From an uncultured Flavobacteriaceae bacterium (GTDB lineage Bacteria > Bacteroidota > Bacteroidia > Flavobacteriales > Flavobacteriaceae): DNA of 64,000 nucleotides. A program made the position numbers and the translations under genes. This document shows, one piece after another, positions 1 through 64,000 of the stretch. The notes under the pieces were generated by a model, which searched no databases, had not been told where the DNA came from, and saw nothing but the letters and a program-made list of their open reading frames with translations. The DNA lies in the NCBI GenBank assembly GCA_947504035.1, contig CANNGA010000006.1, positions 62,001-126,000 on the forward strand. The letters are read 5' to 3'. Position 1 is the stretch's first letter. Every line of letters starts with the position of its first letter.

Positions 1-1
1 G

Positions 2-958
2 CAGCAGGCCACTCCAGCGTCAAAAGTTATTATTTTTAATAACCTTAAAGATGCTTATGCTGGTGTTAATAATTTAAAGAAAGCGTTGTTTTATGCCGAA
101 GCAAAAGATCGCTTAAAAGATTCTATAACCGAAACTGCTCAAAAAGAGAAAGTAGTCGCTTTGATAGAACAATATGAATCCGAAAAGAAGCAACATGAAA
201 TAGAAGTGCTGCATACCAAAAACACTTTGCAGGCCCTAAAGATTAGTCAGCAATACTATTGGTTAGGAGCTGTGCTTGTTTTAAGTATGCTAGTATTGGC
301 CATTGGCTATTTTAGTTTTAGGAGTTTTAAAACAAAGCAACAGCTGGATAAAATTATACTTCAACAGCAATTGTTAAAATCTCAGCTTAACCCTCATTTT
401 CTGTTTAATGCGTTACAAAGCATTCAAAATTTTATTCATAAAAACGATAAAGAAAAATCATCAGCATACCTTACAAACTATGCAAAATTGATACGCTTAG
501 TTTTAGAAAATTCAGATCAAAATACAGTGACTGTTCATGATGATAAGCTAGCTTTGATCGCGTATTTAGAATTGCAACAATTAACGCATAATAATAGTTT
601 TAGTTATGAGGTAACAGTGGCAGATGCTGTGGTAGAAGATTTTGATAGCTTACCGCCATTAATAACGCAACCTTTTGTAGAAAATGCAGTCCTTCATGGT
701 GTGAAAACTGTTGTAAATGGTGAAATTCATGTTGCGTATTATAAAGAAAATAAGGCTTTATGCGTTGCTATTACAGATAATGGAAAAGGATTTGTGTCAC
801 ATAAACATGAAGAGCAACGCTTGCACAAATCTATGAGCATGCAAATTATTAAAAAACAATTTGAGATTTTACAAAAAACCTCAAAAACCTTTAAAGGGGC
901 TATGGAAATAGACCAAAGCAATGGTACTAAAGTGTTATTAAAATTTACTAATAGTTAA
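2..958 (+). CDS. LytS/YehU-type sensor histidine kinase, 5' end missing
   Basis: The reading frame is open from base 2, so the gene starts before the window; an in-frame TTG at 86 is not a convincing start. The visible 318 codons begin with a helical stretch that may be the end of TPR repeats, then a coiled coil, then one membrane helix (about bases 255-320). The kinase domain follows. Its H-box is LNPHFLFNAL with the phospho-accepting His at 395-397, its N-box is QPFVENAVLHG, and a G-box DNGKGF follows. This is the His_kinase (PF06580) plus HATPase arrangement of the LytS family. The response regulator starts 6 bp downstream, so the two form a two-component system, probably sensing through the missing periplasmic or TPR part. 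The stimulus cannot be inferred. Confidence 0.9.
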   Translation, partial: QQATPASKVIIFNNLKDAYAGVNNLKKALFYAEAKDRLKDSITETAQKEKVVALIEQYESEKKQHEIEVLHTKNTLQALKISQQYYWLGAVLVLSMLVLAIGYFSFRSFKTKQQLDKIILQQQLLKSQLNPHFLFNALQSIQNFIHKNDKEKSSAYLTNYAKLIRLVLENSDQNTVTVHDDKLALIAYLELQQLTHNNSFSYEVTVADAVVEDFDSLPPLITQPFVENAVLHGVKTVVNGEIHVAYYKENKALCVAITDNGKGFVSHKHEEQRLHKSMSMQIIKKQFEILQKTSKTFKGAMEIDQSNGTKVLLKFTNS

Positions 959-964
959 ATAAAT

Positions 965-1717
965 ATGAGTAAGTTATCCTGTTTTATTGTTGAAGATGAT
1001 GCCCAAGCGTTAGAGTATGCGGCTACATTATTAAAAAGTAATTCATCTATTACCGTTTTAGGACATACAGCCTATACTAATGAAGCCATTAAGCAAATAC
1101 AGCAATTGGCTCCAGATATTGTGATTCTAGACGTGTTTTTGGAAGATGGTACTGCGTTTGATGTATTGGAAGCCTTTGAAACTATTCCCTTTAAAATTAT
1201 TTTTACAACCTCGTATTCTAAATATGCTATAGAGGCGTTTAAATATAGCGCTGTAGATTTCTTATTAAAACCGTATCGATTAGAACAGCTTTCTGAAGCC
1301 ATAACACGTGCCAGGCAGCAGTACGATAATGAAAACTATCGCAAACAACTAGAAACACTTCAATATAATTTTTTAGAAAAGGCAGAAGATAAGAAGCTTA
1401 TTTTAAAAAGCTCGGAGGCTATTTTTATCGTGCGGATACAGGACATTATATATGCAAAATCCGACAATAATTACACTACATTTTATCTGCTCAATGGGGA
1501 CACTATTTTGGTGTCAGGCGCCTTAAAATCGTATCAGGCCAAATTGCCCTCTCATCGCTTTTTTAGAGTGCACCAAAGTTATTTAATACAACTTGCTTAC
1601 ATAACGGTGTTTAAAAAGCGAACAGATGAACTTATACTTAATGCTAGCCATACCATTCCTGTAGCACAAAGTAAAAAACAAGAGTTATTACGGCACATAG
1701 AAGCACTGAGTTCTTAA
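965..1717 (+). CDS. LytTR-family response regulator
   Basis: This 250-residue regulator has an N-terminal receiver domain (acidic pocket E10-D11-D12, phospho-acceptor D56 in VILDVF, and K102 in the LLKPY motif). A C-terminal LytTR DNA-binding domain spans about residues 140-245, with the typical FFRVHQSYLI segment. It lies 6 bp after the histidine kinase, so the two are co-transcribed and it is the cognate partner. LytTR regulators bind direct repeats upstream of their targets. The beta-helix lipoprotein gene just downstream is one possible target, but no repeat pair is obvious to me there. Confidence 0.92.
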   Translation: MSKLSCFIVEDDAQALEYAATLLKSNSSITVLGHTAYTNEAIKQIQQLAPDIVILDVFLEDGTAFDVLEAFETIPFKIIFTTSYSKYAIEAFKYSAVDFLLKPYRLEQLSEAITRARQQYDNENYRKQLETLQYNFLEKAEDKKLILKSSEAIFIVRIQDIIYAKSDNNYTTFYLLNGDTILVSGALKSYQAKLPSHRFFRVHQSYLIQLAYITVFKKRTDELILNASHTIPVAQSKKQELLRHIEALSS

Positions 1718-1732
1718 GGTGTATTAATTGTA

Positions 1733-1780
1733 GAATTCTCATTATACCTGTGCGAATACACTAGTGGTGCAGGAGAATTC
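1733..1780. other. Inverted repeat between regulator and lipoprotein gene
   Basis: GAATTCTC at 1733-1740 is the reverse complement of GAGAATTC at 1773-1780, with a CTG/CAG pair further inside. It lies in the 120-bp gap before the beta-helix lipoprotein and could be a leader stem-loop or an operator. No run of T follows, so it is not an obvious terminator. Confidence 0.35.
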
Positions 1781-1837
1781 ACATCTCTTAAAATTGGGGG
1801 AACTGAATATGGTATTTTGCAAGAAAATACTAAAATA

Positions 1838-3910
1838 ATGACAAAACTATTCTTTCTTTCAAAACAATTCATTTCTAAAATGATAGTTTGCAGTATTGTG
1901 GTGTTGTTTGCTGCTTGTAGTGGTGATGATGATGCGGCTAATGCCGATACGACAAACACCTTAACGGCTAATGCAGGCGTAGATCAAAATATAGCAACTC
2001 TCGTAGAAGTTGTTTTAGATGGTACTGCTTCTAGCGATAGTGCCAATGCTGTTTTCGAATATTCATGGGCATTTATCTCTAGACCCAATGGCAGTTTATC
2101 TGTTTTAGAAGCAGCAAATACAGCGTCGCCGTCTTTCCTTCCAGACTTAAATGGAGTTTATGAAATTAGACTAACCATTCGTAATGCCGAATTTGAAAGT
2201 TCGGACACAGTAAGCGTAACGGTAAACCAAGCAACGCCTAATACAACAATAGAACTTGGTGGTGCCATTAGAGAAGATATGGTTTTAACAAATACCGTTG
2301 CCACTCCAGGAGTACCAGATTATTGTGTGACTCGTAATATAGATTTAAGTGCAGTGATGACCATAGAGCCTGGTGTAGAAATACAGTTTGCGCCAGATGT
2401 AGAATTTGTTGTTAGTGGTGATGATGCGGCACTTGTTGCAAGGGGTACAGATGCGAATCATATTGTGTTTACAGCTAAAGACACATCGAGGCCATGGCGG
2501 GGGTTAGCCTTTGTTCTTGCAGGAGATTTTAGAAATGAGCTCGATTATGTCGATATTTCTTATGCAGGTATCGATTTGATAAGCATTGTAGATAGAGAGG
2601 CAAGTTTGGGCGTGTCTAGCTTTAGTCAGTTAAGTGTTACCAATACTACAATTACAAATAGTGCATCTGCAGGGATGTTTATAGAATCGGATGTAGCGCT
2701 TAATGCGTTTGCGAACAATAGTTTTTCGAATAATGCAGGTAGACCTTTGGTTTTGGCGGCCGAACAAGTCGCGATACTGGATGCTGCGTCTTCGTTTTCG
2801 CAAAATAATGGTGATAATAGTATAGAAATTCACAATGGTAGTATCGCTACTGGTGAAGCAGTGTCTTGGGTTAATATTGAAGATGGTACACCTTATGTCG
2901 TAACAAGTGATATAAATCTTAGTGATAAACTTACCATTAGTCCTGGTGTAGAATTGCGCTTTGATGTAGACAGGAGCTTTGTAGTAGATGGTGATGGTGC
3001 TATCATTGCAGAAGGAACTGCTGAAGACCCCATCGTGTTTACAGCAGTAGAGACTACGGCGCCTTGGAGAGGGATAGCAGTACTTTCAGATAATTTTGAG
3101 AATACATTAGATCATGTCATGATTTCTTATGCGGGAGCCGATTTAATTTCTATTGTGGATGAAAAGGTAGCCTTAGGCATCTCTTCTTTTGGAGTTTTAA
3201 GTGTGTCTAATACCACCATAGCGCATAGTGTTAACCATGGCATGCTTATAGAAAGAAATGTAGACGCCTCTGGTTTTGAGAATAATAATTTTGAAAACAA
3301 TGCGGGAACGCCGCTTATAGTCTCGGTACAGTCCCTACATCAGTTGGATACCGCAACGCGTTTTGGGGCGTCTAATGGCGCTAACTTTGTGGAAGTTTTG
3401 GGAGGCACTTCGAATGAGTCTTCTGAAATTAGTTGGAGAGGGTTTAGTGATGGAACACCATTTTTTGTGTCAGATAATATAAATGTTAGAGGCGAAGGCG
3501 TTACAGTAGCGCCAAATACAACGTTTCAATTTGCCTCAGATACTTTTATTAGAATAGATGGAAATGATACGTTTTTTTCAGCAGAAGGCGGAAATGCTTC
3601 GGGACGTATTGTATTTACAGCATTTAATCAAAGTCTACCTTGGCGAGGTATGTCATTTTTAACGGATAACGTAAGAAATACATTAGACTTTGTAGAGGTA
3701 TCCTATGCCGGTAGTAGTGCGTTGGGGAATATTTCCAGACGCGCCAATGTAGGTGTTGGAAGTTTTAATAGATTAGAACTCACCAATGCTGTAATAACGC
3801 ATGGCGAAGGTTACGGCGTTGTTGTTAACTCCAGTGCAGAGGTTAATTTAAATATAGAAGCCAGTAACGATTTGTCCAATAATACCTTAGGCAATGTGTT
3901 TTTCGAATAA
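1838..3910 (+). CDS. Secreted lipoprotein with PKD-like domain and triplicated beta-helix module
   Basis: ATG at 1838 is preferred over the in-frame TTG at 1817 because it places a signal peptide directly at the N-terminus, ending in the lipobox LFAAC followed by SGDDD. The acidic residues after the lipidated Cys resemble the lipoprotein export signal of Bacteroidota, so surface display is likely. Next comes an Ig/PKD-like domain (about residues 40-130, GxDQ...LDGT...YSW), then three copies of a ~190-residue module. Each has a low-temperature-like string ending IVFTA, a PWRG motif, L-D-V/F-V-x-(I/V)SYAG and a stretch of NTTI/NAVI turns. This pattern suggests a right-handed parallel beta-helix. 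Function is unknown; adhesion or polysaccharide binding are guesses from fold only. No T9SS tail is present. Confidence 0.8.
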   Translation: MTKLFFLSKQFISKMIVCSIVVLFAACSGDDDAANADTTNTLTANAGVDQNIATLVEVVLDGTASSDSANAVFEYSWAFISRPNGSLSVLEAANTASPSFLPDLNGVYEIRLTIRNAEFESSDTVSVTVNQATPNTTIELGGAIREDMVLTNTVATPGVPDYCVTRNIDLSAVMTIEPGVEIQFAPDVEFVVSGDDAALVARGTDANHIVFTAKDTSRPWRGLAFVLAGDFRNELDYVDISYAGIDLISIVDREASLGVSSFSQLSVTNTTITNSASAGMFIESDVALNAFANNSFSNNAGRPLVLAAEQVAILDAASSFSQNNGDNSIEIHNGSIATGEAVSWVNIEDGTPYVVTSDINLSDKLTISPGVELRFDVDRSFVVDGDGAIIAEGTAEDPIVFTAVETTAPWRGIAVLSDNFENTLDHVMISYAGADLISIVDEKVALGISSFGVLSVSNTTIAHSVNHGMLIERNVDASGFENNNFENNAGTPLIVSVQSLHQLDTATRFGASNGANFVEVLGGTSNESSEISWRGFSDGTPFFVSDNINVRGEGVTVAPNTTFQFASDTFIRIDGNDTFFSAEGGNASGRIVFTAFNQSLPWRGMSFLTDNVRNTLDFVEVSYAGSSALGNISRRANVGVGSFNRLELTNAVITHGEGYGVVVNSSAEVNLNIEASNDLSNNTLGNVFFE

Positions 3911-3978
3911 AATTCGAAACACTATTGCTTGCTTTTAACATAGAGTCTAATACTAGCTAAAAAAGCGACAGTTTGGTT

Positions 3979-4022
3979 ACTGCAGATACAATGTATTCTT
4001 CTTATCGAGATGTATTTGCAGT
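3979..4022. other. Stem-loop in intergenic gap
   Basis: ACTGCAGATACA (3979-3990) can pair over all 12 positions, with one G-T wobble, with TGTATTTGCAGT (4011-4022) across a 20-base loop. It sits about 70 bp after the lipoprotein stop. No T-run follows, so a terminator role is uncertain. The rest of 3911-4170 shows no gene. Confidence 0.35.
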
Positions 4023-4170
4023 GCCAAGTCGTATTGCAGCAATGCAAAGCACTTTAATTTAATCGCCTACCAAAACGCAAATGGACTTACTGTTATTATA
4101 AACAAAAGTTAAAGTCCTAATACCGTCTTAGGCTTAAAACTATATTTGAGACTATAAATGTAGTATTAAG

Positions 4171-4935
4171 ATGGTTATGTGCTTAAAAGAAACAAAAGGT
4201 TGGCTCTTAATAGCTTTGGCGGCATTTGCTTTAAAGTTAGAAGCACAAGCCATTAAAGATGTTTCAGGGCGCTTGGTTTCTAAAGACACCATTTCATTAG
4301 AAAACATACATGTTTTTAATACCAGCCTTAATCGTGGTGTGGTGACCAATCGCAATGGCGAATTTGAAATTGAAGCACGTATAAATGATACACTGGTTAT
4401 ATCGTCTATAGGCCTTCAAAAGAAGCAATTGGTGGTGCGTCAAGACCAATACCATTCAAAACAAGAGGTGCAAATAGAGATTTTTTCTAAGGTTACCCGT
4501 CTAAACGAAGTTATACTACATCCCTATGGGTTATCAGGCCACTTAAGTAGCGATATGCAACAACTAGAAAAGCCTTTTACAATATCAAATAAAGCCCTAG
4601 GGTTGCCCGAGCCTAAATTTAAACCCTTAACCCTTAATCAACGTAGGCTTCAAACGGCATCAGGTTTTGGAATCATTCCCTTAATAAATGTCATTTCTGG
4701 ACGGACAAAAAAGCTTAAAACATTGGTAGATTTAGACCATAGAGTAGCGACCGTGAAAAAAGCGAGAACGCTATTTAACGACGAATTTATAATAGGTTTA
4801 GGGGTGCATCCCGATAAACTAGAGCAATTCTGGTATTATTGCGAATGGAATCCTAACTTTAAAGCGCTAATAAGCGAAGGGGATTTTGAGAAGACCGTAA
4901 ACTATTTAAAAGCCAATGCCGAATTGTTTTTTTAG
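4171..4935 (+). CDS. Secreted carboxypeptidase-regulatory-like domain protein
   Basis: This 254-residue protein has a signal peptide ending near LKLEAQA. A CarboxypepD_reg-like domain (about residues 27-105) follows: it opens with VSGRLVSKDT, continues with VTNRNGEFEI, and closes with LVISSIGLQKKQLVV. This is the beta-sandwich that Bacteroidota place at the N-terminus of TonB-dependent receptors, but here no plug or barrel follows. The remaining ~150 residues are unassigned and end in a helical segment without T9SS signature. Such stand-alone proteins are common in flavobacteria and their role is not established. The gene converges on trpS; no hairpin terminator was seen in the 133-bp gap. 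Confidence 0.75.
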   Translation: MVMCLKETKGWLLIALAAFALKLEAQAIKDVSGRLVSKDTISLENIHVFNTSLNRGVVTNRNGEFEIEARINDTLVISSIGLQKKQLVVRQDQYHSKQEVQIEIFSKVTRLNEVILHPYGLSGHLSSDMQQLEKPFTISNKALGLPEPKFKPLTLNQRRLQTASGFGIIPLINVISGRTKKLKTLVDLDHRVATVKKARTLFNDEFIIGLGVHPDKLEQFWYYCEWNPNFKALISEGDFEKTVNYLKANAELFF

Positions 4936-5068
4936 GCATTAAATTCTTTATTTTAAACACCTATTGCCTTTCTTAAACGAGCTAGTGCTTAAAAAGCAAA
5001 ACAAAAGACGAGGCTTTACTTTGAAATTATAGCAAAACGTATAAATTAATTAAAGTTTAGGATTAGTA

Positions 5069-6037
5069 TTAATAGCCCACCTTGTCACGCACCCTTTTCA
5101 AAACGCTATCAGCAACCGCTTTAGCCTTTTCAGCACCAATAGCCAAGGCTTTATCAATCGCCTCAAGGTTATCCATATAATAAGCATAGCGTTCACGTTG
5201 TACAGCAAAGGTCTCAACAATAAGCTCGAATAAGGCCTGTTTGGCATGACCATAACCATAATTGCCATTTTCATAATTGGCTTTCATTTCGGCAATTTGA
5301 GCGGCATTAGCGAGCAGGCTGTAGATGGCAAAACAATTACAAGTAGCCCAATCTTTAGGGGCTTCTAAAGGCGTACTGTCTGTTTTAATAGACATGATTT
5401 GCTTGCGCAACTTCTTATCTGTTAGAAAAATATTGATGGTATTATCTCTACTCTTACTCATTTTATGACCATCTCTTCCCGGAATGAGCATGGTGTTGTC
5501 TTGAATTTTACCTTCTGGTAACACAAAAGTATCTCCCATTTGGGCATGAAATCGAGATGCGACATCTCGAGTCATTTCAATATGTTGTAATTGATCTTTA
5601 CCCACAGGGATGATATTGGCATCGTATAACAAAATATCGGCAGCCATTAACATAGGGTACGAGAATAATCCAGAATTCACATCTTCTAACCGGTCTGCTT
5701 TATCTTTAAAGCTATGCGCCAATGTGAGGCGTTGGTAGGGAAAGAAACAACTTAAATACCATGATAGCTCTGTAACTTGAGGGATATCGCTTTGTCTGTA
5801 AAATACTGTTTTCTCAATGTCCAGTCCAAAAGCCAACCATGTCGCAGCAGTAGAATAGGTGTTTTCGCGCAGCGTTGCCGCATCTTTAATTTGCGTTAAA
5901 GTATGTAGATTGGCAATAAATAAATACGAATCATTTTCTGGTGCCTCTGCCATTTTTATAGCAGGCATAATAGCGCCTAAAATGTTTCCTAAGTGTGGAG
6001 TTCCTGTACTTTGTATGCCTGTAAGTATGCGTGCCAT
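5069..6037 (-). CDS. trpS: Tryptophan--tRNA ligase
   Basis: This enzyme charges tRNA-Trp with tryptophan in the cytoplasm. The start was set at the ATG at 6037, giving MARILTGIQSTGTPHLGN and 322 residues, the normal bacterial length; the 30 codons upstream in frame contain the promoter and are not coding. Class I signature motifs are the HIGH-equivalent HLGN (residues 15-18) and KMSKS at about residue 193. The Trp-specific PYQRLTLAHSFKDK and GKDQLQHIEMTRDVA segments are also present. The gene is divergent from plsC. Confidence 0.97.
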   Translation of the reverse strand: MARILTGIQSTGTPHLGNILGAIMPAIKMAEAPENDSYLFIANLHTLTQIKDAATLRENTYSTAATWLAFGLDIEKTVFYRQSDIPQVTELSWYLSCFFPYQRLTLAHSFKDKADRLEDVNSGLFSYPMLMAADILLYDANIIPVGKDQLQHIEMTRDVASRFHAQMGDTFVLPEGKIQDNTMLIPGRDGHKMSKSRDNTINIFLTDKKLRKQIMSIKTDSTPLEAPKDWATCNCFAIYSLLANAAQIAEMKANYENGNYGYGHAKQALFELIVETFAVQRERYAYYMDNLEAIDKALAIGAEKAKAVADSVLKRVRDKVGY

Positions 6038-6097
6038 AAGTGTAACCTGAAAATTGAGGTGTGTTTTAAGTTGGTAATCTAAAAAAATCAACGAAGG

Positions 6098-6127
6098 CAA
6101 AGGTAATCGATTTTGTAAAAACCTCAA
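6098..6127 (-). promoter_or_regulatory. Predicted trpS promoter
   Basis: Read on the minus strand: TTG (6125-6127), 19 bases, then TACCTTTG (6098-6105). This matches the flavobacterial TTG-N17-23-TAnnTTTG promoter and supports the trpS start at 6037, about 55 bp downstream. Confidence 0.7.
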
Positions 6128-6145
6128 TACAATTGCTTATTTTTG
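6112..6145 (+). promoter_or_regulatory. Predicted plsC promoter
   Basis: TTTG (6112-6115) and TATTTTTG (6138-6145) are separated by 22 bases. The -7 box ends only 6 bp before the plsC ATG, so the transcript would be leaderless or nearly so. The element interlocks with the divergent trpS promoter. Confidence 0.6.
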
Positions 6146-6151
6146 GCAGAG

Positions 6152-6892
6152 ATGAAAGTTTTTAAATACATATTTTGGCTGCTATACCGCATTTGGTTCT
6201 ATATGCTTGTAGCTGTACCTATTCTTATACTGTTTCCAATATTATTAATTTCTATTTCTAAAGAATCGTGGTACCCGTTTTTTTTTAAAATAGCGCGTGT
6301 TTGGGCGAAGATTATTCTTATTGGTATGGGGTTTCGCTATACGATTACAAGAGACCAAATACCAGAAGCAAAACGAAGTTATATGTTTATTGCGAACCAC
6401 ACGTCCATGACGGATATTATGTTAATGCTTGTCGCGATAAAGAACCCTTTTGTATTTGTAGGAAAGAAAGAGTTGGCTAAAATCCCTTTGTTTGGGTTTT
6501 TTTATAAGCGCACCTGTATTTTAGTAGATAGAAGTTCCGCAAAAAGCAGGCAAGCGGTATTTTTACAAGCACAGCGCCGTTTAAAACAGGGCTTAAGTGT
6601 TTGTATTTTTCCTGAAGGTGGTGTGCCAGACGAACATGTGCTTTTAGACGTGTTTAAAGATGGGGCTTTTAGGCTTGCGATAAATCATAATATACCTATT
6701 GTACCATTAACCTTTGCGGATAATAAAAAGCGTTTTTCGTATACGTTTTTTAGTGGAAGTCCGGGGAAAATGCGTGCCAAAATTCATAATTTTATAGAAA
6801 CTACGAACTACAATGTAGAAACCACTAGAGATTTAAATGATACCTCTAGAGCTATTATTTATAAACAACTTCAGGAATTTCATAAGGCATAG
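6152..6892 (+). CDS. plsC: 1-acyl-sn-glycerol-3-phosphate acyltransferase
   Basis: This membrane enzyme adds the second acyl chain to lysophosphatidic acid to give phosphatidic acid. The ATG at 6152 is preferred; the in-frame TTG at 6143 lies inside the -7 promoter box. The N-terminal ~45 residues contain a hydrophobic membrane segment (YRIWFYMLVAVPILILFPIL). The acyltransferase signatures follow: NHTSMTD (the HX4D catalytic motif), a KKELAKIPLFG block, and FPEGG for phosphate binding. Length (246 residues) is normal. The barrel gene that follows is convergent with only 1 bp between the stops, so the two transcripts must overlap. Confidence 0.92.
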   Translation: MKVFKYIFWLLYRIWFYMLVAVPILILFPILLISISKESWYPFFFKIARVWAKIILIGMGFRYTITRDQIPEAKRSYMFIANHTSMTDIMLMLVAIKNPFVFVGKKELAKIPLFGFFYKRTCILVDRSSAKSRQAVFLQAQRRLKQGLSVCIFPEGGVPDEHVLLDVFKDGAFRLAINHNIPIVPLTFADNKKRFSYTFFSGSPGKMRAKIHNFIETTNYNVETTRDLNDTSRAIIYKQLQEFHKA

Positions 6893-6893
6893 G

Positions 6894-8462
6894 TTAAAGT
6901 TTAATGCCAAACCCAGTATACACACCAATGATAAATGGTTGAAAATTACCAGACGTAGTTCTAAAGGTGTTAATTTGATATTTAAACAAAGGTTCTAGAT
7001 TGAAATCGATCTTCTTCGAAATTTTATAGTTTAAGCCTAGGCCAAGATTGGCACTGTAACTGGTTTTATTAATGTTATTTGTGGGTTCTAAATCGGTGAC
7101 TTGTCCGTCAATTTCAGAAGAAGCATTGGCATTATTAAGAAAAAAAGAGCTAAAACCTCCTATGAGACTAACGCCTAAGCGTTTTGAAGAAAGCGCATAT
7201 TCAATTTCTAGAGGCACTTCTATAAAATCGAAGGATTGATTAATAGAAGTTGTAGTTGCGTTAGAGTTTAAAATACGATTGGCATTCACAGATTCAGCAC
7301 TTAAAAGTGAAACGGTATTATTTTCAGTAGCGATAGCATCAGCAGGAGGAGGTGGTAAATTAGGAATGGATTCAAGATTGTTTAAGGCAAAATCACTTGG
7401 GACATTATTTCGTAAAGCAATAACATCATTAGTGTTAAATCCTAGATTTATTCTATTAATACCAGAGCGAATGGTTACTTTTTTATTAAGTGCATAACTG
7501 GCATTAATACCATAGCTCAGGTTAACTTCTCCACTTTTAGAATTGTTATCGAATTGCGCGTTTAAAGCCGAACCATTATGCGATAAGCTATTAAAATATA
7601 CAGGTGCTACATTTGGAGCAACACGCCATTTATTTTCAATAGTAGGGGATAATTCTTCATCCTTGTTTTCAATAGCGTTAGTTGCTGCAATAGCCTCTTC
7701 AATAGAAACTTGTTTTGGGGCAGCAATGCTGTCGTTGGTAGTTGTAGTAATAGCTTCAGCATTATTCGTGCTCAATGCTACTGTATTTGCATGGCTTGCA
7801 ATGGTGTTAAGGTTTTGAGAGGGGCGTGTTTTGTTAGTGGCAACGTTGTGTTGCGGCGTAACCGTACCATTTAAATGTGACGATGTCGTTTTCGAATGTG
7901 TAACGGTTGGGGTAGTCGTGTTAGTCGCTGCTATCTTGTTCGTATTGGTTGTTTTGGATTTAGAAGCGGCCTTTACGCTTGTGTTTTTAGAAATGTTTGG
8001 TATGTTGGTATAAGATGGCGCTTTGTTACTATGAGCTACTGTACTATTGGAGGTTTTAGATGACGTAGACGTTTGAGGTGTTGCCTTCGTTGTGACATCA
8101 GAAATCGTAGTTCTAGCTGCGGCAACCTTATTAGGTACTTCTTTTTGCGATGTTTTATGTTTTAAAATATGTTTTTCCGTTGGAACGGCTTTCGTTGAAG
8201 TTTTAGAATCTGGTTCTAATACAATTTTAGGGGGGGCTGTTGGACTTGTATCGTTAAACATAGAAAATGCTCCAATACTCAGGAGTATTGCAAGAGCAGC
8301 AGCAGTTCCTGCATAACGCCACCATATAGGTATAATGCGACGTTTCTTTTTAGTGTTGCCTAATTGTGCTTCTATATTTGTCCATAGTGCAGGGTCAGGA
8401 GTCACCTCAAAATCTTTGAAGTGTTCCTGAAATAATCTGTCTATGCGTTTTTTTTCTCCCAT
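6894..8462 (-). CDS. Inner-membrane-anchored protein with long linker and C-terminal beta-barrel, partner of ECF sigma factor
   Basis: This is 522 residues in three parts. The N-terminal ~45 residues are charged and presumably cytoplasmic (RLFQEHFKDFEVTPDPALW, a stretch typical of Bacteroidota sigma-linked barrel proteins). A membrane helix lies at about residues 50-67. A ~200-residue Ser/Thr/Asn/Ala-rich low-complexity linker (about 75-270) is followed by a ~230-residue C-terminal domain of alternating strands ending in YTGFGIKL, as in outer-membrane barrels. The start codon overlaps the sigma-factor stop (TAATG), so translation is coupled. By context the N-terminus is likely to bind the sigma factor, as anti-sigma factors do, but no canonical anti-sigma motif such as ZAS is visible. 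The topology is inferred from composition. Confidence 0.7.
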   Translation of the reverse strand: MGEKKRIDRLFQEHFKDFEVTPDPALWTNIEAQLGNTKKKRRIIPIWWRYAGTAAALAILLSIGAFSMFNDTSPTAPPKIVLEPDSKTSTKAVPTEKHILKHKTSQKEVPNKVAAARTTISDVTTKATPQTSTSSKTSNSTVAHSNKAPSYTNIPNISKNTSVKAASKSKTTNTNKIAATNTTTPTVTHSKTTSSHLNGTVTPQHNVATNKTRPSQNLNTIASHANTVALSTNNAEAITTTTNDSIAAPKQVSIEEAIAATNAIENKDEELSPTIENKWRVAPNVAPVYFNSLSHNGSALNAQFDNNSKSGEVNLSYGINASYALNKKVTIRSGINRINLGFNTNDVIALRNNVPSDFALNNLESIPNLPPPPADAIATENNTVSLLSAESVNANRILNSNATTTSINQSFDFIEVPLEIEYALSSKRLGVSLIGGFSSFFLNNANASSEIDGQVTDLEPTNNINKTSYSANLGLGLNYKISKKIDFNLEPLFKYQINTFRTTSGNFQPFIIGVYTGFGIKL

Positions 8463-9004
8463 TACAAGGATTGTAGGTTTTGTTTTTTATTATAATGTTC
8501 TATAGTTTGTTTTAAAGTCTGTCTTGCTCTAGCAAGATTAGATTTGGAAGTCCCTATAGAAATGTTGAGCATTTCTGCAATTTCTTTATGTGAATAGCCA
8601 TCCAATACATATAAATTGAAGACTAAACGGTATCTGTCGGGTAACTCTTGTATAATTTGCAATAAAAAGTCGATGGAGATGTCCTCATCATCTAGTTCAA
8701 CCTCTACATCTTCTGGCATGTTTTCGTTTATAATATCGAAAACTTTCTCATTTCTGTAACGTTGTAAAACAGTATTAACAGTGATGCGTTTTAGCCACCC
8801 CTCAAAAGAGCCTTTAAAATTGTATTGATTAATTTTTGCAAAAATGGTAAGAAAAGCATCTTGAAGGTTGTCTTCGGCCTCTGTATAATTACGAGAGTAT
8901 TTAAGGCAAGAGGAAAACAGTTTACTCGAAAAGAGTTTATACAGTTCGCCTTGCGCTTTAACGTCGTTTTTTTTACAGTTCTTTATGAGTTGCTCTAACC
9001 CCAA
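8462..9004 (-). CDS. ECF-type RNA polymerase sigma factor
   Basis: This 180-residue sigma-70 factor has region 2 (about residues 20-90, with AEDNLQDAFLTIF and GWLKRITVNTVLQRYR) and region 4 (about 115-170, with LPDRYRLVFNLYVLDGYSHKEIAEML and the SIGTSKSNLARAR helix-turn-helix). Regions 1 and 3 are absent, as in ECF factors. The stop shares one base with the start of the barrel protein, its likely regulator. The 216 bp upstream (9005-9220) presumably hold its promoter; I see no full TAnnTTTG match there, so it may use a special or autoregulated promoter. Confidence 0.93.
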   Translation of the reverse strand: MGLEQLIKNCKKNDVKAQGELYKLFSSKLFSSCLKYSRNYTEAEDNLQDAFLTIFAKINQYNFKGSFEGWLKRITVNTVLQRYRNEKVFDIINENMPEDVEVELDDEDISIDFLLQIIQELPDRYRLVFNLYVLDGYSHKEIAEMLNISIGTSKSNLARARQTLKQTIEHYNKKQNLQSL

Positions 9005-9220
9005 TGGTTACAAAAGTTTAATTTAATGTTTCGTTTAATGCGTCACAGGTTTTGTATTTTAAAAGTATTCGACAGTATAATTTAATATGAGTCAAAACTC
9101 TAAATAAGCAAACTGTACAACAGGATCGCTGTAAATTAGCGAAAAATTTTAAAATAACTTATTTAAAGTTCCGGTTTATAATATCTAGATGCTTGTTTTT
9201 CAAAAAGGTTGCGTATAAAA

Positions 9221-9252
9221 CTAAAAAACCTCGCCATAGCGAGGTTTTTTAG
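9221..9252 (-). terminator. Terminator of recA
   Basis: A perfect 14-bp stem (9221-9234 with 9239-9252) encloses the 4-base loop CATA; A6 and T6 flank the GC core CCTCGC/GCGAGG. It is 11 bp after the recA stop and is symmetric, so it could stop both strands. Confidence 0.9.
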
Positions 9253-9263
9253 TTAATTTGTTT

Positions 9264-10265
9264 TTATTCGCCTTTTAAAGCGTCTTTTATTTTTTCTTCC
9301 AGTTCTTCAAACAGTTCGGGGTTATCTTTTATAATAGCTTTAACGGCATCGCGACCTTGACCTAGTTTGGTTTCGCCATAACTAAACCATGAACCACTTT
9401 TCTTAATTACATCGTGTTCTACTGCGATATCTAAGATCTCACCAACTTTAGAAACGCCTTCGCCATACATGATGTCGAATTCTGCCATTCTAAATGGTGG
9501 TGCTACTTTGTTTTTTACAACCTTAACTCTTGTTTTGTTTCCTAAAACCTCACCACTACTATCTTTTATTTGGGTAGATCTACGAATATCTAATCGTACA
9601 GACGCATAGAACTTTAAGGCATTACCACCAGTTGTAGTTTCTGGGTTACCAAACATTACACCAATTTTTTCACGCAATTGGTTAATGAATATTACAGTAC
9701 AATTGGTTTTGCTAATAGAGGCTGTTAGTTTTCGTAAGGCCTGAGACATTAAACGGGCATGAAGTCCCATTTTAGAATCTCCCATTTCACCTTCAATTTC
9801 ACTTTTAGGTGTTAAGGCAGCTACAGAATCGACAACAACGATATCTATGGCACCAGAGCGAATAAGGTTATCAGCAATTTCTAAGGCTTGTTCTCCATTA
9901 TCTGGTTGCGAAATGATTAAGTTATCAATATCTACACCTAGTTTTTCAGCATAAAACCGATCGAAAGCATGTTCAGCATCTATAAACGCAGCAATACCAC
10001 CTGCTTTTTGGGCTTCGGCGATAGCATGCAAGGTTAAAGTGGTTTTACCAGAAGATTCTGGGCCATAAATTTCTATAACACGACCACGAGGATAACCGCC
10101 AACGCCTAAGGCGATATCTAAACCAAGAGAGCCCGAAGAGATGGCTTCTACATCTACAATTGCGGCATCGCTCATTTTCATAACCGTACCTTTTCCGTAG
10201 GCTTTATCTAATTTGTCTAAAGTAAGTTTTAGTGCTTTTAATTTTGCTTCTTTTTCGCTGCTCAT
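9264..10265 (-). CDS. recA: Recombinase RecA
   Basis: RecA coats single-stranded DNA, pairs homologous duplexes and activates the SOS response. It is 333 residues, slightly shorter than E. coli RecA mainly in the C-terminal tail. Visible motifs are Walker A GPESSGKT (68-75), the MAW-like stretch [17 protein letters not shown], the L1/L2 DNA-binding loops ([39 protein letters not shown]) and the tail [15 protein letters not shown]. It is a single-gene unit with a strong terminator. A perfect 18-bp palindrome lies 17 bp upstream of the ATG. Confidence 0.99.
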
Positions 10266-10281
10266 TGTATTGTGATGTATA

Positions 10282-10299
10282 ATTTTAGTATGCTAAAAT
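10282..10299. promoter_or_regulatory. Candidate operator palindrome upstream of recA
   Basis: ATTTTAGTATGCTAAAAT has perfect 7-bp arms around TATG and covers the recA start region. A TTTG lies a further ~20 bp upstream, and the palindrome's outer arm overlaps a TATTTTAG sequence resembling a -7 box on the minus strand. Position and symmetry fit a repressor site such as an SOS operator; the regulator is not identified. Confidence 0.45.
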
Positions 10300-10400
10300 A
10301 CTATAAGTTTTATCAAATTTAAAATTTATAGTGAGGCCTTTTTTTAAGGGCTAGGTTTCAAAGCGCCCAGGCCTTTAGGTTTTAAAATAAGAAGGCAAAT

Positions 10401-10489
10401 AAGTGCGCTAGTGATTGTAGTGAAAAGCCCACAGCGCGGCACGCGTGAGGACTTGTAACGTAAAGCACGACCCTTAAGGGTAGCGCCCC
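10401..10489 (-). repeat. Dispersed structured intergenic repeat, copy A
   Basis: Read on the minus strand, this 89-base GC-richer element aligns without gaps over most of its length with copy B (51465-51552, plus strand). Shared blocks include CAAGTCC, GCTGTGGGCTTT and GCGCACTT/ACGCACTT. Its ends pair (GCGCTA at 10481-10486 and TAGCGC at 10405-10410, read on the minus strand). Inside are CCC-TTAA-GGG and an arm closed by AAGTCC/GGGCTT. It lies in the 329-bp gap between recA and trhO, whose remainder holds only the two promoters. Confidence 0.75.
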
Positions 10490-10505
10490 AATTAATTATA
10501 GTGAA

Positions 10506-10536
10506 TTGGCGTAATTCTTAATAAATTGTACCTTTG
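10506..10536 (+). promoter_or_regulatory. Predicted trhO promoter
   Basis: TTG (10506-10508), 20 bases, TACCTTTG (10529-10536): a full match to the flavobacterial promoter, leaving a leader of about 50 bases before the ATG at 10595. Confidence 0.75.
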
Positions 10537-10594
10537 TGGCTTAAAATATATCGAGTTCGCCTTAGGCGGCATTAATCTTAAAAATTAGTATAGC

Positions 10595-11668
10595 ATGCAA
10601 CTGTACAATAAGTTAAGCGCGAAAGAGCGCGCAGCATTAATCGAAGCAGCAGGTAAAGAACGCTTAACACTTTCTTTTTACCAATATGCTCATATTATAA
10701 ATCCACAAGAATTCAGAGACCACTTATTTGTAGTTTGGGATCAATTAGAGGTTTTAGGTCGCATTTATGTGGCTAAAGAGGGGATTAACGGGCAATTGTC
10801 CCTTCCCGCAGATCGTTTTAATGAATTCAAAACACACCTAGATACCATAGACTTTTTAAAAGACATTAGATTGAATGTTGCTGTAGAGCAAGACAATATG
10901 TCGTTCTTAAAATTAAAAGTAAAAGTGCGTTCTAAAATTGTTGCCGATGGGTTGAATGATAACGCGTTTGATGTGACAAATAAAGGCGTGCATGTTGGAG
11001 CAAAAGATTTTAATGCGCTCATTGAAGATGAAAATACAGTTCTGGTAGACATGCGTAACCACTACGAAAGTGAGATTGGTCATTTTAAAAATGCAATTAC
11101 TCCAGATGTAGATACCTTTAGAGAATCTTTAGATATTATTGAAGATGATTTAAAAACACATAAAGAAGATAAAAATTTGGTCATGTATTGTACAGGAGGG
11201 ATTCGCTGCGAAAAGGCCAGTGCATATTTTAAACATAAAGGGTTTAAAAATGTGTTTCAATTAGAAGGCGGTATTATTGAATATACACGACAGGTACAAG
11301 CAGAAGCATTAGAGAATAAGTTTATTGGAAAGAATTTTGTGTTTGATGAGCGTCGTGCCGAGAAAATTAGTGACGATGTTATTGCACAATGCCACCAATG
11401 TGGTACGCCTTTCGATATCCATACCAATTGTGCAAACGATGCTTGCCATTTGTTATTTATTCAATGCGATGCCTGCAAAGCAGAGATGGGCAATTGCTGC
11501 TCAACCCATTGCAAAACCATTAATGCATTGCCTTTTGAAGCGCAGAAAGCATTACGAAAAGGCCAGGGCAATAGCAATGATATTTTTAAGAAAGGGCGGG
11601 CAGATCATTTGCCGTACAAGAAAGATTTGAGGAATATTTTTGAGGTGTTGAAACAAAAAGAGTCTTGA
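10595..11668 (+). CDS. trhO: tRNA uridine(34) hydroxylase (rhodanese-like)
   Basis: TrhO (formerly YceA) performs the oxygen-dependent hydroxylation of U34 in several tRNAs, the first step to 5-(carb)oxymethoxyuridine. This 357-residue protein has the UPF0176 N-terminal domain (GRIYVAKEGINGQLS), a rhodanese domain with the active-site loop C-TGGIR (Cys at residue 199), and a C-terminal Cys-rich tail (CHQCG, CANDACH, CDAC, CCSTHC) probably binding zinc. Length and order match the family. It has its own promoter and no visible hairpin terminator. Confidence 0.93.
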   Translation: MQLYNKLSAKERAALIEAAGKERLTLSFYQYAHIINPQEFRDHLFVVWDQLEVLGRIYVAKEGINGQLSLPADRFNEFKTHLDTIDFLKDIRLNVAVEQDNMSFLKLKVKVRSKIVADGLNDNAFDVTNKGVHVGAKDFNALIEDENTVLVDMRNHYESEIGHFKNAITPDVDTFRESLDIIEDDLKTHKEDKNLVMYCTGGIRCEKASAYFKHKGFKNVFQLEGGIIEYTRQVQAEALENKFIGKNFVFDERRAEKISDDVIAQCHQCGTPFDIHTNCANDACHLLFIQCDACKAEMGNCCSTHCKTINALPFEAQKALRKGQGNSNDIFKKGRADHLPYKKDLRNIFEVLKQKES

Positions 11669-11865
11669 CGATTTGAAAATCACCTTAAAACATTCTTTTT
11701 AAGTCTTTAGAATAATCCTATATTTACATTTCGAAGTGTTGATTGAAGGTTTTTGCTTTAAAAACCTTACGATGTCCACTGTTTTTCGCATTTGTAATAA
11801 TGTATAATCGGGTATGAACCTCCATTCGCAATAGCTTAAATATTAGCGAATCCAATATATAAAAT

Positions 11866-13161
11866 ATGGCTTGCGCAAGTTGCTCAACAAAAGACGGCTC
11901 CCCTAGTGGCTGCAAAAATAATGGTACTTGTGGGACAGACAGTTGCAATAAATTGACAGTGTTTGATTGGCTGTCTAATATGTCTCTTCCTAATGGTGAA
12001 AAACCCTTTGAGTGGGTAGAAGTACGTTACAAAAACGGTAGAAAACATTATTATAAAAACACAGAAAATTTAACCTTAAGTATCGGTGATGTTGTGGCTA
12101 CACAAGCAGCGTCTGGACATGATATTGGAATGGTTACCCTTACAGGAGAACTGGTACGCATCCAAATGAAGCGTAAAAAAGTGGCGCCTCAAGGGGAAGA
12201 TATTTTAAAAATTTATAGAAAAGCCAATCAAAAAGATATTGATATTTGGCAAAGTGCGCGTGATAAAGAAGAGCCAATGAAGGTGAAAGCGCGTCAATTT
12301 GCAATAGATTTAAAGTTGCAAATGAAAATCTCAGATATTGAGTTTCAGGGCGATGCCAGTAAGGTTACGTTTTATTACACTGCAGAAGAACGCGTAGATT
12401 TTAGAGAACTCATTAAAGTATTTGCTAGAGAATTTAGAACGCGCATTGAGATGAAACAAGTAGGCTTTCGTCAAGAAGCAGCACGATTGGGAGGTATTGG
12501 CTCCTGCGGGCGCGAACTGTGTTGCTCGACTTGGTTAACCGATTTTAGATCTGTAAGTACATCTGCCGCACGTTACCAGCAATTGTCATTAAATCCGCAG
12601 AAATTAGCAGGACAATGTGGGAAATTAAAATGCTGTTTAAATTATGAGTTAGATACCTATTTAGACGCCTTAAAAGGGTTCCCTAAAACAGATGTAAAGT
12701 TAAAAACTGAAAAAGGAACTGCGGTATGCCAAAAGACAGACATCTTTAAGGGGCACATGTGGTATGCTTATGAAGGTGAATGGATGAATTGGCATAAAAT
12801 TACAACAGAACAGGCCAACGAAATTATCGCTGCAAATAAGAAAAATACACCTATTGCCAGTTTAGAAGAGTATGCCTTAGACTTGGTTGAAGATACAGCT
12901 GTAGAGTTTGAAAATGTAGTTGGTCAGGACAGCTTAACCCGTTTTGATAGTCCAAAACGTCCTAAAAAACGTAGAAATAATAGACGCAAAGGGAATGCTA
13001 AAAATAGCAATACAACCCATGCCAAGAAAAAAACACCAGCGAATGCCAATGCCAATGCTCCTAAAAAAGGCAATGCGAAGACAAAAGCGAAACCGAATCA
13101 AAATAACAGAAGAAAAAATACCAAACGAAAACCGCAAAATGCTAAGAATAATCAAAAATAG
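11866..13161 (+). CDS. ricT: PSP1-domain protein, RicT/YaaT family
   Basis: RicT belongs to an iron-sulfur complex that promotes RNA processing in Bacillus; in Bacteroidota its partners are unknown. The N-terminus is Cys-rich (CASCSTKDG...CKNNGTCG). The PSP1 core (about residues 60-270) contains VRIQMKRKKV, TFYYTAEERVDFREL, RTRIEMKQVG, and the two signature cysteine motifs GSCGRELCC and QCGKLKCCLNYE, which fit an Fe-S cluster. The last ~80 residues are a low-complexity Lys/Asn/Ala-rich tail. That tail contains the gldH start in another frame, so the two genes overlap by 23 bp. Upstream, 11746-11768 forms a 9-bp hairpin (AAGGTTTTT/AAAAACCTT) in the leader. Confidence 0.9.
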   Translation: MACASCSTKDGSPSGCKNNGTCGTDSCNKLTVFDWLSNMSLPNGEKPFEWVEVRYKNGRKHYYKNTENLTLSIGDVVATQAASGHDIGMVTLTGELVRIQMKRKKVAPQGEDILKIYRKANQKDIDIWQSARDKEEPMKVKARQFAIDLKLQMKISDIEFQGDASKVTFYYTAEERVDFRELIKVFAREFRTRIEMKQVGFRQEAARLGGIGSCGRELCCSTWLTDFRSVSTSAARYQQLSLNPQKLAGQCGKLKCCLNYELDTYLDALKGFPKTDVKLKTEKGTAVCQKTDIFKGHMWYAYEGEWMNWHKITTEQANEIIAANKKNTPIASLEEYALDLVEDTAVEFENVVGQDSLTRFDSPKRPKKRRNNRRKGNAKNSNTTHAKKKTPANANANAPKKGNAKTKAKPNQNNRRKNTKRKPQNAKNNQK

Positions 13162-13633
13162 CGTATGTCTTGCTCTGATTTTATGCTGTAGTATCTCTTG
13201 TGATAAAAATCGTGTTTTCGATGTCTATAAATCTGTTCCAGACCAATGGCATAAAGATTCTATAGTACATTTTGATATCACACCTCCAGATACAATAAGC
13301 CCGTATAATTTATTCGTTAACCTTAGAAATACCAATGCGTACAAATACAATAATTTATTTTTAATTGTTGAAATGAATTTTCCCCATGGTAGGACCATTA
13401 AAGATACTCTAGAGTATAGAATGGCTGCTCCTTCTGGTAAGCTTTTAGGCGTAGGCATGACAGGTGTGAAGGAGAATAAATTATGGTATAAGGAATCTGT
13501 GGTTTTTAATGAACCAGGTGTTTACAGTGTTGGGATTCAACATGCTATGCGTGAGCATGGAAAAGTACATGGTGTTGTTGCTCTAGAGGGGATCACAGAT
13601 GTTGGGTTTAGAATAGAACATACCGTCAAATAA
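13139..13633 (+). CDS. gldH: Gliding motility lipoprotein GldH
   Basis: GldH is required for gliding in Flavobacterium and acts with the Gld/Spr machinery in the envelope. The start was placed at the ATG at 13139 because it gives a 164-residue protein with a clean lipoprotein signal (MLRIIKNSVCLALILCC-SISC, Cys about 21). The frame stays open further upstream only as a shadow of the ricT tail. The mature domain is all-beta, with YKSVPDQWHKD near the N-terminus and RIEHTVK at the end. Coupled by overlap to ricT. No other gld genes are in the window. Confidence 0.9.
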   Translation: MLRIIKNSVCLALILCCSISCDKNRVFDVYKSVPDQWHKDSIVHFDITPPDTISPYNLFVNLRNTNAYKYNNLFLIVEMNFPHGRTIKDTLEYRMAAPSGKLLGVGMTGVKENKLWYKESVVFNEPGVYSVGIQHAMREHGKVHGVVALEGITDVGFRIEHTVK

Positions 13634-13692
13634 TACTAATTGTGATTTATGCCGTTCTATAAACCACAAGAGAATTCGTTTTTACATTGTAG

Positions 13693-16035
13693 ATGTCAAA
13701 TACACAAGCACATACTGTAAATTCTTCGGGTTATTCCAAATTTGTAAAATGGTTTTGGGTGCTGTTTTTAGCGGGCTGCTTAGGAATTGTTTTGCTATTT
13801 GTAACCGCTTCATTAGGGGGCTTTGGTGAAATGCCAGACCATACGGTTTTAGAAAACCCCAAAACAAATCTCGCTGCCGAAATTATTTCATCCGATGGTC
13901 AAACACTAGGAAAGTTTTATCTAAATGATAATAGAACGCCTGTCACCTTCGATGAATTGCCCCAACACTTGGTTGCTGCTTTAATTGCTACAGAAGATAT
14001 TCGTTTTTATGAGCATTCAGGTATAGATGCCAGAGGCACCTTAAGAGCTTTAACAGGACGAGGCGGTGGTGCGAGTACCATTACCCAGCAACTGGCCAAG
14101 CAATTGTTTACGGTTCAAGTGTCAAAGAACAAGATAAGTAGAGCGTTTCAAAAAGTAAAAGAATGGATTATTGCGATGCGTCTGGAACGCCAATACACCA
14201 AAGAAGAAATTATAGCCCAGTATTTTAATATTTACGATTATGGAAATAATGCCGATGGTATTCGCAGTGCTGCCAGAATTTATTTTTCTAAAGAGCCTAA
14301 AGATCTAACGTTAAAAGAGAGTGCTATGTTGGTTGGAATGTTTAAAAACTCCTCCTTATACAATCCTAGACCGAGTAGAAATCCTGTAGGCACAAAGAAC
14401 AGACGAAATGTGGTGCTGGCACAAATGGCAAAGTATGGGTACATAAGCGCTGCTGTTAAGGATAAATTACAACAAACAAATTTAGATTTAAAATATACTC
14501 CAGAATCACACCGGGATGGTACTGCTACTTATTTTAGAACTTATTTGGAAGGGTATATGAAAGCGTGGATTAGCGCTAACCCTAAAGCAAATGGCGAGAC
14601 ATGGAATTTGTATAACGACGGTTTAAAAATTTATACGACCATTGATGCACGCATGCAACGCCATGCTGAAGCAGCGGTACAAGCCCATATGCCTAGGTTG
14701 CAAGCGGCTTTTTTTAAGCAAAATACTGTAGATAAGAATCCAACAGCGCCTTTTGTAGGTTTAGATGCTAAAACAGTAGAGCGCCTTCTAGCTACCAGTA
14801 TGAGGCGAGGACAGCGGTGGCGAAGCCTAAAAGCAGCAGGGTATTCCAATGAAGCCATAAAAGCATCTTTTTATAAGCCGACACCAATGACCGTATTTAA
14901 ATGGATAAATGGTAATGCAGCTGAGGTAGATACCCTTATGACGCCTATAGACTCTATGCGGTATTATAAATCATTTTTGAGAACCGGTATGCTTTCTATA
15001 GAGCCGCGAACAGGACATGTAAAAGCCTGGGTAGGTGGCGTGGATTATAAGCATTTTCAGTTTGATATGGCACAACAAGGAGGGCGTCAAGCCGGGTCTA
15101 CTTTTAAACCTTTTGTATACACCGCAGCCATAGACCAATTGCATTTGTCGCCTTGCGACGAACTTCCAGATACACCATTTTGTATAGAAGCTCAGAAATT
15201 TGGGAATACAGAAGAATGGTGTCCTAAAAATTCTGGACATGGCTATGGTGGCACACGTACCCTAAAAAATGCATTAGCAAATTCTGTGAATACCATCACA
15301 GCACGTTTAATAGATAAAGTAGGGCCGCAAACTGTAGCCGATTTGGCTAAAAATTTAGGAATTACATCTCACATTTCTATTGTACCTTCTATTGCCCTGG
15401 GAACACCAGATGTAAGTGTTTTTGAAATGGTTGGAGCCTACGCAGCTTTTGCCAATAAAGGGGTGTATACCAAACCTGTTACAGTAACGCGTATTGAGGA
15501 TAAAAATGGAACCCTATTATACCAGTATACACCAGAAACACGAGAAGTTTTAAGTGAAGAAACGGCCTATGTCGCTGTTAAATTGATGGAAGGGGTTACC
15601 GAGGAGGGCTCTGGTGCACGTCTAAGAACTACAGGTGTCGATGCTAGTAGGGCAGACTATAAGGCCATTATCACGGGGTATCCTTATGGATTTACAAACC
15701 CTATAGCAGGAAAAACAGGAACAACTCAAAATAATAGTGACGGTTGGTTTATGGGCATGGTTCCAAATTTGGTCACAGGTGTTTGGGTTGGAGGTGAGAA
15801 TAGAGCCATACATTTTAAAAGTGGAAGATATGGTGCCGGTGCCGCTATGGCCTTACCCATTTGGGGGGTATACATGAAGCGCTGTTATCTAGATTCGAAT
15901 TTAAACATCTCTAAAGCTTCTTTTGAAGTGCCACCAACACTTGCAATACCGGTAGAGTGTTCTACCGATACAGATGCTATAGATCCTGAAAGAGGTCTTG
16001 AAGCGCAACCTCCCGAAGATTTAAATTTTCGATAA
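13693..16035 (+). CDS. Penicillin-binding protein 1A, first tandem copy
   Basis: This is a bifunctional peptidoglycan synthase (class A PBP), 780 residues. An N-terminal membrane anchor lies at about residues 20-42. The GT51 glycosyltransferase has catalytic E101 in TEDIRFYEHSG and the GASTITQQLAKQLF motif. The transpeptidase has S469 in STFK, SVN in ANSVNTI, and KTG in GKTGTTQNNSDGWF. It is followed 194 bp later by a second full-length copy with the same layout. Segments of the two are almost identical in DNA (around EMPDHTVLENPKTNLA). Both starts are preceded by a similar TTTTTA..TTGTAG string, suggesting that the promoter was duplicated as well. Confidence 0.95.
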   Translation: MSNTQAHTVNSSGYSKFVKWFWVLFLAGCLGIVLLFVTASLGGFGEMPDHTVLENPKTNLAAEIISSDGQTLGKFYLNDNRTPVTFDELPQHLVAALIATEDIRFYEHSGIDARGTLRALTGRGGGASTITQQLAKQLFTVQVSKNKISRAFQKVKEWIIAMRLERQYTKEEIIAQYFNIYDYGNNADGIRSAARIYFSKEPKDLTLKESAMLVGMFKNSSLYNPRPSRNPVGTKNRRNVVLAQMAKYGYISAAVKDKLQQTNLDLKYTPESHRDGTATYFRTYLEGYMKAWISANPKANGETWNLYNDGLKIYTTIDARMQRHAEAAVQAHMPRLQAAFFKQNTVDKNPTAPFVGLDAKTVERLLATSMRRGQRWRSLKAAGYSNEAIKASFYKPTPMTVFKWINGNAAEVDTLMTPIDSMRYYKSFLRTGMLSIEPRTGHVKAWVGGVDYKHFQFDMAQQGGRQAGSTFKPFVYTAAIDQLHLSPCDELPDTPFCIEAQKFGNTEEWCPKNSGHGYGGTRTLKNALANSVNTITARLIDKVGPQTVADLAKNLGITSHISIVPSIALGTPDVSVFEMVGAYAAFANKGVYTKPVTVTRIEDKNGTLLYQYTPETREVLSEETAYVAVKLMEGVTEEGSGARLRTTGVDASRADYKAIITGYPYGFTNPIAGKTGTTQNNSDGWFMGMVPNLVTGVWVGGENRAIHFKSGRYGAGAAMALPIWGVYMKRCYLDSNLNISKASFEVPPTLAIPVECSTDTDAIDPERGLEAQPPEDLNFR

Positions 16036-16229
16036 TAATTTAAAAGGATTAGGGTATAAAACGAGGTGCTGATATTTAGATATTGAATTTAGAAGTTTTT
16101 ATTTGTATCAAATATGAATATCTTTGACATTGGTATGATTTATGTCAAATTAAAGTTACACCGATTAATTTTAAGAAGTTACACGCAGTGTAGTCTGAAT
16201 AACGTAACGCATTTTTAGTATTGTAGTAC

Positions 16230-18578
16230 ATGGCAAAAGCAAAACAAAAGACAAAAGCAGTTCAAGATTTTTCTAAATACATAAGATGGTTTTGGATGGT
16301 GTTTTCGGGGGGTATTTTTCTTATTATTTTAATCTTTTTATTAGCCTCTTGGGGCGTGTTTGGGGAAATGCCAGACCATACGGTTTTAGAAAACCCTAAA
16401 ACAAATCTGGCTACAGAGATTATGTCTTCAGATGGTGTGACCTTAGGTAAGTTTTATTTTAATGATAACCGTACGCCTGTAGGGTATGAGCAATTGCCAA
16501 AAAATTTGGTGGAAGCATTAATTGCCACCGAAGATGCGCGTTTTCATGAACATTCTGGAATTGATGGTTTTGGAACCTTAAGAGCCTTATTCTTTCTAGG
16601 GTCGAAAGGTGGTGCCAGTACCATTTCGCAGCAATTGGCAAAACAGCTATTTCATAAAAGGGAAAAAGCGAATTTAATAGAGAAATTGTCTCAAAAAATT
16701 AGAGAATGGATCATTGCCATTCGTTTGGAACGCCAGTACACCAAAGAAGAAATTATAGCGCAATACTTTAACATATACGATTTTGGTAATAATGCCGATG
16801 GTATTCGAAGTGCTGCGAGTATATATTTCGATAAAGAACCTAAAGCATTAAGTGTAAAAGAATCTGCGACATTGGTTGGCATGTTTAAAAATTCGTCCTT
16901 ATACAATCCAAGACGTAACCCTAAAGGGGTACAAAACAGAAGGAATGTTGTTTTATACCAAATGGAAAAATACGGGTATATTGATGAAAAGGCCAAGGAT
17001 TCTTTACAACAAATAGATCTAGATTTAAAGTATACACCGCAATCGCACCGCGATGGTATGGCGACTTACTTTAGAGGGTATTTAGCGACCTTTATGAAGG
17101 ATTGGATTAAGAAAAATCCAAAACCAGATGGTTCCGCTTGGAGTTTATATAATGATGGCCTTACCATTTATACAACTATAGATTCTAGAATGCAAGGGTA
17201 TGCAGAGTCTGCCGTAGCCCAACATATGCCACGATTACAGGCCGAATTTTTTCATCAAAACACGCCAGAACGCAACCCTACAGCTCCTTTTTTAGAGTTA
17301 GATAAAAAGGAAATAGACAATTTGTTAAAGCGTTCTATGAAACAATCAGAACGTTGGCGCCATATGAAATACGACTTGAAAAAACCGGATAAAGAAATTA
17401 TTGCATCGTTTCAAAAAGCAGTGCCAATGTCACTCTTTGCATGGGAGAAAGGGAAGGCAAGTGAGATAGATACGATTATGAAGCCTATAGATTCTATGCG
17501 TTATTACAAATCGTTTTTAAGAACAGGAATGATGTCTATGGATCCCCGAACAGGTCATGTGAAAGCGTGGGTAGGAGGCATAGATTACCGTCATTTTCAG
17601 TTTGATATGGTAAAGCAAGGAAAGCGTCAAGTGGGCTCTACTTTTAAACCTTTTGTGTATACAGCAGCTATAGATCAGTTGCATTTTTCGCCCTGTGATG
17701 AATTTCCAGATACCCCGTTTTGTATTGAAGCCAATAAGTTTGGTAACCCAGAAGAATGGTGCCCTAAAAACTCGAGTCATGATTATGGTGGCAATCGTAC
17801 ATTGCGAAATGCCTTGGCTAATTCTGTTAATACCGTAACAGCACGTTTAATAGATAAAGTTGGCCCTCAAACTGTAGCCGACTTGGCCAAAAAATTAGGG
17901 ATTGTATCTCGTATACCAGCAGTACCGTCTATTGCCTTAGGAACTCCAGATATTAGTGTCTATGAAATGGTAGGGGCGTATTCTGCGTTTGCCAATAAAG
18001 GTGTCTACACAAAACCCGTTATGGTAACCAGTATAGAAGATAAAAATGGTACAACATTGTACCAGTTTAAACCAGAGACACGAGATGTTTTAAGTGAAGA
18101 AACAGCCTATGTGGCAACCAAATTGATGGAAGGTGTTACCCAAGAAGGCTCTGGTGCTAGATTAAGAACAAAAGGTGCCGATTCGTATAGAGCAGATTAT
18201 AGAGAAATTATAACAGGCTACCCTTATGAGTTTAAAAACCCAATAGCAGGAAAAACAGGGACAACCCAAAACCAAAGTGATGGATGGTTTATGGGAATGG
18301 TACCTAACCTCGTTACTGGCGTATGGGTTGGTGCAGAAGACAGGGCAGTACACTTTGCTAGTGTAACCTATGGACAGGGTGCAGCTATGGCATTACCTAT
18401 TTGGGGATTATATATGAAGAGTTGCTACGCCGATAAAACATTGCATATTTCTAAATCGGCTTTCCCATCGCCTTCAAGGCTTTCTATTGGTGTAGATTGT
18501 TCTAAAGAAGGCAGCAAAACCGTAATAGAAGATGTCGATGCAATTGAAGACGATATGCCAGAAGAATTGGAGTTTTAA
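16230..18578 (+). CDS. Penicillin-binding protein 1A, second tandem copy
   Basis: This 782-residue paralogue of the upstream gene keeps all catalytic motifs: E101 in TEDARFHEHSG, GASTISQQLAKQLF, S470 in STFK, SVN, and KTG in GKTGTTQNQSDGWF. It therefore looks like a second active class A synthase and not a decaying copy. Differences concentrate in the N-terminal anchor, the segment between GT51 and the transpeptidase, and the acidic C-terminus (EDVDAIEDDMPEELEF). A separate start region (16036-16229) suggests independent transcription. The next gene, aacS, is convergent, 18 bp from stop to stop. Confidence 0.95.
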   Translation: MAKAKQKTKAVQDFSKYIRWFWMVFSGGIFLIILIFLLASWGVFGEMPDHTVLENPKTNLATEIMSSDGVTLGKFYFNDNRTPVGYEQLPKNLVEALIATEDARFHEHSGIDGFGTLRALFFLGSKGGASTISQQLAKQLFHKREKANLIEKLSQKIREWIIAIRLERQYTKEEIIAQYFNIYDFGNNADGIRSAASIYFDKEPKALSVKESATLVGMFKNSSLYNPRRNPKGVQNRRNVVLYQMEKYGYIDEKAKDSLQQIDLDLKYTPQSHRDGMATYFRGYLATFMKDWIKKNPKPDGSAWSLYNDGLTIYTTIDSRMQGYAESAVAQHMPRLQAEFFHQNTPERNPTAPFLELDKKEIDNLLKRSMKQSERWRHMKYDLKKPDKEIIASFQKAVPMSLFAWEKGKASEIDTIMKPIDSMRYYKSFLRTGMMSMDPRTGHVKAWVGGIDYRHFQFDMVKQGKRQVGSTFKPFVYTAAIDQLHFSPCDEFPDTPFCIEANKFGNPEEWCPKNSSHDYGGNRTLRNALANSVNTVTARLIDKVGPQTVADLAKKLGIVSRIPAVPSIALGTPDISVYEMVGAYSAFANKGVYTKPVMVTSIEDKNGTTLYQFKPETRDVLSEETAYVATKLMEGVTQEGSGARLRTKGADSYRADYREIITGYPYEFKNPIAGKTGTTQNQSDGWFMGMVPNLVTGVWVGAEDRAVHFASVTYGQGAAMALPIWGLYMKSCYADKTLHISKSAFPSPSRLSIGVDCSKEGSKTVIEDVDAIEDDMPEELEF

Positions 18579-18596
18579 GCTTTAACATAGAACATT

Positions 18597-20558
18597 TTAC
18601 AGGTGACTTTTCGCAAATGCAATAAAATACCCAACAGATTCGGGGTTACGCATTGCATCTTTATTAATAGAGGTTTCAAGAGGCATCTTAAGCAATATTT
18701 TTTTAATAGGTGCTTCCATTTTTTTACCGCTAATGGTGTACGGAATGTCTGGAACTTCAAAAATAGCGTCAGGGATATGCCTTGGCGAATAATCTGTTTT
18801 TAACTGTTGGTTAATTTGAGTTTTTAGTTGCTCTGTAAGTTCGAAGCCTGTCTTTAATTTAAGAAATAAGGGCATGTAGTGCTTGCCTTTTTCCAATTCT
18901 AAATTTACGATTAAAGCATCTTCTACGGCTTCTATTTTATGTATGGCATTGTAAATTTCACTGGTGCCAATTCTAATGCCATGTCTGTTTAGAGTGGCAT
19001 CAGAACGGCCAAAAATGGTAAGACCGTTGGTTTTAGAATTGATTTTTATGAAGTCACCGTGGCGCCACTTTCCTGGGTATTCTTCAAAATAACTTGAAAG
19101 GTAACGTTTCTTATTAGGGTCATTCCAAAAGTAAATAGGCATCGATGGCATAGGCTGGTCGATTACCATTTCTCCTAAGGCATTTTCAATGGGAGTGCCA
19201 TTTGCATCGTAGGCATATAACGAAACGCCTAAGGCGCGACATTGTATTTCGCCACCATAAACAGGGCTTAAAGGGTTGCCTCCTACAAAGGCAGTACAGA
19301 CATCTGTACCACCTGCCATAGAGCAGAGCCAAACATCAGACTTGATATTTGTATAAACATAAGAAAAGGCTTCTGCTGGTAGTGGTGCACCCGTAGAACT
19401 GATAGATGTTAATGCTGATAAATTGTAGTTTTCTTTAGGTCTAATCTGTTTTTTCATAAGCGCCACCAAATAAGGGGCACTGGTGCCAAAATGCGTGACC
19501 TTTAAATGTTCTGATAGTTCCCACAGGTGATCTGTATTTGGATAGGTAGGCGCGCCATCGTAAAGTACAATAGAAGCTTCCATAAGCAAGGCAGATTGCA
19601 GAAAATTCCACATCATCCAACCTGTAGTTGTATACCAAAAATAGCGTTCTTTAGGGTGTACGTTATTATGAAAGGCCATGTATTTATAATGCTCCAGTAG
19701 TACGCCTCCATGAGAGTGTACTATGGCTTTAGGTAGACCTGTTGTTCCTGAAGAGTACAGTACCCACATAGGATGATTAAAGTCTACAGCTTCAAACTCT
19801 AGTGCAGTCGCAGGTGTTTCTAATATGCTATTGATGTCTGTATAGAATTCCGAAAATTGATCCAGCGCATTAGGATTGAGATAGGGCAAAAGGATAACTT
19901 TTTCTAAAGATGGAATAGCAGCAGTTATTTCTTTTATTGTTTCGGTTTTATCATAAGGTTTGCCATTATAGGTATAACCATCGGTAGCAATAAGGACTTT
20001 GGGTTGTATTTGGGCAAATCGATTTACAACGCTTTCGGTGCCAAAATCTGGTGATGTGCTCGACCAAATGGCGCCTATAGCATTTACCGCTAAAAACGTA
20101 ATGGTAGCTTCGGGAACATTAGGCAAATACGCTACTACGCAATCTCCTTTAGCAATACCAATGGCTTTTAAATACTGTGCCATAGCGGCTACTTTTTGCT
20201 CCAAAGCTTTCCATGTTAGTGTGGAAGAGCTACCGCGTTCATTACTAAAATAAATAGCGACCTCATGAGGGCTAGCCTGTCTAAAAATATGCTCGGCATA
20301 GTTTAGGGTCGCTCCTGTAAACCACGTGGTGTTTGGCATGGCTTTAGAAGAACAAACAGCGCTGTAAGGGCTGTGCGCTTTAATCTTAAAGAAGTGCCAG
20401 AGACTTTCCCAAAAGTCTTGGATGTGAGTGACAGACCATTGCCATAGGGCATCATAATTTTCGAAGTCTAAATTGTATTCCGATTTTAACCAATTGGTAT
20501 AGGTGGTTAAATGACTTTTTTGTTTGAATGAATTTGATCCTTCCCAAAGTGGTTTCAT
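18597..20558 (-). CDS. aacS: Acetoacetate--CoA ligase
   Basis: This enzyme activates acetoacetate to acetoacetyl-CoA with ATP, feeding ketone bodies or leucine/PHB breakdown products into acetyl-CoA metabolism. Its 653 residues match the family length. The N-terminus (MKPLWEGSNSF, then the ACAS_N region with FWESLWHFFKI) and the adenylate-forming signature YSSGTTGLPKAIVHSHGG identify it. A WYTTTGWMMWN stretch typical of acetoacetyl-CoA synthetases is also present, as is the C-terminal ISGKKMEAPIKK with the expected catalytic Lys. It is monocistronic, with a predicted promoter 30 bp upstream. Confidence 0.93.
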   Translation of the reverse strand: MKPLWEGSNSFKQKSHLTTYTNWLKSEYNLDFENYDALWQWSVTHIQDFWESLWHFFKIKAHSPYSAVCSSKAMPNTTWFTGATLNYAEHIFRQASPHEVAIYFSNERGSSSTLTWKALEQKVAAMAQYLKAIGIAKGDCVVAYLPNVPEATITFLAVNAIGAIWSSTSPDFGTESVVNRFAQIQPKVLIATDGYTYNGKPYDKTETIKEITAAIPSLEKVILLPYLNPNALDQFSEFYTDINSILETPATALEFEAVDFNHPMWVLYSSGTTGLPKAIVHSHGGVLLEHYKYMAFHNNVHPKERYFWYTTTGWMMWNFLQSALLMEASIVLYDGAPTYPNTDHLWELSEHLKVTHFGTSAPYLVALMKKQIRPKENYNLSALTSISSTGAPLPAEAFSYVYTNIKSDVWLCSMAGGTDVCTAFVGGNPLSPVYGGEIQCRALGVSLYAYDANGTPIENALGEMVIDQPMPSMPIYFWNDPNKKRYLSSYFEEYPGKWRHGDFIKINSKTNGLTIFGRSDATLNRHGIRIGTSEIYNAIHKIEAVEDALIVNLELEKGKHYMPLFLKLKTGFELTEQLKTQINQQLKTDYSPRHIPDAIFEVPDIPYTISGKKMEAPIKKILLKMPLETSINKDAMRNPESVGYFIAFAKSHL

Positions 20559-20904
20559 AATGCGATATCGTATGTGATGACTGTACCCAAATATACAGAT
20601 TATTATAGTCTCAATGTTAAGCTCTAGGAGGTGTAATAGCGTAGGGCTGTTTAATAGATGGTATACGTTTTCTACTTTCCTGTAGCTTCTTAAATAAAAT
20701 GAGATCTACAATACTTAAAAGGGGGTTTTTGTGATGATTTTTACGTCTATTGCACTCTAAGTGTTAAAAAAAAGTGTATTTCATCGAATTAATATGTTTT
20801 TTATCTATTATTTTGAAAAAAAAGTAGATCTTTACAAAACCAAATCAACCGTATAATAATATAAAGATTTTCCCAAATCTACCATTAACTTAAAACCTAA
20901 AGCT
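20559..20904. other. Intergenic region without recognised gene
   Basis: 346 AT-rich bases between divergent aacS and a small ORF. Apart from the aacS promoter I see no RNA gene or repeat. Confidence 0.5.
20588..20614 (-). promoter_or_regulatory. Predicted aacS promoter
   Basis: On the minus strand: TTG (20612-20614), 16 bases, TATATTTG (20588-20595). The spacer is one base short of the usual range, but the -7 box is perfect. Confidence 0.55.
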
Positions 20905-21027
20905 ATGGCACCAAATCTACCTGAACAACCTACAAAAAGAGACAGTAAATTTAGAGAAACCATAGATGAAAATTTAAGGTTTATTAAAAGTTTATTCTAC
21001 CTTACAAGAAAAGTATTTATGATATAA
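20905..21027 (+). CDS. Small hypothetical protein, 40 residues
   Basis: ATG at 20905 opens a 40-codon frame. The first third is hydrophilic (MAPNLPEQPTKRDSK). The rest is amphipathic and basic, with FRETIDENLRFIKSLFYL and then TRKVFMI, and could lie on a membrane surface. It is not part of any larger gene and is followed 25 bp later by a strong hairpin plus T7 on the same strand, which indicates that this strand is transcribed. No Shine-Dalgarno sequence is visible, which is usual in Bacteroidota. I do not recognise a family and assign no function. Confidence 0.5.
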   Translation: MAPNLPEQPTKRDSKFRETIDENLRFIKSLFYLTRKVFMI

Positions 21028-21052
21028 TCGTATTTGCTTTTTACAAAAAAAG

Positions 21053-21109
21053 AGCTTGTTTCAGACTTTAATAGTTAGGTTATTAATTCTGAAATGGGCT
21101 TATTTTTTT
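21053..21109 (+). terminator. Terminator of the 40-residue ORF, bidirectional
   Basis: AGCTTGTTTCAGA (21053-21065) pairs over 13 positions, three of them G-T, with TCTGAAATGGGCT (21088-21100). T7 follows on the plus strand. On the minus strand the hairpin is followed by CTCTTTTTTT, so it can also end the ABC-transporter transcript whose stop is at 21108. Confidence 0.75.
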
Positions 21110-22790
21110 AAATCCCTTTAGGAATAGCGTTAATGAGTTTTTGTGTATAGGCCTTTTTAGGATGTGCGTAAATGCGATCGGCATCATCAAGCTCCTCTAT
21201 CTTTCCTTTGTTCATTACTAAAAGTTGATCTGCCATATATTTTACAACGGCGAGATCATGAGAAATAAAAATATAGGTAAATCCAAAATCTGTTTTTAGC
21301 GTATTTAGAAGGTTTAATACTTGCGCTTGTACCGAAATGTCTAAAGCAGATACAGATTCGTCACAGACAATAAGTTTTGGCTGTAAGGCTATTGTTCTGG
21401 CAATACCAATACGTTGGCGTTGGCCCCCCGAGAATTCATGAGGATAACGGTTAAAATGGCTTGCTGTGAGGCCTACGCGTTCTAGAATGTCTAGTACTTT
21501 AGCTTTGCGCTCTGTATTAGAATTGTAAAGGCGGTGTACAATCATGGGTTCCATAATGGCTTCACCTACAGGGATTCTAGGATTTAGTGATGCAAACGGA
21601 TCTTGAAAAATAATTTGAATGTCTTTACGAAGTGTTCTTAATGCTGTTCCCGATAGTTTGGTAATGTCTTCACCTTTGTAAATAATGGCGCCAGACGTTG
21701 CTTTATCGAGTTGTAAAATGGCATTGCCTAGTGTTGATTTTCCACAACCTGATTCACCTACAAGACCCAAAGTCTCTCCTTCATATAATTTAAAACTCAC
21801 ATTATCTACTGCTTTAAATGTTTTTGGAGATGAAAACCAACCCGATTTTGATACGTATGTTTTTTCTAGATTAATGATTTCTAGAAGTGGAGGTTTACTG
21901 TAAAGCAGTTCGTGGTGACGTAAACGTTCGTCTTTAGAGATGTGTTCTGTTTTAATGGTATCGTTTAAGGCGTCTTGTATGGTTGGGAGCACTTTTAAAC
22001 GTTCTCCTAGTGCTGGTCTAGAAGCGATTAAAGCCTTTGTGTAATTATGTTTTGGGTGTTTAAATATAGCTTCAATAGGACCTTCTTCTACAACTTTTCC
22101 TTTAAACATAACGAGCGCTCTATCTGCAATTTCAGAAATTAGAGCCAGATCATGCGTGATAAATATAATACTCATCTTGGTCTCTCGCTGTAGTGTTTTA
22201 AGGAGTTTTACAATATCGTTTTGAACGGTAACATCTAAAGCTGTAGTAGGCTCATCTGCGATAAGTATATCTGGTTTGCAGGCTATAGCCATAGCAATCA
22301 TAACACGTTGTTTTTGTCCTCCTGAAATTTCATGAGGATAGGCCTTAAACACACGGGTAACATCTGGTAATTTTACGTTTTCAAACAATGCTAAAACCTC
22401 TGCTTTTGCTTCGGTTTTAGTGACATTTGTATGCTGTTGTAGAATTTCGATGACTTGTTGGCCACAACGCATGGAAGGGTTTAGAGAACTCATAGGTTCT
22501 TGAAAAATCATAGCGATTTTTTTACCTCTTAAGTCTTGGAATGCTTTTGGAGTGTATTTTGTAATGTCTTCATTTGCATAAACAATACGACCAGAAGTAA
22601 TGTTAGAAATTCGCTTTGGAAGTAAACCTAATATGGCTAAAGAGGACACCGATTTTCCCGAACCGGATTCACCTACGATACCTAATATTTCGTCTTGATA
22701 CAGTTTGTAAGAGATGTTATGGATCACATTTTGAGCTCCAAATGCAATGGAAAGGTTGTCTATCGTTAAAATGGGAGGGGTGTCTTGCAT
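21108..22790 (-). CDS. Double ATP-binding subunit of a peptide-type ABC transporter
   Basis: 560 residues contain two fused nucleotide-binding domains, corresponding to DppD and DppF (YejF/GsiA layout). NBD1 (about 1-265) has Walker A GESGSGKS, signature SGGQKQR and Walker B ILIADEPTTALD. NBD2 (about 300-560) has GESGCGKST, SGGQRQR and LIVCDESVSALD. The region between them looks like the oligopeptide C-terminal extension. It would energise uptake or efflux of peptides or similar solutes at the inner membrane. No permease or binding-protein gene is adjacent, so the membrane partners must lie elsewhere. Confidence 0.92.
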   Translation of the reverse strand: MQDTPPILTIDNLSIAFGAQNVIHNISYKLYQDEILGIVGESGSGKSVSSLAILGLLPKRISNITSGRIVYANEDITKYTPKAFQDLRGKKIAMIFQEPMSSLNPSMRCGQQVIEILQQHTNVTKTEAKAEVLALFENVKLPDVTRVFKAYPHEISGGQKQRVMIAMAIACKPDILIADEPTTALDVTVQNDIVKLLKTLQRETKMSIIFITHDLALISEIADRALVMFKGKVVEEGPIEAIFKHPKHNYTKALIASRPALGERLKVLPTIQDALNDTIKTEHISKDERLRHHELLYSKPPLLEIINLEKTYVSKSGWFSSPKTFKAVDNVSFKLYEGETLGLVGESGCGKSTLGNAILQLDKATSGAIIYKGEDITKLSGTALRTLRKDIQIIFQDPFASLNPRIPVGEAIMEPMIVHRLYNSNTERKAKVLDILERVGLTASHFNRYPHEFSGGQRQRIGIARTIALQPKLIVCDESVSALDISVQAQVLNLLNTLKTDFGFTYIFISHDLAVVKYMADQLLVMNKGKIEELDDADRIYAHPKKAYTQKLINAIPKGI

Positions 22791-22807
22791 AACCAGAAGT
22801 TCTATCC

Positions 22808-22815
22808 CAAAGATA
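22808..22815 (-). promoter_or_regulatory. Predicted -7 box of the ABC ATPase gene
   Basis: TATCTTTG on the minus strand, 18 bp upstream of the ATG and only 7 bp downstream of the preceding terminator. A TTG at usual spacing is lacking. Confidence 0.4.
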
Positions 22816-22822
22816 GTAAAAT

Positions 22823-22860
22823 AACAAACTGCTTTGGTGTAAATACCAAAGCAGTTTGTT
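22823..22860 (-). terminator. Terminator of the first ELWxxDGT gene
   Basis: A perfect 16-bp stem (22823-22838 with 22845-22860) and a 6-base loop, followed on the minus strand by ATTTTAC. It lies 38 bp after the stop at 22899. Confidence 0.8.
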
Positions 22861-22898
22861 CAAGTGTCATTAGTGAGTTATACCCGTATTCAACTGTA

Positions 22899-23063
22899 TT
22901 AGCGCTTAATAATCTTAAAACTAGTACCATTATCAAGCTCTAGAATATATAAGCCTTGCGTTAATTGCGCAGTGCTTATTGGCGTGTTGTTTTGAGCAGT
23001 ACCTTTTTGTACAGCAACGCCTAGCATGTTGTATATGGTAAATGGTTCCTTTTGCTTAAGGCC
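22899..23063 (-). repeat. 165-bp sequence shared exactly with the neighbouring paralogue
   Basis: Bases 22899-23063 are identical to 26601-26765, including silent positions, and encode the last 54 residues of the T9SS tail plus the stop. Identity drops to scattered matches further upstream. Confidence 0.85.
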
Positions 23064-26000
23064 GTTCAATTGGATGTAAGATGTTGTTGGGTTAGGACTA
23101 AGCGTAAGTTTTGATGACTCTGCTTGAGTTGTACTTAAAACCCTACCTGCACTTGTTAGCCAAAAACCACCAAAGCCTTGGGTGTCGAAAGAGACTTCCC
23201 AACGGTTATCTGTCGCATTCCAAACGATAGCATTTGCTTCTGGAGTAATGACGGTAGCCTCACCTTCAGGGTATGTGTCTACGGCACCGCTACCATCAGC
23301 ACTTAAGCCTTCTCTAAGTACAATTCTAATGTTGGCTGCATTTGCAACATCTGTAGGTGATGTAGGTATACGTAATGTTTGTAGGGCGTTAAAAGCATCG
23401 AATTCTTCTTGCGTAAAGTATAAGGTAACACCACCTGTAGTGTTAGAGATATCATTTTGTGGTGCAATTTCGTAATGGCGTTTCACAAAGTTTGCTGTAG
23501 GGATTTCATCTCTAAAAACAGTATTCGAATTAGTGGCTACAATAGGTATGTTTCCTGTAGCTTGCGTAGTACTTATCAATTCGTTAAATAAATTACAATG
23601 ACAGGTTTGTGCACTGGGATTGTCTTGTAGTTCACTATTAAATGCCTTGTTTTCTATAGGATGTGCAGTATTGAATTTTGTATTGTTAAGGGTACAGTTG
23701 CCAAGAGCCATAAGTTCTGTGCCATAGTAAAAGTTTGCTTTAGAATTGACATAAGCGGTAAAGTATATTCTGTTATTAACGGCTGTTAAGGAGCTTGGAA
23801 TGTTGTATTCAGAACCTTCGGCAATGTCTATGCGCGTAGTACCTTCTTCTGTCCCATCAGTTTTCCAAATTTCGCTTCCGTTTATGGTGTCGCTTGCAGA
23901 AAAATAAAGTAAGTTATCTATGACTACTAAGTTATTTATGGCTTTGGCTTCAAAACCGTTTATTACGTCTGCTACCATAACAGTACCTTGTTCTGTACCA
24001 TCAGATTTCCAGAGGTCTTCAGTAGTATTGACATCGCTTGCAAGGAAGTATAATTCGTTGTTAAAAACTACGAAATCATCAGGAAGTGCGGTGAGTGCAG
24101 ATCTAGTTCCAAGAGCTATATCTTTTACTAGCGTAGTGCCTTGTTCTGTACCATCAGATTTCCAGAGTTCTCTACCGTTAATACCATCATTAGCACTAAA
24201 AAAAAGGACATTGTTTAGATAGAATAGCTTTGAAGGAAAACTAAAGATTTCGCCAGACCGTACATCTTTTACTAGTGTAGTACCTTGTTCTGTACCATCA
24301 GATTTCCAGAGTTCTCTACCATGTATGCCATCGTTAGCATTAAAGAATAAAGTACCATTAGCATTAGTGATGAACAAAGGGGCACTATTAGAAGAGCCTA
24401 GACCAGGGTACGCGTCTTTTATCATTGTAGTACCTTGTTCTGTACCATCAGATTTCCAAAGCTCAAAACCATGTATACCATCGCTAGCAGCAAAATAAAT
24501 AGAATTATTTAAGACTTCTAAATTGGCAGAGCGATGAGACGCCATTCCTGATTGGTCTCCAGGATTGATATCTTTTACTAGTGTAGTGCCTTGTTCTGTA
24601 CCATCAGATTTCCAGAGTTCATTTCCGTGAATGCCATCGTTAGCAGCAAAATATAAAGCAGTATCTAAAATTAAAAGTTTGTTTTCATTTATAGCGCTAG
24701 AAGCATCGCCTAAAGCGATATCTTTTACGAGTACAGTACCTTGTTCTGTCCCATCACTTTTCCATAATTCTTCTCCAAAAATACCATCATCTGCAATTAA
24801 ATATAATGCATTGTTAAAATTGAATAGTGTTTTTGTTTGGGCAAAAGCTTTAATAATAAACGTTGTATCATCTGTCCCATTAGTTTTCCATAAAGCGTTC
24901 TCCGTGACAAAAAAAGTATCTCCATTTAGGCTTGCAAAGGAATTTACAGTACTATTATTTGTTCCTGTTTTAAACTCTGTATTAATAGCGTTTGTTCCAG
25001 ATGTGGAACCATCACTTAACCATAATTTCTCAAAGGTTTCATTTTTTTCAGAGTTAGATATAAATGCTAGCGATTGACTTGTGCTACTGAAAAGTGCTTC
25101 TTCGCTTATTGAAGATGTATTATTCGAATTTGGATTTATGTTTTTAACAAATAAGCTATTAGTGTCATTGTTTGTTGTTTTCCAGAGCGCTCGGTCGATG
25201 TTATTGTTAGAGTCTTCTATAATGAAAAAAAGCTCATTGTTACCGTATGTTAGGTTTGTGACTGTTTTTGCAGGCATACTGTTATTTAAATCTTCTACTA
25301 GTATGGTACCTTCTGTCGTTCCGTCACTTTTCCATATTTCAGTGTCATCATTAGCTCCAAAGTAAAAATTTGTGGAAGATTTAGAAGTGTTAGAGCTAAA
25401 AGGATTCGCAGCGCTGCTTATATTAATATCTTCTTTAATGGGAACAGTTCCATTTAAAGAACCATCTGTTTTCCAAAGTTGGTTTTTACCATCCTTAAGT
25501 ATTGTAAAAAGGAGAAAGCCATTTAAATTTACAAGATTAAAGTTGTCTCTTCTATCGCTTGAGCTACGTAGCTCAAGATTTGAAAACACATTGGTGCCTT
25601 GTTCTGTGCCATCTGTACTCCAAAGTCTTTTTACATTGTCTTGACCAATAACATCAAAATATAGCATATTATCTAAAGCCACAAGGTAAGTCGTGTTTGT
25701 TGGAGCTATACCTTGAGTGACATCTTTAACTAATGTGGTACCAGACTCAGTACCATCTGTTTTCCATAGTTCTGTACCATGTACACCGTCATCAGCTCTG
25801 AAAAATAACGTGTTATTTATAACTATTGGTTTGGTAGTATTGAAATTCGTAGGGTTAATACCAGAGCTTTCTCCAGGAGGAATGGTTTTTATTAAAATTG
25901 TTCCGTTTTCAGTTCCGTCCGTACGCCATATTTTGGTGCCTGAATCAAATCTAGAAGTTATGAAAAAGATGGAATTATTAAATTTTGTAAAGAAGGTACT

Positions 26001-26399
26001 AGATAAACTATTAGAATCAAATGACTTTATTAAGACCGTACCCTCCTCTGTCCCGTCACTTTTCCATAACTGTGAGCTGTTTGTTATAAAGTACAAGGTA
26101 TTGTCAATATGTGCCATGCTAGAGGGACTGCTTGAGACTCTCCCTGGTATTATGTCTTTTAGCATATAAGTGCCTTGAGGAGTCCCATCGGTTCGCCATA
26201 GTTCTTCTCCAAATGGATCTTCGGCAGCCCTATAATAAAAGATGCCGTTCATTTCTGCTAGATCTGTAGTAAAAAAGCGTGGAAATAATTGGCCTTTAGC
26301 ATCTCGATTAGCGTTTAGATCCTTAACCAAGTAAGGCGTTTGGGCTTTTACAAAATTAAAGCTTAAGTATATAATAAATAATAGTAAATAGTGTTTCAT
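22899..26399 (-). CDS. ELWxxDGT-repeat secreted protein with T9SS sorting tail (paralogue 1)
   Basis: The start is set at the ATG at 26399 (1166 residues), giving a signal peptide MKHYLLLFIIYLSFNFVKAQ; the TTG three codons upstream is unlikely. The body has about 17 repeats of ~45-60 residues centred on ELWKSDGTEQGT-type strings preceded by LYFxANDGIHG, the ELWxxDGT repeat family, probably beta-propeller-like blades. A conserved domain (about residues 900-1080) with CHCN, RHYEIAP and FGGFWLTSAGRVL follows. The C-terminus is a type A T9SS sorting domain (LTLSPNPTTSYIQLNGL through GLYILELDNGTSFKIIKR). The protein is therefore expected to be exported by T9SS and attached to or released from the surface. 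Ligand unknown. Several central repeats are near-identical in DNA. Confidence 0.88.
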   Translation of the reverse strand: MKHYLLLFIIYLSFNFVKAQTPYLVKDLNANRDAKGQLFPRFFTTDLAEMNGIFYYRAAEDPFGEELWRTDGTPQGTYMLKDIIPGRVSSSPSSMAHIDNTLYFITNSSQLWKSDGTEEGTVLIKSFDSNSLSSTFFTKFNNSIFFITSRFDSGTKIWRTDGTENGTILIKTIPPGESSGINPTNFNTTKPIVINNTLFFRADDGVHGTELWKTDGTESGTTLVKDVTQGIAPTNTTYLVALDNMLYFDVIGQDNVKRLWSTDGTEQGTNVFSNLELRSSSDRRDNFNLVNLNGFLLFTILKDGKNQLWKTDGSLNGTVPIKEDINISSAANPFSSNTSKSSTNFYFGANDDTEIWKSDGTTEGTILVEDLNNSMPAKTVTNLTYGNNELFFIIEDSNNNIDRALWKTTNNDTNSLFVKNINPNSNNTSSISEEALFSSTSQSLAFISNSEKNETFEKLWLSDGSTSGTNAINTEFKTGTNNSTVNSFASLNGDTFFVTENALWKTNGTDDTTFIIKAFAQTKTLFNFNNALYLIADDGIFGEELWKSDGTEQGTVLVKDIALGDASSAINENKLLILDTALYFAANDGIHGNELWKSDGTEQGTTLVKDINPGDQSGMASHRSANLEVLNNSIYFAASDGIHGFELWKSDGTEQGTTMIKDAYPGLGSSNSAPLFITNANGTLFFNANDGIHGRELWKSDGTEQGTTLVKDVRSGEIFSFPSKLFYLNNVLFFSANDGINGRELWKSDGTEQGTTLVKDIALGTRSALTALPDDFVVFNNELYFLASDVNTTEDLWKSDGTEQGTVMVADVINGFEAKAINNLVVIDNLLYFSASDTINGSEIWKTDGTEEGTTRIDIAEGSEYNIPSSLTAVNNRIYFTAYVNSKANFYYGTELMALGNCTLNNTKFNTAHPIENKAFNSELQDNPSAQTCHCNLFNELISTTQATGNIPIVATNSNTVFRDEIPTANFVKRHYEIAPQNDISNTTGGVTLYFTQEEFDAFNALQTLRIPTSPTDVANAANIRIVLREGLSADGSGAVDTYPEGEATVITPEANAIVWNATDNRWEVSFDTQGFGGFWLTSAGRVLSTTQAESSKLTLSPNPTTSYIQLNGLKQKEPFTIYNMLGVAVQKGTAQNNTPISTAQLTQGLYILELDNGTSFKIIKR

Positions 26400-26535
26400 A
26401 AATAGCAAAATAGTATTAGGCGATAAATATACTTATAAACAAATACATGAGAATTTTATTCTATAAACTATAGTACTTTATCGATTAACAACGTGAGGTA
26501 TTGTTTTGATATCTCTAAAAAAGGCTTTTTATAAA

Positions 26536-26574
26536 AAAACGAACTGCCTAGTTTTTAGCAGAGCAGTTCGTTTT
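26536..26574 (-). terminator. Terminator of the second ELWxxDGT gene
   Basis: AAAACGAACTGC (26536-26547) pairs over 12 bp with GCAGTTCGTTTT (26563-26574). On the minus strand the stem runs into T7. It lies 27 bp after the stop at 26601. Confidence 0.85.
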
Positions 26575-26600
26575 AGATTTTGTTAATTATTAAATGCGTT

Positions 26601-26765
26601 TTAGCGCTTAATAATCTTAAAACTAGTACCATTATCAAGCTCTAGAATATATAAGCCTTGCGTTAATTGCGCAGTGCTTATTGGCGTGTTGTTTTGAGCA
26701 GTACCTTTTTGTACAGCAACGCCTAGCATGTTGTATATGGTAAATGGTTCCTTTTGCTTAAGGCC
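26601..26765 (-). repeat. Second copy of the 165-bp T9SS-tail sequence
   Basis: Exact match to 22899-23063. The identity begins at the stop codon and ends within the sorting domain. Confidence 0.85.
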
Positions 26766-29700
26766 ATTAAATTGAACGTAAGATGTTGTTGGGTTAGGGC
26801 TAAGCGTAAGTTTTGATGACTCTGTTTGAGTTGTACTTAAAACCCTATCTGCACTTGTTAGCCAAAAACCACCAAAGCTTTCTGTGTCGAAAGAGACTTC
26901 CCAAATGTTTTCGTTAGCATTCCAAATGATATTTGTGTCTACAGGGTCTATAACAGTGCTGTTATCAGGGTAGCTATCTATATGACCACTCCCATCGTTG
27001 CTAATGCCTTTTCTAACTAAAATTCTAACATTTGCAATGTTTTCTAGGTCTGTGGGGCTGGTAGGCAAGCGTTGGAATTGAAATGCACTCGTCTCGTTGT
27101 TTTCTGTAGTTGAGGGTTGCCCTTGTAGCTTATTAAAAGCATTGAATTCGTCTTGCGTAAAGTACAGAGTGAGGCCTCCTGTAGTATTAGCAATATTGTT
27201 CTTTGGAGCTATTTCATAATGCCGTTTTACAACAGCTGGAGAGGAATTCGTCGCAATATATACGGTGTTATTATTAATATCTGCTATAGGATTGTTACCA
27301 GAGCTTTTTGTAATGTTTAAGAGTTCATTATATATATTACAATGGCAGGTTTCGGTACTAGAATTAGGTATTGCCTCACTGTTATAGATAACATTTTCTA
27401 TAGGGTGTGCGTTATCGAATTTTTTGTTGTTGGGGGCACAATGTCCAAATGCCATGAGTTCTCTGCCGTAAAGAAAACCGCTGCTTGATATTGGAAATGC
27501 ACTAAAATATATCACACCATCACTTTCTGAGAACACATTGGGGTCACTACTAGCAGCGCCTTCAGCGATATCGTGTATTAAAAGGGTTCCTTCTTTAGTA
27601 CCATCTGTTTTCCACAATTCCTTACCATATATACCATTATTAATAGAAAAATAGCCTGTGTTATTAATATTCCAAAAAATATTGAATACTTCATTATCGT
27701 TAAACGTAGGTTTTAAGTTGATGAGAGAAATAGTTCCTTGATTTGTGAAGTTTGTGACCCACAGTTCCTTGCTATTGTCCGTGCCAGTTAAGCTAAAAAA
27801 TAGTTTTTCGTTTGATCCTGGTATTAAATCTAGAAAATCAAACTTTTTATTTTCAAAACTTTTTACAATAGAAAAAGTATCATTAGCCGAGTTAAATTTC
27901 CAAAGTTTTATTTCTGCGTTAGAATGGGTGAAAAGGAAAAGTAAGTCATCATTCGTGTCAAGCAGTAAGATGTTGTCTTGGAATTCATCTATAAGTGTAG
28001 TTCCTTCATTCGTGCCATCTGTTTTCCATACAGAATTTTCTGCCGTAAAGTAATACCAGTTATTAAAATTCTTTAGCTTACTAATATTATTTTGATTAAT
28101 ATCTTTAATAAGCGTTGTACCTTCTTCTGTACCATCTGTTTTCCAGAGTTCTTTACCGTGTATACCATCGTTTGCAGTGAAATAAATTTCACTAGTATTA
28201 GGGTTTAATGTAGCCTGCGAAAGGTTGATGGAACTCCCTGAAAATCTATTTTCCTCATTTATATCTTTAATAAGTATGGTTCCTTCTTCTGTGCCATTAG
28301 TTTTCCAAAGCTCATCACCATGAATTCTATCATTTGCTATAAAGAGAACTTCATTATTGAGTGTTTTTAAGAAAGTATTTGAAATGTTAATACTTCCGAA
28401 AGATTCTGGACCAATATTTTTTATGAGTAAAGTGCCATTTTCGGTACCATCAGACTTCCATAATTCTGTCCCATGAATACCATCATTAGCTACAAAATAA
28501 AGCTCACTATTAATGATAAGACTAGTTTCAAAGTCTATAGATGAACTAGAAACTCCGGGGTGTATATCTTTTATAAGAACAGTACCTTCTTTAGTACCGT
28601 TAGATTTCCATAATTCTACCCCAGATATACCATCACTAGCAGAAAATAAAATATTATTATCGTATACGTTAAAATCGGTTAAACAAGGTATATTTAATTC
28701 CTTAATTTTAGATGTATTTTGTTCTGTGCCATCTGTTTGCCAAATACCATCGTTTGTTAAAAATACTGTTTTATCATTTATATTTATTGATGGTGAAAGA
28801 TTTGATGAGTTCGATTCATTACTTAATTTAGAACGTGATTTTACAGCATTAGTATTATTGGTAGTTCCATCACTTTTCCACAATCTTAGGCCAGATATTG
28901 GGTTATTACTATTAGAAAAAAAATATAAATTATTTGTTTCGTTGGAGAATAATGATTGGGATCGTTCTTGACCAGTTAGAAGGTTAATTAAATGAGGGTT
29001 TATGTTTTTTATGAATTTTGTATTTTCTTCAGTCCCATCTGTAGTCCAAAGTTCACGTATATTATTAGCTCCTTTGAGTATTATAAATAGTTCGCCATTG
29101 CCATACGTTAGCGATACAATTTGCTTTGCGGATATGCCATCATCAAAATTCTTAACCATTTTAGTGCCCTGTTCTGTACCGTCGCTTTTCCAAAGTGAGT
29201 AGTCTCTATTTGCGCCAAAGAAAAAAGCTTCAGGGGTTTTGGTAAACTTACTAGTAATTGGAGAGTTATGAGAACTTCTAATCGTTATATTTTCTTTCAC
29301 CTTTATAGTGCCTTGCTCTGTGCCATCACTTTTCCAAAGTTCTTTATTAATTCCTGATGTAAAATAAATTGTGTTACTAAATGTAATAATATTATCTATT
29401 CTAGGGACACCAGAGGCTGGTGTTATATTTTTAACTATGGTTGTTCCTTCGTTGGTACCATCACTTTTCCATAATTGAATTCCATCTATATCATTATTAG
29501 CATCAAAAAATAAAGTATTGTTTAAGGTTGTGATATAGCTTATCTTACTAGACTCTTTACCAATATTTATGTCTTTAACAAGCGTAGTCCCTTCAATTGT
29601 ACCATTAGTTTTCCATAGTTCTAATCCATGAATGTCATCAGTACCAATAAAAAACAGTTCGTCATTTAGTACTGCTGTTCTCATTTTAAGGTTATTATTA

Positions 29701-30239
29701 TTATTTGTATTATAGAATTTTTTTAGAAGAAGCGTGCCATTTTCAGTACCATCGGTTTTCCATAATTGAAAAATTGTTTGGTGCGCACTCCCAATTAAAA
29801 TATATATACTATTATTTATAGCAACGAACTTTATTTTAAAGTTGTTAGTGTCATTTATTTGAAGTTTTTTTATTAAGGAAGTTCCATCTTCTGTACCATC
29901 ACTTTTCCATAATTCATCATTATTTGCAATAAAATAGATGAAATCATTAATTTGTGTTAGTCCTTTAGGGGTTGAAGAATCTTTTCCTGGTTTAATATCC
30001 TTAACCATAAAGGTTTCTTGTTCAGTGCCATTAGTTCGCCACAATTCGCTGCCAGTGTTATCTTCACTTCTAGTAAAATATATTACGCCATCTATTTCTG
30101 CTAAACTATTACTAAAGAGACTTGTATGTGTTTGTTCTCTAGGTGTCATGTTAATATTTAAATCTTTTACCAGATAAGGGCTTTGCGCAACTGTAAAGTT
30201 AGCAGCTAATAAGAGCAAAAAATAATAAAGATTCCTCAT
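26601..30239 (-). CDS. ELWxxDGT-repeat secreted protein with T9SS sorting tail (paralogue 2)
   Basis: This 1212-residue protein has the same architecture as its downstream neighbour: signal peptide (MRNLYYFLLLLAANFTVAQ), about 18 ELWxxDGT-type repeats, a CHCN...RHYEIAP domain ending FGGFWLTSADRVL, and a T9SS type A tail. The repeats here are more divergent and more Asn/Ile-rich than in paralogue 1. The last 54 residues are encoded by identical DNA in both. The 201-bp gap between the genes contains a terminator, so the two are separate transcripts and could be expressed independently. Confidence 0.88.
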   Translation of the reverse strand: MRNLYYFLLLLAANFTVAQSPYLVKDLNINMTPREQTHTSLFSNSLAEIDGVIYFTRSEDNTGSELWRTNGTEQETFMVKDIKPGKDSSTPKGLTQINDFIYFIANNDELWKSDGTEDGTSLIKKLQINDTNNFKIKFVAINNSIYILIGSAHQTIFQLWKTDGTENGTLLLKKFYNTNNNNNLKMRTAVLNDELFFIGTDDIHGLELWKTNGTIEGTTLVKDINIGKESSKISYITTLNNTLFFDANNDIDGIQLWKSDGTNEGTTIVKNITPASGVPRIDNIITFSNTIYFTSGINKELWKSDGTEQGTIKVKENITIRSSHNSPITSKFTKTPEAFFFGANRDYSLWKSDGTEQGTKMVKNFDDGISAKQIVSLTYGNGELFIILKGANNIRELWTTDGTEENTKFIKNINPHLINLLTGQERSQSLFSNETNNLYFFSNSNNPISGLRLWKSDGTTNNTNAVKSRSKLSNESNSSNLSPSININDKTVFLTNDGIWQTDGTEQNTSKIKELNIPCLTDFNVYDNNILFSASDGISGVELWKSNGTKEGTVLIKDIHPGVSSSSIDFETSLIINSELYFVANDGIHGTELWKSDGTENGTLLIKNIGPESFGSINISNTFLKTLNNEVLFIANDRIHGDELWKTNGTEEGTILIKDINEENRFSGSSINLSQATLNPNTSEIYFTANDGIHGKELWKTDGTEEGTTLIKDINQNNISKLKNFNNWYYFTAENSVWKTDGTNEGTTLIDEFQDNILLLDTNDDLLFLFTHSNAEIKLWKFNSANDTFSIVKSFENKKFDFLDLIPGSNEKLFFSLTGTDNSKELWVTNFTNQGTISLINLKPTFNDNEVFNIFWNINNTGYFSINNGIYGKELWKTDGTKEGTLLIHDIAEGAASSDPNVFSESDGVIYFSAFPISSSGFLYGRELMAFGHCAPNNKKFDNAHPIENVIYNSEAIPNSSTETCHCNIYNELLNITKSSGNNPIADINNNTVYIATNSSPAVVKRHYEIAPKNNIANTTGGLTLYFTQDEFNAFNKLQGQPSTTENNETSAFQFQRLPTSPTDLENIANVRILVRKGISNDGSGHIDSYPDNSTVIDPVDTNIIWNANENIWEVSFDTESFGGFWLTSADRVLSTTQTESSKLTLSPNPTTSYVQFNGLKQKEPFTIYNMLGVAVQKGTAQNNTPISTAQLTQGLYILELDNGTSFKIIKR

Positions 30240-30329
30240 AATGAGCTAATTGAATTTTTTATATAATTATAAGACTTCTGTTGGTTTGTTTTTTTTTGTT
30301 AAAATTAAGTAAAAACAGTTGTTTTACCG

Positions 30330-31043
30330 CTAAACATGTAGCACTTCCTCATCATTAAGTAAATTATCACCACGTAATCTTAAAAAGATTTGTGCCACAG
30401 CTATAGTGTCTTTTTCGCAGTATACAATAATGCGGTCTATGTTATTTTGTTCATAGTAAACGCTGCATACCTCACTGCCATCGATATCGTCTTTAGGAGA
30501 AGGAATGCCTAAAACGTGAGTTAATAATTTTAGAGAGGTATAGCTTTTATAGTCGCCAAATTTCCAGAGTTCTAAAGTATCTAGGTGTGGGACTTCCCAA
30601 GGTTTTTTTCCAAATAAATTAAGTTTATTGGGGAGTTCTATACTGTGGATGATCATACGACGCGCGATGTATGGAAAATCAAATTCTTTACCGTTATGCG
30701 CACATAATAAGTGTTTGGTGTGATTAAAATGGGTTTCTAAGACGTTTTTAAACTCTAGAAGTAGTGTTTTTTCATCGCCATGAAAGGTGGTGACTCTAAA
30801 TTGGCGTTGGTCTCCATAAAGTTTAAAATAACCTACAGAGATGCATATAATTTTTCCAAATTCTGCCCATATACCTGCACGGTCATAAAACTCTTCTGCG
30901 GTAAATTCTTCCTTACGTTGGTATTTCGATTTGTGCTCCCAAAGGCTTTGTTTGGTGCTGTCTAAATCTGAAAAGTATTGCGTTTCAGGTACGGTTTCAA
31001 TATCTAAAAATAGAATATGTTCAAGGTGCAATTTTGAAATCAT
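30330..31043 (-). CDS. DEDD-family 3'-5' exonuclease
   Basis: This 237-residue protein has a DnaQ-like RNase H fold. Exo I is FLDIETVPE, Exo II is AHNGKEFDFPYIARRM, and Exo III is VYCEKDTIAVAQIF with the Tyr-x3-Asp of DEDDy enzymes. This resembles the predicted PolB-associated exonuclease family (DNA_pol_B_exo2). Substrate is unknown; DNA or RNA proofreading or repair is likely. The start codon overlaps the stop of the upstream hydrolase gene (ATGA), so the two are translationally coupled, although no functional link is apparent. Confidence 0.85.
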   Translation of the reverse strand: MISKLHLEHILFLDIETVPETQYFSDLDSTKQSLWEHKSKYQRKEEFTAEEFYDRAGIWAEFGKIICISVGYFKLYGDQRQFRVTTFHGDEKTLLLEFKNVLETHFNHTKHLLCAHNGKEFDFPYIARRMIIHSIELPNKLNLFGKKPWEVPHLDTLELWKFGDYKSYTSLKLLTHVLGIPSPKDDIDGSEVCSVYYEQNNIDRIIVYCEKDTIAVAQIFLRLRGDNLLNDEEVLHV

Positions 31044-32191
31044 TCCCCAAGCATTTTATAGGCTTCCTGTATATAAGTATCAATATCTGTAGTAAACTTG
31101 CCTACTTGGTTATTTTTACCTTTAGAATGGCCCAACCTAACAATTATAATATTGTCTTGGGGTTCTACAATAACGTACTGCCCTAAATGCCCACGCATCA
31201 TAAAAAAGTGTTTATGTCCTATAGATCTAAGCCACCAACCATAACCATACATGTTACCATCTGGGTATACGGGTTTTAAGGATTTAGCCACAAAGGTAGA
31301 GTCTAATAGTTGTTTGCCTTCCCATTTTCCGTAGTCTTTGTAGAGCTTGCCAAAACGTGCAAAATCTTTAGCATTACTGGCTATACAACAATAGGCTTTT
31401 ACCAAATCATGGCTTTTACTATCGACTTGCCAAAGTGTTGGATTTTCGCAACCTAAAGGTTTCCAAAAACTTTCCGTAAGGTAATTGTATAGTTTTTTGC
31501 CTGTAGCTTTTTCTATAACCATAGCAAGCATTTGTGTATCGCCGCTGGAGTATTTAAAACGTTTTCCGGGTGCTGTTTGCATGTCTAAGCCAAGCATTAC
31601 TTTTTCTAAATCGTCATCGAAATACGCACGTGTCACAATTGAAAGCGGTGAGTAATATTTTTCATCCCAAGTGGTTCCAGAAGCCATGCTAGAGAGGTGA
31701 CCAACGGTCATTTTAGCTGCTAGTCCATTGCTAAACGCTGGTAAAAAGTCACTTACGGGTTGGTTTAAACTTTTTATATAACCTTCTTGGATGGCTTTAC
31801 CGAGTAAACCAGAGACATAACTCTTTGCCATAGAGAACGAGTTGGTTTGGGAATTTTCATTAAAGCCATCGTAATAATTTTCGAACCAAATACTGTCATT
31901 TTTAATAATAACATAGGCAATGGTTCCATTGGCTGTATTCGTTTTATTTAAGAGATCTGTTTCTTTTACAGAATTGTAGTTCTTGTGATTGGGCCAAGGT
32001 TGTGGCGTGCCATTTTCTATAGTTCTATTGTCAAATTTTTTATAATCCTCTAAATAGGCTGTGGTATGCCCTGTAAGGTATATGGTTCTAACAGCTTTTA
32101 TAATATAGTCTGTGTCTGTTACATAAAGGACTATAATAAGTAGACTTAGAAGTATGGCGAACCACTTCAGGATTTTTTTTATAAATGTCAT
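31040..32191 (-). CDS. Serine hydrolase of the beta-lactamase / class C family
   Basis: 383 residues. An N-terminal hydrophobic helix (about 8-25) anchors or exports the protein. The fold is that of class C beta-lactamases and DD-peptidases. The catalytic Ser-x-x-Lys is SMAK (S120, K123). The second motif is Y-S-S in FKYSSGDTQ (about residue 214), not the classical Y-A/S-N, and RGHLGQY supplies the third. The Asn-to-Ser change is common in esterases and peptidases of this superfamily, so antibiotic resistance should not be assumed. The substrate is not known. Confidence 0.85.
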   Translation of the reverse strand: MTFIKKILKWFAILLSLLIIVLYVTDTDYIIKAVRTIYLTGHTTAYLEDYKKFDNRTIENGTPQPWPNHKNYNSVKETDLLNKTNTANGTIAYVIIKNDSIWFENYYDGFNENSQTNSFSMAKSYVSGLLGKAIQEGYIKSLNQPVSDFLPAFSNGLAAKMTVGHLSSMASGTTWDEKYYSPLSIVTRAYFDDDLEKVMLGLDMQTAPGKRFKYSSGDTQMLAMVIEKATGKKLYNYLTESFWKPLGCENPTLWQVDSKSHDLVKAYCCIASNAKDFARFGKLYKDYGKWEGKQLLDSTFVAKSLKPVYPDGNMYGYGWWLRSIGHKHFFMMRGHLGQYVIVEPQDNIIIVRLGHSKGKNNQVGKFTTDIDTYIQEAYKMLGE

Positions 32192-32242
32192 TTTACAGAT
32201 TTACGTTTCATTAAATATATAAAATAATTTACTGTCTTTGTG

Positions 32243-32710
32243 TTAAAAAAGCGACTGTTGTGGGTTAGGGGTCTCGTGGTTAAGCAACCATTCCTTGCGG
32301 TGTAGGCCTCCTGCGTAACCTGTTAGATTGCCATTGCTTCCAATAACACGATGGCAGGGGACAATAATCCATAGTGGATTTTTACTGTTGGCATTGGCTA
32401 CAGCGCGTATTGCTTTGGGATCTCCTAATCTTTTGGAAAGCTCCATATAAGAAATGGTACTGCCATAAGGGATTTGTTGTAATGCTTTCCAAACCTTTTT
32501 TTGAAAAGGGGTGCCTTTTGGATTGTAAAGAAGATCGAATGCAGTTCTTGAACCATCAAAATAGTTTTGTAGTTGATGCACTGCAGATTTTAGTGTTTTA
32601 GGAATTGTTGTGATGATCCCTTCATCTTTAATTGTAAGTTTAGAAATACCTGCGGCATCTCCCGTAAGTTGCGCAAAACCTAATGGTGTATCAATGATAC
32701 AGCTATCCAT
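32243..32710 (-). CDS. ogt: Methylated-DNA--protein-cysteine methyltransferase
   Basis: This suicide protein removes alkyl groups from O6-alkylguanine. Its 155 residues hold a short N-terminal domain and the active-site block NPLWIIVPCHRVIGSNGNL, with the acceptor Cys in PCHRV, as well as the helix-turn-helix part SYMELSKRLGDPKAIRAV with its Arg finger. It lacks the Ada regulatory domains, so it is a stand-alone Ogt type. It is 3 bp from the CNNM gene on the same strand, suggesting co-transcription without a clear functional link. Confidence 0.95.
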   Translation of the reverse strand: MDSCIIDTPLGFAQLTGDAAGISKLTIKDEGIITTIPKTLKSAVHQLQNYFDGSRTAFDLLYNPKGTPFQKKVWKALQQIPYGSTISYMELSKRLGDPKAIRAVANANSKNPLWIIVPCHRVIGSNGNLTGYAGGLHRKEWLLNHETPNPQQSLF

Positions 32711-32713
32711 TTA

Positions 32714-33808
32714 TTAATTTTCGGTCTTTTTTTCGTCTTCTTCTGCAATAATTCCTAATTTCTTAGCACGTGTTTCCCAACTTTTTCTGGCTAAAAACTG
32801 TAAATTAGATACGTTATCACTTTCATCCATTATCTCTAAACCTAAAAGCGTCTCAATAACATCCTCCATAGTCACTAAACCACTAACAGAACCATATTCA
32901 TCAACAACTAAAGCCATATGATTTCTGCTTTCTACAAGATGATCGAAAAGGGTTGGTATAGGGAGGTTTCTATCAACAACAATAATATCTCTTTTTAGTT
33001 CTGATAATTTTTTAGAACCGTTGTCTAAAGCCATTGCCTTAAAAATATCATCTTTTAAAACAAGTCCCGTAATATTATCGGTTTCTGTAGTATATACTGG
33101 TATTCTAGAAAAGCGTAAGTTTAAGTTTTGTTCGAAAAAGGTTTTTACTGTAGTGGCCTCATTTTCAATCTTCATGACCGTTCTTGGTGTCATGATATTT
33201 TTAGCAAAAATCGCTTTAAAGTTAAGCAGGTTTTTAATGATCTTGCTTTCTTTTTCTTGAAACACACCTTCTTCATGTGCCACATCAGTCATGGCCATAA
33301 AACTTTCTCTGGTAAGGACACTGCCATGGCCTTTACCTCCAATGAGTTTTGTTGTAAGTTGCAGGAGCCATAAAATCCCTGTCCATTTTAAAGGAAAAAT
33401 CAATATAACTAAGGTTTTTGTAGCAAAGTTAGCGAGTCCTTTCCAGTACGTAGCACCAATAGTTTTAGGGATAATTTCTGAAGCAACCAAAATTAAAAAC
33501 GTCATGATTGCAGATACAACACCTACAGTGTTAATGCCCCAAAGCTCAATTTTAAAAGGCAATTTTTCTGCTTCAATACCAACCATCATAGCACCTAACG
33601 TGTGTGCGATGGTGTTTAAGGTTAGTATGGCTATTAATGGTTTGTCTACATCCTTTTTTAAAGCCTCTAGCGTTAATGCATACTCTTTACCTTCCTGTTT
33701 TTTTATATTAACAAAGGTTGGTGTTACACTAAGCAAAACAGCTTCTAAGATAGAACATAGAAAAGAAAAGAAAATAGAGATGGTTGCCCAAAAAAATAAA
33801 GCGCTCAT
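32714..33808 (-). CDS. CNNM-domain (DUF21) membrane protein with CBS pair
   Basis: 364 residues. The N-terminal CNNM/DUF21 transmembrane domain (about 1-180) is followed by two CBS domains (about 195-325, with NIMTPRTVM...FSRIPVYTTE and DEYGSVSGLVTMEDVIETLLG). The C-terminal CorC/HlyC domain seen in longer relatives is absent. Such proteins are linked to magnesium or other cation transport, with CBS domains sensing nucleotides. The older name hemolysin-related is misleading. The final residues are charged (EEDEKKTEN). Confidence 0.88.
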   Translation of the reverse strand: MSALFFWATISIFFSFLCSILEAVLLSVTPTFVNIKKQEGKEYALTLEALKKDVDKPLIAILTLNTIAHTLGAMMVGIEAEKLPFKIELWGINTVGVVSAIMTFLILVASEIIPKTIGATYWKGLANFATKTLVILIFPLKWTGILWLLQLTTKLIGGKGHGSVLTRESFMAMTDVAHEEGVFQEKESKIIKNLLNFKAIFAKNIMTPRTVMKIENEATTVKTFFEQNLNLRFSRIPVYTTETDNITGLVLKDDIFKAMALDNGSKKLSELKRDIIVVDRNLPIPTLFDHLVESRNHMALVVDEYGSVSGLVTMEDVIETLLGLEIMDESDNVSNLQFLARKSWETRAKKLGIIAEEDEKKTEN

Positions 33809-33885
33809 AAAATGTAAATTTTATTGAACGCTAATTTAAAAAATCGTTTGGACTATATGTTTCAATTGCCTTATAAAAAGCAGAT

Positions 33886-34758
33886 TTATTTTATGTCTAA
33901 GAATACACCACCTGTAAATGAAGGTGCAGCAAACACTAAACTACCGCTTACGGCACTAGCAAAACCTAGTGATACGCCTATTTTTTTTGTGAAATAATAG
34001 GCGACTTCTGCACCTAAACTTGTAAACTCTATATCGCTTGCAAATACACTACCTTGAGATAATTGTATGCCAGGTGTTCCATTTTGTAACGATTGTAAAA
34101 TATCTGCTCTACCGATAAGCCATAACTTTTTGTTGATAATGTTTGAACCAACTTCTACACCAGTTCTAAATTCATCAGAAAAGCCTTCTGTTCTATTGTT
34201 GAAGCCTACGTATGCTTTTGCGTAGTTTGAAAGCGAACCTATTCCAAAAGAGATGCCAAAGTCGGTACGTATGTATTGATTGAATTCTCCATCACCGGTT
34301 TGAAAACTACCGTCATCACCGCCCGAGCTTTCTCCTGTTGGTAAACCAAAAAGAAGACTTGTAGACCACGCATAATTTTTGCCCTTTAAGATACCGTATC
34401 TCACACTTAAATCAATATCTCCAATACTGTTTACTGCTTCACCTTCTTCTCCTGCTATACGTTCTCTTGTTGTTCCTGAAACCTGATCGTTTTGGGTTGT
34501 TCTGGCAAAAAACGGAACGAAAGCAATAATATCAAACTTATCTGATATGCCATATTCGGCATAAATATTTGTGTTGAATTGTGTTCGTGTGGCATTGGGA
34601 GCTCTATCACCATCTTTGGTGTAGTGAGAATCGGCTTCTAAATACCAGGCCGATAATTTGTAATAGCCTTTTCCTTTTTCATGTGTCCACTGGGCAAAAA
34701 TAGATTGGGAAACTAAACCTACTAGGGCGATTAAAAATACTTTATGTTTTAGAATCAT
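33886..34758 (-). CDS. Outer-membrane beta-barrel transporter-like protein
   Basis: 290 residues with a signal peptide (MILKHKVFLIALVGLVSQSIFAQ) and alternating amphipathic strands throughout. Features resemble the MetA-pathway/transporter-like outer-membrane proteins: KGYYKLSAWYL, an acidic loop GEAVNSIGDIDLSVRYGI, FGLPTGESSGGDDGSF and the C-terminal GGVFLDIK. The gene is 21 bp downstream of the DM13 lipoprotein gene and is presumably co-transcribed. Substrate unknown. Confidence 0.72.
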   Translation of the reverse strand: MILKHKVFLIALVGLVSQSIFAQWTHEKGKGYYKLSAWYLEADSHYTKDGDRAPNATRTQFNTNIYAEYGISDKFDIIAFVPFFARTTQNDQVSGTTRERIAGEEGEAVNSIGDIDLSVRYGILKGKNYAWSTSLLFGLPTGESSGGDDGSFQTGDGEFNQYIRTDFGISFGIGSLSNYAKAYVGFNNRTEGFSDEFRTGVEVGSNIINKKLWLIGRADILQSLQNGTPGIQLSQGSVFASDIEFTSLGAEVAYYFTKKIGVSLGFASAVSGSLVFAAPSFTGGVFLDIK

Positions 34759-34779
34759 TATTGTATGCTAATTTGTTGA

Positions 34780-35553
34780 TTAATTGTTTATTATACCTTG
34801 ACCAATAGCTTGGCTAAATGGGACACACCAGAATAAGACGTATGCATAATCATCTATATTGGCGTTTTCGATGATATAAGAGTTCGCACCACTAAAAACA
34901 GTGACTCTACTTATTTCAAGAGCTCCTCTTATAGAATTTGGGTTATTTGTAAGGTATACATAAGGCCCAGGTAAAAAGTCAACGAGACGGAAATTATTAT
35001 CAAAAGAAAGTTCGAGGTCACCATTCGCTAATTCCGTGATGGTAAAATTCCCATCAGCTCTATAATTATTTGCTCCTGTCAAAGATCCAGATCCGCTTCT
35101 TAGCTCAGGTGACGCAGGTTCTGAAGTAGGTGTTTCTTCAGTGGGAGTTTCTTCGGTCGGTGTTCCTTCTTGAGTAGGCGTTTCTGTCTCACTTTCAATA
35201 GTAAACTCAATAGAACTTTCTGCTATAGTTGTGTTGTCTTCTCTAACTTCGGCAGTGATAGTAGATGTGCCTGGGCTTATCGCTGTTACTAAACCTGTAT
35301 TCGAGATTGTTGCTACAGTTTCATTGCTAGATGACCAAATAACGGTGTTAATAGTTTCAACTTCATCTCCAACGTTATCAAAAAATCGAAAATTAAGTTG
35401 ATGTGTTTGATTTGCAGTTAGTATATTTTGTGCAGGTCGATCTGCAATAACGACTCTTTCGTTTATTTCATCGTCTATAATATCTTCACCTATACAACTA
35501 TGATAGGTTATTGTTATAAAACACAGTGTAATTAAAAATGCTAACTTCTTCAT
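34780..35553 (-). CDS. Lipoprotein with Ig-like (BIG2) and DM13 domains
   Basis: 257 residues. The lipoprotein signal ends at TYHSC (Cys 20). A bacterial Ig-like BIG2 domain (about 45-120, with VIWSSSNETVATISNTGLV and GTSTITA) is joined by a Glu/Pro/Thr-rich linker (about 124-148) to a C-terminal DM13 domain (about 150-257). The latter has GSGSLTGANNYRADGNFTI, GPYVYLTNNP and the conserved Cys motif LFWCVPFSQAIG. DM13 domains have been proposed to be redox-active through that Cys, but this is not proven. It pairs with the downstream barrel protein, suggesting a surface complex. Confidence 0.82.
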   Translation of the reverse strand: MKKLAFLITLCFITITYHSCIGEDIIDDEINERVVIADRPAQNILTANQTHQLNFRFFDNVGDEVETINTVIWSSSNETVATISNTGLVTAISPGTSTITAEVREDNTTIAESSIEFTIESETETPTQEGTPTEETPTEETPTSEPASPELRSGSGSLTGANNYRADGNFTITELANGDLELSFDNNFRLVDFLPGPYVYLTNNPNSIRGALEISRVTVFSGANSYIIENANIDDYAYVLFWCVPFSQAIGQGIINN

Positions 35554-35645
35554 GACTATAAATATTTGCCATGTAGTCGTATTTTATTAAAGAGTATTAC
35601 TTAAAATTGAATAAAAGTTAAGAAAAACAAAAATATATTAGTGTA

Positions 35646-36632
35646 TTATAAGAATTTGGCTATGTCCTTTGCAAAATAACTGGCAATGATGTCAGCACCA
35701 GCACGTTTAAAGGCTGTCGTGGTCTCTAGCATGACTTGGTCGTGGTCGAGCCATCCTTTTTCGGCAGCAGCTTTAATCATAGCGTATTCTCCAGAAACTT
35801 GGTACACAGCTACAGGTACATCTACCTCATTTTTGATATCTCTTAAAATATCTAAATACGATAACCCAGGTTTTACCATAACGATATCTGCACCTTCATC
35901 GACATCCATTTCGGTTTCTCTTAAAGCTTCAAAACGATTGCCATAATCCATTTGGTAGGTTTTTTTATCTTTAGGAATGTCTACAAGGTCTACGGGTGCC
36001 GAATCTAAAGCATCTCTAAAAGGGCCATAAAAGGCAGAAGCATATTTCGCAGAGTAACTCATGATACCTGTATGGGTATACCCTTCGTCTTCTAATGCTT
36101 CGCGAATTGTTAAAATACGACCATCCATCATATCGCTTGGTGCCACAAAATCTGCGCCCGCTTCAGCATGAGAAAGGCTCATGTCTGCTAAAACTTCAGC
36201 AGTAGCATCATTTACAATCTGCCCGTTTTCTATAATACCATCATGCCCATAAGCAGAATAAGGATCTAGAGCAACATCGGTCATTACAAGCATTTCGGGA
36301 CAAGCATTTTTAACCGTTTTAACTGCACGTTGCATCAATCCATTAGGGTTGAGCGCTTCGGTACCTTTATTGTCCTTTAAAGTATCAGGAACTTTAACAA
36401 AAAGCAACACAGATTTTAAGCCCAATTTCCACAGTGATTTTACTTCGTTTTCTAATAAGTCTAGACTGTAACGAAAATAATTAGGCATCGACGGAATTTC
36501 ATCTTTAATACCTTTACCTTCTACAACAAATAGAGGGACTAAAAAGTCATTAGGCGTAATTGTGGTTTCACGAACTAATGCCCGTATGGCACTATTATTT
36601 CTAAGTCTTCGGTTTCTGCGTAATGGGAACAT
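35646..36632 (-). CDS. hemB: Delta-aminolevulinic acid dehydratase (porphobilinogen synthase)
   Basis: HemB condenses two 5-aminolevulinate molecules to porphobilinogen, the second committed step of haem synthesis. 328 residues match the family length. Active-site regions are MTDVALDPYSAYGHDGII (metal/substrate region), the Schiff-base Lys in IMSYSAKYASAFYGPFRDA and the second in DIVMVKPGLSYLDILR. The metal site is of the DALDPY type lacking a Cys triad, which points to magnesium and not zinc. A perfect -7 box precedes the gene on the minus strand, so it can be transcribed separately from the other hem genes. Confidence 0.96.
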   Translation of the reverse strand: MFPLRRNRRLRNNSAIRALVRETTITPNDFLVPLFVVEGKGIKDEIPSMPNYFRYSLDLLENEVKSLWKLGLKSVLLFVKVPDTLKDNKGTEALNPNGLMQRAVKTVKNACPEMLVMTDVALDPYSAYGHDGIIENGQIVNDATAEVLADMSLSHAEAGADFVAPSDMMDGRILTIREALEDEGYTHTGIMSYSAKYASAFYGPFRDALDSAPVDLVDIPKDKKTYQMDYGNRFEALRETEMDVDEGADIVMVKPGLSYLDILRDIKNEVDVPVAVYQVSGEYAMIKAAAEKGWLDHDQVMLETTTAFKRAGADIIASYFAKDIAKFL

Positions 36633-36657
36633 ACTTTATGATTACTTTTATCGCAGG

Positions 36658-36665
36658 CAAAGTTA
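36658..36665 (-). promoter_or_regulatory. Predicted -7 box of hemB
   Basis: TAACTTTG on the minus strand, 25 bp upstream of the hemB ATG, in the 52-bp gap shared with the divergent helicase. No TTG at the usual distance. Confidence 0.5.
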
Positions 36666-36684
36666 ATCATAAAACCCATTTTTA

Positions 36685-39324
36685 GTGTTAGAATCGTTAA
36701 GTGTTTTAAAATTTAAATCGTCTTGGAGAAGTTATCAAAAAGCGCTATTGGATAATTTTGATATCCATATTGCCGACAATCATTTTCATGTTATAGCCCC
36801 TCCAGGGTCTGGAAAAACGATTTTAGGTACTGAAATTATGAGACGGTTGGGTAAAAAAACATTGGTTTTGGCACCTACTTTAACGATAAGAAATCAATGG
36901 GAAGATAGATTGCAAACCTTTTTTACAACGGAGGGTGATTTTACGAAGTATTCTTTTGATTTGAAATCCCCTTCGGATGTAACCTTTACCACCTACCAAG
37001 CTTTGTATGCGTTTTACAAATCGTTTAACTCTAAAGCAGATTATTTTACGTTTTTTAAAACACATCAAATTGAAACTTTGGTGTTAGATGAAGCACATCA
37101 TTTAAAGAGTGCGTGGTGGACTTGTTTAAACGCGTTAAAGGCAGAGCATTCATTTTTTATTGTGGCGTTAACGGCAACGCCACCTTATGATAGTGGTCAG
37201 CATGAGCTGTCTAAATATTTTACCCTATGTGGTGATATCGATGATGAAATTTCTGTACCCGATTTAGTGCGAGAAGACGATTTGTGTCCGCATCAAGATT
37301 TTGTGTATTTTTCAACACCTAGTGCCTTAGAGATTGATTTTATAGTGAAGTACCGAGAAGGTATCGCCCAGTTTAGAGAAGAGATTGTTAACGATTTAGA
37401 ATTCATAAATTTTTTAAAATCGCATAGGTATTATCAGGCTACTGAAAGACATTTAGATGCGATTTATAGCAATATCTCTTTTTTCTCAGCACTCCTTATT
37501 TTTTTAAACAATGCAGGCGTTTTGATTCCCATTTCTAAGTTAGAAGTATTGGGCTTTGATAAGGGGGAAACGATTGATTTTCCTGAGTTAACCTTACAGT
37601 GGTTAGAGCTTTTGTTTCAAGAGCTTTTGGTGAACGATAGAGCTACTTTAGAGCCACATGATACTTATCTGCAGCAATTGGAGAAACGTTTAAGACGTTG
37701 CCATGTTTTTGAAAAGCGCCGTGTAGACTTTATAGGGCATAACTTAGTTTATAAATCCTTGGCTTCTAGCCCAAGTAAGCTTAAAAGTAGCGTAAGTATT
37801 GTTGCTTCAGAACAAAAGGCTTTAGGGAAGCACCTGCGTTGTGTGATTTTAACCGATTATATTAGGGATGAGTTTTTAAATACACCTCCAGAAGATATTG
37901 AACAAATTAATAAAATAGGTGTGGTTCCTATTTTTCAGCAGCTGAAGCATCATTGTGATTTTGAAGACACATTAGCGGTGCTTACGGGAAGTTTGGTTAT
38001 TATACATACGTCCATTCAAGAGCAGTTTTTCGATGTGGCAGGGCCGCAAGGGTTTGTGTTTTCACCTTTAGAGGTAGACGCTAATTTTCTTCAAATACAG
38101 ACAAACTCTAAGACTGATAAAACGATCGTGACGGTAATGACAGCGCTTTTTGAAGCTGGTATTATTAAAATTTTAGTAGGTACAAAATCGCTATTAGGAG
38201 AGGGGTGGGATGCACCGTCTATTAATAGTCTTATTTTAGCTTCTTTTGTGGGGTCTTTTGTGTCTTCTAATCAAATGCGAGGCCGTGCCATTCGAAAGCA
38301 TGCCGATAGGCCTCAAAAAACAGCAAATATTTGGCATTTAGCGTGCTTAGACCCTACCACAGAAGATGGTGGTAGAGAAGTGGCACTTTTAAAAAGGCGG
38401 TTCGAAGCTTTTGTTGGTATTTCTAATGATGCGACTACTTTTTCTATTTCCAATGGTTTAGAGCGTTTGGGACTTCCGGAAAGTCTTGCACTTGATACGG
38501 TCTCTGAAATTAACGGACAAACTTTAGAGCGTGCTCACAGTAGACCGACAACTCAGGATGCATGGGAGGCCTCTGTTGGAAATGGTTCTGGGTTTATCAA
38601 ACAAGTACAATGGCTGTACCCCTCGGAGCAGTCCTTTAAAGCGCAGCAGAAAACATATTATTTTGATGTAGTTCGGTTTTTTATAGCAGAGTTGTGTATC
38701 GCGATGGGCATGTTTTATCTAGAATTTATTTTGGAAAGTTATAATTTAATTGCAAACAAGGGCGTGATTTACTTTATCTATGCATTTGTGGGAGCGTTTG
38801 TAGTGCGTTTTGGTTATAAATTATACAAAGCGGTAATATTGTATATGCGTCATGGGTTTTTATCTAAAAAGATTCATAAAATGGGATACGTTATTGTAGA
38901 TAGTTTAAATGCTTTAGGGTTTTTAGATACACCGCTAGAGGCTATAAAAGTGATTTCTGAACGTTATGAAAAAGGCGATATTTCGTGTTATTTGACAGGG
39001 GCAAATCGTTACGAAAATACGCTGTTTTCTAATGCCTTAACAGAGCTTTTGGAAGCTATAGAAGCACCGCGCTATTTAATTATAAAAACCAATGCGTTTA
39101 GAAAACGATTAGATATTGAGAATTTTTATCCTGTACCAGAGGTGTTTGGTGCTAAAAAAAGCCATGCAGAGGTGTTTCAAAATTACTGGACAGAACACCT
39201 CGGTGCGAATACTTTGGTGTATACAAGACACCTTAAAGGCCGTAAATTGCTATTGAAGGCTAGATTGCACCATGCTTACAACGCTTTTAAAAAGGAAACT
39301 AAAGCTGTTCTTATTTGGAAATAG
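36685..39324 (+). CDS. Superfamily 2 DEAH-type helicase with C-terminal membrane segments
   Basis: 879 residues starting at GTG 36685 (an in-frame stop lies 15 bp upstream and no better ATG exists). Helicase motifs: Q18 in a WRSYQKALL Q-like motif; Walker A APPGSGKT (about 38-45); DEAH (135-138); motif III ALTATPP; a ~220-residue helical insertion; motif V in GTKSLLGEGWDAPSI; and motif VI in NQMRGRAIRK. After the helicase core come two hydrophobic segments (about residues 660-725: IAELCIAMGMFYLEFIL and IYFIYAFVGAFVVRFGY). A ~150-residue C-terminal domain follows. The core resembles restriction or DNA-repair SF2 ATPases. A membrane anchor on such a helicase is unusual. It is divergent from hemB with no operon partner. 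Confidence 0.82.
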   Translation: MLESLSVLKFKSSWRSYQKALLDNFDIHIADNHFHVIAPPGSGKTILGTEIMRRLGKKTLVLAPTLTIRNQWEDRLQTFFTTEGDFTKYSFDLKSPSDVTFTTYQALYAFYKSFNSKADYFTFFKTHQIETLVLDEAHHLKSAWWTCLNALKAEHSFFIVALTATPPYDSGQHELSKYFTLCGDIDDEISVPDLVREDDLCPHQDFVYFSTPSALEIDFIVKYREGIAQFREEIVNDLEFINFLKSHRYYQATERHLDAIYSNISFFSALLIFLNNAGVLIPISKLEVLGFDKGETIDFPELTLQWLELLFQELLVNDRATLEPHDTYLQQLEKRLRRCHVFEKRRVDFIGHNLVYKSLASSPSKLKSSVSIVASEQKALGKHLRCVILTDYIRDEFLNTPPEDIEQINKIGVVPIFQQLKHHCDFEDTLAVLTGSLVIIHTSIQEQFFDVAGPQGFVFSPLEVDANFLQIQTNSKTDKTIVTVMTALFEAGIIKILVGTKSLLGEGWDAPSINSLILASFVGSFVSSNQMRGRAIRKHADRPQKTANIWHLACLDPTTEDGGREVALLKRRFEAFVGISNDATTFSISNGLERLGLPESLALDTVSEINGQTLERAHSRPTTQDAWEASVGNGSGFIKQVQWLYPSEQSFKAQQKTYYFDVVRFFIAELCIAMGMFYLEFILESYNLIANKGVIYFIYAFVGAFVVRFGYKLYKAVILYMRHGFLSKKIHKMGYVIVDSLNALGFLDTPLEAIKVISERYEKGDISCYLTGANRYENTLFSNALTELLEAIEAPRYLIIKTNAFRKRLDIENFYPVPEVFGAKKSHAEVFQNYWTEHLGANTLVYTRHLKGRKLLLKARLHHAYNAFKKETKAVLIWK

Positions 39325-39345
39325 CTGTTAGGTCCTGTTTCGTGT

Positions 39346-39732
39346 TTATTGACTTAAGCCCAGATAAGTCCAATGTTTGTTTTCTTTTTTAAAGGCAGAT
39401 TTTTCATGAATTACTTCTACAGCCCCGTTTTGATAGAAATAAGCATTAAAAGTGACTGTACCTTCCGTGTCGTTCGTTGTGCCTTTAGAGGTGTGTAAAA
39501 CCTCTAGTTTGATCCATTCTACAGCTTTTGCCCAAGCTACAATGGCTTTCTTTTCTTTTAAAGGTCGTGTGGATGTGTGATGACTTTCCATTAAATAGCT
39601 GCCATTTGCAAGTACAAAAGCACTGTACCTAGATCGCATGAGTTGTTCTGCTGTTTGGGCTTTGGTAATGTTTTTATGAATGGCTTCACAACATGAGGAA
39701 AAGGTTTTAAGGCTTCCGCAATAACAGTTCAT
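39346..39732 (-). CDS. YchJ-family SEC-C metal-binding protein
   Basis: 128 residues. The N-terminus carries a SEC-C-like zinc motif (CYCGSLKTFSSCC), followed by the YchJ core (AEQLMRSRYSAFVLANGSYL, then WIKLEVLHTSKG and a beta-rich NTF2-like fold ending HWTYLGLSQ). The function is not established. It lies 32 bp from hemF on the same strand and probably shares its transcript. It is convergent with the helicase, 21 bp apart. Confidence 0.88.
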   Translation of the reverse strand: MNCYCGSLKTFSSCCEAIHKNITKAQTAEQLMRSRYSAFVLANGSYLMESHHTSTRPLKEKKAIVAWAKAVEWIKLEVLHTSKGTTNDTEGTVTFNAYFYQNGAVEVIHEKSAFKKENKHWTYLGLSQ

Positions 39733-39764
39733 AGGTATTTTGGTTGTTAGATTGTTGCATTACA

Positions 39765-40667
39765 TTACACCCAGTCTTTAGGTGTTTTTAAAACGTCTAA
39801 AAGGCGTGCTTCAGGACTATTAGGTTCTGGTTGATGGTCGTAGACCCATTGTACATGGGGTGGTAAACTCATCAATATGCTTTCTATACGTCCGTTGGTT
39901 TTTAAGCCAAATAAGGTGCCTTTATCATGTACTAAATTAAATTCAACATAGCGGCCGCGACGTATTTCTTGCCAATCGCGATGTGCGGCTGTGTATGCTA
40001 AATCTTTACGTTTTTCAACTATAGGCACGTAGGCCTCTAAAAAGCTATTACCAACTTCGGAAACAAAAGCGTACCACTGCTCCATAGACATGCTGTCATT
40101 GGCTTTGCAATAATCAAAAAACAAACCTCCAATACCTCTGCCCTCATTTCTATGGGCATTATGAAAATAGGTGTCGCAGCGTTTTTTGTAAGTGGGGTAG
40201 AATGTAGTGTCATGTTTATCACAAGCCGTTTTACAGGTTTGATGGAAGTGTACAGCATCTTCATCAAACAAGTAGTATGGTGTTAAGTCTTGACCTCCGC
40301 CAAACCATTGGTCTATAATAGTACCGCTAGCATCATACATTTCAAAATAGCGCCAATTAGCATGTACCGTGGGTACCATTGGATTTTTGGGATGCAAGAC
40401 TAAACTTAAACCGCAGGCAAAAAAGTCAACATTTCCCACCTTAAAATAAGCTTGCATGGATTCTGGCAATTTGCCATGTACTCCAGAAATGTTTACACCG
40501 CCTTTTTCAAAAACAGAACCGTTTTCTATAACGCGTGTGCGACCTCCTCCGCCTTCTGGACGTTTCCACAAATCTTCTTTGAATTTAGCGCTACCATCAA
40601 TAGCTTCCAATTGCGATGTTATGCGGTCTTGTAAATCTTGTATGTAGGTATAAAAAATGTCTTTCAT
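39765..40667 (-). CDS. hemF: Oxygen-dependent coproporphyrinogen-III oxidase
   Basis: HemF converts coproporphyrinogen III to protoporphyrinogen IX using O2. 300 residues with the family signature blocks: EGGGGRTRVIENGSVFEKGGVN, NPMVPTVHANWRYFE, WFGGGQDLTPYYLF, RGIGGLFFDY and GRYVEFNLVHDKGTLFGL. The aerobic enzyme suggests that haem is made in oxic conditions; an anaerobic hemN is not seen here. It is part of the minus-strand haem group. Confidence 0.96.
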   Translation of the reverse strand: MKDIFYTYIQDLQDRITSQLEAIDGSAKFKEDLWKRPEGGGGRTRVIENGSVFEKGGVNISGVHGKLPESMQAYFKVGNVDFFACGLSLVLHPKNPMVPTVHANWRYFEMYDASGTIIDQWFGGGQDLTPYYLFDEDAVHFHQTCKTACDKHDTTFYPTYKKRCDTYFHNAHRNEGRGIGGLFFDYCKANDSMSMEQWYAFVSEVGNSFLEAYVPIVEKRKDLAYTAAHRDWQEIRRGRYVEFNLVHDKGTLFGLKTNGRIESILMSLPPHVQWVYDHQPEPNSPEARLLDVLKTPKDWV

Positions 40668-40835
40668 AATATTGTGCTGTGCAAAAATGAGCTAAATTTT
40701 AAGGCCGTATTAGAGTTTAATGGGGTGTTAATAATAACGTTCATTACAGTTTAGCAATAGGAATATGAGGTGTTTCTATAAACACACTAAAAAGGCCTAT
40801 CGTGTTTCTTTATAATGTTTAATCATTGGAAACGG

Positions 40836-41591
40836 TTAACTCACTACCGAATTGGTATTGTTTTGAATTTGTTTTACCGTTTGCGTAGTTGCAGCCGTAA
40901 CCGATAATGGTAGTACTAGTATAATCCCTACAACAGGAATAAGCAGACACAACATAAATACGATGCCATTACCAATGGCTAGACCTCTGTTTTGACGCAC
41001 AAATTTTAAACTCTCCTTATATTTAAAATGACGTTCTAAGGTGTAATCCATATTACCAAATCCAGCATAATAAGATTGTACCATAAGTAAAAGAATGGTT
41101 GAAACAATGTTCACTACGGGGATGAATTTTAGAACCAACAGTGGCAGGGTTAGCATTAATTCCATTAACAGATTTCTGCTGTTAATACGAATGCCACGCC
41201 ATAATTGTTCAGAAAAAGAGGTGTCTCTATGTGTGTGTGTGTTATGCCCCATAAGGTGGGCTTCTATTTTTTCTGAAACAGGGCTCATAAACGGAGATGC
41301 CAATGCCATGATAATATGTTTAAAAAGGATGAGACCTATAACCAAAACCACAAGGCCACCAACAAAAGCACTAATACTGGTAAAGGTGTCTTTGCCCCAA
41401 TCCCAAATCCATATTTTTGAAATAAAATGCCCGATAGTCCCTGATAAGCCATATGCTGCCCCGAAAATGATAAGTGCTGTAACGACAGTGATAAGGATGG
41501 GTATTGTAAAATACGTCCAAAGTTTTAACTTTGAGATGAGTGCGAAAGCACCAAAATACGCTTTAATGCCAGAGGTGATTTGTCCTATCAT
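40836..41591 (-). CDS. EI24/CysZ-like membrane protein
   Basis: The start is set at the ATG at 41591 (251 residues); the in-frame TTG at 41606 would overlap the trkH stop. The EI24 family spans about four membrane helices (clear hydrophobic segments near residues 25-55, 70-100, 145-180 and 200-235), with the TSGIKAYFGAF N-terminus and SPFMSPVSEKIE block. In E. coli, CysZ imports sulfate, but with no cysteine genes nearby that function is not claimed. Members of this family recur beside hem genes in flavobacteria as far as I recall, which may hint at a role connected to haem or the membrane. Confidence 0.8.
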   Translation of the reverse strand: MIGQITSGIKAYFGAFALISKLKLWTYFTIPILITVVTALIIFGAAYGLSGTIGHFISKIWIWDWGKDTFTSISAFVGGLVVLVIGLILFKHIIMALASPFMSPVSEKIEAHLMGHNTHTHRDTSFSEQLWRGIRINSRNLLMELMLTLPLLVLKFIPVVNIVSTILLLMVQSYYAGFGNMDYTLERHFKYKESLKFVRQNRGLAIGNGIVFMLCLLIPVVGIILVLPLSVTAATTQTVKQIQNNTNSVVS

Positions 41592-41595
41592 AATA

Positions 41596-42951
41596 TTAAA
41601 CTGCAATATCTTCTGTTATACTAATAGTGTTGTCTGTTTGTGTTGTTTTAGACCAAATGGCCAAGCCAAATGTAAGGACACCTAACCGTCCTATAAACAT
41701 AAGCAATATAATAACAATTTTCCCAAAGGTGTTAAGATTTCCTGTAAGACCTGTGCTAATGCCTACGGTTCCTAGTGCAGAAGCGACTTCAAAAAGAACA
41801 TTTTCAAATTTAAAAGCGTTTGTGACTGTAATTAAAAATGTACCTATAGCAATAATGATTGTATAAAATATAAAAGCGGATGTGGCAATATAGAGACGTT
41901 CATAAGGAATGATACGTCCTAAAAATGTGATTTGCTTACTGCCAGTTAATCGACTCTTCATAATAGCGAAAACCGCTGTTAATGTTGTTATTTTTATACC
42001 TCCAGCAGTACCAGACGGTGAAGCCCCAATATACATTAAGAAAATACAAATAAGCATCATGGCCTGTGTGAAAACACCAAAATCTACGGTGTTAAAACCA
42101 ACGGTTGTCATGGCCGACATGGTTTGGAAAAAGGCACTTAAAAAACGTGTATTTAAGGGTAGGTTTGCAATAGAAGGTTCTAGAAAGAAAAAGAAGAGTG
42201 TCCCAAAGCTAAGTAAAAGAATAAATCCATAACCTATAATTTTTGTGGTAAAGCTTAGCTTATGGCTGCGATCTTTTATTAAAAGTCCAAAATCAGTAAT
42301 GACGATAAAGCCTAAGGATCCAGAGATGGCAAGCATGGAAATGATGGCGTTAATAAAATTATGATCGACATAATCGACAAAGCCCGTATTAAATAAACTA
42401 AATCCAGCAGTACAAAAAGCGCTAATGCTATGAAAAACAGCATTCCATAGGGCTTCTAAGAAAGGCATACCTTCGCTTTTAAAAACGCTAAAAAAGAGTA
42501 GGGCACCAATAAATTCCATAATAAGCGTGAAAAGCACGACAGACTTGAGAAAATCATTAATTTTGATTGTCTTAGGAAGTGTAAACTCTGTCGCTAGTAT
42601 TTTTTTATGCCATAGCGTCATTTTTCGTGTTGTAGAGAGCAACATAAAGGTTGTAAATGTTAAATACCCAATGCCTCCTAACTGGAAGAGTATCATGATG
42701 ATGAACTGTCCGAAAAAATTATAAGAATCGAATATAGAAATGGTCACTAATCCCGTAGTGGACACTGCAGATGTTGCAATAAACAAATGATCTATAAGGC
42801 TTGCGCTATGTTTTTGAAACAAAGGCAAGGCCAGAAGTAAAAAGCCTAGAACGATGTAGGTGAAAAAACCGTAAAATAAATTTTGTTGAGGTGTCCAACC
42901 TTTTTTTAATAGTGCGTATTTTTTAGTAAGTTGTTGAAATGCGTTGGACAT
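41596..42951 (-). CDS. TrkH/KtrB-type potassium uptake protein
   Basis: 451 residues, with the fourfold membrane-pore-membrane layout of TrkH/KtrB. Selectivity-filter glycine sequences of the form S/TTTGxxT are visible: TSAVSTTGLVT, ISAFCTAGFSLF, MSAMTTVGFNT and ASALGTVGISTG. This subunit conducts K+ (or Na+-coupled K+) across the inner membrane. The cytoplasmic RCK/TrkA partner is not in the window. It is 4 bp from the EI24 gene and downstream of the hem genes behind a terminator. Confidence 0.92.
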   Translation of the reverse strand: MSNAFQQLTKKYALLKKGWTPQQNLFYGFFTYIVLGFLLLALPLFQKHSASLIDHLFIATSAVSTTGLVTISIFDSYNFFGQFIIMILFQLGGIGYLTFTTFMLLSTTRKMTLWHKKILATEFTLPKTIKINDFLKSVVLFTLIMEFIGALLFFSVFKSEGMPFLEALWNAVFHSISAFCTAGFSLFNTGFVDYVDHNFINAIISMLAISGSLGFIVITDFGLLIKDRSHKLSFTTKIIGYGFILLLSFGTLFFFFLEPSIANLPLNTRFLSAFFQTMSAMTTVGFNTVDFGVFTQAMMLICIFLMYIGASPSGTAGGIKITTLTAVFAIMKSRLTGSKQITFLGRIIPYERLYIATSAFIFYTIIIAIGTFLITVTNAFKFENVLFEVASALGTVGISTGLTGNLNTFGKIVIILLMFIGRLGVLTFGLAIWSKTTQTDNTISITEDIAV

Positions 42952-42984
42952 AAGTTAAAGCAATATTGTTTTTTACTACAAGAT

Positions 42985-43024
42985 AAAACTTTTTTGACAG
43001 TTGAAAACTATCAAAAAAGTTTTT
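42985..43024 (-). terminator. Terminator after hemE
   Basis: AAAACTTTTTTGA pairs over 13 bp with TCAAAAAAGTTTT, with an extra AG/CT pair inside and a short loop; A/T tracts on both sides make it bidirectional. It overlaps the hemE stop and separates hemE from trkH. Confidence 0.7.
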
Positions 43025-44051
43025 AAGCTTTACCATATGTTTTTACGGCATCAATAAATGCTTTTGCGTTCTCTAAAGGGATATTGGGTAAAATACCATG
43101 CCCCAGATTTACAATGTATTTGTCCTTTCCAAAATCGTCAATCATTTGGTGTACCATTTTCTTAATTTCAGAAGGTGGAGAAAGTAAACGCGATGGGTCA
43201 AAATTACCCTGTAATGTAATGTTTCCTCCTGTTAAGTAGCGTGCGTTTCTGGCAGAACACGTCCAATCTACACCTAAAGCAGAAGCTCCAGATTTTGCCA
43301 TTTCGCCTAGCGCAAACCAACAGCCTTTTCCAAAAGCAATAACGGGAATATCTTCTTTTAAAGCATCTATAATTTGTTGAATATATTGCCAAGAAAATTC
43401 TTGATAATCGGTTGGAGATAACATACCGCCCCAGGAGTCGAAGACCTGAATAGCATTACAGCCTGCGTTTACCTTTTCTTTAAGGTAAGCAATAGTGGTA
43501 TCTGTAATCTTTTGCAGCAATTGGTGAGCAGCAATTGGGTTCGTAAAACAAAACGCTTTGGCTTTATCGAAATTCTTACTGCCTTGACCTTGTACACAGT
43601 AACATAAAATGGTCCATGGCGATCCTGCAAATCCAATTAGTGGAATCTCGTCATTAAGTTTTTCTTTAGTCGCTTTTATAGCCTCGTACACATAACTTAA
43701 AGCTTCTTTAACATCGGGTACAACCACGTGATCTACATCTTTTTGAGAACGAATAGGCTGTGGTAAGTACGGGCCAAAATCAGGTTTCATCTGTACTTCA
43801 ATGTTCATGGCCTGGGGGATGACTAGAATATCACTAAATAAAATAGCGGCGTCCATACCGTAACGGCGTATCGGTTGTACGGTAATTTCACTGGCCAATT
43901 CTGGTGTTTGACAACGGGTAAAGAAATCATACTTGGCTTTAATCTCCATGAATTCTGGAAGATAACGTCCTGCTTGTCGCATCATCCATACAGGTGGACG
44001 ATCAACAGTTTCTCCTTTTAATGCTCTTAAAAATAAATCGTTCTTAATCAT
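43023..44051 (-). CDS. hemE: Uroporphyrinogen decarboxylase
   Basis: HemE removes four carboxyl groups from uroporphyrinogen III to give coproporphyrinogen III. 342 residues with the family N-terminal signature [17 protein letters not shown] and the middle signature [19 protein letters not shown]; the C-terminus includes GITPNIPLEN-like [14 protein letters not shown]. It lies 3 bp from the small DUF1330-like gene and in one operon with hemCD and hemA. Confidence 0.97.
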
Positions 44052-44054
44052 GCT

Positions 44055-44357
44055 TTATAGGGGGTCTCCTTTTACAATGAAACTAGTTTTTATGGCCTCT
44101 TTTTTCAAAGCGATGAACTGTGTTCTTTCATCATCTTTTATGAAATTGTTGAGGTGATTATGTGTTGGAAAAGACATGAAATGTATCTCATAAGGTCTTT
44201 CGCCTTCACAGGTTATAAAATCTTCTTTTTTTGGTTGTATTCTATATATAAGTTTGCCATCGTGTTTTTGTATAATGGGTAATACCGCCGTTTCATAGGT
44301 GTTGCAAAGGGCTTCTTTGCCTTCATTTACAACAATTAAAACGGTTACATATAGCAT
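44055..44357 (-). CDS. Small DUF1330-like dimeric alpha/beta-barrel protein
   Basis: 100 residues with beta-alpha-beta order and a typical ferredoxin-like layout: LYVTVLIVVNEG, AVLPIIQKHDGKLIYRI, YEIHFMSFPTHNHLNNFI. This resembles DUF1330/ABM folds, but no active-site residue is recognised. Its start shares one base with the hemCD stop and it ends 3 bp before hemE, so it is a component of the haem operon. A role in tetrapyrrole handling is possible but not shown. Confidence 0.7.
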   Translation of the reverse strand: MLYVTVLIVVNEGKEALCNTYETAVLPIIQKHDGKLIYRIQPKKEDFITCEGERPYEIHFMSFPTHNHLNNFIKDDERTQFIALKKEAIKTSFIVKGDPL

Positions 44358-45937
44358 TAGGCGTAATGTTGGTTTACCAATTCGATAACACTTTCTACGG
44401 TTGGCAGTTTCGCTATCTTAATCGTTTTAAAATGCAGGCTTGCTGCTTTCGCCGTGGTATCTCCAATACAAAATGCAATGACCTCTTTTCCTTTGTTACT
44501 GCGCACAAAACTCTCTACTGTAGAAGGACTAAAAAATAGTACAGCTTCTACAGAATCTTCTACGGTATGACCACTATACTTAGTTTGGTATGCTGTTACT
44601 TCGTTTAAGGAAATGTTGTTCTTTTCTAAGAGATCTGGCAAATCGTCCAATCGTAAATCACTACAAAAATACGTGGCTTCTGTACCGTCTATATAATCTA
44701 TGAGATGTTCGGCAAGTGCTTTGGCATTTTTGGCAGCATGTTTTACAGGACCAATCTTGTGCTCTATAAGGCGTTTGGTACGGCGCCCTACACAGTAAAT
44801 ATTTTTAAATTGTAATTCTTCTGCTGAATAATTTGTGATTAAAGCTTCAACCGCATTTTTACTGGTAATGATAACGTTTTGTATTTCAGACTTTAAAAGC
44901 TGCGGACGAATACGACTTAAACTCACTTTGATAAAATCGTTACTTTTTGGAACGACTTTATTATGAAATAGTAAACGCTGGTCTTCGGTTAGTGTTTTTG
45001 TCGAAATTACATTGGTCGCATGGTTGGAGTATTTAATGTCATCCATGAGGCGTTTGCCACCACGCGTTATAATGTAGTCTGCACAAAATACTGCCATGTC
45101 TTCGTGTTTGCCAAGTTTTTCAACACGTTCTACATATATTTTTTTAGAGCCATCTTTACTTAATAAAATGCCTTTAAAATGTATTTCTTCATCTTTAATA
45201 CGTGCCAATGCGCCAATAGGGGCTGTACAGCCGCCTTCTAGACGGTTTAAAAATTTGCGTTCTATCGTTGTGCAAATTTCAGTCTCCTCATGATTTAGTT
45301 CGGCGCAGGCCTCAAGTGTATTGGTGTCGTCTTTTAGAGCGGTAATCATAATAGCACCCTGTGCAGGGGCAGGAATCATCCAATCTAAATTAATAGCCTC
45401 TTCAGGTCTAAGACCAATTCTACCAATACCGGCAGCGGCAAAAATAGCAGCATTCCAGTGTGCGTTTGTATTTAGTTTTTCTAAACGTGAATTCACATTG
45501 CCTCGTAAATCTTCAATCTTGTGTGTAGGATAGCGATTTAACCATTGGGCCTTACGGCGTAAACTTCCTGTGGCGATAACTGCATCTTTAGCACCTAAAA
45601 ACTCTTCATTGTTTTTAAAGACTAAGGTGTCATTAACATTTCCACGTTTTAAAACTGCTGCCTGTACAATTCCTTCAGGCAATACCGTAGGAACGTCTTT
45701 AAGTGAATGTACGGCGATATCTATTGTGCCATTTAGCATGGCAACATCTAGGGTACGTGTAAAAATACCTGTAATCCCGAGTTCGTAAAGCGGTTTGTCT
45801 AGAACAAGATCGCCAGTAGATTTAACGGGAACAAGCACGGTGCTATATCCTAAAGTTTCAAGTTGTTTTTTGACAATGTTGGCTTGCCATAAAGCGAGTT
45901 CACTATCGCGAGTGCCAATGCGTATTGGTTTAGACAT
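44357..45937 (-). CDS. hemC: Fused hydroxymethylbilane synthase / uroporphyrinogen-III synthase
   Basis: 526 residues join two enzymes. HemC (about 1-300) has IGTRDSELALWQANIVK, the dipyrromethane-site Cys region LNRLEGGCTAPIGALA, and the AVHSLKDVPTVLP substrate loop. HemD (about 310-526) has VIITSKNAVEAL, YFCSDLRLDDLPDLL, FFSPSTVESFV and AFCIGDTTAKAA. Together they convert porphobilinogen to uroporphyrinogen III. Fusion would channel the unstable hydroxymethylbilane between the two active sites and prevent its spontaneous cyclisation to uroporphyrinogen I. The gene overlaps hemA by 8 bp. Confidence 0.94.
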   Translation of the reverse strand: MSKPIRIGTRDSELALWQANIVKKQLETLGYSTVLVPVKSTGDLVLDKPLYELGITGIFTRTLDVAMLNGTIDIAVHSLKDVPTVLPEGIVQAAVLKRGNVNDTLVFKNNEEFLGAKDAVIATGSLRRKAQWLNRYPTHKIEDLRGNVNSRLEKLNTNAHWNAAIFAAAGIGRIGLRPEEAINLDWMIPAPAQGAIMITALKDDTNTLEACAELNHEETEICTTIERKFLNRLEGGCTAPIGALARIKDEEIHFKGILLSKDGSKKIYVERVEKLGKHEDMAVFCADYIITRGGKRLMDDIKYSNHATNVISTKTLTEDQRLLFHNKVVPKSNDFIKVSLSRIRPQLLKSEIQNVIITSKNAVEALITNYSAEELQFKNIYCVGRRTKRLIEHKIGPVKHAAKNAKALAEHLIDYIDGTEATYFCSDLRLDDLPDLLEKNNISLNEVTAYQTKYSGHTVEDSVEAVLFFSPSTVESFVRSNKGKEVIAFCIGDTTAKAASLHFKTIKIAKLPTVESVIELVNQHYA

Positions 45938-47195
45938 TTGTTTTTCGAAGTTCTTCTAATTGGAATACTTTTTGAATAAGTTCCAGGCTATCATTTGTAG
46001 AAACATCATCTTCTTTTAAATGATGCGCAAAATGATTTGTTATTTTTTGAATTATTTTGGTGCTAATTAACTCTGCTTGTGCTTCGTTAAAATCTGATAA
46101 TTTTTTACGTTGCGTATCTAATTCAGCCGTAGCAAAATCAGTTAATTTATGCTTTAATGCTTTTATTGTAGGTGCAAATTTTCGGGTTTCTAACCAGCTA
46201 TTAAATTCTCCTTTTACGTCTTCTATAATAGCTTCTGCAGAAGGAATATGCGATTTGCGCGCTTCTAGATTTTTATCTGTAATTTTAGAGAGATCGTCTA
46301 AGTGTACCAGAGAGACATTTTCTAACTCCTCTACGTTTTCATCAACGTTTTTAGGGATAGACAAATCCAAAATTAAAAGCGGTTTTTTGCTTTGTATAAT
46401 GTGTTTATCTATGGTAGGACGTTGGGCACCAGTGGCTACAATTAAAATATCAGTATTTGAAATCTCTTCTTGTAAATTGGCGTAGTCTTTAACTAACAGA
46501 TTAAATTTTCCTGCAATACGCTCTGCTTTAGTCTTTGTTCTATTAATTAAGGTAATGTGTTCATTTTTGGTGTGTTTTACCAAATTTTCACAAGTATTTC
46601 TACCAATTTTACCCGTTCCAAATAGAAGAATGTTTTTATTAGAGACGTCTTTTACGGCATCAAATATATACTGTACTGAAGCAAATGATACCGAGGTAGC
46701 TCCCGAGGAAATCTCTGTTTCTGTTTTAATGCGTTTACTGGCTTGTATTACGGCATTAGTTAAGCGCTCTAAGAAATGATTGAGTAATTTGTGTTTTCTA
46801 GAGAGGCGCGTACTTGCTTTTAGCTGACTTATAATTTCAAAATCACCTAAAATTTGACTGTCCAATCCAGAACCAACCCTAAACATGTGTGCAATGGCAT
46901 CTTTGTTCTTGTAGATGTATGCTACTTCACGAAATTCTTCTACAGTACCACTCGTGTTGTTACAAAGCAATTCGATAAGTTGAAAAGGGTGTTGCGCAAA
47001 ACCATAGATTTCGGTGCGATTACATGTCGAGGTTACCACCAAACTTTCTATGCCATTGGCTTTAGCTTGAGATAACAGATTGTGTTTAGAATCTTCATCT
47101 AAACTAAATCTACCTCTAATATCTGCATCGGCTTTTTTATAACTTAAACCGATAGCATAAAAGTAACTACTACGTGAAATATTGTACTCCTGCAT
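45930..47195 (-). CDS. hemA: Glutamyl-tRNA reductase
   Basis: HemA reduces Glu-tRNA to glutamate-1-semialdehyde, the first step of the C5 haem route. 421 residues: catalytic Cys in VVTSTCNRTEIYG, the catalytic/specificity domain, GSGLDSQILGDFEI, NADPH-binding region NKNILLFGTGKIGRNT, and the dimerisation helix at the C-terminus. It heads a minus-strand operon with hemCD, a small gene and hemE. Its divergent neighbour is an AraC-type regulator. hemL, needed for the next step, is not in the window. Confidence 0.97.
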   Translation of the reverse strand: MQEYNISRSSYFYAIGLSYKKADADIRGRFSLDEDSKHNLLSQAKANGIESLVVTSTCNRTEIYGFAQHPFQLIELLCNNTSGTVEEFREVAYIYKNKDAIAHMFRVGSGLDSQILGDFEIISQLKASTRLSRKHKLLNHFLERLTNAVIQASKRIKTETEISSGATSVSFASVQYIFDAVKDVSNKNILLFGTGKIGRNTCENLVKHTKNEHITLINRTKTKAERIAGKFNLLVKDYANLQEEISNTDILIVATGAQRPTIDKHIIQSKKPLLILDLSIPKNVDENVEELENVSLVHLDDLSKITDKNLEARKSHIPSAEAIIEDVKGEFNSWLETRKFAPTIKALKHKLTDFATAELDTQRKKLSDFNEAQAELISTKIIQKITNHFAHHLKEDDVSTNDSLELIQKVFQLEELRKTNV

Positions 47196-47218
47196 TACAT
47201 TACATCAAATTGCGGAAA

Positions 47219-47226
47219 CAAAAGTA
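47219..47226 (-). promoter_or_regulatory. Predicted -7 box of the hemA operon
   Basis: TACTTTTG on the minus strand, 23 bp upstream of the hemA ATG, giving a leader of about 17 bases. No TTG at the standard distance; the upstream 130 bp is AT-rich and could bind the divergent AraC regulator. Confidence 0.5.
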
Positions 47227-47387
47227 GTGGGATTGTGTATTAAAAAATAACGCTAAAAGAACTTTTAGTATCGTTTGTGGTTTTTTACGATGTTTATGAT
47301 ATAAAATATGATAAATGTCATATTTTAGTACTGTTTTAAACATGTTTTGAATATTTAATTTAGAACTAATCTAAATAAAAGGAAAAA

Positions 47388-48284
47388 ATGGAAGCAAAAA
47401 ATAATATAGAAAGTGTCGCTAGAAGTTCTTTTGAAGAAACCAAGATCGATGATGGGTTTTTAATTTTAATGTATAAGAACGATGGCGCTACTGTAGAGCG
47501 TATAGCTAAAGCTATAGACAGCACATTTATACAATTTCATTTTTGTGTAAAGGGCACAACTACATTTGTATTTAATGAAGGGCGCTACACTTTAGATATT
47601 CATGAAGAAAATTCACTGTTACTTTATAATAGACAACGCGAATTGCCAATTAATTTGGAAGTGAATCCCAATTCGTGGATTGTGTCTGTATTGATATCGA
47701 TTAAAAAATTTCATGGTTTGTTTTCTCAAGAAGCCGATTATATCTCTTTTTTAAATTCAGAAAACAAAGATAAAAAGTACTATAAAGATGGTGTTATCAG
47801 CCCCTCTATGGCTATTGTTTTAAATCAATTGCTTAACTTTAGTTTAAATACGTCTATAAAATCATTATATTTTAAAGGTAAAGCGTATGAGTTATTGAGC
47901 TTGTATTTTAATAGAAGTGAAGATGCTAATGTAGAACAATGTCCGTTTTTGGTAGATGAAGCCAATGTTATCAAGATTAGAAAAGCTAAAGATATTATTG
48001 TAGCACGAATGGCAGAACCGCCAAGCCTACAAGAATTGGCCGATGAGATTGGACTTAATATTAAAAAACTAAAAGAAGGGTTCAAACAGATTTATGGTGA
48101 TTCTGTTTTTAGTTTTCTATTGGATTACAAATTAGAGGTTGCTCGCAAATTATTAGCATCAGGAGAAAATAATGTCAATGAAGTTGGCTTAAAGGTGGGC
48201 TACAGCACTTCAAGTCATTTTATTGCAGCGTTTAAAAAGAAATATGGTACTACCCCCAAAAAGTACGTGATGTCTTTAAATTAA
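47388..48284 (+). CDS. AraC-family transcriptional regulator
   Basis: 298 residues: an N-terminal sensor region (about 1-190) without a recognised ligand site, and a C-terminal AraC/XylS double helix-turn-helix (about 205-298; LADEIGLNIKKLKEGFKQIYG then NEVGLKVGYSTSSHFIAAFKKKYGTTPKKYV). A good ribosome-binding sequence AAAGGA lies just before the ATG, unusual in this phylum. Divergence from hemA suggests that it controls haem synthesis, perhaps in response to iron, haem or a siderophore as PchR-like AraC factors do; this is inferred from position only. Confidence 0.9.
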   Translation: MEAKNNIESVARSSFEETKIDDGFLILMYKNDGATVERIAKAIDSTFIQFHFCVKGTTTFVFNEGRYTLDIHEENSLLLYNRQRELPINLEVNPNSWIVSVLISIKKFHGLFSQEADYISFLNSENKDKKYYKDGVISPSMAIVLNQLLNFSLNTSIKSLYFKGKAYELLSLYFNRSEDANVEQCPFLVDEANVIKIRKAKDIIVARMAEPPSLQELADEIGLNIKKLKEGFKQIYGDSVFSFLLDYKLEVARKLLASGENNVNEVGLKVGYSTSSHFIAAFKKKYGTTPKKYVMSLN

Positions 48285-48356
48285 CTTGGTGTAAGCAATT
48301 GGAAGTTTTTGCTACTAAGTAGTTGTAAATTAATATCAATTAAAACCCTACATATT

Positions 48357-48503
48357 ATGAAATTTTTAACCCCAGAAATCGAAGCGTTATCAAAAAACAT
48401 TCAAACGAAATCTTTAGTAAGATCCACGATCTCCTGTGGCATATTTCAAGATTTGGATTATTCTGAAGAACGTCCTAAATTGTTTTACCAACAACAGTAT
48501 TGA
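48357..48503 (+). CDS. Small hypothetical protein, 48 residues
   Basis: ATG at 48357, 73 bp after the AraC gene on the same strand, gives MKFLTPEIEALSKNI followed by QTKSLVRSTISCGIF and a polar end QDLDYSEERPKLFYQQQY. No signal peptide or membrane helix is visible; one Cys. The frame could start upstream, but this ATG removes a stretch without conserved features. No family is recognised. Confidence 0.45.
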   Translation: MKFLTPEIEALSKNIQTKSLVRSTISCGIFQDLDYSEERPKLFYQQQY

Positions 48504-48908
48504 TTAAATTTCAGTATTTCAATAGATTAAAATATAGCGTTTTATTATTCGTATATTTTAGGAGCAGATTTAGTTAAGTCAAACAGAGGTTTTTCTTATA
48601 AATTATCGATAAACTGCAGTTTTTTTTGCGATTTTACTAAAAAAAACACCGACAAACTACATGTTCGTGCATTTCATCGATATTTTGTGCGTTTAAACTT
48701 GTTTATTTGACTTCTTTGTTTTATATTTAACTCAGTTATAAAGAATTGTAGTGTAATTGCGGTCTATTTTGACTTTATTTTAAAGTAGCATTGCGGTTAA
48801 TTACAGACTTAAAAATAAACTGTAACCTAAAATTTAGTAACCTGTGGTTTTACTTATAGATACCTTTATTAAGAGGTTTCCTGTAAAATTGCTATAACCT
48901 AATCTATT
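48504..48908. other. 405-bp intergenic region
   Basis: AT-rich, no gene recognised. It contains a direct repeat ATTGCGGT (48756-48763 and 48790-48797) and an inverted pair TGTAATT/AATTACA (48752-48758, 48799-48805) bracketing it, possibly a regulator site or promoter region of the lipoprotein gene downstream. Confidence 0.35.
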
Positions 48909-49655
48909 ATGAAGAAATCAGTACTAACAACTCTCGCTATTTTTTGTCTAATTTGCTTCTCCTGTAAAACAGGTGTAGAAGAAAAGGCCTTGGATGAATG
49001 CGAACTATTCACGATCAACAATTTTACATTTTACAACTCGCGTGTCTACGACAGACCTGTTATTTTTAAAAAGGGAAGTCATCAATTATTAAACGAAACT
49101 TATGTGCCTATTTGGTACCCAGGATACTGCGCAATAAATATGCCGTCTTATTTTCAAACTAAAGAAGACTATTTAAAGCACATTCCAAACAAACAAGTAA
49201 AAGGAAGCGATCCTTCGTATTTTGAACATATCTATGAAAATAGTAAGCTTAATCCAGATGGTGTTAAAGTGAACTATCATGATGATTACCATTTATTATT
49301 TAGAGGTACGCTAAGTGCAAAGCACACTTCGGGAAGAGAATTTTTGTTAGTAGCAGGAAAGAGTTACATTGCTAACGAGGCCGACTATGATAAAAACACA
49401 GAGTTTTATGAAAAGGATGTAAAAGATATGTTAGCCTTTGAAAGAGAAGGTAGTACTTATAAATTAGTTAATCCAGAAATTATATTTGGTAACTTCTTAA
49501 AAACACAACACGACAAAGTATTTGGTGTATTAAATACAACAAACTTGTTAAATGCGGTATGTGTAGAGAATGTAAATACATTTAAAAAGCCAAATTTTGA
49601 TAGCTCTAAGTTGCCAAAATGGGTTTATAATAAATCAGAATTAACAAACGAATAA
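48909..49655 (+). CDS. Hypothetical lipoprotein
   Basis: 248 residues with a lipoprotein signal (MKKSVLTTLAIFCLICFSC; Cys 19). The mature part has pairs of aromatics and charged turns (YDRPVIFKKG, YVPIWYPGYCAINMPSYFQ, NYHDDYHLLFRGTL) and two further Cys. No domain family is recognised. It stands alone between a 405-bp gap and a strong terminator, so it is a one-gene transcript. Confidence 0.7.
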   Translation: MKKSVLTTLAIFCLICFSCKTGVEEKALDECELFTINNFTFYNSRVYDRPVIFKKGSHQLLNETYVPIWYPGYCAINMPSYFQTKEDYLKHIPNKQVKGSDPSYFEHIYENSKLNPDGVKVNYHDDYHLLFRGTLSAKHTSGREFLLVAGKSYIANEADYDKNTEFYEKDVKDMLAFEREGSTYKLVNPEIIFGNFLKTQHDKVFGVLNTTNLLNAVCVENVNTFKKPNFDSSKLPKWVYNKSELTNE

Positions 49656-49735
49656 AAGCATAAAAGGAAAGTGAACTTTACATATAAAGTTGCCCCCTTT
49701 TATAAGTGGTTTAATTTTACTTTTGAACAAAGTCG

Positions 49736-49766
49736 AAAAGGTTGCCTAGTACAGGCAACCTTTTTT
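49736..49766 (+). terminator. Terminator of the hypothetical lipoprotein gene
   Basis: AAAAGGTTGCCT (49736-49747), loop AGTAC, AGGCAACCTTTT (49753-49764): a perfect 12-bp stem followed by T's to 49766. Confidence 0.9.
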
Positions 49767-49822
49767 GTGTTTAAAAGGTATTACAAATAATTATACAGTT
49801 ATATTAAAATCTAAAGTATAGA

Positions 49823-49856
49823 TTGTTACATAATATATATTTCTGCCGTATTTTTG
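49823..49856 (+). promoter_or_regulatory. Predicted hemH promoter
   Basis: TTG (49823-49825), 23 bases, TATTTTTG (49849-49856), 17 bp before the hemH ATG. A full match at the upper end of the spacer range; leader is about 10 bases. Confidence 0.65.
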
Positions 49857-49873
49857 TACTATAAAATGCAACT

Positions 49874-50908
49874 ATGAAAAAAGGTGTTCTTCTTGTAAAC
49901 TTAGGTTCTCCCGACAGCCCAGATCCTAAAGATGTTAAAAAATATTTAGGCGAATTCTTGATGGACGAGCGCGTTATTGATGTGCCGCTTTGGGCTAGAA
50001 ATTTACTGGTTAAAGGTATTATTTTAAATACCAGACCAAAGGCTTCGGCTAAAGCCTATCAAAAAATCTGGTGGGAAGAAGGGTCGCCTTTAATTGTTAT
50101 TTCAGAACGGCTTCAGCAGAAAATAAAGGAAGAGGTGACGGTTCCTGTTAGTTTAGCAATGCGCTATGGTAGTATGACCATAAAAAAAGGCTTGCAAGAA
50201 TTGGTAGATCAAGGCGTAGAAGAGGTTTTGTTATTTCCTTTGTACCCACAATTTGCTATGGCTACAACCGAAACCATAACAGTACTAGCCGAAGATATAC
50301 GTAAAAGGGATTTCCCCAACTTAAAAATAGAATCTGTTCCTGCATTTTATAATAAACCAGATTATATTACAGTGCTTTCTAATGCGATACAAAGGCATTT
50401 ACAAGATACATCTTATGAGCATTTGTTGTTTTCTTATCACGGTGTTCCAGAACGGCATATTAGAAAAAGTGATGTCACAAAATCGCATTGTAAAATAGAT
50501 GGTAGTTGTTGTGCTACGGCAAGTAAAGCTCACGAATTTTGCTACAGGCATCAGTGTAAAGAGGTAACACGTTTGGTCGCAGAAAAATTACGATTGGAAG
50601 AAGGTACCTATTCTACATCTTTTCAATCGCGATTAGGATTCGACCCATGGCTGCAACCTTACACCGATAGAACTATAGAGCGTTTAGGGAAAGAAGGCAT
50701 AAAACATATGGCTATTGTAACTCCTGCATTTGTTAGTGATTGTCTAGAAACGTTAGAAGAGATTGCTATGGAAGGCGAAGAGATATTTCACGAAGTTGGC
50801 GGTAAAGGGTTTACGACTGTACCGTGCTTAAATGATGATAAAGAATTTGTAGATTTATTGTCTAAATGGATAGAGAACTGGGTAGGCGTACCCGTTGCAA
50901 TAGATTAA
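49874..50908 (+). CDS. hemH: Ferrochelatase
   Basis: HemH inserts Fe2+ into protoporphyrin IX. 344 residues start with KKGVLLVNLGSPDSP and carry the signature LLFSYHGVPERHI with the metal-binding His, and PAFVSDCLETLEEIA near the C-terminus. It is followed after a single base by hemJ. It has its own promoter, so the last two steps are transcribed separately from the hemA operon. Confidence 0.97.
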   Translation: MKKGVLLVNLGSPDSPDPKDVKKYLGEFLMDERVIDVPLWARNLLVKGIILNTRPKASAKAYQKIWWEEGSPLIVISERLQQKIKEEVTVPVSLAMRYGSMTIKKGLQELVDQGVEEVLLFPLYPQFAMATTETITVLAEDIRKRDFPNLKIESVPAFYNKPDYITVLSNAIQRHLQDTSYEHLLFSYHGVPERHIRKSDVTKSHCKIDGSCCATASKAHEFCYRHQCKEVTRLVAEKLRLEEGTYSTSFQSRLGFDPWLQPYTDRTIERLGKEGIKHMAIVTPAFVSDCLETLEEIAMEGEEIFHEVGGKGFTTVPCLNDDKEFVDLLSKWIENWVGVPVAID

Positions 50909-50909
50909 A

Positions 50910-51455
50910 ATGGCATACCAATACTTAAAAGCATTTCACCTCATTTTTGTTATTACTTGGTTTGCAGGTTTATTTTACATCCCAAGGTTATTTGTATATC
51001 AAATAGAAGCTTACCATAAACCCTCCCCAGAAAAGGAGATTTTAGGACAGCAACTTAAGTTGATGGCTAAACGCTTATGGTTTATCATAACTTGGCCTTC
51101 GGCTGTTTTAGCCCTAGGTTTTGGGTTAAGTTTATTTTATAGCAACCCCTACCTATTTTTACAACCTTGGATGCAAGTAAAATTAGGATTTATAGTCTTG
51201 CTTTTAGCCTACCACTTAAAAACGCATCACTATTTTAAGCAATTACAAGCAGGCATTGTGAAGCAAACATCCAGTTATATGCGCATGTGGAATGAAGGGG
51301 CTACATTTATCTTATTTGCAGTTGTATTTTTAGTTATTTTAAAAAGTGCAATTAATTGGATATGGGGCGTTATAGGGATTTTTGTTTTAGGACTTCTCAT
51401 CATGATAGGGTTTAAAATGTATAAAAAAATCCGCGAAAAAAATCCAGAAGCCTAA
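50910..51455 (+). CDS. hemJ: Protoporphyrinogen oxidase HemJ
   Basis: HemJ (UPF0093/CopD-like) oxidises protoporphyrinogen IX to protoporphyrin IX in the inner membrane. 181 residues with four to five hydrophobic helices. The conserved His10 in YLKAFHLIFVITWFAGLFY and the Lys in WMQVKLG match HemJ. It is coupled to hemH by 1 bp. Older annotations call this family copper resistance D, but the haem context supports HemJ. The dispersed repeat copy B begins 10 bp after the stop. Confidence 0.9.
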   Translation: MAYQYLKAFHLIFVITWFAGLFYIPRLFVYQIEAYHKPSPEKEILGQQLKLMAKRLWFIITWPSAVLALGFGLSLFYSNPYLFLQPWMQVKLGFIVLLLAYHLKTHHYFKQLQAGIVKQTSSYMRMWNEGATFILFAVVFLVILKSAINWIWGVIGIFVLGLLIMIGFKMYKKIREKNPEA

Positions 51456-51464
51456 AAGTGTTTT

Positions 51465-51552
51465 GGGCGTTACCCTATCGGGTCGGGCTTTCCTTTTCAA
51501 GTCCGCGCTCGTACCTCGCTGTGGGCTTTCCAATACAATCCCTAACGCACTT
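51465..51552 (+). repeat. Dispersed structured intergenic repeat, copy B
   Basis: This 88-base element matches copy A (10401-10489, opposite strand). GCGTTA at 51467-51472 pairs with TAACGC at 51543-51548. Inside are CCC-TATC-GGG and an arm closed by AAGTCC/GGGCTT around a variable centre. It sits in the hemJ-kinase gap and is more GC-rich than its surroundings. The sequence does not code for protein in a plausible frame. Confidence 0.75.
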
Positions 51553-51623
51553 ATCTGTTAAGTGAAATCTTAAAACGTTAATTTGGTGCGATTATTGCTA
51601 TCTTTAGTCCATTAACTAAGCAC

Positions 51624-53096
51624 ATGAAATTAAAAAAACTCTCCTTACGGACTCGTATTTTTATCGTGATGATTCTATTGGTGTTATTGGCGTCTATACT
51701 CATAGCAGGCGTCGCAATATACCAGTATAACGAGGAAACTACAGATTACCACAAACAACGCTTAGAGCGGAAAGAACAAAACATAAAGAATCATATCAAA
51801 GATGTTTTAAATGCTAGAGAAAATACATGGGAAGTTAAAACGCGAAACATACCGTTAATTTTTAAAGATAAAATTAGCAGTATCGCAGTAATTCATAAGC
51901 TTCAAATTAATTTGTATGATCTTGAAGGGAGCTTATTAATAACTTCTAAAGCGCATTTAAAGCCCGATGAGGAAGATAAATGTATCAGTACTCCTATTTT
52001 AAATGCGATTTCGCATACAGCAGACCACCGTTATGTAGATAAACTTAAAGAGAACGGAGAAACCTATCAGTCTTCTTATATTTATGTTTACGATAATAAG
52101 TTTAAACCTATAGCGATTTTAAATCTGCCGTATTTAGAAAAAGATGACTTCTTGTCTAAAGAGCTTAGTGAGTTTTTAGGAAGGTTAGGTATTGCTTATC
52201 TCATCGTTTTAATTATAGCGATTGGCATTGCCTTTTTATTGTCTAAGTACATCACGAAATCACTTAAAACCATAAGCGATAAAATTAACGCGACGCGTTT
52301 GGAAAAGCGTAACGAGAAAATTGTAATACAAGATACTAGCGAAGAAATATCAACCTTGGTAGAATCTTATAATAGTATGATTGATGAGCTTGAGGAAAGT
52401 GCAGTAAAACTTGCGACAAGCGAAAGAGAGCAAGCTTGGCGTGAAATGGCTAAGCAAGTGGCGCATGAAATTAAAAACCCATTGACGCCCATGCGATTAA
52501 CTGTGCAGAATTTTCAGCGTAAGTTCAATCCAGAAGATCCTACCATAAATACTAAGGTGAATGAATACAGTAAAACACTTATTCAGCAAATAGATACGAT
52601 GAGTTCTATCGCATCGGCATTTTCAAATTTTGCAAAAATGCCTGCGCAGCAAAATGAAACTTTAAATGTGGCTAATATTACCAAGTTAGCTCTAGATATT
52701 TTTAATGAAAATTATATTGTTTTCACATCAGATGCCGAAGATATTATAGCTACTTTCGATAGAACACAGCTTATTCGAGTAGTCACCAATTTGGTTAAAA
52801 ATGGAATTCAAGCTATTCCAGACGATAGATTGCCTAAGATATTGGTGAATGTGGGCGAAGATGGTAAAAATGTTATTATAACTGTAGCCGATAATGGTTC
52901 TGGGGTATCCGAGGAAATTAAAACTAAGGTTTTCGAACCAAAATTCACAACAAAAACCAGTGGTATGGGGCTAGGTTTGGCAATGGTAAAAAATATTGTA
53001 GAAACGTATAAAGGCACCATTTCTTATACCACAGAACGGCACAAGGGTACTGTATTTAAAGTTGTATTCCCAAAGCATATTGCTGAAACGCCATAA
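51624..53096 (+). CDS. NtrY-like sensor histidine kinase
   Basis: 490 residues: membrane helix 1 (about 10-30), a periplasmic sensor domain (about 31-185), helix 2 (about 190-210), HAMP (about 212-265), HisKA with the phospho-His in WREMAKQVAHEIKNPLTPM, then HATPase with N-box VVTNLVKNGIQAIPD, DNGSGVSE and GMGLGLAMVKNIVE. No response regulator is adjacent; it may signal to a regulator elsewhere. A TTTG and TATCTTTA pair upstream could be its promoter, the last base differing from consensus. Confidence 0.92.
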   Translation: MKLKKLSLRTRIFIVMILLVLLASILIAGVAIYQYNEETTDYHKQRLERKEQNIKNHIKDVLNARENTWEVKTRNIPLIFKDKISSIAVIHKLQINLYDLEGSLLITSKAHLKPDEEDKCISTPILNAISHTADHRYVDKLKENGETYQSSYIYVYDNKFKPIAILNLPYLEKDDFLSKELSEFLGRLGIAYLIVLIIAIGIAFLLSKYITKSLKTISDKINATRLEKRNEKIVIQDTSEEISTLVESYNSMIDELEESAVKLATSEREQAWREMAKQVAHEIKNPLTPMRLTVQNFQRKFNPEDPTINTKVNEYSKTLIQQIDTMSSIASAFSNFAKMPAQQNETLNVANITKLALDIFNENYIVFTSDAEDIIATFDRTQLIRVVTNLVKNGIQAIPDDRLPKILVNVGEDGKNVIITVADNGSGVSEEIKTKVFEPKFTTKTSGMGLGLAMVKNIVETYKGTISYTTERHKGTVFKVVFPKHIAETP

Positions 53097-53194
53097 TATT
53101 TTGTGCAGTTTTTATAAGCATAGAAGTCTTCGTGTTTGGTTTGAAATTTAATCATTATGAGGTGCTAATAACTACAATAGCCAGTATCTGCTGG

Positions 53195-53224
53195 TTGATT
53201 GCATTAAAAATTAGCGTATTTTTA
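53195..53224 (+). promoter_or_regulatory. Predicted crotonase promoter
   Basis: TTG (53195-53197), 19 bases, TATTTTTA (53217-53224). Only the last base of the -7 box departs from TAnnTTTG. Confidence 0.5.
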
Positions 53225-53234
53225 TAGAGCAGAC

Positions 53235-53260
53235 ACTGTTGCTTTATTACAAGCAACAGT
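53235..53260 (+). other. Hairpin at the 5' end of the crotonase transcript
   Basis: ACTGTTGCTT, loop TATTAC, AAGCAACAGT: a perfect 10-bp stem starting 10 bases after the predicted -7 box and 20 bp before the ATG at 53280. It lacks a T-run, so it is more likely a leader structure than a terminator for the upstream kinase. Confidence 0.5.
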
Positions 53261-53279
53261 AGTATAAAGGCAAGTGGTT

Positions 53280-54065
53280 ATGAGTTACGAAAATATACAA
53301 TTAGAGGTTTTAGATACAGCGCTTGCTGTAATCACTATTAATAGACCTAAGAAATTAAACGCTTTAAATAAAGCGACAATAGAAGAATTACATGATGCTT
53401 TTAAACAAGCAGATGCGCATACAAAAGTAAAAACAATACTTCTTACAGGCAGTGGAGAGAAGGCTTTTGTGGCAGGTGCAGATATTAGTGAGTTTGCAGA
53501 CTTTAGTGTAGAAGCGGGAGCTGAACTAGCGGCAAGAGGGCAACATATTCTTTTTGATTTTATAGAAAATCTTGGTACCCCTGTAATTGCTGCAATTAAT
53601 GGTTTTGCGCTTGGCGGAGGTTTAGAACTGGCTATGGCTTGTCATTTTAGAGTGGCATCGGTTACAGCAAAAATGGGATTGCCAGAAGTATCTTTAGGTC
53701 TTATTCCTGGGTATGGTGGAACACAACGTTTGGCTAATCTTGTTGGTAAAGGTTTGGCTATGGAAATGATTCTAACAGCGCGTATGATAGATGCACAAAA
53801 AGCATTAACACATGGATTGGTCAATTATGTTGTGCCTCAAGAAGCGCTTTTAGGGTTGTGTAAAACTTTGGCAGCACAAATTGCTAAAAATTCCACGCAA
53901 GCTATGGCTGCTGCTATTAAAGCGGTAAATGCTAATTTTAAACATAGCGTAGATGGATACGCTGTAGAAATTAACGCCTTTGGGAACTGTTTTGGAACTG
54001 CAGACTTTAAAGAGGGAACCACGGCTTTTTTAGAAAAAAGAAAAGCCAAATTCTCTGGTAAATAA
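53280..54065 (+). CDS. Enoyl-CoA hydratase / crotonase family protein
   Basis: 261 residues when started at the ATG at 53280; the GTG two codons earlier is less likely. Crotonase features are the oxyanion-hole sequence GSGEKAFVAGADISEF and the catalytic region FALGGGLELAMACHFRVAS. GLPEVSLGLIPGYGGTQRL carries a Glu at the usual catalytic position. This is the size and motif set of short-chain enoyl-CoA hydratases of fatty-acid oxidation or amino-acid degradation. The exact substrate cannot be told. Confidence 0.9.
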   Translation: MSYENIQLEVLDTALAVITINRPKKLNALNKATIEELHDAFKQADAHTKVKTILLTGSGEKAFVAGADISEFADFSVEAGAELAARGQHILFDFIENLGTPVIAAINGFALGGGLELAMACHFRVASVTAKMGLPEVSLGLIPGYGGTQRLANLVGKGLAMEMILTARMIDAQKALTHGLVNYVVPQEALLGLCKTLAAQIAKNSTQAMAAAIKAVNANFKHSVDGYAVEINAFGNCFGTADFKEGTTAFLEKRKAKFSGK

Positions 54066-54070
54066 AGCAC

Positions 54071-54113
54071 AAAAAAAAGACTGCCTTGATGATTCAGACA
54101 GTCTCTTTTTTTT
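54071..54113 (+). terminator. Terminator of the crotonase gene, bidirectional
   Basis: A-tract plus AGACTG (54078-54083) pairs with CAGTCT (54099-54104), followed by T8 at 54106-54113. The A8 in front makes it symmetrical, so it also fits the convergent gene that ends at 54132. Confidence 0.8.
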
Positions 54114-54131
54114 GGATTGTTAAAAGGTGTT

Positions 54132-54740
54132 TTACAAAAGTTCAGTGAATTTTTTCCCTTCTGTTTTATACACAATTTTGTATTTGCCTTTATAATTTTC
54201 TTCTAATTTATAGATGCGTTCAAGCTTTTCTGAATTGCTTTCTAAAACTTCAGAAAACACAAGTTTATAAGGTGAATAATCGCCTTGGTCTCTGTAGACT
54301 TCTATTTCTAGAGGCGCTTTATTTAACGATAATTTAGAAACATAAACGGTGTTGTCTTTAATATGAGTGGAAGGCTTGAAAACAGTCTCAGAAGCAGCTC
54401 TGTTAAAGTCTACTGTTCCATCTTTAATATGAAATGGCATACTTTCAACTTCCATATCCTTATCAAGTACAAAGTAATATGTACCGTTAGGTAAAGAGGT
54501 TAAATTAAAACCTTTCATGTAAACTCCAGGGTTTTGGATTGTTTCTTTATACAAAACAAGAGCGTTAGCATCTTTTAATGTAAAAAGATCTCCTACTTTA
54601 ACATTACTTAAAGTAAGCACTGTCTTTTTAGCATCTTTTTTACTGATAAAAAAAGAACCATCATTAGCGTATCCCATAACCGTAGCCAGTAGAGCTACCA
54701 TTAAAAATACTTTTTTGGAAGTGTTAGTTACATTTCTCAT
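54132..54740 (-). CDS. Small exported protein of unknown function
   Basis: 202 residues. The signal peptide (MRNVTNTSKKVFLMVALLATVMGYA) precedes a mature part of alternating strands: KKTVLTLSNVKVGDLFTL, YYFVLDKDMEVESMPFHI, APLEIEVYRDQ. It looks like two small beta-domains, similar in style to DUF3244-type secreted proteins of Bacteroidota, but I cannot assign it firmly. It is a single gene convergent with the crotonase. Residues are rich in Lys; no Cys. Confidence 0.65.
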   Translation of the reverse strand: MRNVTNTSKKVFLMVALLATVMGYANDGSFFISKKDAKKTVLTLSNVKVGDLFTLKDANALVLYKETIQNPGVYMKGFNLTSLPNGTYYFVLDKDMEVESMPFHIKDGTVDFNRAASETVFKPSTHIKDNTVYVSKLSLNKAPLEIEVYRDQGDYSPYKLVFSEVLESNSEKLERIYKLEENYKGKYKIVYKTEGKKFTELL

Positions 54741-55401
54741 AGTCTATATGTTTTTAACTTTCGACACTACAAAGATAGAACAGATGTAGTACTAATAACA
54801 CATTTATATTAGCCTATTTATATGTAATATTATCCGTTAAATATATGTTAACTCAATATTAAGTCAATATAGCATATGTTAGAGATAATATGCCATAATA
54901 TTAGGTGTAAAAACTTACAAAATAAGTGATTTTTAGAATGTTTTTGGATAGTATTTATAGATTAAAACGTTTTATTTTTTTTTAAAGTTATCCAACTGTA
55001 AATTTAAGATTACCAGCCTTGCTTCGTAAAGGGAGTTGTAATGTGGGGTTGGTATTGGAAACGCTAGTAGTGTTTAATCCTAGGATATGTATGGAATACC
55101 GTCATGAGGGTTTTCAAATGCTATAAACACTACTATTTTCTTAATTTCTGCTTAGTATCACTACGTTAAATTAAAAAACATCGCATAGCGCTAGTGTTTG
55201 CAGCAGTTGAAAGACGTAATAGATTTTTTACTGCATACTTTGGGTTAATTTGTAAAGGAAATAGACACCTCCTTCTATTATTTTAATAGAAGGAGGTGTT
55301 TTAAAATGGTTTTAGATAGATTTTATTGTACAGTATTACGCTATAGAAGTGTTATTGTATGCTGTTCTTGTGTTTTTACGACAACTGCGTTTAAAAATGA
55401 T
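54741..55401. other. 661-bp intergenic region with structured segment
   Basis: No convincing ORF. The part at 55000-55150 is less AT-rich than its surroundings and contains a 12-bp inverted repeat (TAGTAGTGTTTA at 55065-55076; TAAACACTACTA at 55124-55135) around 47 bases that include the palindrome ATCCTAGGAT. A strong hairpin follows at 55265-55299. It may hold an uncharacterised RNA, a remnant of a mobile element or both. Confidence 0.4.
55265..55299 (-). terminator. Terminator of the giant AAA+ ATPase gene
   Basis: A perfect 16-bp stem ACACCTCCTTCTATTA / TAATAGAAGGAGGTGT with a 3-base loop, 100 bp after the ATPase stop. The T tract on either strand is weak, so read-through is possible. 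Confidence 0.65.
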
Positions 55402-58400
55402 TTAGGGCTCGTTTTTTTCCAAGCCTTGTTTTAATACGTCTTGTATGCCTTCTAAATGTTCGCTAAACTGCATCATTTGGGCAAGCACCTGAGCCATTTC
55501 GTTTTGATTGCCAAAACCTTTCAGTTTGTTGTTCTTTACAAAAGTAGTTTTAATAGTTTCCCAGCGTTCTGCTTCGGTTGCATCTATAGTGTTTGTAAGC
55601 GTTTTAAATTTTAATAGGTTGGCTTCAGCTGCACTGGTAAGTGTTTGCGATTCGTTTTCATAATGCGATAATAAAAGTGTCTGTAACTCTTTAGCATTCA
55701 TAATCGGTACAACCTTAGCCACTAGTTTGCTCATGTCGCGGTAAGAGCCTTGTAATTTAAAAGAAGGTTCAGTACGGTAGCTGTCATCCATTGCCGCCGA
55801 TTTAATGTAAGTTTCGTTAACTTTTAATACGGTGTTTCGAATTGTAACCACTTTATCTAAAACAGCTAAGTAATCTTGAATTTCTTGTTTGGTATGGTTG
55901 CCCTTAAGATTAACATCGTCATGGTTTCCAGATTCTACTGCTGCTATAAGCTGATAGATGTCTTCAAAATACTTGCTGCTTAATTGGTGTAATATTGGGT
56001 TAGAGGTGAGCGCATTTTCAATTAAGCTTAGTTTAAACAGATCGGCAGTATCTCCAATAATATCTCCCAAGTTATAAATGTCGGCCCGGTTGGCTAACAT
56101 GTCTGGTATTTGAAATTTGTCGCCACTTTCGGTATAAGGGTTTCCTGCCATGATAACACAGAATTTTTTACTGCGTAAATCGTAGGTTTTAGGCACACCA
56201 TTATATACACCTTCTATTTTTCTGGTACCATCGGCTAGAGAAATGAATTTCTGTAAAAATTCTGGGTTGCAATGCTGTATATCATCTAAATAGAGCATGA
56301 CGTTGTTGCCCATTTCAAATGCTAAATTTAGTTTTTTGAGCTCTTCTCGTGCGGCAGAGTTATTTGCGGTTAATGGGTCTACAGAGGTCACTTCATGACC
56401 AATAGCAGGGCCGTTTATTTTCATAAAAATAAGACCAAGACGGTTCGCCATGTATTCCATTAAGGTTGTTTTACCATAACCAGGCGGTGATATGAGGAGT
56501 AACATGCCCATACGATCGGTACGCTTGTTAGCGCCGACACTTCCTAATTGTTTGGATAAATTATCGCCAAACAAAGGCAAATACACTTGGTCAATAAGTT
56601 TATTGCGGACAAACGATGATAAGACACGGGGCTTAAATTCTTCGAGTTTTAATTCTGATTTTAACCTATGTGTTACGGCATGTTTGGCGTCGCGATAAGC
56701 ATTAAATGCAGGCACATCAAGTGTTGTAAATTGCTCTAAAGTACTTATAAAATCGTGATAGTTAAAGTAGAATTCGCCGTTAGTAATGCTATTATGGCTG
56801 CCTTTTAGGCCTCGAATTTGTGTGCTGGCATCTACCTGAATGATTTTAGAGCTGGCGTCGTTTTTAAATACTAAAAGCGCAACAACTTCGTAAATATAAG
56901 CGGTGGCTTCTGGGGCTTGTGCTTTTAAAAAAGCACCAATCCATTGCACAGCTAATACTACGGCATCTGTACTGTCGGTTTGCGCTTCTGTCGCAGCTTT
57001 TAAAGTGCTTTTAAAAGTGTTAAGTGCTTTTTTCTGCTCTAGGGTTTTAATGAAAGCGTCGTGTAAATCTTGCGCGGTTTTGCTAATACAAAAACGATCG
57101 CTACTTTGAAGTTCTTCAAAAAGATAAGATGCTGTTTTATGCGCCAGATTTTGCGTTTCTTTTGTGTCCTGTGGCGATAGTATATCGAGATAGACCGAAT
57201 GTGATAAAGCGGTACTTAAAGCTGTTATAATACTTTTATATTCTGTACTGTTTGGAAATACCGCTAAAACGTTACCAGAGGCTTTTATTTTTTGGTTCCA
57301 AAGGTGTTTATTGTCTGCATCTAGTGTATTCCAAAAGCATTGACCGAAAGCTCTAATGGTAGGGGTATAACGTAATAAGCCCAGGTCTTCATGCTTAAGA
57401 CATAATGTTTTTAGAATTACGGCTGCATCTTCATCATGAACGCCTTTTACATAACCTTCAGCATAGTTTTTACTGCTTTCACTTTTTACAAGTTCTAAAA
57501 GGGCAGCATCATCACTAAAATTTATCTTTAGCAATGGGGTATTAAATAATTTATAGGCCAAATAGGCCGAACGGTATACGGTATCGTTTTCAGAGATTAA
57601 TTCTTGATCCCAATACGTTTTGGAGGCCAATAAAACGTCGTCTTTAATAGTTTGGTAGAAGTCGGTACCTGTTAAATGGTATTTTAAGGTGTCGTCTTTA
57701 TAGACGATCGTAAGGTCTAAAGCCTGTTTGTTAACCCCAAATTTATGCTTACCAAGCTTTATAATGTTTTCACCATCTTCGTATAAATCTTGGGTGTCTT
57801 TTAGCTTTCTAATGGCATCTTCTTTGGCGACTTTTAATCCGGTTTCAATAGTTTCTGCCTTGCCTGGATCTTCTAAATCTTTTAAGTCGCTAATGATATC
57901 ACGAAGCTTGTTTATCATTAAATCGGATGCGAAATAACCGTTAATTTCAACCGTTGTTTTAAAGCTTTGTGCTTTTTTTGAGACGCCTTTTAAAATGCGA
58001 TTCGCGGTAGCTTCTAAGCGTATTGCTTTTTTATTTCTAGCTTCAACGAGACTATTTTTTCTAGCTTCAAATGCATTGTAAACTTCTTCGCGTTTTTCTA
58101 TGATTAAGGAGATAAAATCTTCAAAATCTGCAAATCTCCCTTCTAGATCTTCTAGCTGTACAGAGACTTTGTTAAGGAGTTCGTCTGTTTTTTCAGGGGT
58201 ATTCGCAATATCTAGATAATTGATGATACTCTGGTCTACCAGTTTAAGTTGTGCTGCAAACTCGGCAGAAGCTTCTTTTTCGCCTAAGGTTTTTAAAGTG
58301 TTTTTTAAACCTGCCTTTAGTTGGTTTATAGTCGCAAAGATTAAAGAGATGTTGTCTATAATTTGCGTAGAATGTGAGGCGTCTTCTATTTCTAAATTTG

Positions 58401-60303
58401 AAACGATATCGATAAGCATTTCTAAATCGCTGGCAATTTGATGCACCTCTTCTTCTAAGGTTTTGGCAGCGATAACTTTTGTAATCGTTTTTAATGCGGC
58501 TTCTTTTTCTGCAACGCGTTCGTGGTAAGGTACAAGAGCCTTGTCGTTTAATAGAAATTCTACACAGCGCTTAGAAATGGTATCGTTTTGGGCAATGATA
58601 GTTTCCTCTAAGGAGGTTATGAATGCTGTATCTACATACCGAATTTCGTTTAAGCCTATCACTTCACCTCTAAGGGTTCTTAATTGGGATAGTACGGCTA
58701 CAAAATCTTCAATCGATTTGAAACTGCTGCTTTTAATTTTTCCAAAAATAGCATCAGCCTTGGTTTGTGTTTCCTTGGTTACGGCTGCTGCTGTTTTGCG
58801 CAGCTGCACCACTTTGTCAAACTCATCTACAGCGGCATTAGCGGCTTCGTTTAATGCTTTTAGAGGGGCATTAATAAGAAAGGTGTCGGGTTCTGCAATC
58901 CAATAATAGCTATTTAAGATATCGTTTGTGGCTTTGGCAATATCGTTGTATAAACCGTCGTAACTGTCTTCTTTATTAAGTAAGGTAATTAAAGCTTGGC
59001 ATTCAGCCATTGCTTTTACAATGTCTTTATTTCCAATTTTATAAAGTAAGGTGTCTGTATGCTCAGATGGCATTACATCACCTTTTATAAAAGGGGTTTG
59101 CCATATTTGAATGACATGGTGTTTGGTTTGTGTGTCTTCGGTTTTAAAATAGCAGAGTTCTCCGTGGCTAAGAATGGTAAATCCATTACAAATAATGGGG
59201 GTGTTTACCTGTTGTTCAATCACGTTGTACGAAAGGAGGATGTACAAGCCATTTTCACTTTCATAAAACACATAGAGGTAATCTTCTCCATTAGGCGAAC
59301 TTACTTTCTTCTGAAATTTAACCTTAGAAATGCCGTTTTCAAACAATTTGAAATCACCAGATTGCAAATAGTAACCATTTGCAAAAATAATTCCTTGGTC
59401 GTCTGGTAAAAGAACGCAGGCGTCTGCAATACTGTCTATTTTTTTAACCTCTTGTATTTTGTGGTTGTAAACAAAATAGCGAGGCGCTTCTTGGAAAGGT
59501 TTAATTTCCAAGGCAATTAAATTGCCTAAGTCTGCATACCTGTATTGTCCATCGTCTAGCGTTTGATCTGGATGAAGTACAGGTTCGTCATAGATGCCTT
59601 TACCATCATCGGTATTATCTTCTATTTTTATGGTTAAATCGCCACCTACTGTTTCAACAAAAACCTTGTTTAGTATGGAAACGTGAGGGTGTAACCCATA
59701 CACGTGATGATCTCGTGAAGGCTCGACCCAGTTAAACTCGTGTTGGTTTGGGAATTTAAATTCATGCTCACTACGGTTATCTACATATTGTAGTGCCCCG
59801 TCATTAATGAGCCATTTAAAGGTTTTAATATCAGTACTGCTTTCGCTTAATTGAAATACCATGTGCAAGTAATTGCCCACGATAGCGAATTTGGAAAAAA
59901 TGGTGTTTCGGTAGTATTTATAAAGGTTTGTGAAATCGTTTATAAATGTACTGTCTTCTATTAATGCAAGCGGTTGTATGGTAAAATGGTTGTCTCCAAA
60001 GGTGTAAATACTAAAAACATCTGCAAGCGTAACGTCGGTACGTAGCCCAAAATGCACATTATAACCAAATAGGCAAAGGTCTCCAATGGTTACAATGTCT
60101 CTGGCAATGCAATTGTTTTCGGTATTGATACGGTTGTTGGCAATAAGTTTTGTTTCTACACTGCCAAAGACCTCTTTACGGGCATCGTTTAATTGCGACA
60201 GTCGCGATAGTAGGTCGCTTTTTTGTTTTTGTAAACGTCCTTGAATAATTTCGTAAGTACCACCGTCTAGTTGTGTATGTTGTTCTGTTGTGTTGTCTTC
60301 CAT
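55402..60303 (-). CDS. Giant AAA+ ATPase (DNA repair ATPase-like) linked to flotillin
   Basis: 1633 residues. A short coiled coil (about 20-45) precedes a ~370-residue beta-rich region (about 60-430; repeated GYNVHFGL-, GNYLHMVF- and NGLYILLSYN-type strands, propeller-like). A long helical region follows (about 470-900), then a mixed region, and an AAA+ domain (about 1250-1450). Walker A is PPGYGKTT (K1278), Walker B is MLYLDD (D1340-D1341), and sensor 1 is IMAGNPYTE. Helices follow to the C-terminus. Proteins of this layout are often annotated as DNA repair ATPase, but direct DNA binding is not evident. The gene lies 157 bp downstream of the flotillin gene on the same strand, with a terminator in between. 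Confidence 0.8.
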   Translation of the reverse strand: MEDNTTEQHTQLDGGTYEIIQGRLQKQKSDLLSRLSQLNDARKEVFGSVETKLIANNRINTENNCIARDIVTIGDLCLFGYNVHFGLRTDVTLADVFSIYTFGDNHFTIQPLALIEDSTFINDFTNLYKYYRNTIFSKFAIVGNYLHMVFQLSESSTDIKTFKWLINDGALQYVDNRSEHEFKFPNQHEFNWVEPSRDHHVYGLHPHVSILNKVFVETVGGDLTIKIEDNTDDGKGIYDEPVLHPDQTLDDGQYRYADLGNLIALEIKPFQEAPRYFVYNHKIQEVKKIDSIADACVLLPDDQGIIFANGYYLQSGDFKLFENGISKVKFQKKVSSPNGEDYLYVFYESENGLYILLSYNVIEQQVNTPIICNGFTILSHGELCYFKTEDTQTKHHVIQIWQTPFIKGDVMPSEHTDTLLYKIGNKDIVKAMAECQALITLLNKEDSYDGLYNDIAKATNDILNSYYWIAEPDTFLINAPLKALNEAANAAVDEFDKVVQLRKTAAAVTKETQTKADAIFGKIKSSSFKSIEDFVAVLSQLRTLRGEVIGLNEIRYVDTAFITSLEETIIAQNDTISKRCVEFLLNDKALVPYHERVAEKEAALKTITKVIAAKTLEEEVHQIASDLEMLIDIVSNLEIEDASHSTQIIDNISLIFATINQLKAGLKNTLKTLGEKEASAEFAAQLKLVDQSIINYLDIANTPEKTDELLNKVSVQLEDLEGRFADFEDFISLIIEKREEVYNAFEARKNSLVEARNKKAIRLEATANRILKGVSKKAQSFKTTVEINGYFASDLMINKLRDIISDLKDLEDPGKAETIETGLKVAKEDAIRKLKDTQDLYEDGENIIKLGKHKFGVNKQALDLTIVYKDDTLKYHLTGTDFYQTIKDDVLLASKTYWDQELISENDTVYRSAYLAYKLFNTPLLKINFSDDAALLELVKSESSKNYAEGYVKGVHDEDAAVILKTLCLKHEDLGLLRYTPTIRAFGQCFWNTLDADNKHLWNQKIKASGNVLAVFPNSTEYKSIITALSTALSHSVYLDILSPQDTKETQNLAHKTASYLFEELQSSDRFCISKTAQDLHDAFIKTLEQKKALNTFKSTLKAATEAQTDSTDAVVLAVQWIGAFLKAQAPEATAYIYEVVALLVFKNDASSKIIQVDASTQIRGLKGSHNSITNGEFYFNYHDFISTLEQFTTLDVPAFNAYRDAKHAVTHRLKSELKLEEFKPRVLSSFVRNKLIDQVYLPLFGDNLSKQLGSVGANKRTDRMGMLLLISPPGYGKTTLMEYMANRLGLIFMKINGPAIGHEVTSVDPLTANNSAAREELKKLNLAFEMGNNVMLYLDDIQHCNPEFLQKFISLADGTRKIEGVYNGVPKTYDLRSKKFCVIMAGNPYTESGDKFQIPDMLANRADIYNLGDIIGDTADLFKLSLIENALTSNPILHQLSSKYFEDIYQLIAAVESGNHDDVNLKGNHTKQEIQDYLAVLDKVVTIRNTVLKVNETYIKSAAMDDSYRTEPSFKLQGSYRDMSKLVAKVVPIMNAKELQTLLLSHYENESQTLTSAAEANLLKFKTLTNTIDATEAERWETIKTTFVKNNKLKGFGNQNEMAQVLAQMMQFSEHLEGIQDVLKQGLEKNEP

Positions 60304-60312
60304 AATTTAGAG

Positions 60313-60332
60313 ACTTCCATAGTTCTGGAAGT
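60313..60332 (-). other. Hairpin just upstream of the giant ATPase start
   Basis: ACTTCCA (60313-60319) and TGGAAGT (60326-60332) form a 7-bp stem with a 6-base loop, 9 bp upstream of the ATG. It is in the leader and could affect ribosome access. Confidence 0.35.
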
Positions 60333-60422
60333 GATATTCATAATATAATGGCGTATGTAAACCTTAAAATCGCTTGGTGATTTTGAGTGTATTTGTATTA
60401 ACAGTCAAAATACCGAATAGAG

Positions 60423-60454
60423 ATCACACCTCCACAAGTATATGGAGGTGTGAT
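60423..60454 (-). terminator. Terminator after the flotillin gene
   Basis: ATCACACCTCCA (60423-60434) pairs with TGGAGGTGTGAT (60443-60454), 12 bp, loop 8. T-rich DNA follows on the plus side, and on the minus strand it is followed by CTCTATT, a weak T tract. It shares the ACACCTCC core with the ATPase terminator. Confidence 0.65.
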
Positions 60455-60460
60455 TTTATT

Positions 60461-62563
60461 TTATCCCAATTTCTTATTGGATACCCCTAAGCCTTTGGCA
60501 AGATTGGCCAAGTTGTTAAACAAGGTCACTTCGCTAGCATCGGAGGTTTTAGATTTTAAATCTACCAATAAATTAGCTATAGATACATTTTTAATGTCTT
60601 CTGAAGAAATGCCATATTTGGTAGCAAAGTCTTTAATCTTATCTAAAAGATTGCCTTTAACATCATCGCTGCCTAGAATCGCATCTTTTACTTGTGTGAT
60701 GTTATCAGAATGGTTTACCAAACGGTCTATACCTTTAGATTTGGTAATCTGACCTATAATTTGATCGAAGAACATTGTTTCTCCACCTACAATATCAATG
60801 TTGGCGGCTTTAAGTGCAGCGCCAATCACATCGGCTTGTGCGTAGGCCACTTCTTTTTGAATATTGATTTCGGCTAAATCGACTTGTAATTCTTTGTCTA
60901 ATCGTAACTTAAATTCTTCATGTTCTTTACCAACACCGTCTAATTTCTTCATCGCATTGGCTTTTTCTTCGATACCAGCAGCTTCTGCTAAAGCAATTTC
61001 TTTGTCGCCTATGGCTTTGGCTAAGGCCTGTTCTTTAATCACTTCGGCTTCTGCAATACCTTGTTCTTTTAAGGCTTCTGCTTTTGCTAAAATACCAGCA
61101 GCTTCTGCTTTTGCCTTTTCTTGAACAATATTAGCTTCTACTAGACCTTGACGCTCGTTAGCATCTGCTTTAGCATGCATAACTTGTGCCTCAGACATTC
61201 CAATTACAGCTTCTTCTTTGGCTGTTGCTTCTGCTAAGGTTTTTCGTGCTTCTGCTTCTTTTTGACTGGCTTGCTTTTTGGCTTCTGCTTCAATATTAAT
61301 TTCTTCTGCTTTTTGTTTAGAAGCTTCTTTTTCTGCTTCAGCAGCTTTTATAGTTTTAATTAACGATTCCTGTGCGTTGGCTTCGGCAATAGTAATTTTT
61401 ACCTGTTTCTCTCTGTCAGCTGTTTTAAAGGCTTCTATATCCTTCATGTTCTCTTGCTCTTCTACGACTCCTTTTTCTAGCATTACCCTGTCGCGAATCA
61501 CATCTTGGATGTTTTTCTTTTCAACTTCAACAACCTTTTCTTTTTCAATTTGCGCTAAAGTAACGATGCGTTCTCTTTCTGTAGCTTCTAGCATACGGTC
61601 TTTCTCTACGCGTTCTGTCTCTACCACATCGGTACGTTGTTTGTTTTTCGCAGCGACAATAATTTGGCGTTCCATATTTTCTTCGGCGACTTTTACTTTT
61701 TCTTGTGTAGAAATTCGAGCCGTTTCAGATTTTAAACGTTCTTCTTCAGCAACCTTAAGAATTTCGGCCTCTTCTCGGGCTTTGATATTTGAAATTTCTC
61801 GGTGTTGCTGTTCTTCTTTTTCAGCCAATTGTTTGTCTAATTCTAAAATGGCTTCGCGTGCTTCTACATCTTGCTTGCGAATTACTTTTTCCTCATCACG
61901 TTTAATAAGGTTGGCTTTCATATTTTGTTCTGCCGTAAGTTCTGTGATCTTTTTAATTCCTTCTGCATCTAGAATGTTATCAGGTTTTAAGAAGGTTACA
62001 GGGGTTTGCTCTAGGTAATCAATCGCACAATCCTCTAAGGTATAGCCGTTAAGGTCTGTTCCTATAATGTCTACGATCTCATCGCGAAATTCTCTACGGG
62101 CTTCGTATAATTCTACGAATTGGAATTTTTTACCTACGGTTTTTAAGGCTTCAGAAAATTTAGCTTCGAAGAGTTCTTCTAGTGTTGAAATGTCTGAAGC
62201 ACGTTCGCAACCCACCGTTTGCGCTACTTTTTTAATAAATTCTACTTCGTTATTTACTCTAACAAAGAAGGCTACCTTTATATCAGCACGCATATTATCT
62301 TTACATAACAAGCCATTATCGCCAAGGCGCTCTATTTGAATTTTCTTTACCGAAATGTCCATAATTTCTACTCTGTGAAATACCGGTACGACGTATAAGC
62401 CTTTGTCTGTAGCTACTTTAGTTCCTTTGAAACCTGTTCTTACCAGGGCTTCTCCTTGTGGTACCTTTTTGTAGAATAAGGCAATAATTGCAAAATAAAT
62501 GATGATTAGAAAAAGAATAAGACCAATGCCTATTCCAACAAGTTGCAGAATGTGTACGTTCAT
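60461..62563 (-). CDS. Flotillin-family SPFH protein
   Basis: 700 residues. An N-terminal membrane helix (about 8-30) precedes the SPFH/band-7 domain (about 35-215, with GEALVRTGFKGTKVATDKG, NGLLCKDNMRADIKVAFFV and NGYTLEDCAIDYL). A very long Ala/Glu/Lys-rich coiled coil (about 215-560) and a C-terminal domain (about 570-700) follow. Flotillins oligomerise into ring or cage scaffolds that organise membrane microdomains. The YqiK-like length and adjacency to an NfeD/YqiJ-like gene 31 bp upstream support this assignment. The coding strand of the coiled coil is highly repetitive in codon use. Confidence 0.9.
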   Translation of the reverse strand: MNVHILQLVGIGIGLILFLIIIYFAIIALFYKKVPQGEALVRTGFKGTKVATDKGLYVVPVFHRVEIMDISVKKIQIERLGDNGLLCKDNMRADIKVAFFVRVNNEVEFIKKVAQTVGCERASDISTLEELFEAKFSEALKTVGKKFQFVELYEARREFRDEIVDIIGTDLNGYTLEDCAIDYLEQTPVTFLKPDNILDAEGIKKITELTAEQNMKANLIKRDEEKVIRKQDVEAREAILELDKQLAEKEEQQHREISNIKAREEAEILKVAEEERLKSETARISTQEKVKVAEENMERQIIVAAKNKQRTDVVETERVEKDRMLEATERERIVTLAQIEKEKVVEVEKKNIQDVIRDRVMLEKGVVEEQENMKDIEAFKTADREKQVKITIAEANAQESLIKTIKAAEAEKEASKQKAEEINIEAEAKKQASQKEAEARKTLAEATAKEEAVIGMSEAQVMHAKADANERQGLVEANIVQEKAKAEAAGILAKAEALKEQGIAEAEVIKEQALAKAIGDKEIALAEAAGIEEKANAMKKLDGVGKEHEEFKLRLDKELQVDLAEINIQKEVAYAQADVIGAALKAANIDIVGGETMFFDQIIGQITKSKGIDRLVNHSDNITQVKDAILGSDDVKGNLLDKIKDFATKYGISSEDIKNVSIANLLVDLKSKTSDASEVTLFNNLANLAKGLGVSNKKLG

Positions 62564-62594
62564 AGTTGTTCTTTGGTTTTAAATGTAATGTGTG

Positions 62595-63353
62595 TTATAA
62601 TTCGAGTTTGTTATTTGTATTAGAGGTGTCGTCTTCAAAGGGGAGTACCCAAAAGAAGTTTTTATCGTCCGATTGTTTTACAATAATGATATCTTGGCGG
62701 TAGTTAATCGTACTACCATCAAAAGACTTCGCGTATATGGTCATGGGGTTGCCATCTGCTAATACTTCAGCAGCTCCCATTTTATCCTCAGAAATTTTAG
62801 ATTGCATAATGCCTTTTCTACCTGTTAGGTTTGTGGGAAGGTCACCATCTGGATTTAGGTTTTTAAAAAAACTCTTAAAAGGCGTTGTGAAAATTTTGGT
62901 GAGCAATAAAGAAGGCAGTAGCCCTGCCAAAAGTAGCGTGTAACCAAAATTGGTGTTGTAAGAGCTTGTATAACTGGTAGAGATAACGGTGCATAACCAC
63001 CAGATAAAAATCCAACTGGTAAACGTAAACATAAAAGGTAGGCCTACAAAGTTGAAGAAGAGCAGTGCCGTTTGCCACCACTTTAATTTTCTTTTGCGGT
63101 GTCTTATAAGGTCTTCTTTGTTAATTTCTGCATTCGCGAGATCGGGAAGCTGTGTGCTGCCATCTACAGTGGCGTCCATATCAACATCCACATCCACGTC
63201 TGCATCCACATCCACATCGATGTCTACGTCTATATCTAAATCAAAATCGATTCCAGATAGCATCGTAAAGCACCAGTACAGGATAAGTAAAATTACCAGT
63301 AAGGTTAAAATGATGTTTACAGAAGAAAATATAATGTCGAGAATAGTGAGCAA
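62595..63353 (-). CDS. NfeD/YqiJ-like membrane protein with (Asp-X)n segment
   Basis: 252 residues. A membrane helix (about 8-32) is followed by a segment in which Asp occupies every second position from D36 to D60. A soluble stretch and two further membrane helices (about 95-145) come next. The C-terminal ~90 residues include NLTGRKGIMQSKISEDKMGAAEVLADGN and IIIVKQSDDKNFFWVLPF, resembling the OB-fold of NfeD/YqiJ proteins. Those proteins are the usual operon partners of flotillins and are thought to help assemble the microdomain. It is first in the three-gene group. The DUF1449 style of Asp repeat fits what I recall of the family. Confidence 0.8.
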   Translation of the reverse strand: MLTILDIIFSSVNIILTLLVILLILYWCFTMLSGIDFDLDIDVDIDVDVDADVDVDVDMDATVDGSTQLPDLANAEINKEDLIRHRKRKLKWWQTALLFFNFVGLPFMFTFTSWIFIWWLCTVISTSYTSSYNTNFGYTLLLAGLLPSLLLTKIFTTPFKSFFKNLNPDGDLPTNLTGRKGIMQSKISEDKMGAAEVLADGNPMTIYAKSFDGSTINYRQDIIIVKQSDDKNFFWVLPFEDDTSNTNNKLEL

Positions 63354-63650
63354 TAGCTATTAATTTAAGAGGTTAAATTACAAAACAATAATAGGTAAAG
63401 TTTTTCACATTTTACAAAGTATATTCTTATTACTTCTTATAAAAATGCAACTAAGTTTAATTATTTAAACTATAGGTATGAAGATTATTAAAAATGTTAC
63501 AAACTGTAATTTGATTTTTTATTTAGGGCATAATGCCTATAAATACATAGAGGGGTTTCATAAAATAGATAGCTGTATTTTGTCATGTCTCTAAAGTTAT
63601 ACGACTTAAGAAACTGTTATTAAAAAAGATACCTTACTTGTAGTAATACC
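63354..63650. other. Divergent promoter region
   Basis: 297 AT-rich bases between the NfeD-like gene and the hydrolase. A 38-codon frame at 63478-63594 was considered and not accepted. No structured element was seen. Confidence 0.4.
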
Positions 63651-64000
63651 ATGATGCCTATGAGATCACGTTTGTATTGTCTTATTTTCGTTTTAAGTTT
63701 TAGTTCCTGTACCGTTTTGCAATGGCGCTCTACAGATCAAGAGATAAAAGCAGATTTTGAAACTAAGGCTATTGTTTCTAACTTGTCTTATTTTCCTGTA
63801 GATAGTTTAGATTTAAAGGTAAGAGTGCAACACATTAAAACGTCGCAGTCGCCTATTAATGTGTTGTTTTTACATGGTTCCCCAAGTTCGTTGTCGGCTT
63901 GGAATGGATATTTAAAGGATACATTACTTATTAAACGTGCCAAATTACACGCTGTAGATCGACCGGGTTACGGGTATTCTAATTTTGGAGATGAAATACC
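63651..64000 (+). CDS. Alpha/beta-hydrolase lipoprotein, 3' end beyond window
   Basis: The open frame from ATG 63651 runs to the last base, so only the first ~116 codons are seen. The nearby ATG codons at 63654 and 63660 are also possible starts. The signal peptide ends at VLSFSSC (lipidated Cys about 20). The start of an alpha/beta-hydrolase fold follows: NVLFLHGSPSSLSAWNGYL (oxyanion-hole HG motif) and HAVDRPGYGYSNFG. The catalytic Ser lies beyond the window. Substrate unknown. Confidence 0.8.
   Translation, partial: MMPMRSRLYCLIFVLSFSSCTVLQWRSTDQEIKADFETKAIVSNLSYFPVDSLDLKVRVQHIKTSQSPINVLFLHGSPSSLSAWNGYLKDTLLIKRAKLHAVDRPGYGYSNFGDEI

What the first reader, a model, noticed from the sequence alone, without database searches (positions are those of the whole stretch)
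55402..63353. Flotillin + NfeD/YqiJ-like + 1633-residue AAA+ ATPase form a candidate membrane-microdomain machine
NfeD-flotillin pairs are well known, but here a very large ATPase with propeller-like, coiled-coil and AAA+ parts follows on the same strand. AAA+ domains of this MoxR-like type often remodel complexes. A plausible idea is that flotillin makes the scaffold, the NfeD-like protein fixes it in the membrane and the ATPase remodels it or loads a client. The terminator between flotillin and ATPase would set a lower ATPase dose. I recall that large 'DNA repair ATPases' co-occur with flotillins elsewhere, but I cannot check this.
Basis: partly seen in the sequence, partly recalled or inferred. 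Interest (0 to 1): 0.78.

Follow-up and report, generated by a model that had tools for sequence, protein, structure and literature searches.

The report
Flotillin operon with dedicated giant ATPase
A marine bacterium carries a known but little-studied three-gene membrane unit, a raft-type scaffold protein, a small membrane partner and a very large ATP-driven machine, whose scaffold seems specialised for that machine.

Summary
Three same-strand genes encode a YqiJ/NfeD-like membrane protein, a 700-aa flotillin and a 1633-aa ATPase (DUF3686 propeller-like part, DUF7902 helices, intact AAA+ motor). The arrangement is in print: Ravi et al. 2024 (PMC11237479) describe the operon and its 'abbreviated' PspA-less form. 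So it is a new member of a known kind. My searches of one open-licence library found no experiment on the ATPase.

Added here: (1) ATPase-linked flotillins are a separate class with a different C-terminal part; in 100 genomes of the family this flotillin occurs only with the ATPase (10 of 10). (2) A stem-loop after the flotillin stop codon recurs in place, mostly without a U-run. (3) The window's genome and ten relatives have the unit but no PspA.

Best reading: a flotillin/YqiJ scaffold served by a dedicated AAA+ remodeller. Contact is untested.

The parts
62595..63353 (-). YqiJ/NfeD-like membrane protein, 252 aa, two hydrophobic segments found by a simple hydropathy scan (1-39, 107-125)
   Evidence: profile match to E. 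coli YqiJ and relatives, hhalign probability 96.4 over residues 91-237
60461..62563 (-). Flotillin of the ATPase-linked class, 700 aa, one N-terminal hydrophobic segment
   Evidence: hhalign probability 100 to the YqiK family over residues 9-450 only
62033..62470 (-). SPFH/Band_7 domain of the flotillin (residues 32-177)
   Evidence: E 5.7e-16
60464..60853 (-). Flotillin C-terminal tail (residues 571-700) with the IDIVGGE segment; similarity to it was found only in ATPase-linked flotillins
60420..60457 (-). Stem-loop just after the flotillin stop codon, in the flotillin-ATPase gap
   Evidence: recurs in position in relatives
55402..60303 (-). AAA+ ATPase, 1633 aa, no predicted transmembrane segment, no HExxH motif
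58903..60216 (-). DUF3686 (PF12458), residues 30-467: N-terminal helix, beta-rich propeller-like part, first helices
58294..58542 (-). DUF7902 (PF25472), residues 588-670, within a long helical region (about 419-842)
55624..56613 (-). AAA+ module (about residues 1231-1560): Walker A SPPGYGKT 1272-1279, Walker B LDD 1339-1341, sensor-1 N1388, Arg finger R1406, sensor-2-like R1522
   Evidence: motif roles assigned from recalled AAA+ knowledge
55265..55299 (-). Terminator-like stem-loop after the ATPase gene, sharing the arms ACACCTCC/GGAGGTGT with the upstream one
   Evidence: the arm pair occurs only at these two places in the 4.23-Mb genome

Best explanation
The three genes are one functional unit. 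SHOWN by sequence: the genes, their conserved order, intact AAA+ motifs, an ATPase without predicted transmembrane segment, a flotillin class that goes with the ATPase and has a C-terminal part of its own, and a stem-loop that recurs after the flotillin gene. INFERRED: the YqiJ-like protein and flotillin form a membrane-anchored oligomeric scaffold that gathers damaged or mis-assembled membrane-associated proteins; the ATPase docks on the special flotillin tail, as a ring, and spends ATP to pull clients out of the scaffold or to take the scaffold apart. The stem-loop lets the cell make much flotillin and little ATPase, as a large scaffold served by few rings would need. PspA and its CesT/Tir partner are frequent but optional co-workers; in this genome the unit works without PspA.
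For: Gene order: 80 of 81 loci with at least 5 kb upstream have a flotillin upstream of the ATPase on the same strand, 78 of 81 also the YqiJ-like gene; the other one has a divergent copy. Gaps: 28 of 80 within 300 bases, 52 within 1 kb, longest 4586, median 552. Profile: in 100 genomes of the family the ATPase is in 11 and this flotillin in 10, all 10 within the 11 (p 6e-13, not corrected for kinship); the eleventh genome is 81% complete with the ATPase near a contig end. In 296 genomes of the phylum all 8 ATPase genomes have flotillins aligning to residue 697-700, while 11 flotillin-only genomes stop at or before residue 528, one of them at a contig end. In the plasmid collection the 12 ATPase records are the top 12 of 317 flotillin records, and the tail alone hits 6 records, all with the ATPase. 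Tree: 23 linked flotillins apart from 5 ATPase-free ones, 100/100. ATPase and flotillin distances correlate, rho 0.92, 36 loci. Deinococcus sequences group with Gammaproteobacteria in both trees, as expected for joint transfer. Hairpin: z below -3 after the flotillin stop in 21 of 38 non-redundant loci, against 1 of 35 after the YqiJ-like gene, 3 of 21 after PspA, 7 of 43 after the ATPase. S. aureus flotillin (with NfeD) holds unfolded proteins without ATP (PMC11222466, abstract and section list).
Against: No experiment shows contact between flotillin and ATPase. The tail search misses 6 of the 12 ATPase records, and two of its six hits are weak (E 0.06, 38% covered); in Gammaproteobacteria and Deinococcus little beyond the IVGG-like segment aligns, so the tail may not be a universal docking site. 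Distance correlation is expected between genes that travel together, and PspA correlates nearly as well (0.89 in 21 loci). Only 5 ATPase-free flotillins were in the tree. The stem-loop is not seen at z below -3 in 17 of 38 loci. In 52 of 80 loci the gap exceeds 300 bases and in 28 it exceeds 1 kb, often with other ORFs in it, so the genes need not share a transcript there. Fold-search scores are low (TM 0.18/0.41 for the best N-part hit; TM by query 0.10-0.17 for the C-part).
Confidence: 0.5

Rival explanations
1. The ATPase works mainly on PspA (ESCRT-III-like) as a Vps4 analogue, and flotillin only brings it to the membrane.
For: PspA lies in the same cluster in 52 of 81 loci. In the family draw 8 of 9 genomes with PspA over the cut-off have the ATPase (p 8e-9), in two of them (G003, G033) on another contig than both flotillin and ATPase, as 'encoded elsewhere' would predict. 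In the phylum draw 7 of 8 ATPase genomes have PspA (p 0.007). Ravi et al. propose that PspA acts from elsewhere when the operon is short.
Against: The window's genome (99.2% complete) has the ATPase and no PspA match; nor have G019 and G079 of the same draw. Of the genomes behind 35 of my 78 genome-contig loci, 11 lack PspA; ten of these form one clade with the window and one unscored row, inside PspA-bearing relatives. PspA is common in the phylum without the ATPase: 116 of 296 over the cut-off, 109 of them without it. The model shows a hairpin before sensor 1, unlike classical-clade AAA such as Vps4 (clade rule recalled).
Confidence: 0.2
2. The ATPase is a DNA-repair factor, as its database name says, and its place beside flotillin reflects shared stress regulation.
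For: Product names 'DNA repair ATPase' or 'DNA repair protein' in 5 of the 12 plasmid-collection records and the Pfam description.
Against: No DNA-binding domain was found by Pfam, NCBIfam or PADLOC. A flotillin lies nearby in all 81 loci examined. Weak RuvB matches cover only residues 1257-1304 around the Walker A.
Confidence: 0.07
3. The unit is an anti-phage or conflict system carried by mobile elements.
For: Patchy distribution: 11 of 100 in the family, 8 of 296 in the phylum draw, 2 of 247 in a third draw whose centre was one of the two. Copies on six records under 600 kb of the plasmid collection, from four phyla. A DNA methyltransferase gene is among the neighbours on pQBR103 and a TerD gene on a Streptomyces plasmid.
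Against: PADLOC gives only matches of at most 74 residues at the Walker A. No match in phage records, and no confirmed match in viral contigs. Neighbouring genes were not scanned for defence families.
Confidence: 0.1
4. The ATPase assembles or loads specific membrane enzymes, as MoxR proteins do, with flotillin as a parking site.
For: AAA_5 is the best AAA family (31.4 against 29.7 bits for PF00004); CbbQ and NorQ, both MoxR type, are among the fold hits.
Against: Dynein, ClpA and RuvB have better E-values. A vWA partner was not looked for.
Confidence: 0.13

Closest known systems
PspA-linked and 'abbreviated' YqiJ-flotillin-AAA+ operons (Ravi et al. 2024, PMC11237479; section 19 and passages seen)
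   Different: No PspA match anywhere in this genome, so the suggested partner elsewhere is missing. The flotillin tail and the stem-loop are not mentioned in the parts I saw.
E. coli YqiJ-YqiK / B. subtilis YuaF-YuaG pairs
   Same: Homologous pair in the same order in E. coli; the B. subtilis pair is taken from passages of PMC2636767.
   Different: No such ATPase among the annotated genes of the 12-kb K-12 stretch around yqiJK; YqiK is 553 aa and the profile alignment leaves out the last 250 residues of the window's flotillin.
HflKC-FtsH and prohibitin with m-AAA protease (recalled)
   Same: An SPFH assembly paired with an AAA+ machine.
   Different: The window's ATPase has no predicted transmembrane segment and no HExxH protease motif, and its AAA+ module looks of another type.
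S. aureus FloA-NfeD (PMC11222466, abstract and section list)
   Same: Flotillin plus NfeD-family partner.
   Different: That stabilisation is described as ATP-independent; here an ATPase is built into the unit.
B. subtilis YdjFGHI (PMC8581546, abstract)
   Same: SPFH protein tied to envelope stress.
   Different: There the SPFH protein links PspA to the membrane; this genome has no PspA match.

Membership tests
YqiJ-flotillin-propeller/AAA+ operon of Ravi et al. [quoted passage not shown]
   (coiled coil by similarity to YqiK and composition, no coiled-coil program run)
YqiJ-flotillin-propeller/AAA+ operon of Ravi et al. 2024, abbreviated form | AAA+ ATPase with N-terminal beta-propeller and coiled coil | tested here: met
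   DUF3686 and AAA_5 over cut-off; propeller-type fold hits with low TM-scores; long helices
YqiJ-flotillin-propeller/AAA+ operon of Ravi et al. 2024, abbreviated form | 3TM YqiJ/YuaF-type protein | tested here: inconclusive
   Homology to YqiJ, probability 96.4, but a simple hydropathy scan finds only two segments
YqiJ-flotillin-propeller/AAA+ operon of Ravi et al. 2024, full form | CesT/Tir-PspA pair | tested here: not met
   no PspA match in the genome; neither found in the window; CesT/Tir not searched genome-wide
DUF3686 (PF12458) | Score over the curated cut-off across the whole profile | tested here: met
   603.6 bits, profile 1-448 of 448
MoxR AAA+ family | Best match to MoxR-type AAA+ rather than other clades | tested here: inconclusive
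   AAA_5 narrowly best; mixed fold hits
MoxR AAA+ family | vWA-domain partner gene | not tested
   neighbouring ORFs were not scanned for vWA
HflKC-FtsH type SPFH/protease complex | Membrane-anchored zinc protease fused to the AAA+ motor | tested here: not met
   no HExxH, no predicted transmembrane segment in the window protein
Known anti-phage systems in PADLOC | Match over most of a PADLOC model | tested here: not met
   ATPase: only IetA 118-147 of 330 and mad8 25-70 of 314 around the Walker A; flotillin none; YqiJ-like one weak hit, E 0.03
DNA repair ATPase | Role in DNA repair | not testable with these tools
   name only; no DNA-binding domain found

The most novel reading that the evidence does not exclude
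Bacteria have a third kind of SPFH-AAA+ machine beside HflKC-FtsH and prohibitin-m-AAA: a flotillin class with its own C-terminal docking tail that binds a soluble, protease-free AAA+ unfoldase, works without PspA, is moved between phyla as a block on plasmids and chromosomes, and has its scaffold-to-motor ratio fixed by a stem-loop between the two genes.
Probability: 0.35. Interest if true: 0.72.

Novelty: new member of a known kind. Interest (0 to 1): 0.42.

Why it matters
What bacterial flotillins do is an old open question. A flotillin that comes with its own ATPase offers a direct handle: the motor should act on whatever the scaffold gathers. Genomes that keep the unit and lack PspA make it possible to study the flotillin-ATPase pair apart from the phage-shock response, and the tail gives a small, testable docking prediction. 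It also suggests that the name 'DNA repair ATPase' misleads.

Tried and rejected
Defence system: rejected as lead reading. DNA repair: name only. 'PspA elsewhere': tested genome-wide and not met here, though two relatives do have PspA on another contig (G003, G033). Canonical terminator: only 6 of 33 long stems after flotillin in the non-redundant set are followed by at least 5 T in 8 bases; the stem after the ATPase in the window is terminator-like by the scan. Matched hairpin pair as a general feature: in none of eleven close relatives do hairpins at both sites share arms; only two of them showed hairpins at both sites. Bacteroidota-type promoter motif TANNTTTG (recalled): 78 matches in the window against 99 expected, none between the genes or in the 300 bases before the YqiJ-like gene, no use. 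PDB sequence search: the listed C-part hits (60 of 78 shown) cover the Walker A region except one coiled-coil protein; the N-part has two weak coiled-coil hits. VIA-align was not available. Papers: DUF3686, PF12458 or DUF7902 in no paper held; 'DNA repair ATPase' with 'flotillin' in none; YqiJ, YqiK and ATPase together in none; further listings gave no experiment on the ATPase by title or abstract start. Only the open-licence library was searched, and most listed papers were not opened.

Rows dropped: one search counts the 81 loci with the ATPase on the + strand and at least 5,000 bases before it, out of 108 ATPase-bearing sources; the rest have short flanks or contig ends, and the window itself is left out. 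The 81 are redundant (many Aquimarina); the 80%-identity subset has 43 ATPases. One search kept the best 80 of 117 relatives (78 loci). One search was given 41 loci, one of which was not searched; 35 were genomes, 5 plasmid records. One search selected 61 rows for the structure alignments and I used 51.
Full report
WHAT IS THERE. The window ends with three genes on the minus strand: a 252-aa YqiJ/NfeD-like protein (62595-63353), a 700-aa flotillin (60461-62563) and a 1633-aa ATPase (55402-60303). Gaps are 31 and 157 bases. The ATPase matches DUF3686 over the whole profile, DUF7902, and AAA_5 over its cut-off. The flotillin's SPFH domain shows only when its N-terminal part is scanned alone. The membrane protein has no convincing Pfam or NCBIfam match, yet aligns with E. 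coli YqiJ and three relatives at probability 96.4. The genome has three further Band_7 proteins elsewhere.

THE MOTOR. Among 26 ATPases below 70% pairwise identity, the Walker A SPPGYGKT, the Walker B aspartates D1340-D1341, N1388, R1406 and R1522 are invariant (motif roles are recalled knowledge). The Walker B ends in DD where DE is usual. The AlphaFold2 model of residues 600-1633 (pLDDT 82.2, pTM 0.59) places a beta-hairpin just before the sensor-1 strand. Fold hits are AAA+ proteins of several types: dynein, ClpA, RuvB, CbbQ, NorQ, all with low TM-scores by query length. The model of residues 1-845 (pLDDT 82.8, pTM 0.58) is beta-rich from 52 to 402, then helical; its best fold hits are mostly WD40 and prolyl-oligopeptidase propellers, again with low TM-scores, so I call it propeller-like. 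The window's ATPase has no predicted transmembrane segment and no HExxH motif.

CONSERVED NEIGHBOURHOOD. tblastn finds the ATPase over at least 97% of its length in 12 records of the plasmid collection, from Bacteroidota, Actinomycetota, Deinococcota and Gammaproteobacteria. Six of the records are under 600 kb; the others are 1.7 to 11.9 Mb and may be chromosomes or chromids. There is none in phage records and no confirmed one in viral contigs. Of 81 loci with at least 5 kb upstream, 45 read CesT/Tir-PspA-YqiJ-flotillin-ATPase, 26 YqiJ-flotillin-ATPase, 6 have in addition to the long form a short flotillin, 1 has PspA without a recognised CesT/Tir, 2 lack a recognised YqiJ, and 1 has the pair divergent. 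The distance from flotillin to ATPase is at most 300 bases in 28 of 80 and over 1 kb in 28 of 80, longest 4586; many of the long gaps hold other small ORFs. On pQBR103 the unit follows YjfI, PspA, a rhomboid protease, DUF2491, DUF350, DUF1190 and a glutathionylspermidine-synthase-like gene.

A FLOTILLIN CLASS OF ITS OWN. In one draw of 100 genomes of the family the ATPase is in 11 and the window's flotillin in 10, all among those 11. In 296 genomes of the phylum the ATPase is in 8; all 8 have flotillins aligning to residue 697-700, while 11 further genomes have weaker flotillins whose alignments stop at or before residue 528. Among 317 plasmid-collection records with a flotillin match, the 12 ATPase records rank 1-12, and the last 130 residues hit 6 records, all with the ATPase, two of them weakly; the other 6 ATPase records are not hit. 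A tree separates 23 linked from 5 ATPase-free flotillins with full support. The profile alignment with the YqiK family ends at residue 450. Limits: the ATPase-free set in the tree is small, and in Gammaproteobacteria and Deinococcus the tail is short and diverged.

PspA IS OPTIONAL. Ravi et al. 2024 suggested that short operons might work with PspA encoded elsewhere. The window's genome, 99.2% complete, has no PspA match; G019 and G079 of the same draw have the ATPase and no PspA either. Eleven of 35 further ATPase genomes also lack it (their completeness is not told); ten of these, with the window and one unscored row, form one clade inside PspA-bearing relatives, which reads as one loss. Still, in the family draw 8 of 9 PspA genomes have the ATPase, in two of them on another contig, and in the phylum draw 7 of 8 ATPase genomes have PspA. 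So the partnership is real where PspA exists. Phylum-wide, PspA is much commoner than the ATPase (116 of 296 over the cut-off against 8).

A STEM-LOOP AFTER FLOTILLIN. The 60 bases after the flotillin stop fold better than shuffles at z below -3 in 62 of 99 loci, against 2 of 79 after the YqiJ-like gene, 14 of 83 after the ATPase and 0 of 99 in a coding control (redundant loci). In the non-redundant set it is 21 of 38, against 1 of 35, 7 of 43 and, after PspA, 3 of 21. Arm sequences differ between lineages and most stems lack a U-run, so I read it as a stability or partial-termination element. In the window the terminator-like hairpin after the ATPase shares its arms with this one, and the pair of arms occurs nowhere else in the genome; the close relatives examined do not show such sharing.

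WHAT IS KNOWN. The gene arrangement, including the beta-propeller/coiled-coil AAA+ ATPase, is described in PMC11237479 (section 19 read in full; passages). PMC9239133 (passages) links PspA with flotillin and NfeD genes. PMC2636767 (passages) describes YqiJ-YqiK-type operons; the word ATPase does not occur in its main text. PMC13086221 (passages) reports few phenotypes for P. aeruginosa SPFH deletions. PMC11222466 and PMC8581546 were seen as abstract and section list. My searches turned up no experiment on the ATPase.

MECHANISM AND VERDICT. I commit to a flotillin/YqiJ scaffold with a dedicated, protease-free AAA+ remodeller, PspA optional. Linkage, the flotillin class and the stem-loop are shown by sequence; docking, remodelling and dose control are inference. 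The locus is a new member of a published kind, with three added observations that make the idea testable.

Noticed in passing
window 55265-55299 and 60420-60457: Two hairpins that bracket the ATPase gene share the arms ACACCTCC/GGAGGTGT; the pattern occurs only at these two places in the whole 4.23-Mb genome. No such sharing was seen in eleven close relatives.
   Followed up: partly
L033:5488-6132, and likewise L040, L048, L068, L084, L106, L087: A second, short flotillin (183-215 aa) sits between the YqiJ-like gene and the full flotillin in six Aquimarina loci and one Bacteroidetes MAG. The one sequence I read (L033) has a hydrophobic start and the SPFH part only.
   Followed up: partly
L033-L106 (Aquimarina and relatives), between flotillin and ATPase: Variable small ORFs fill the gap in many loci, above all a family of about 76-105 aa with a hydrophobic C-terminal part (45 ORFs in 32 loci), often repeated. 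Family unknown; my Pfam scan of gap proteins failed.
   Followed up: no
L003, L030, L031, L057, L066, L098, L101 and, partly longer, L040, L048, L051, L075, L084: A 144-155-aa family (334 aa in three Aquimarina loci) with a hydrophobic N-terminus occupies the flotillin-ATPase gap in 12 loci, seven of them in the window's clade; the window lacks it.
   Followed up: no
ATPase residues 1340-1341: The Walker B motif ends in Asp-Asp and not Asp-Glu in all 26 non-redundant ATPases, which could mean slow ATP hydrolysis.
   Followed up: no
G016 (family draw): The only genome of the family draw with PspA over the cut-off and without the ATPase; it is 91% complete in about 220 contigs.
   Followed up: no
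Flotillin 60461-62563: A whole-length Pfam scan misses the SPFH domain, which is found when the N-terminal part is scanned alone; automatic annotation may miss such flotillins, as in the Hymenobacter and Deinococcus records named 'hypothetical protein'.
   Followed up: partly
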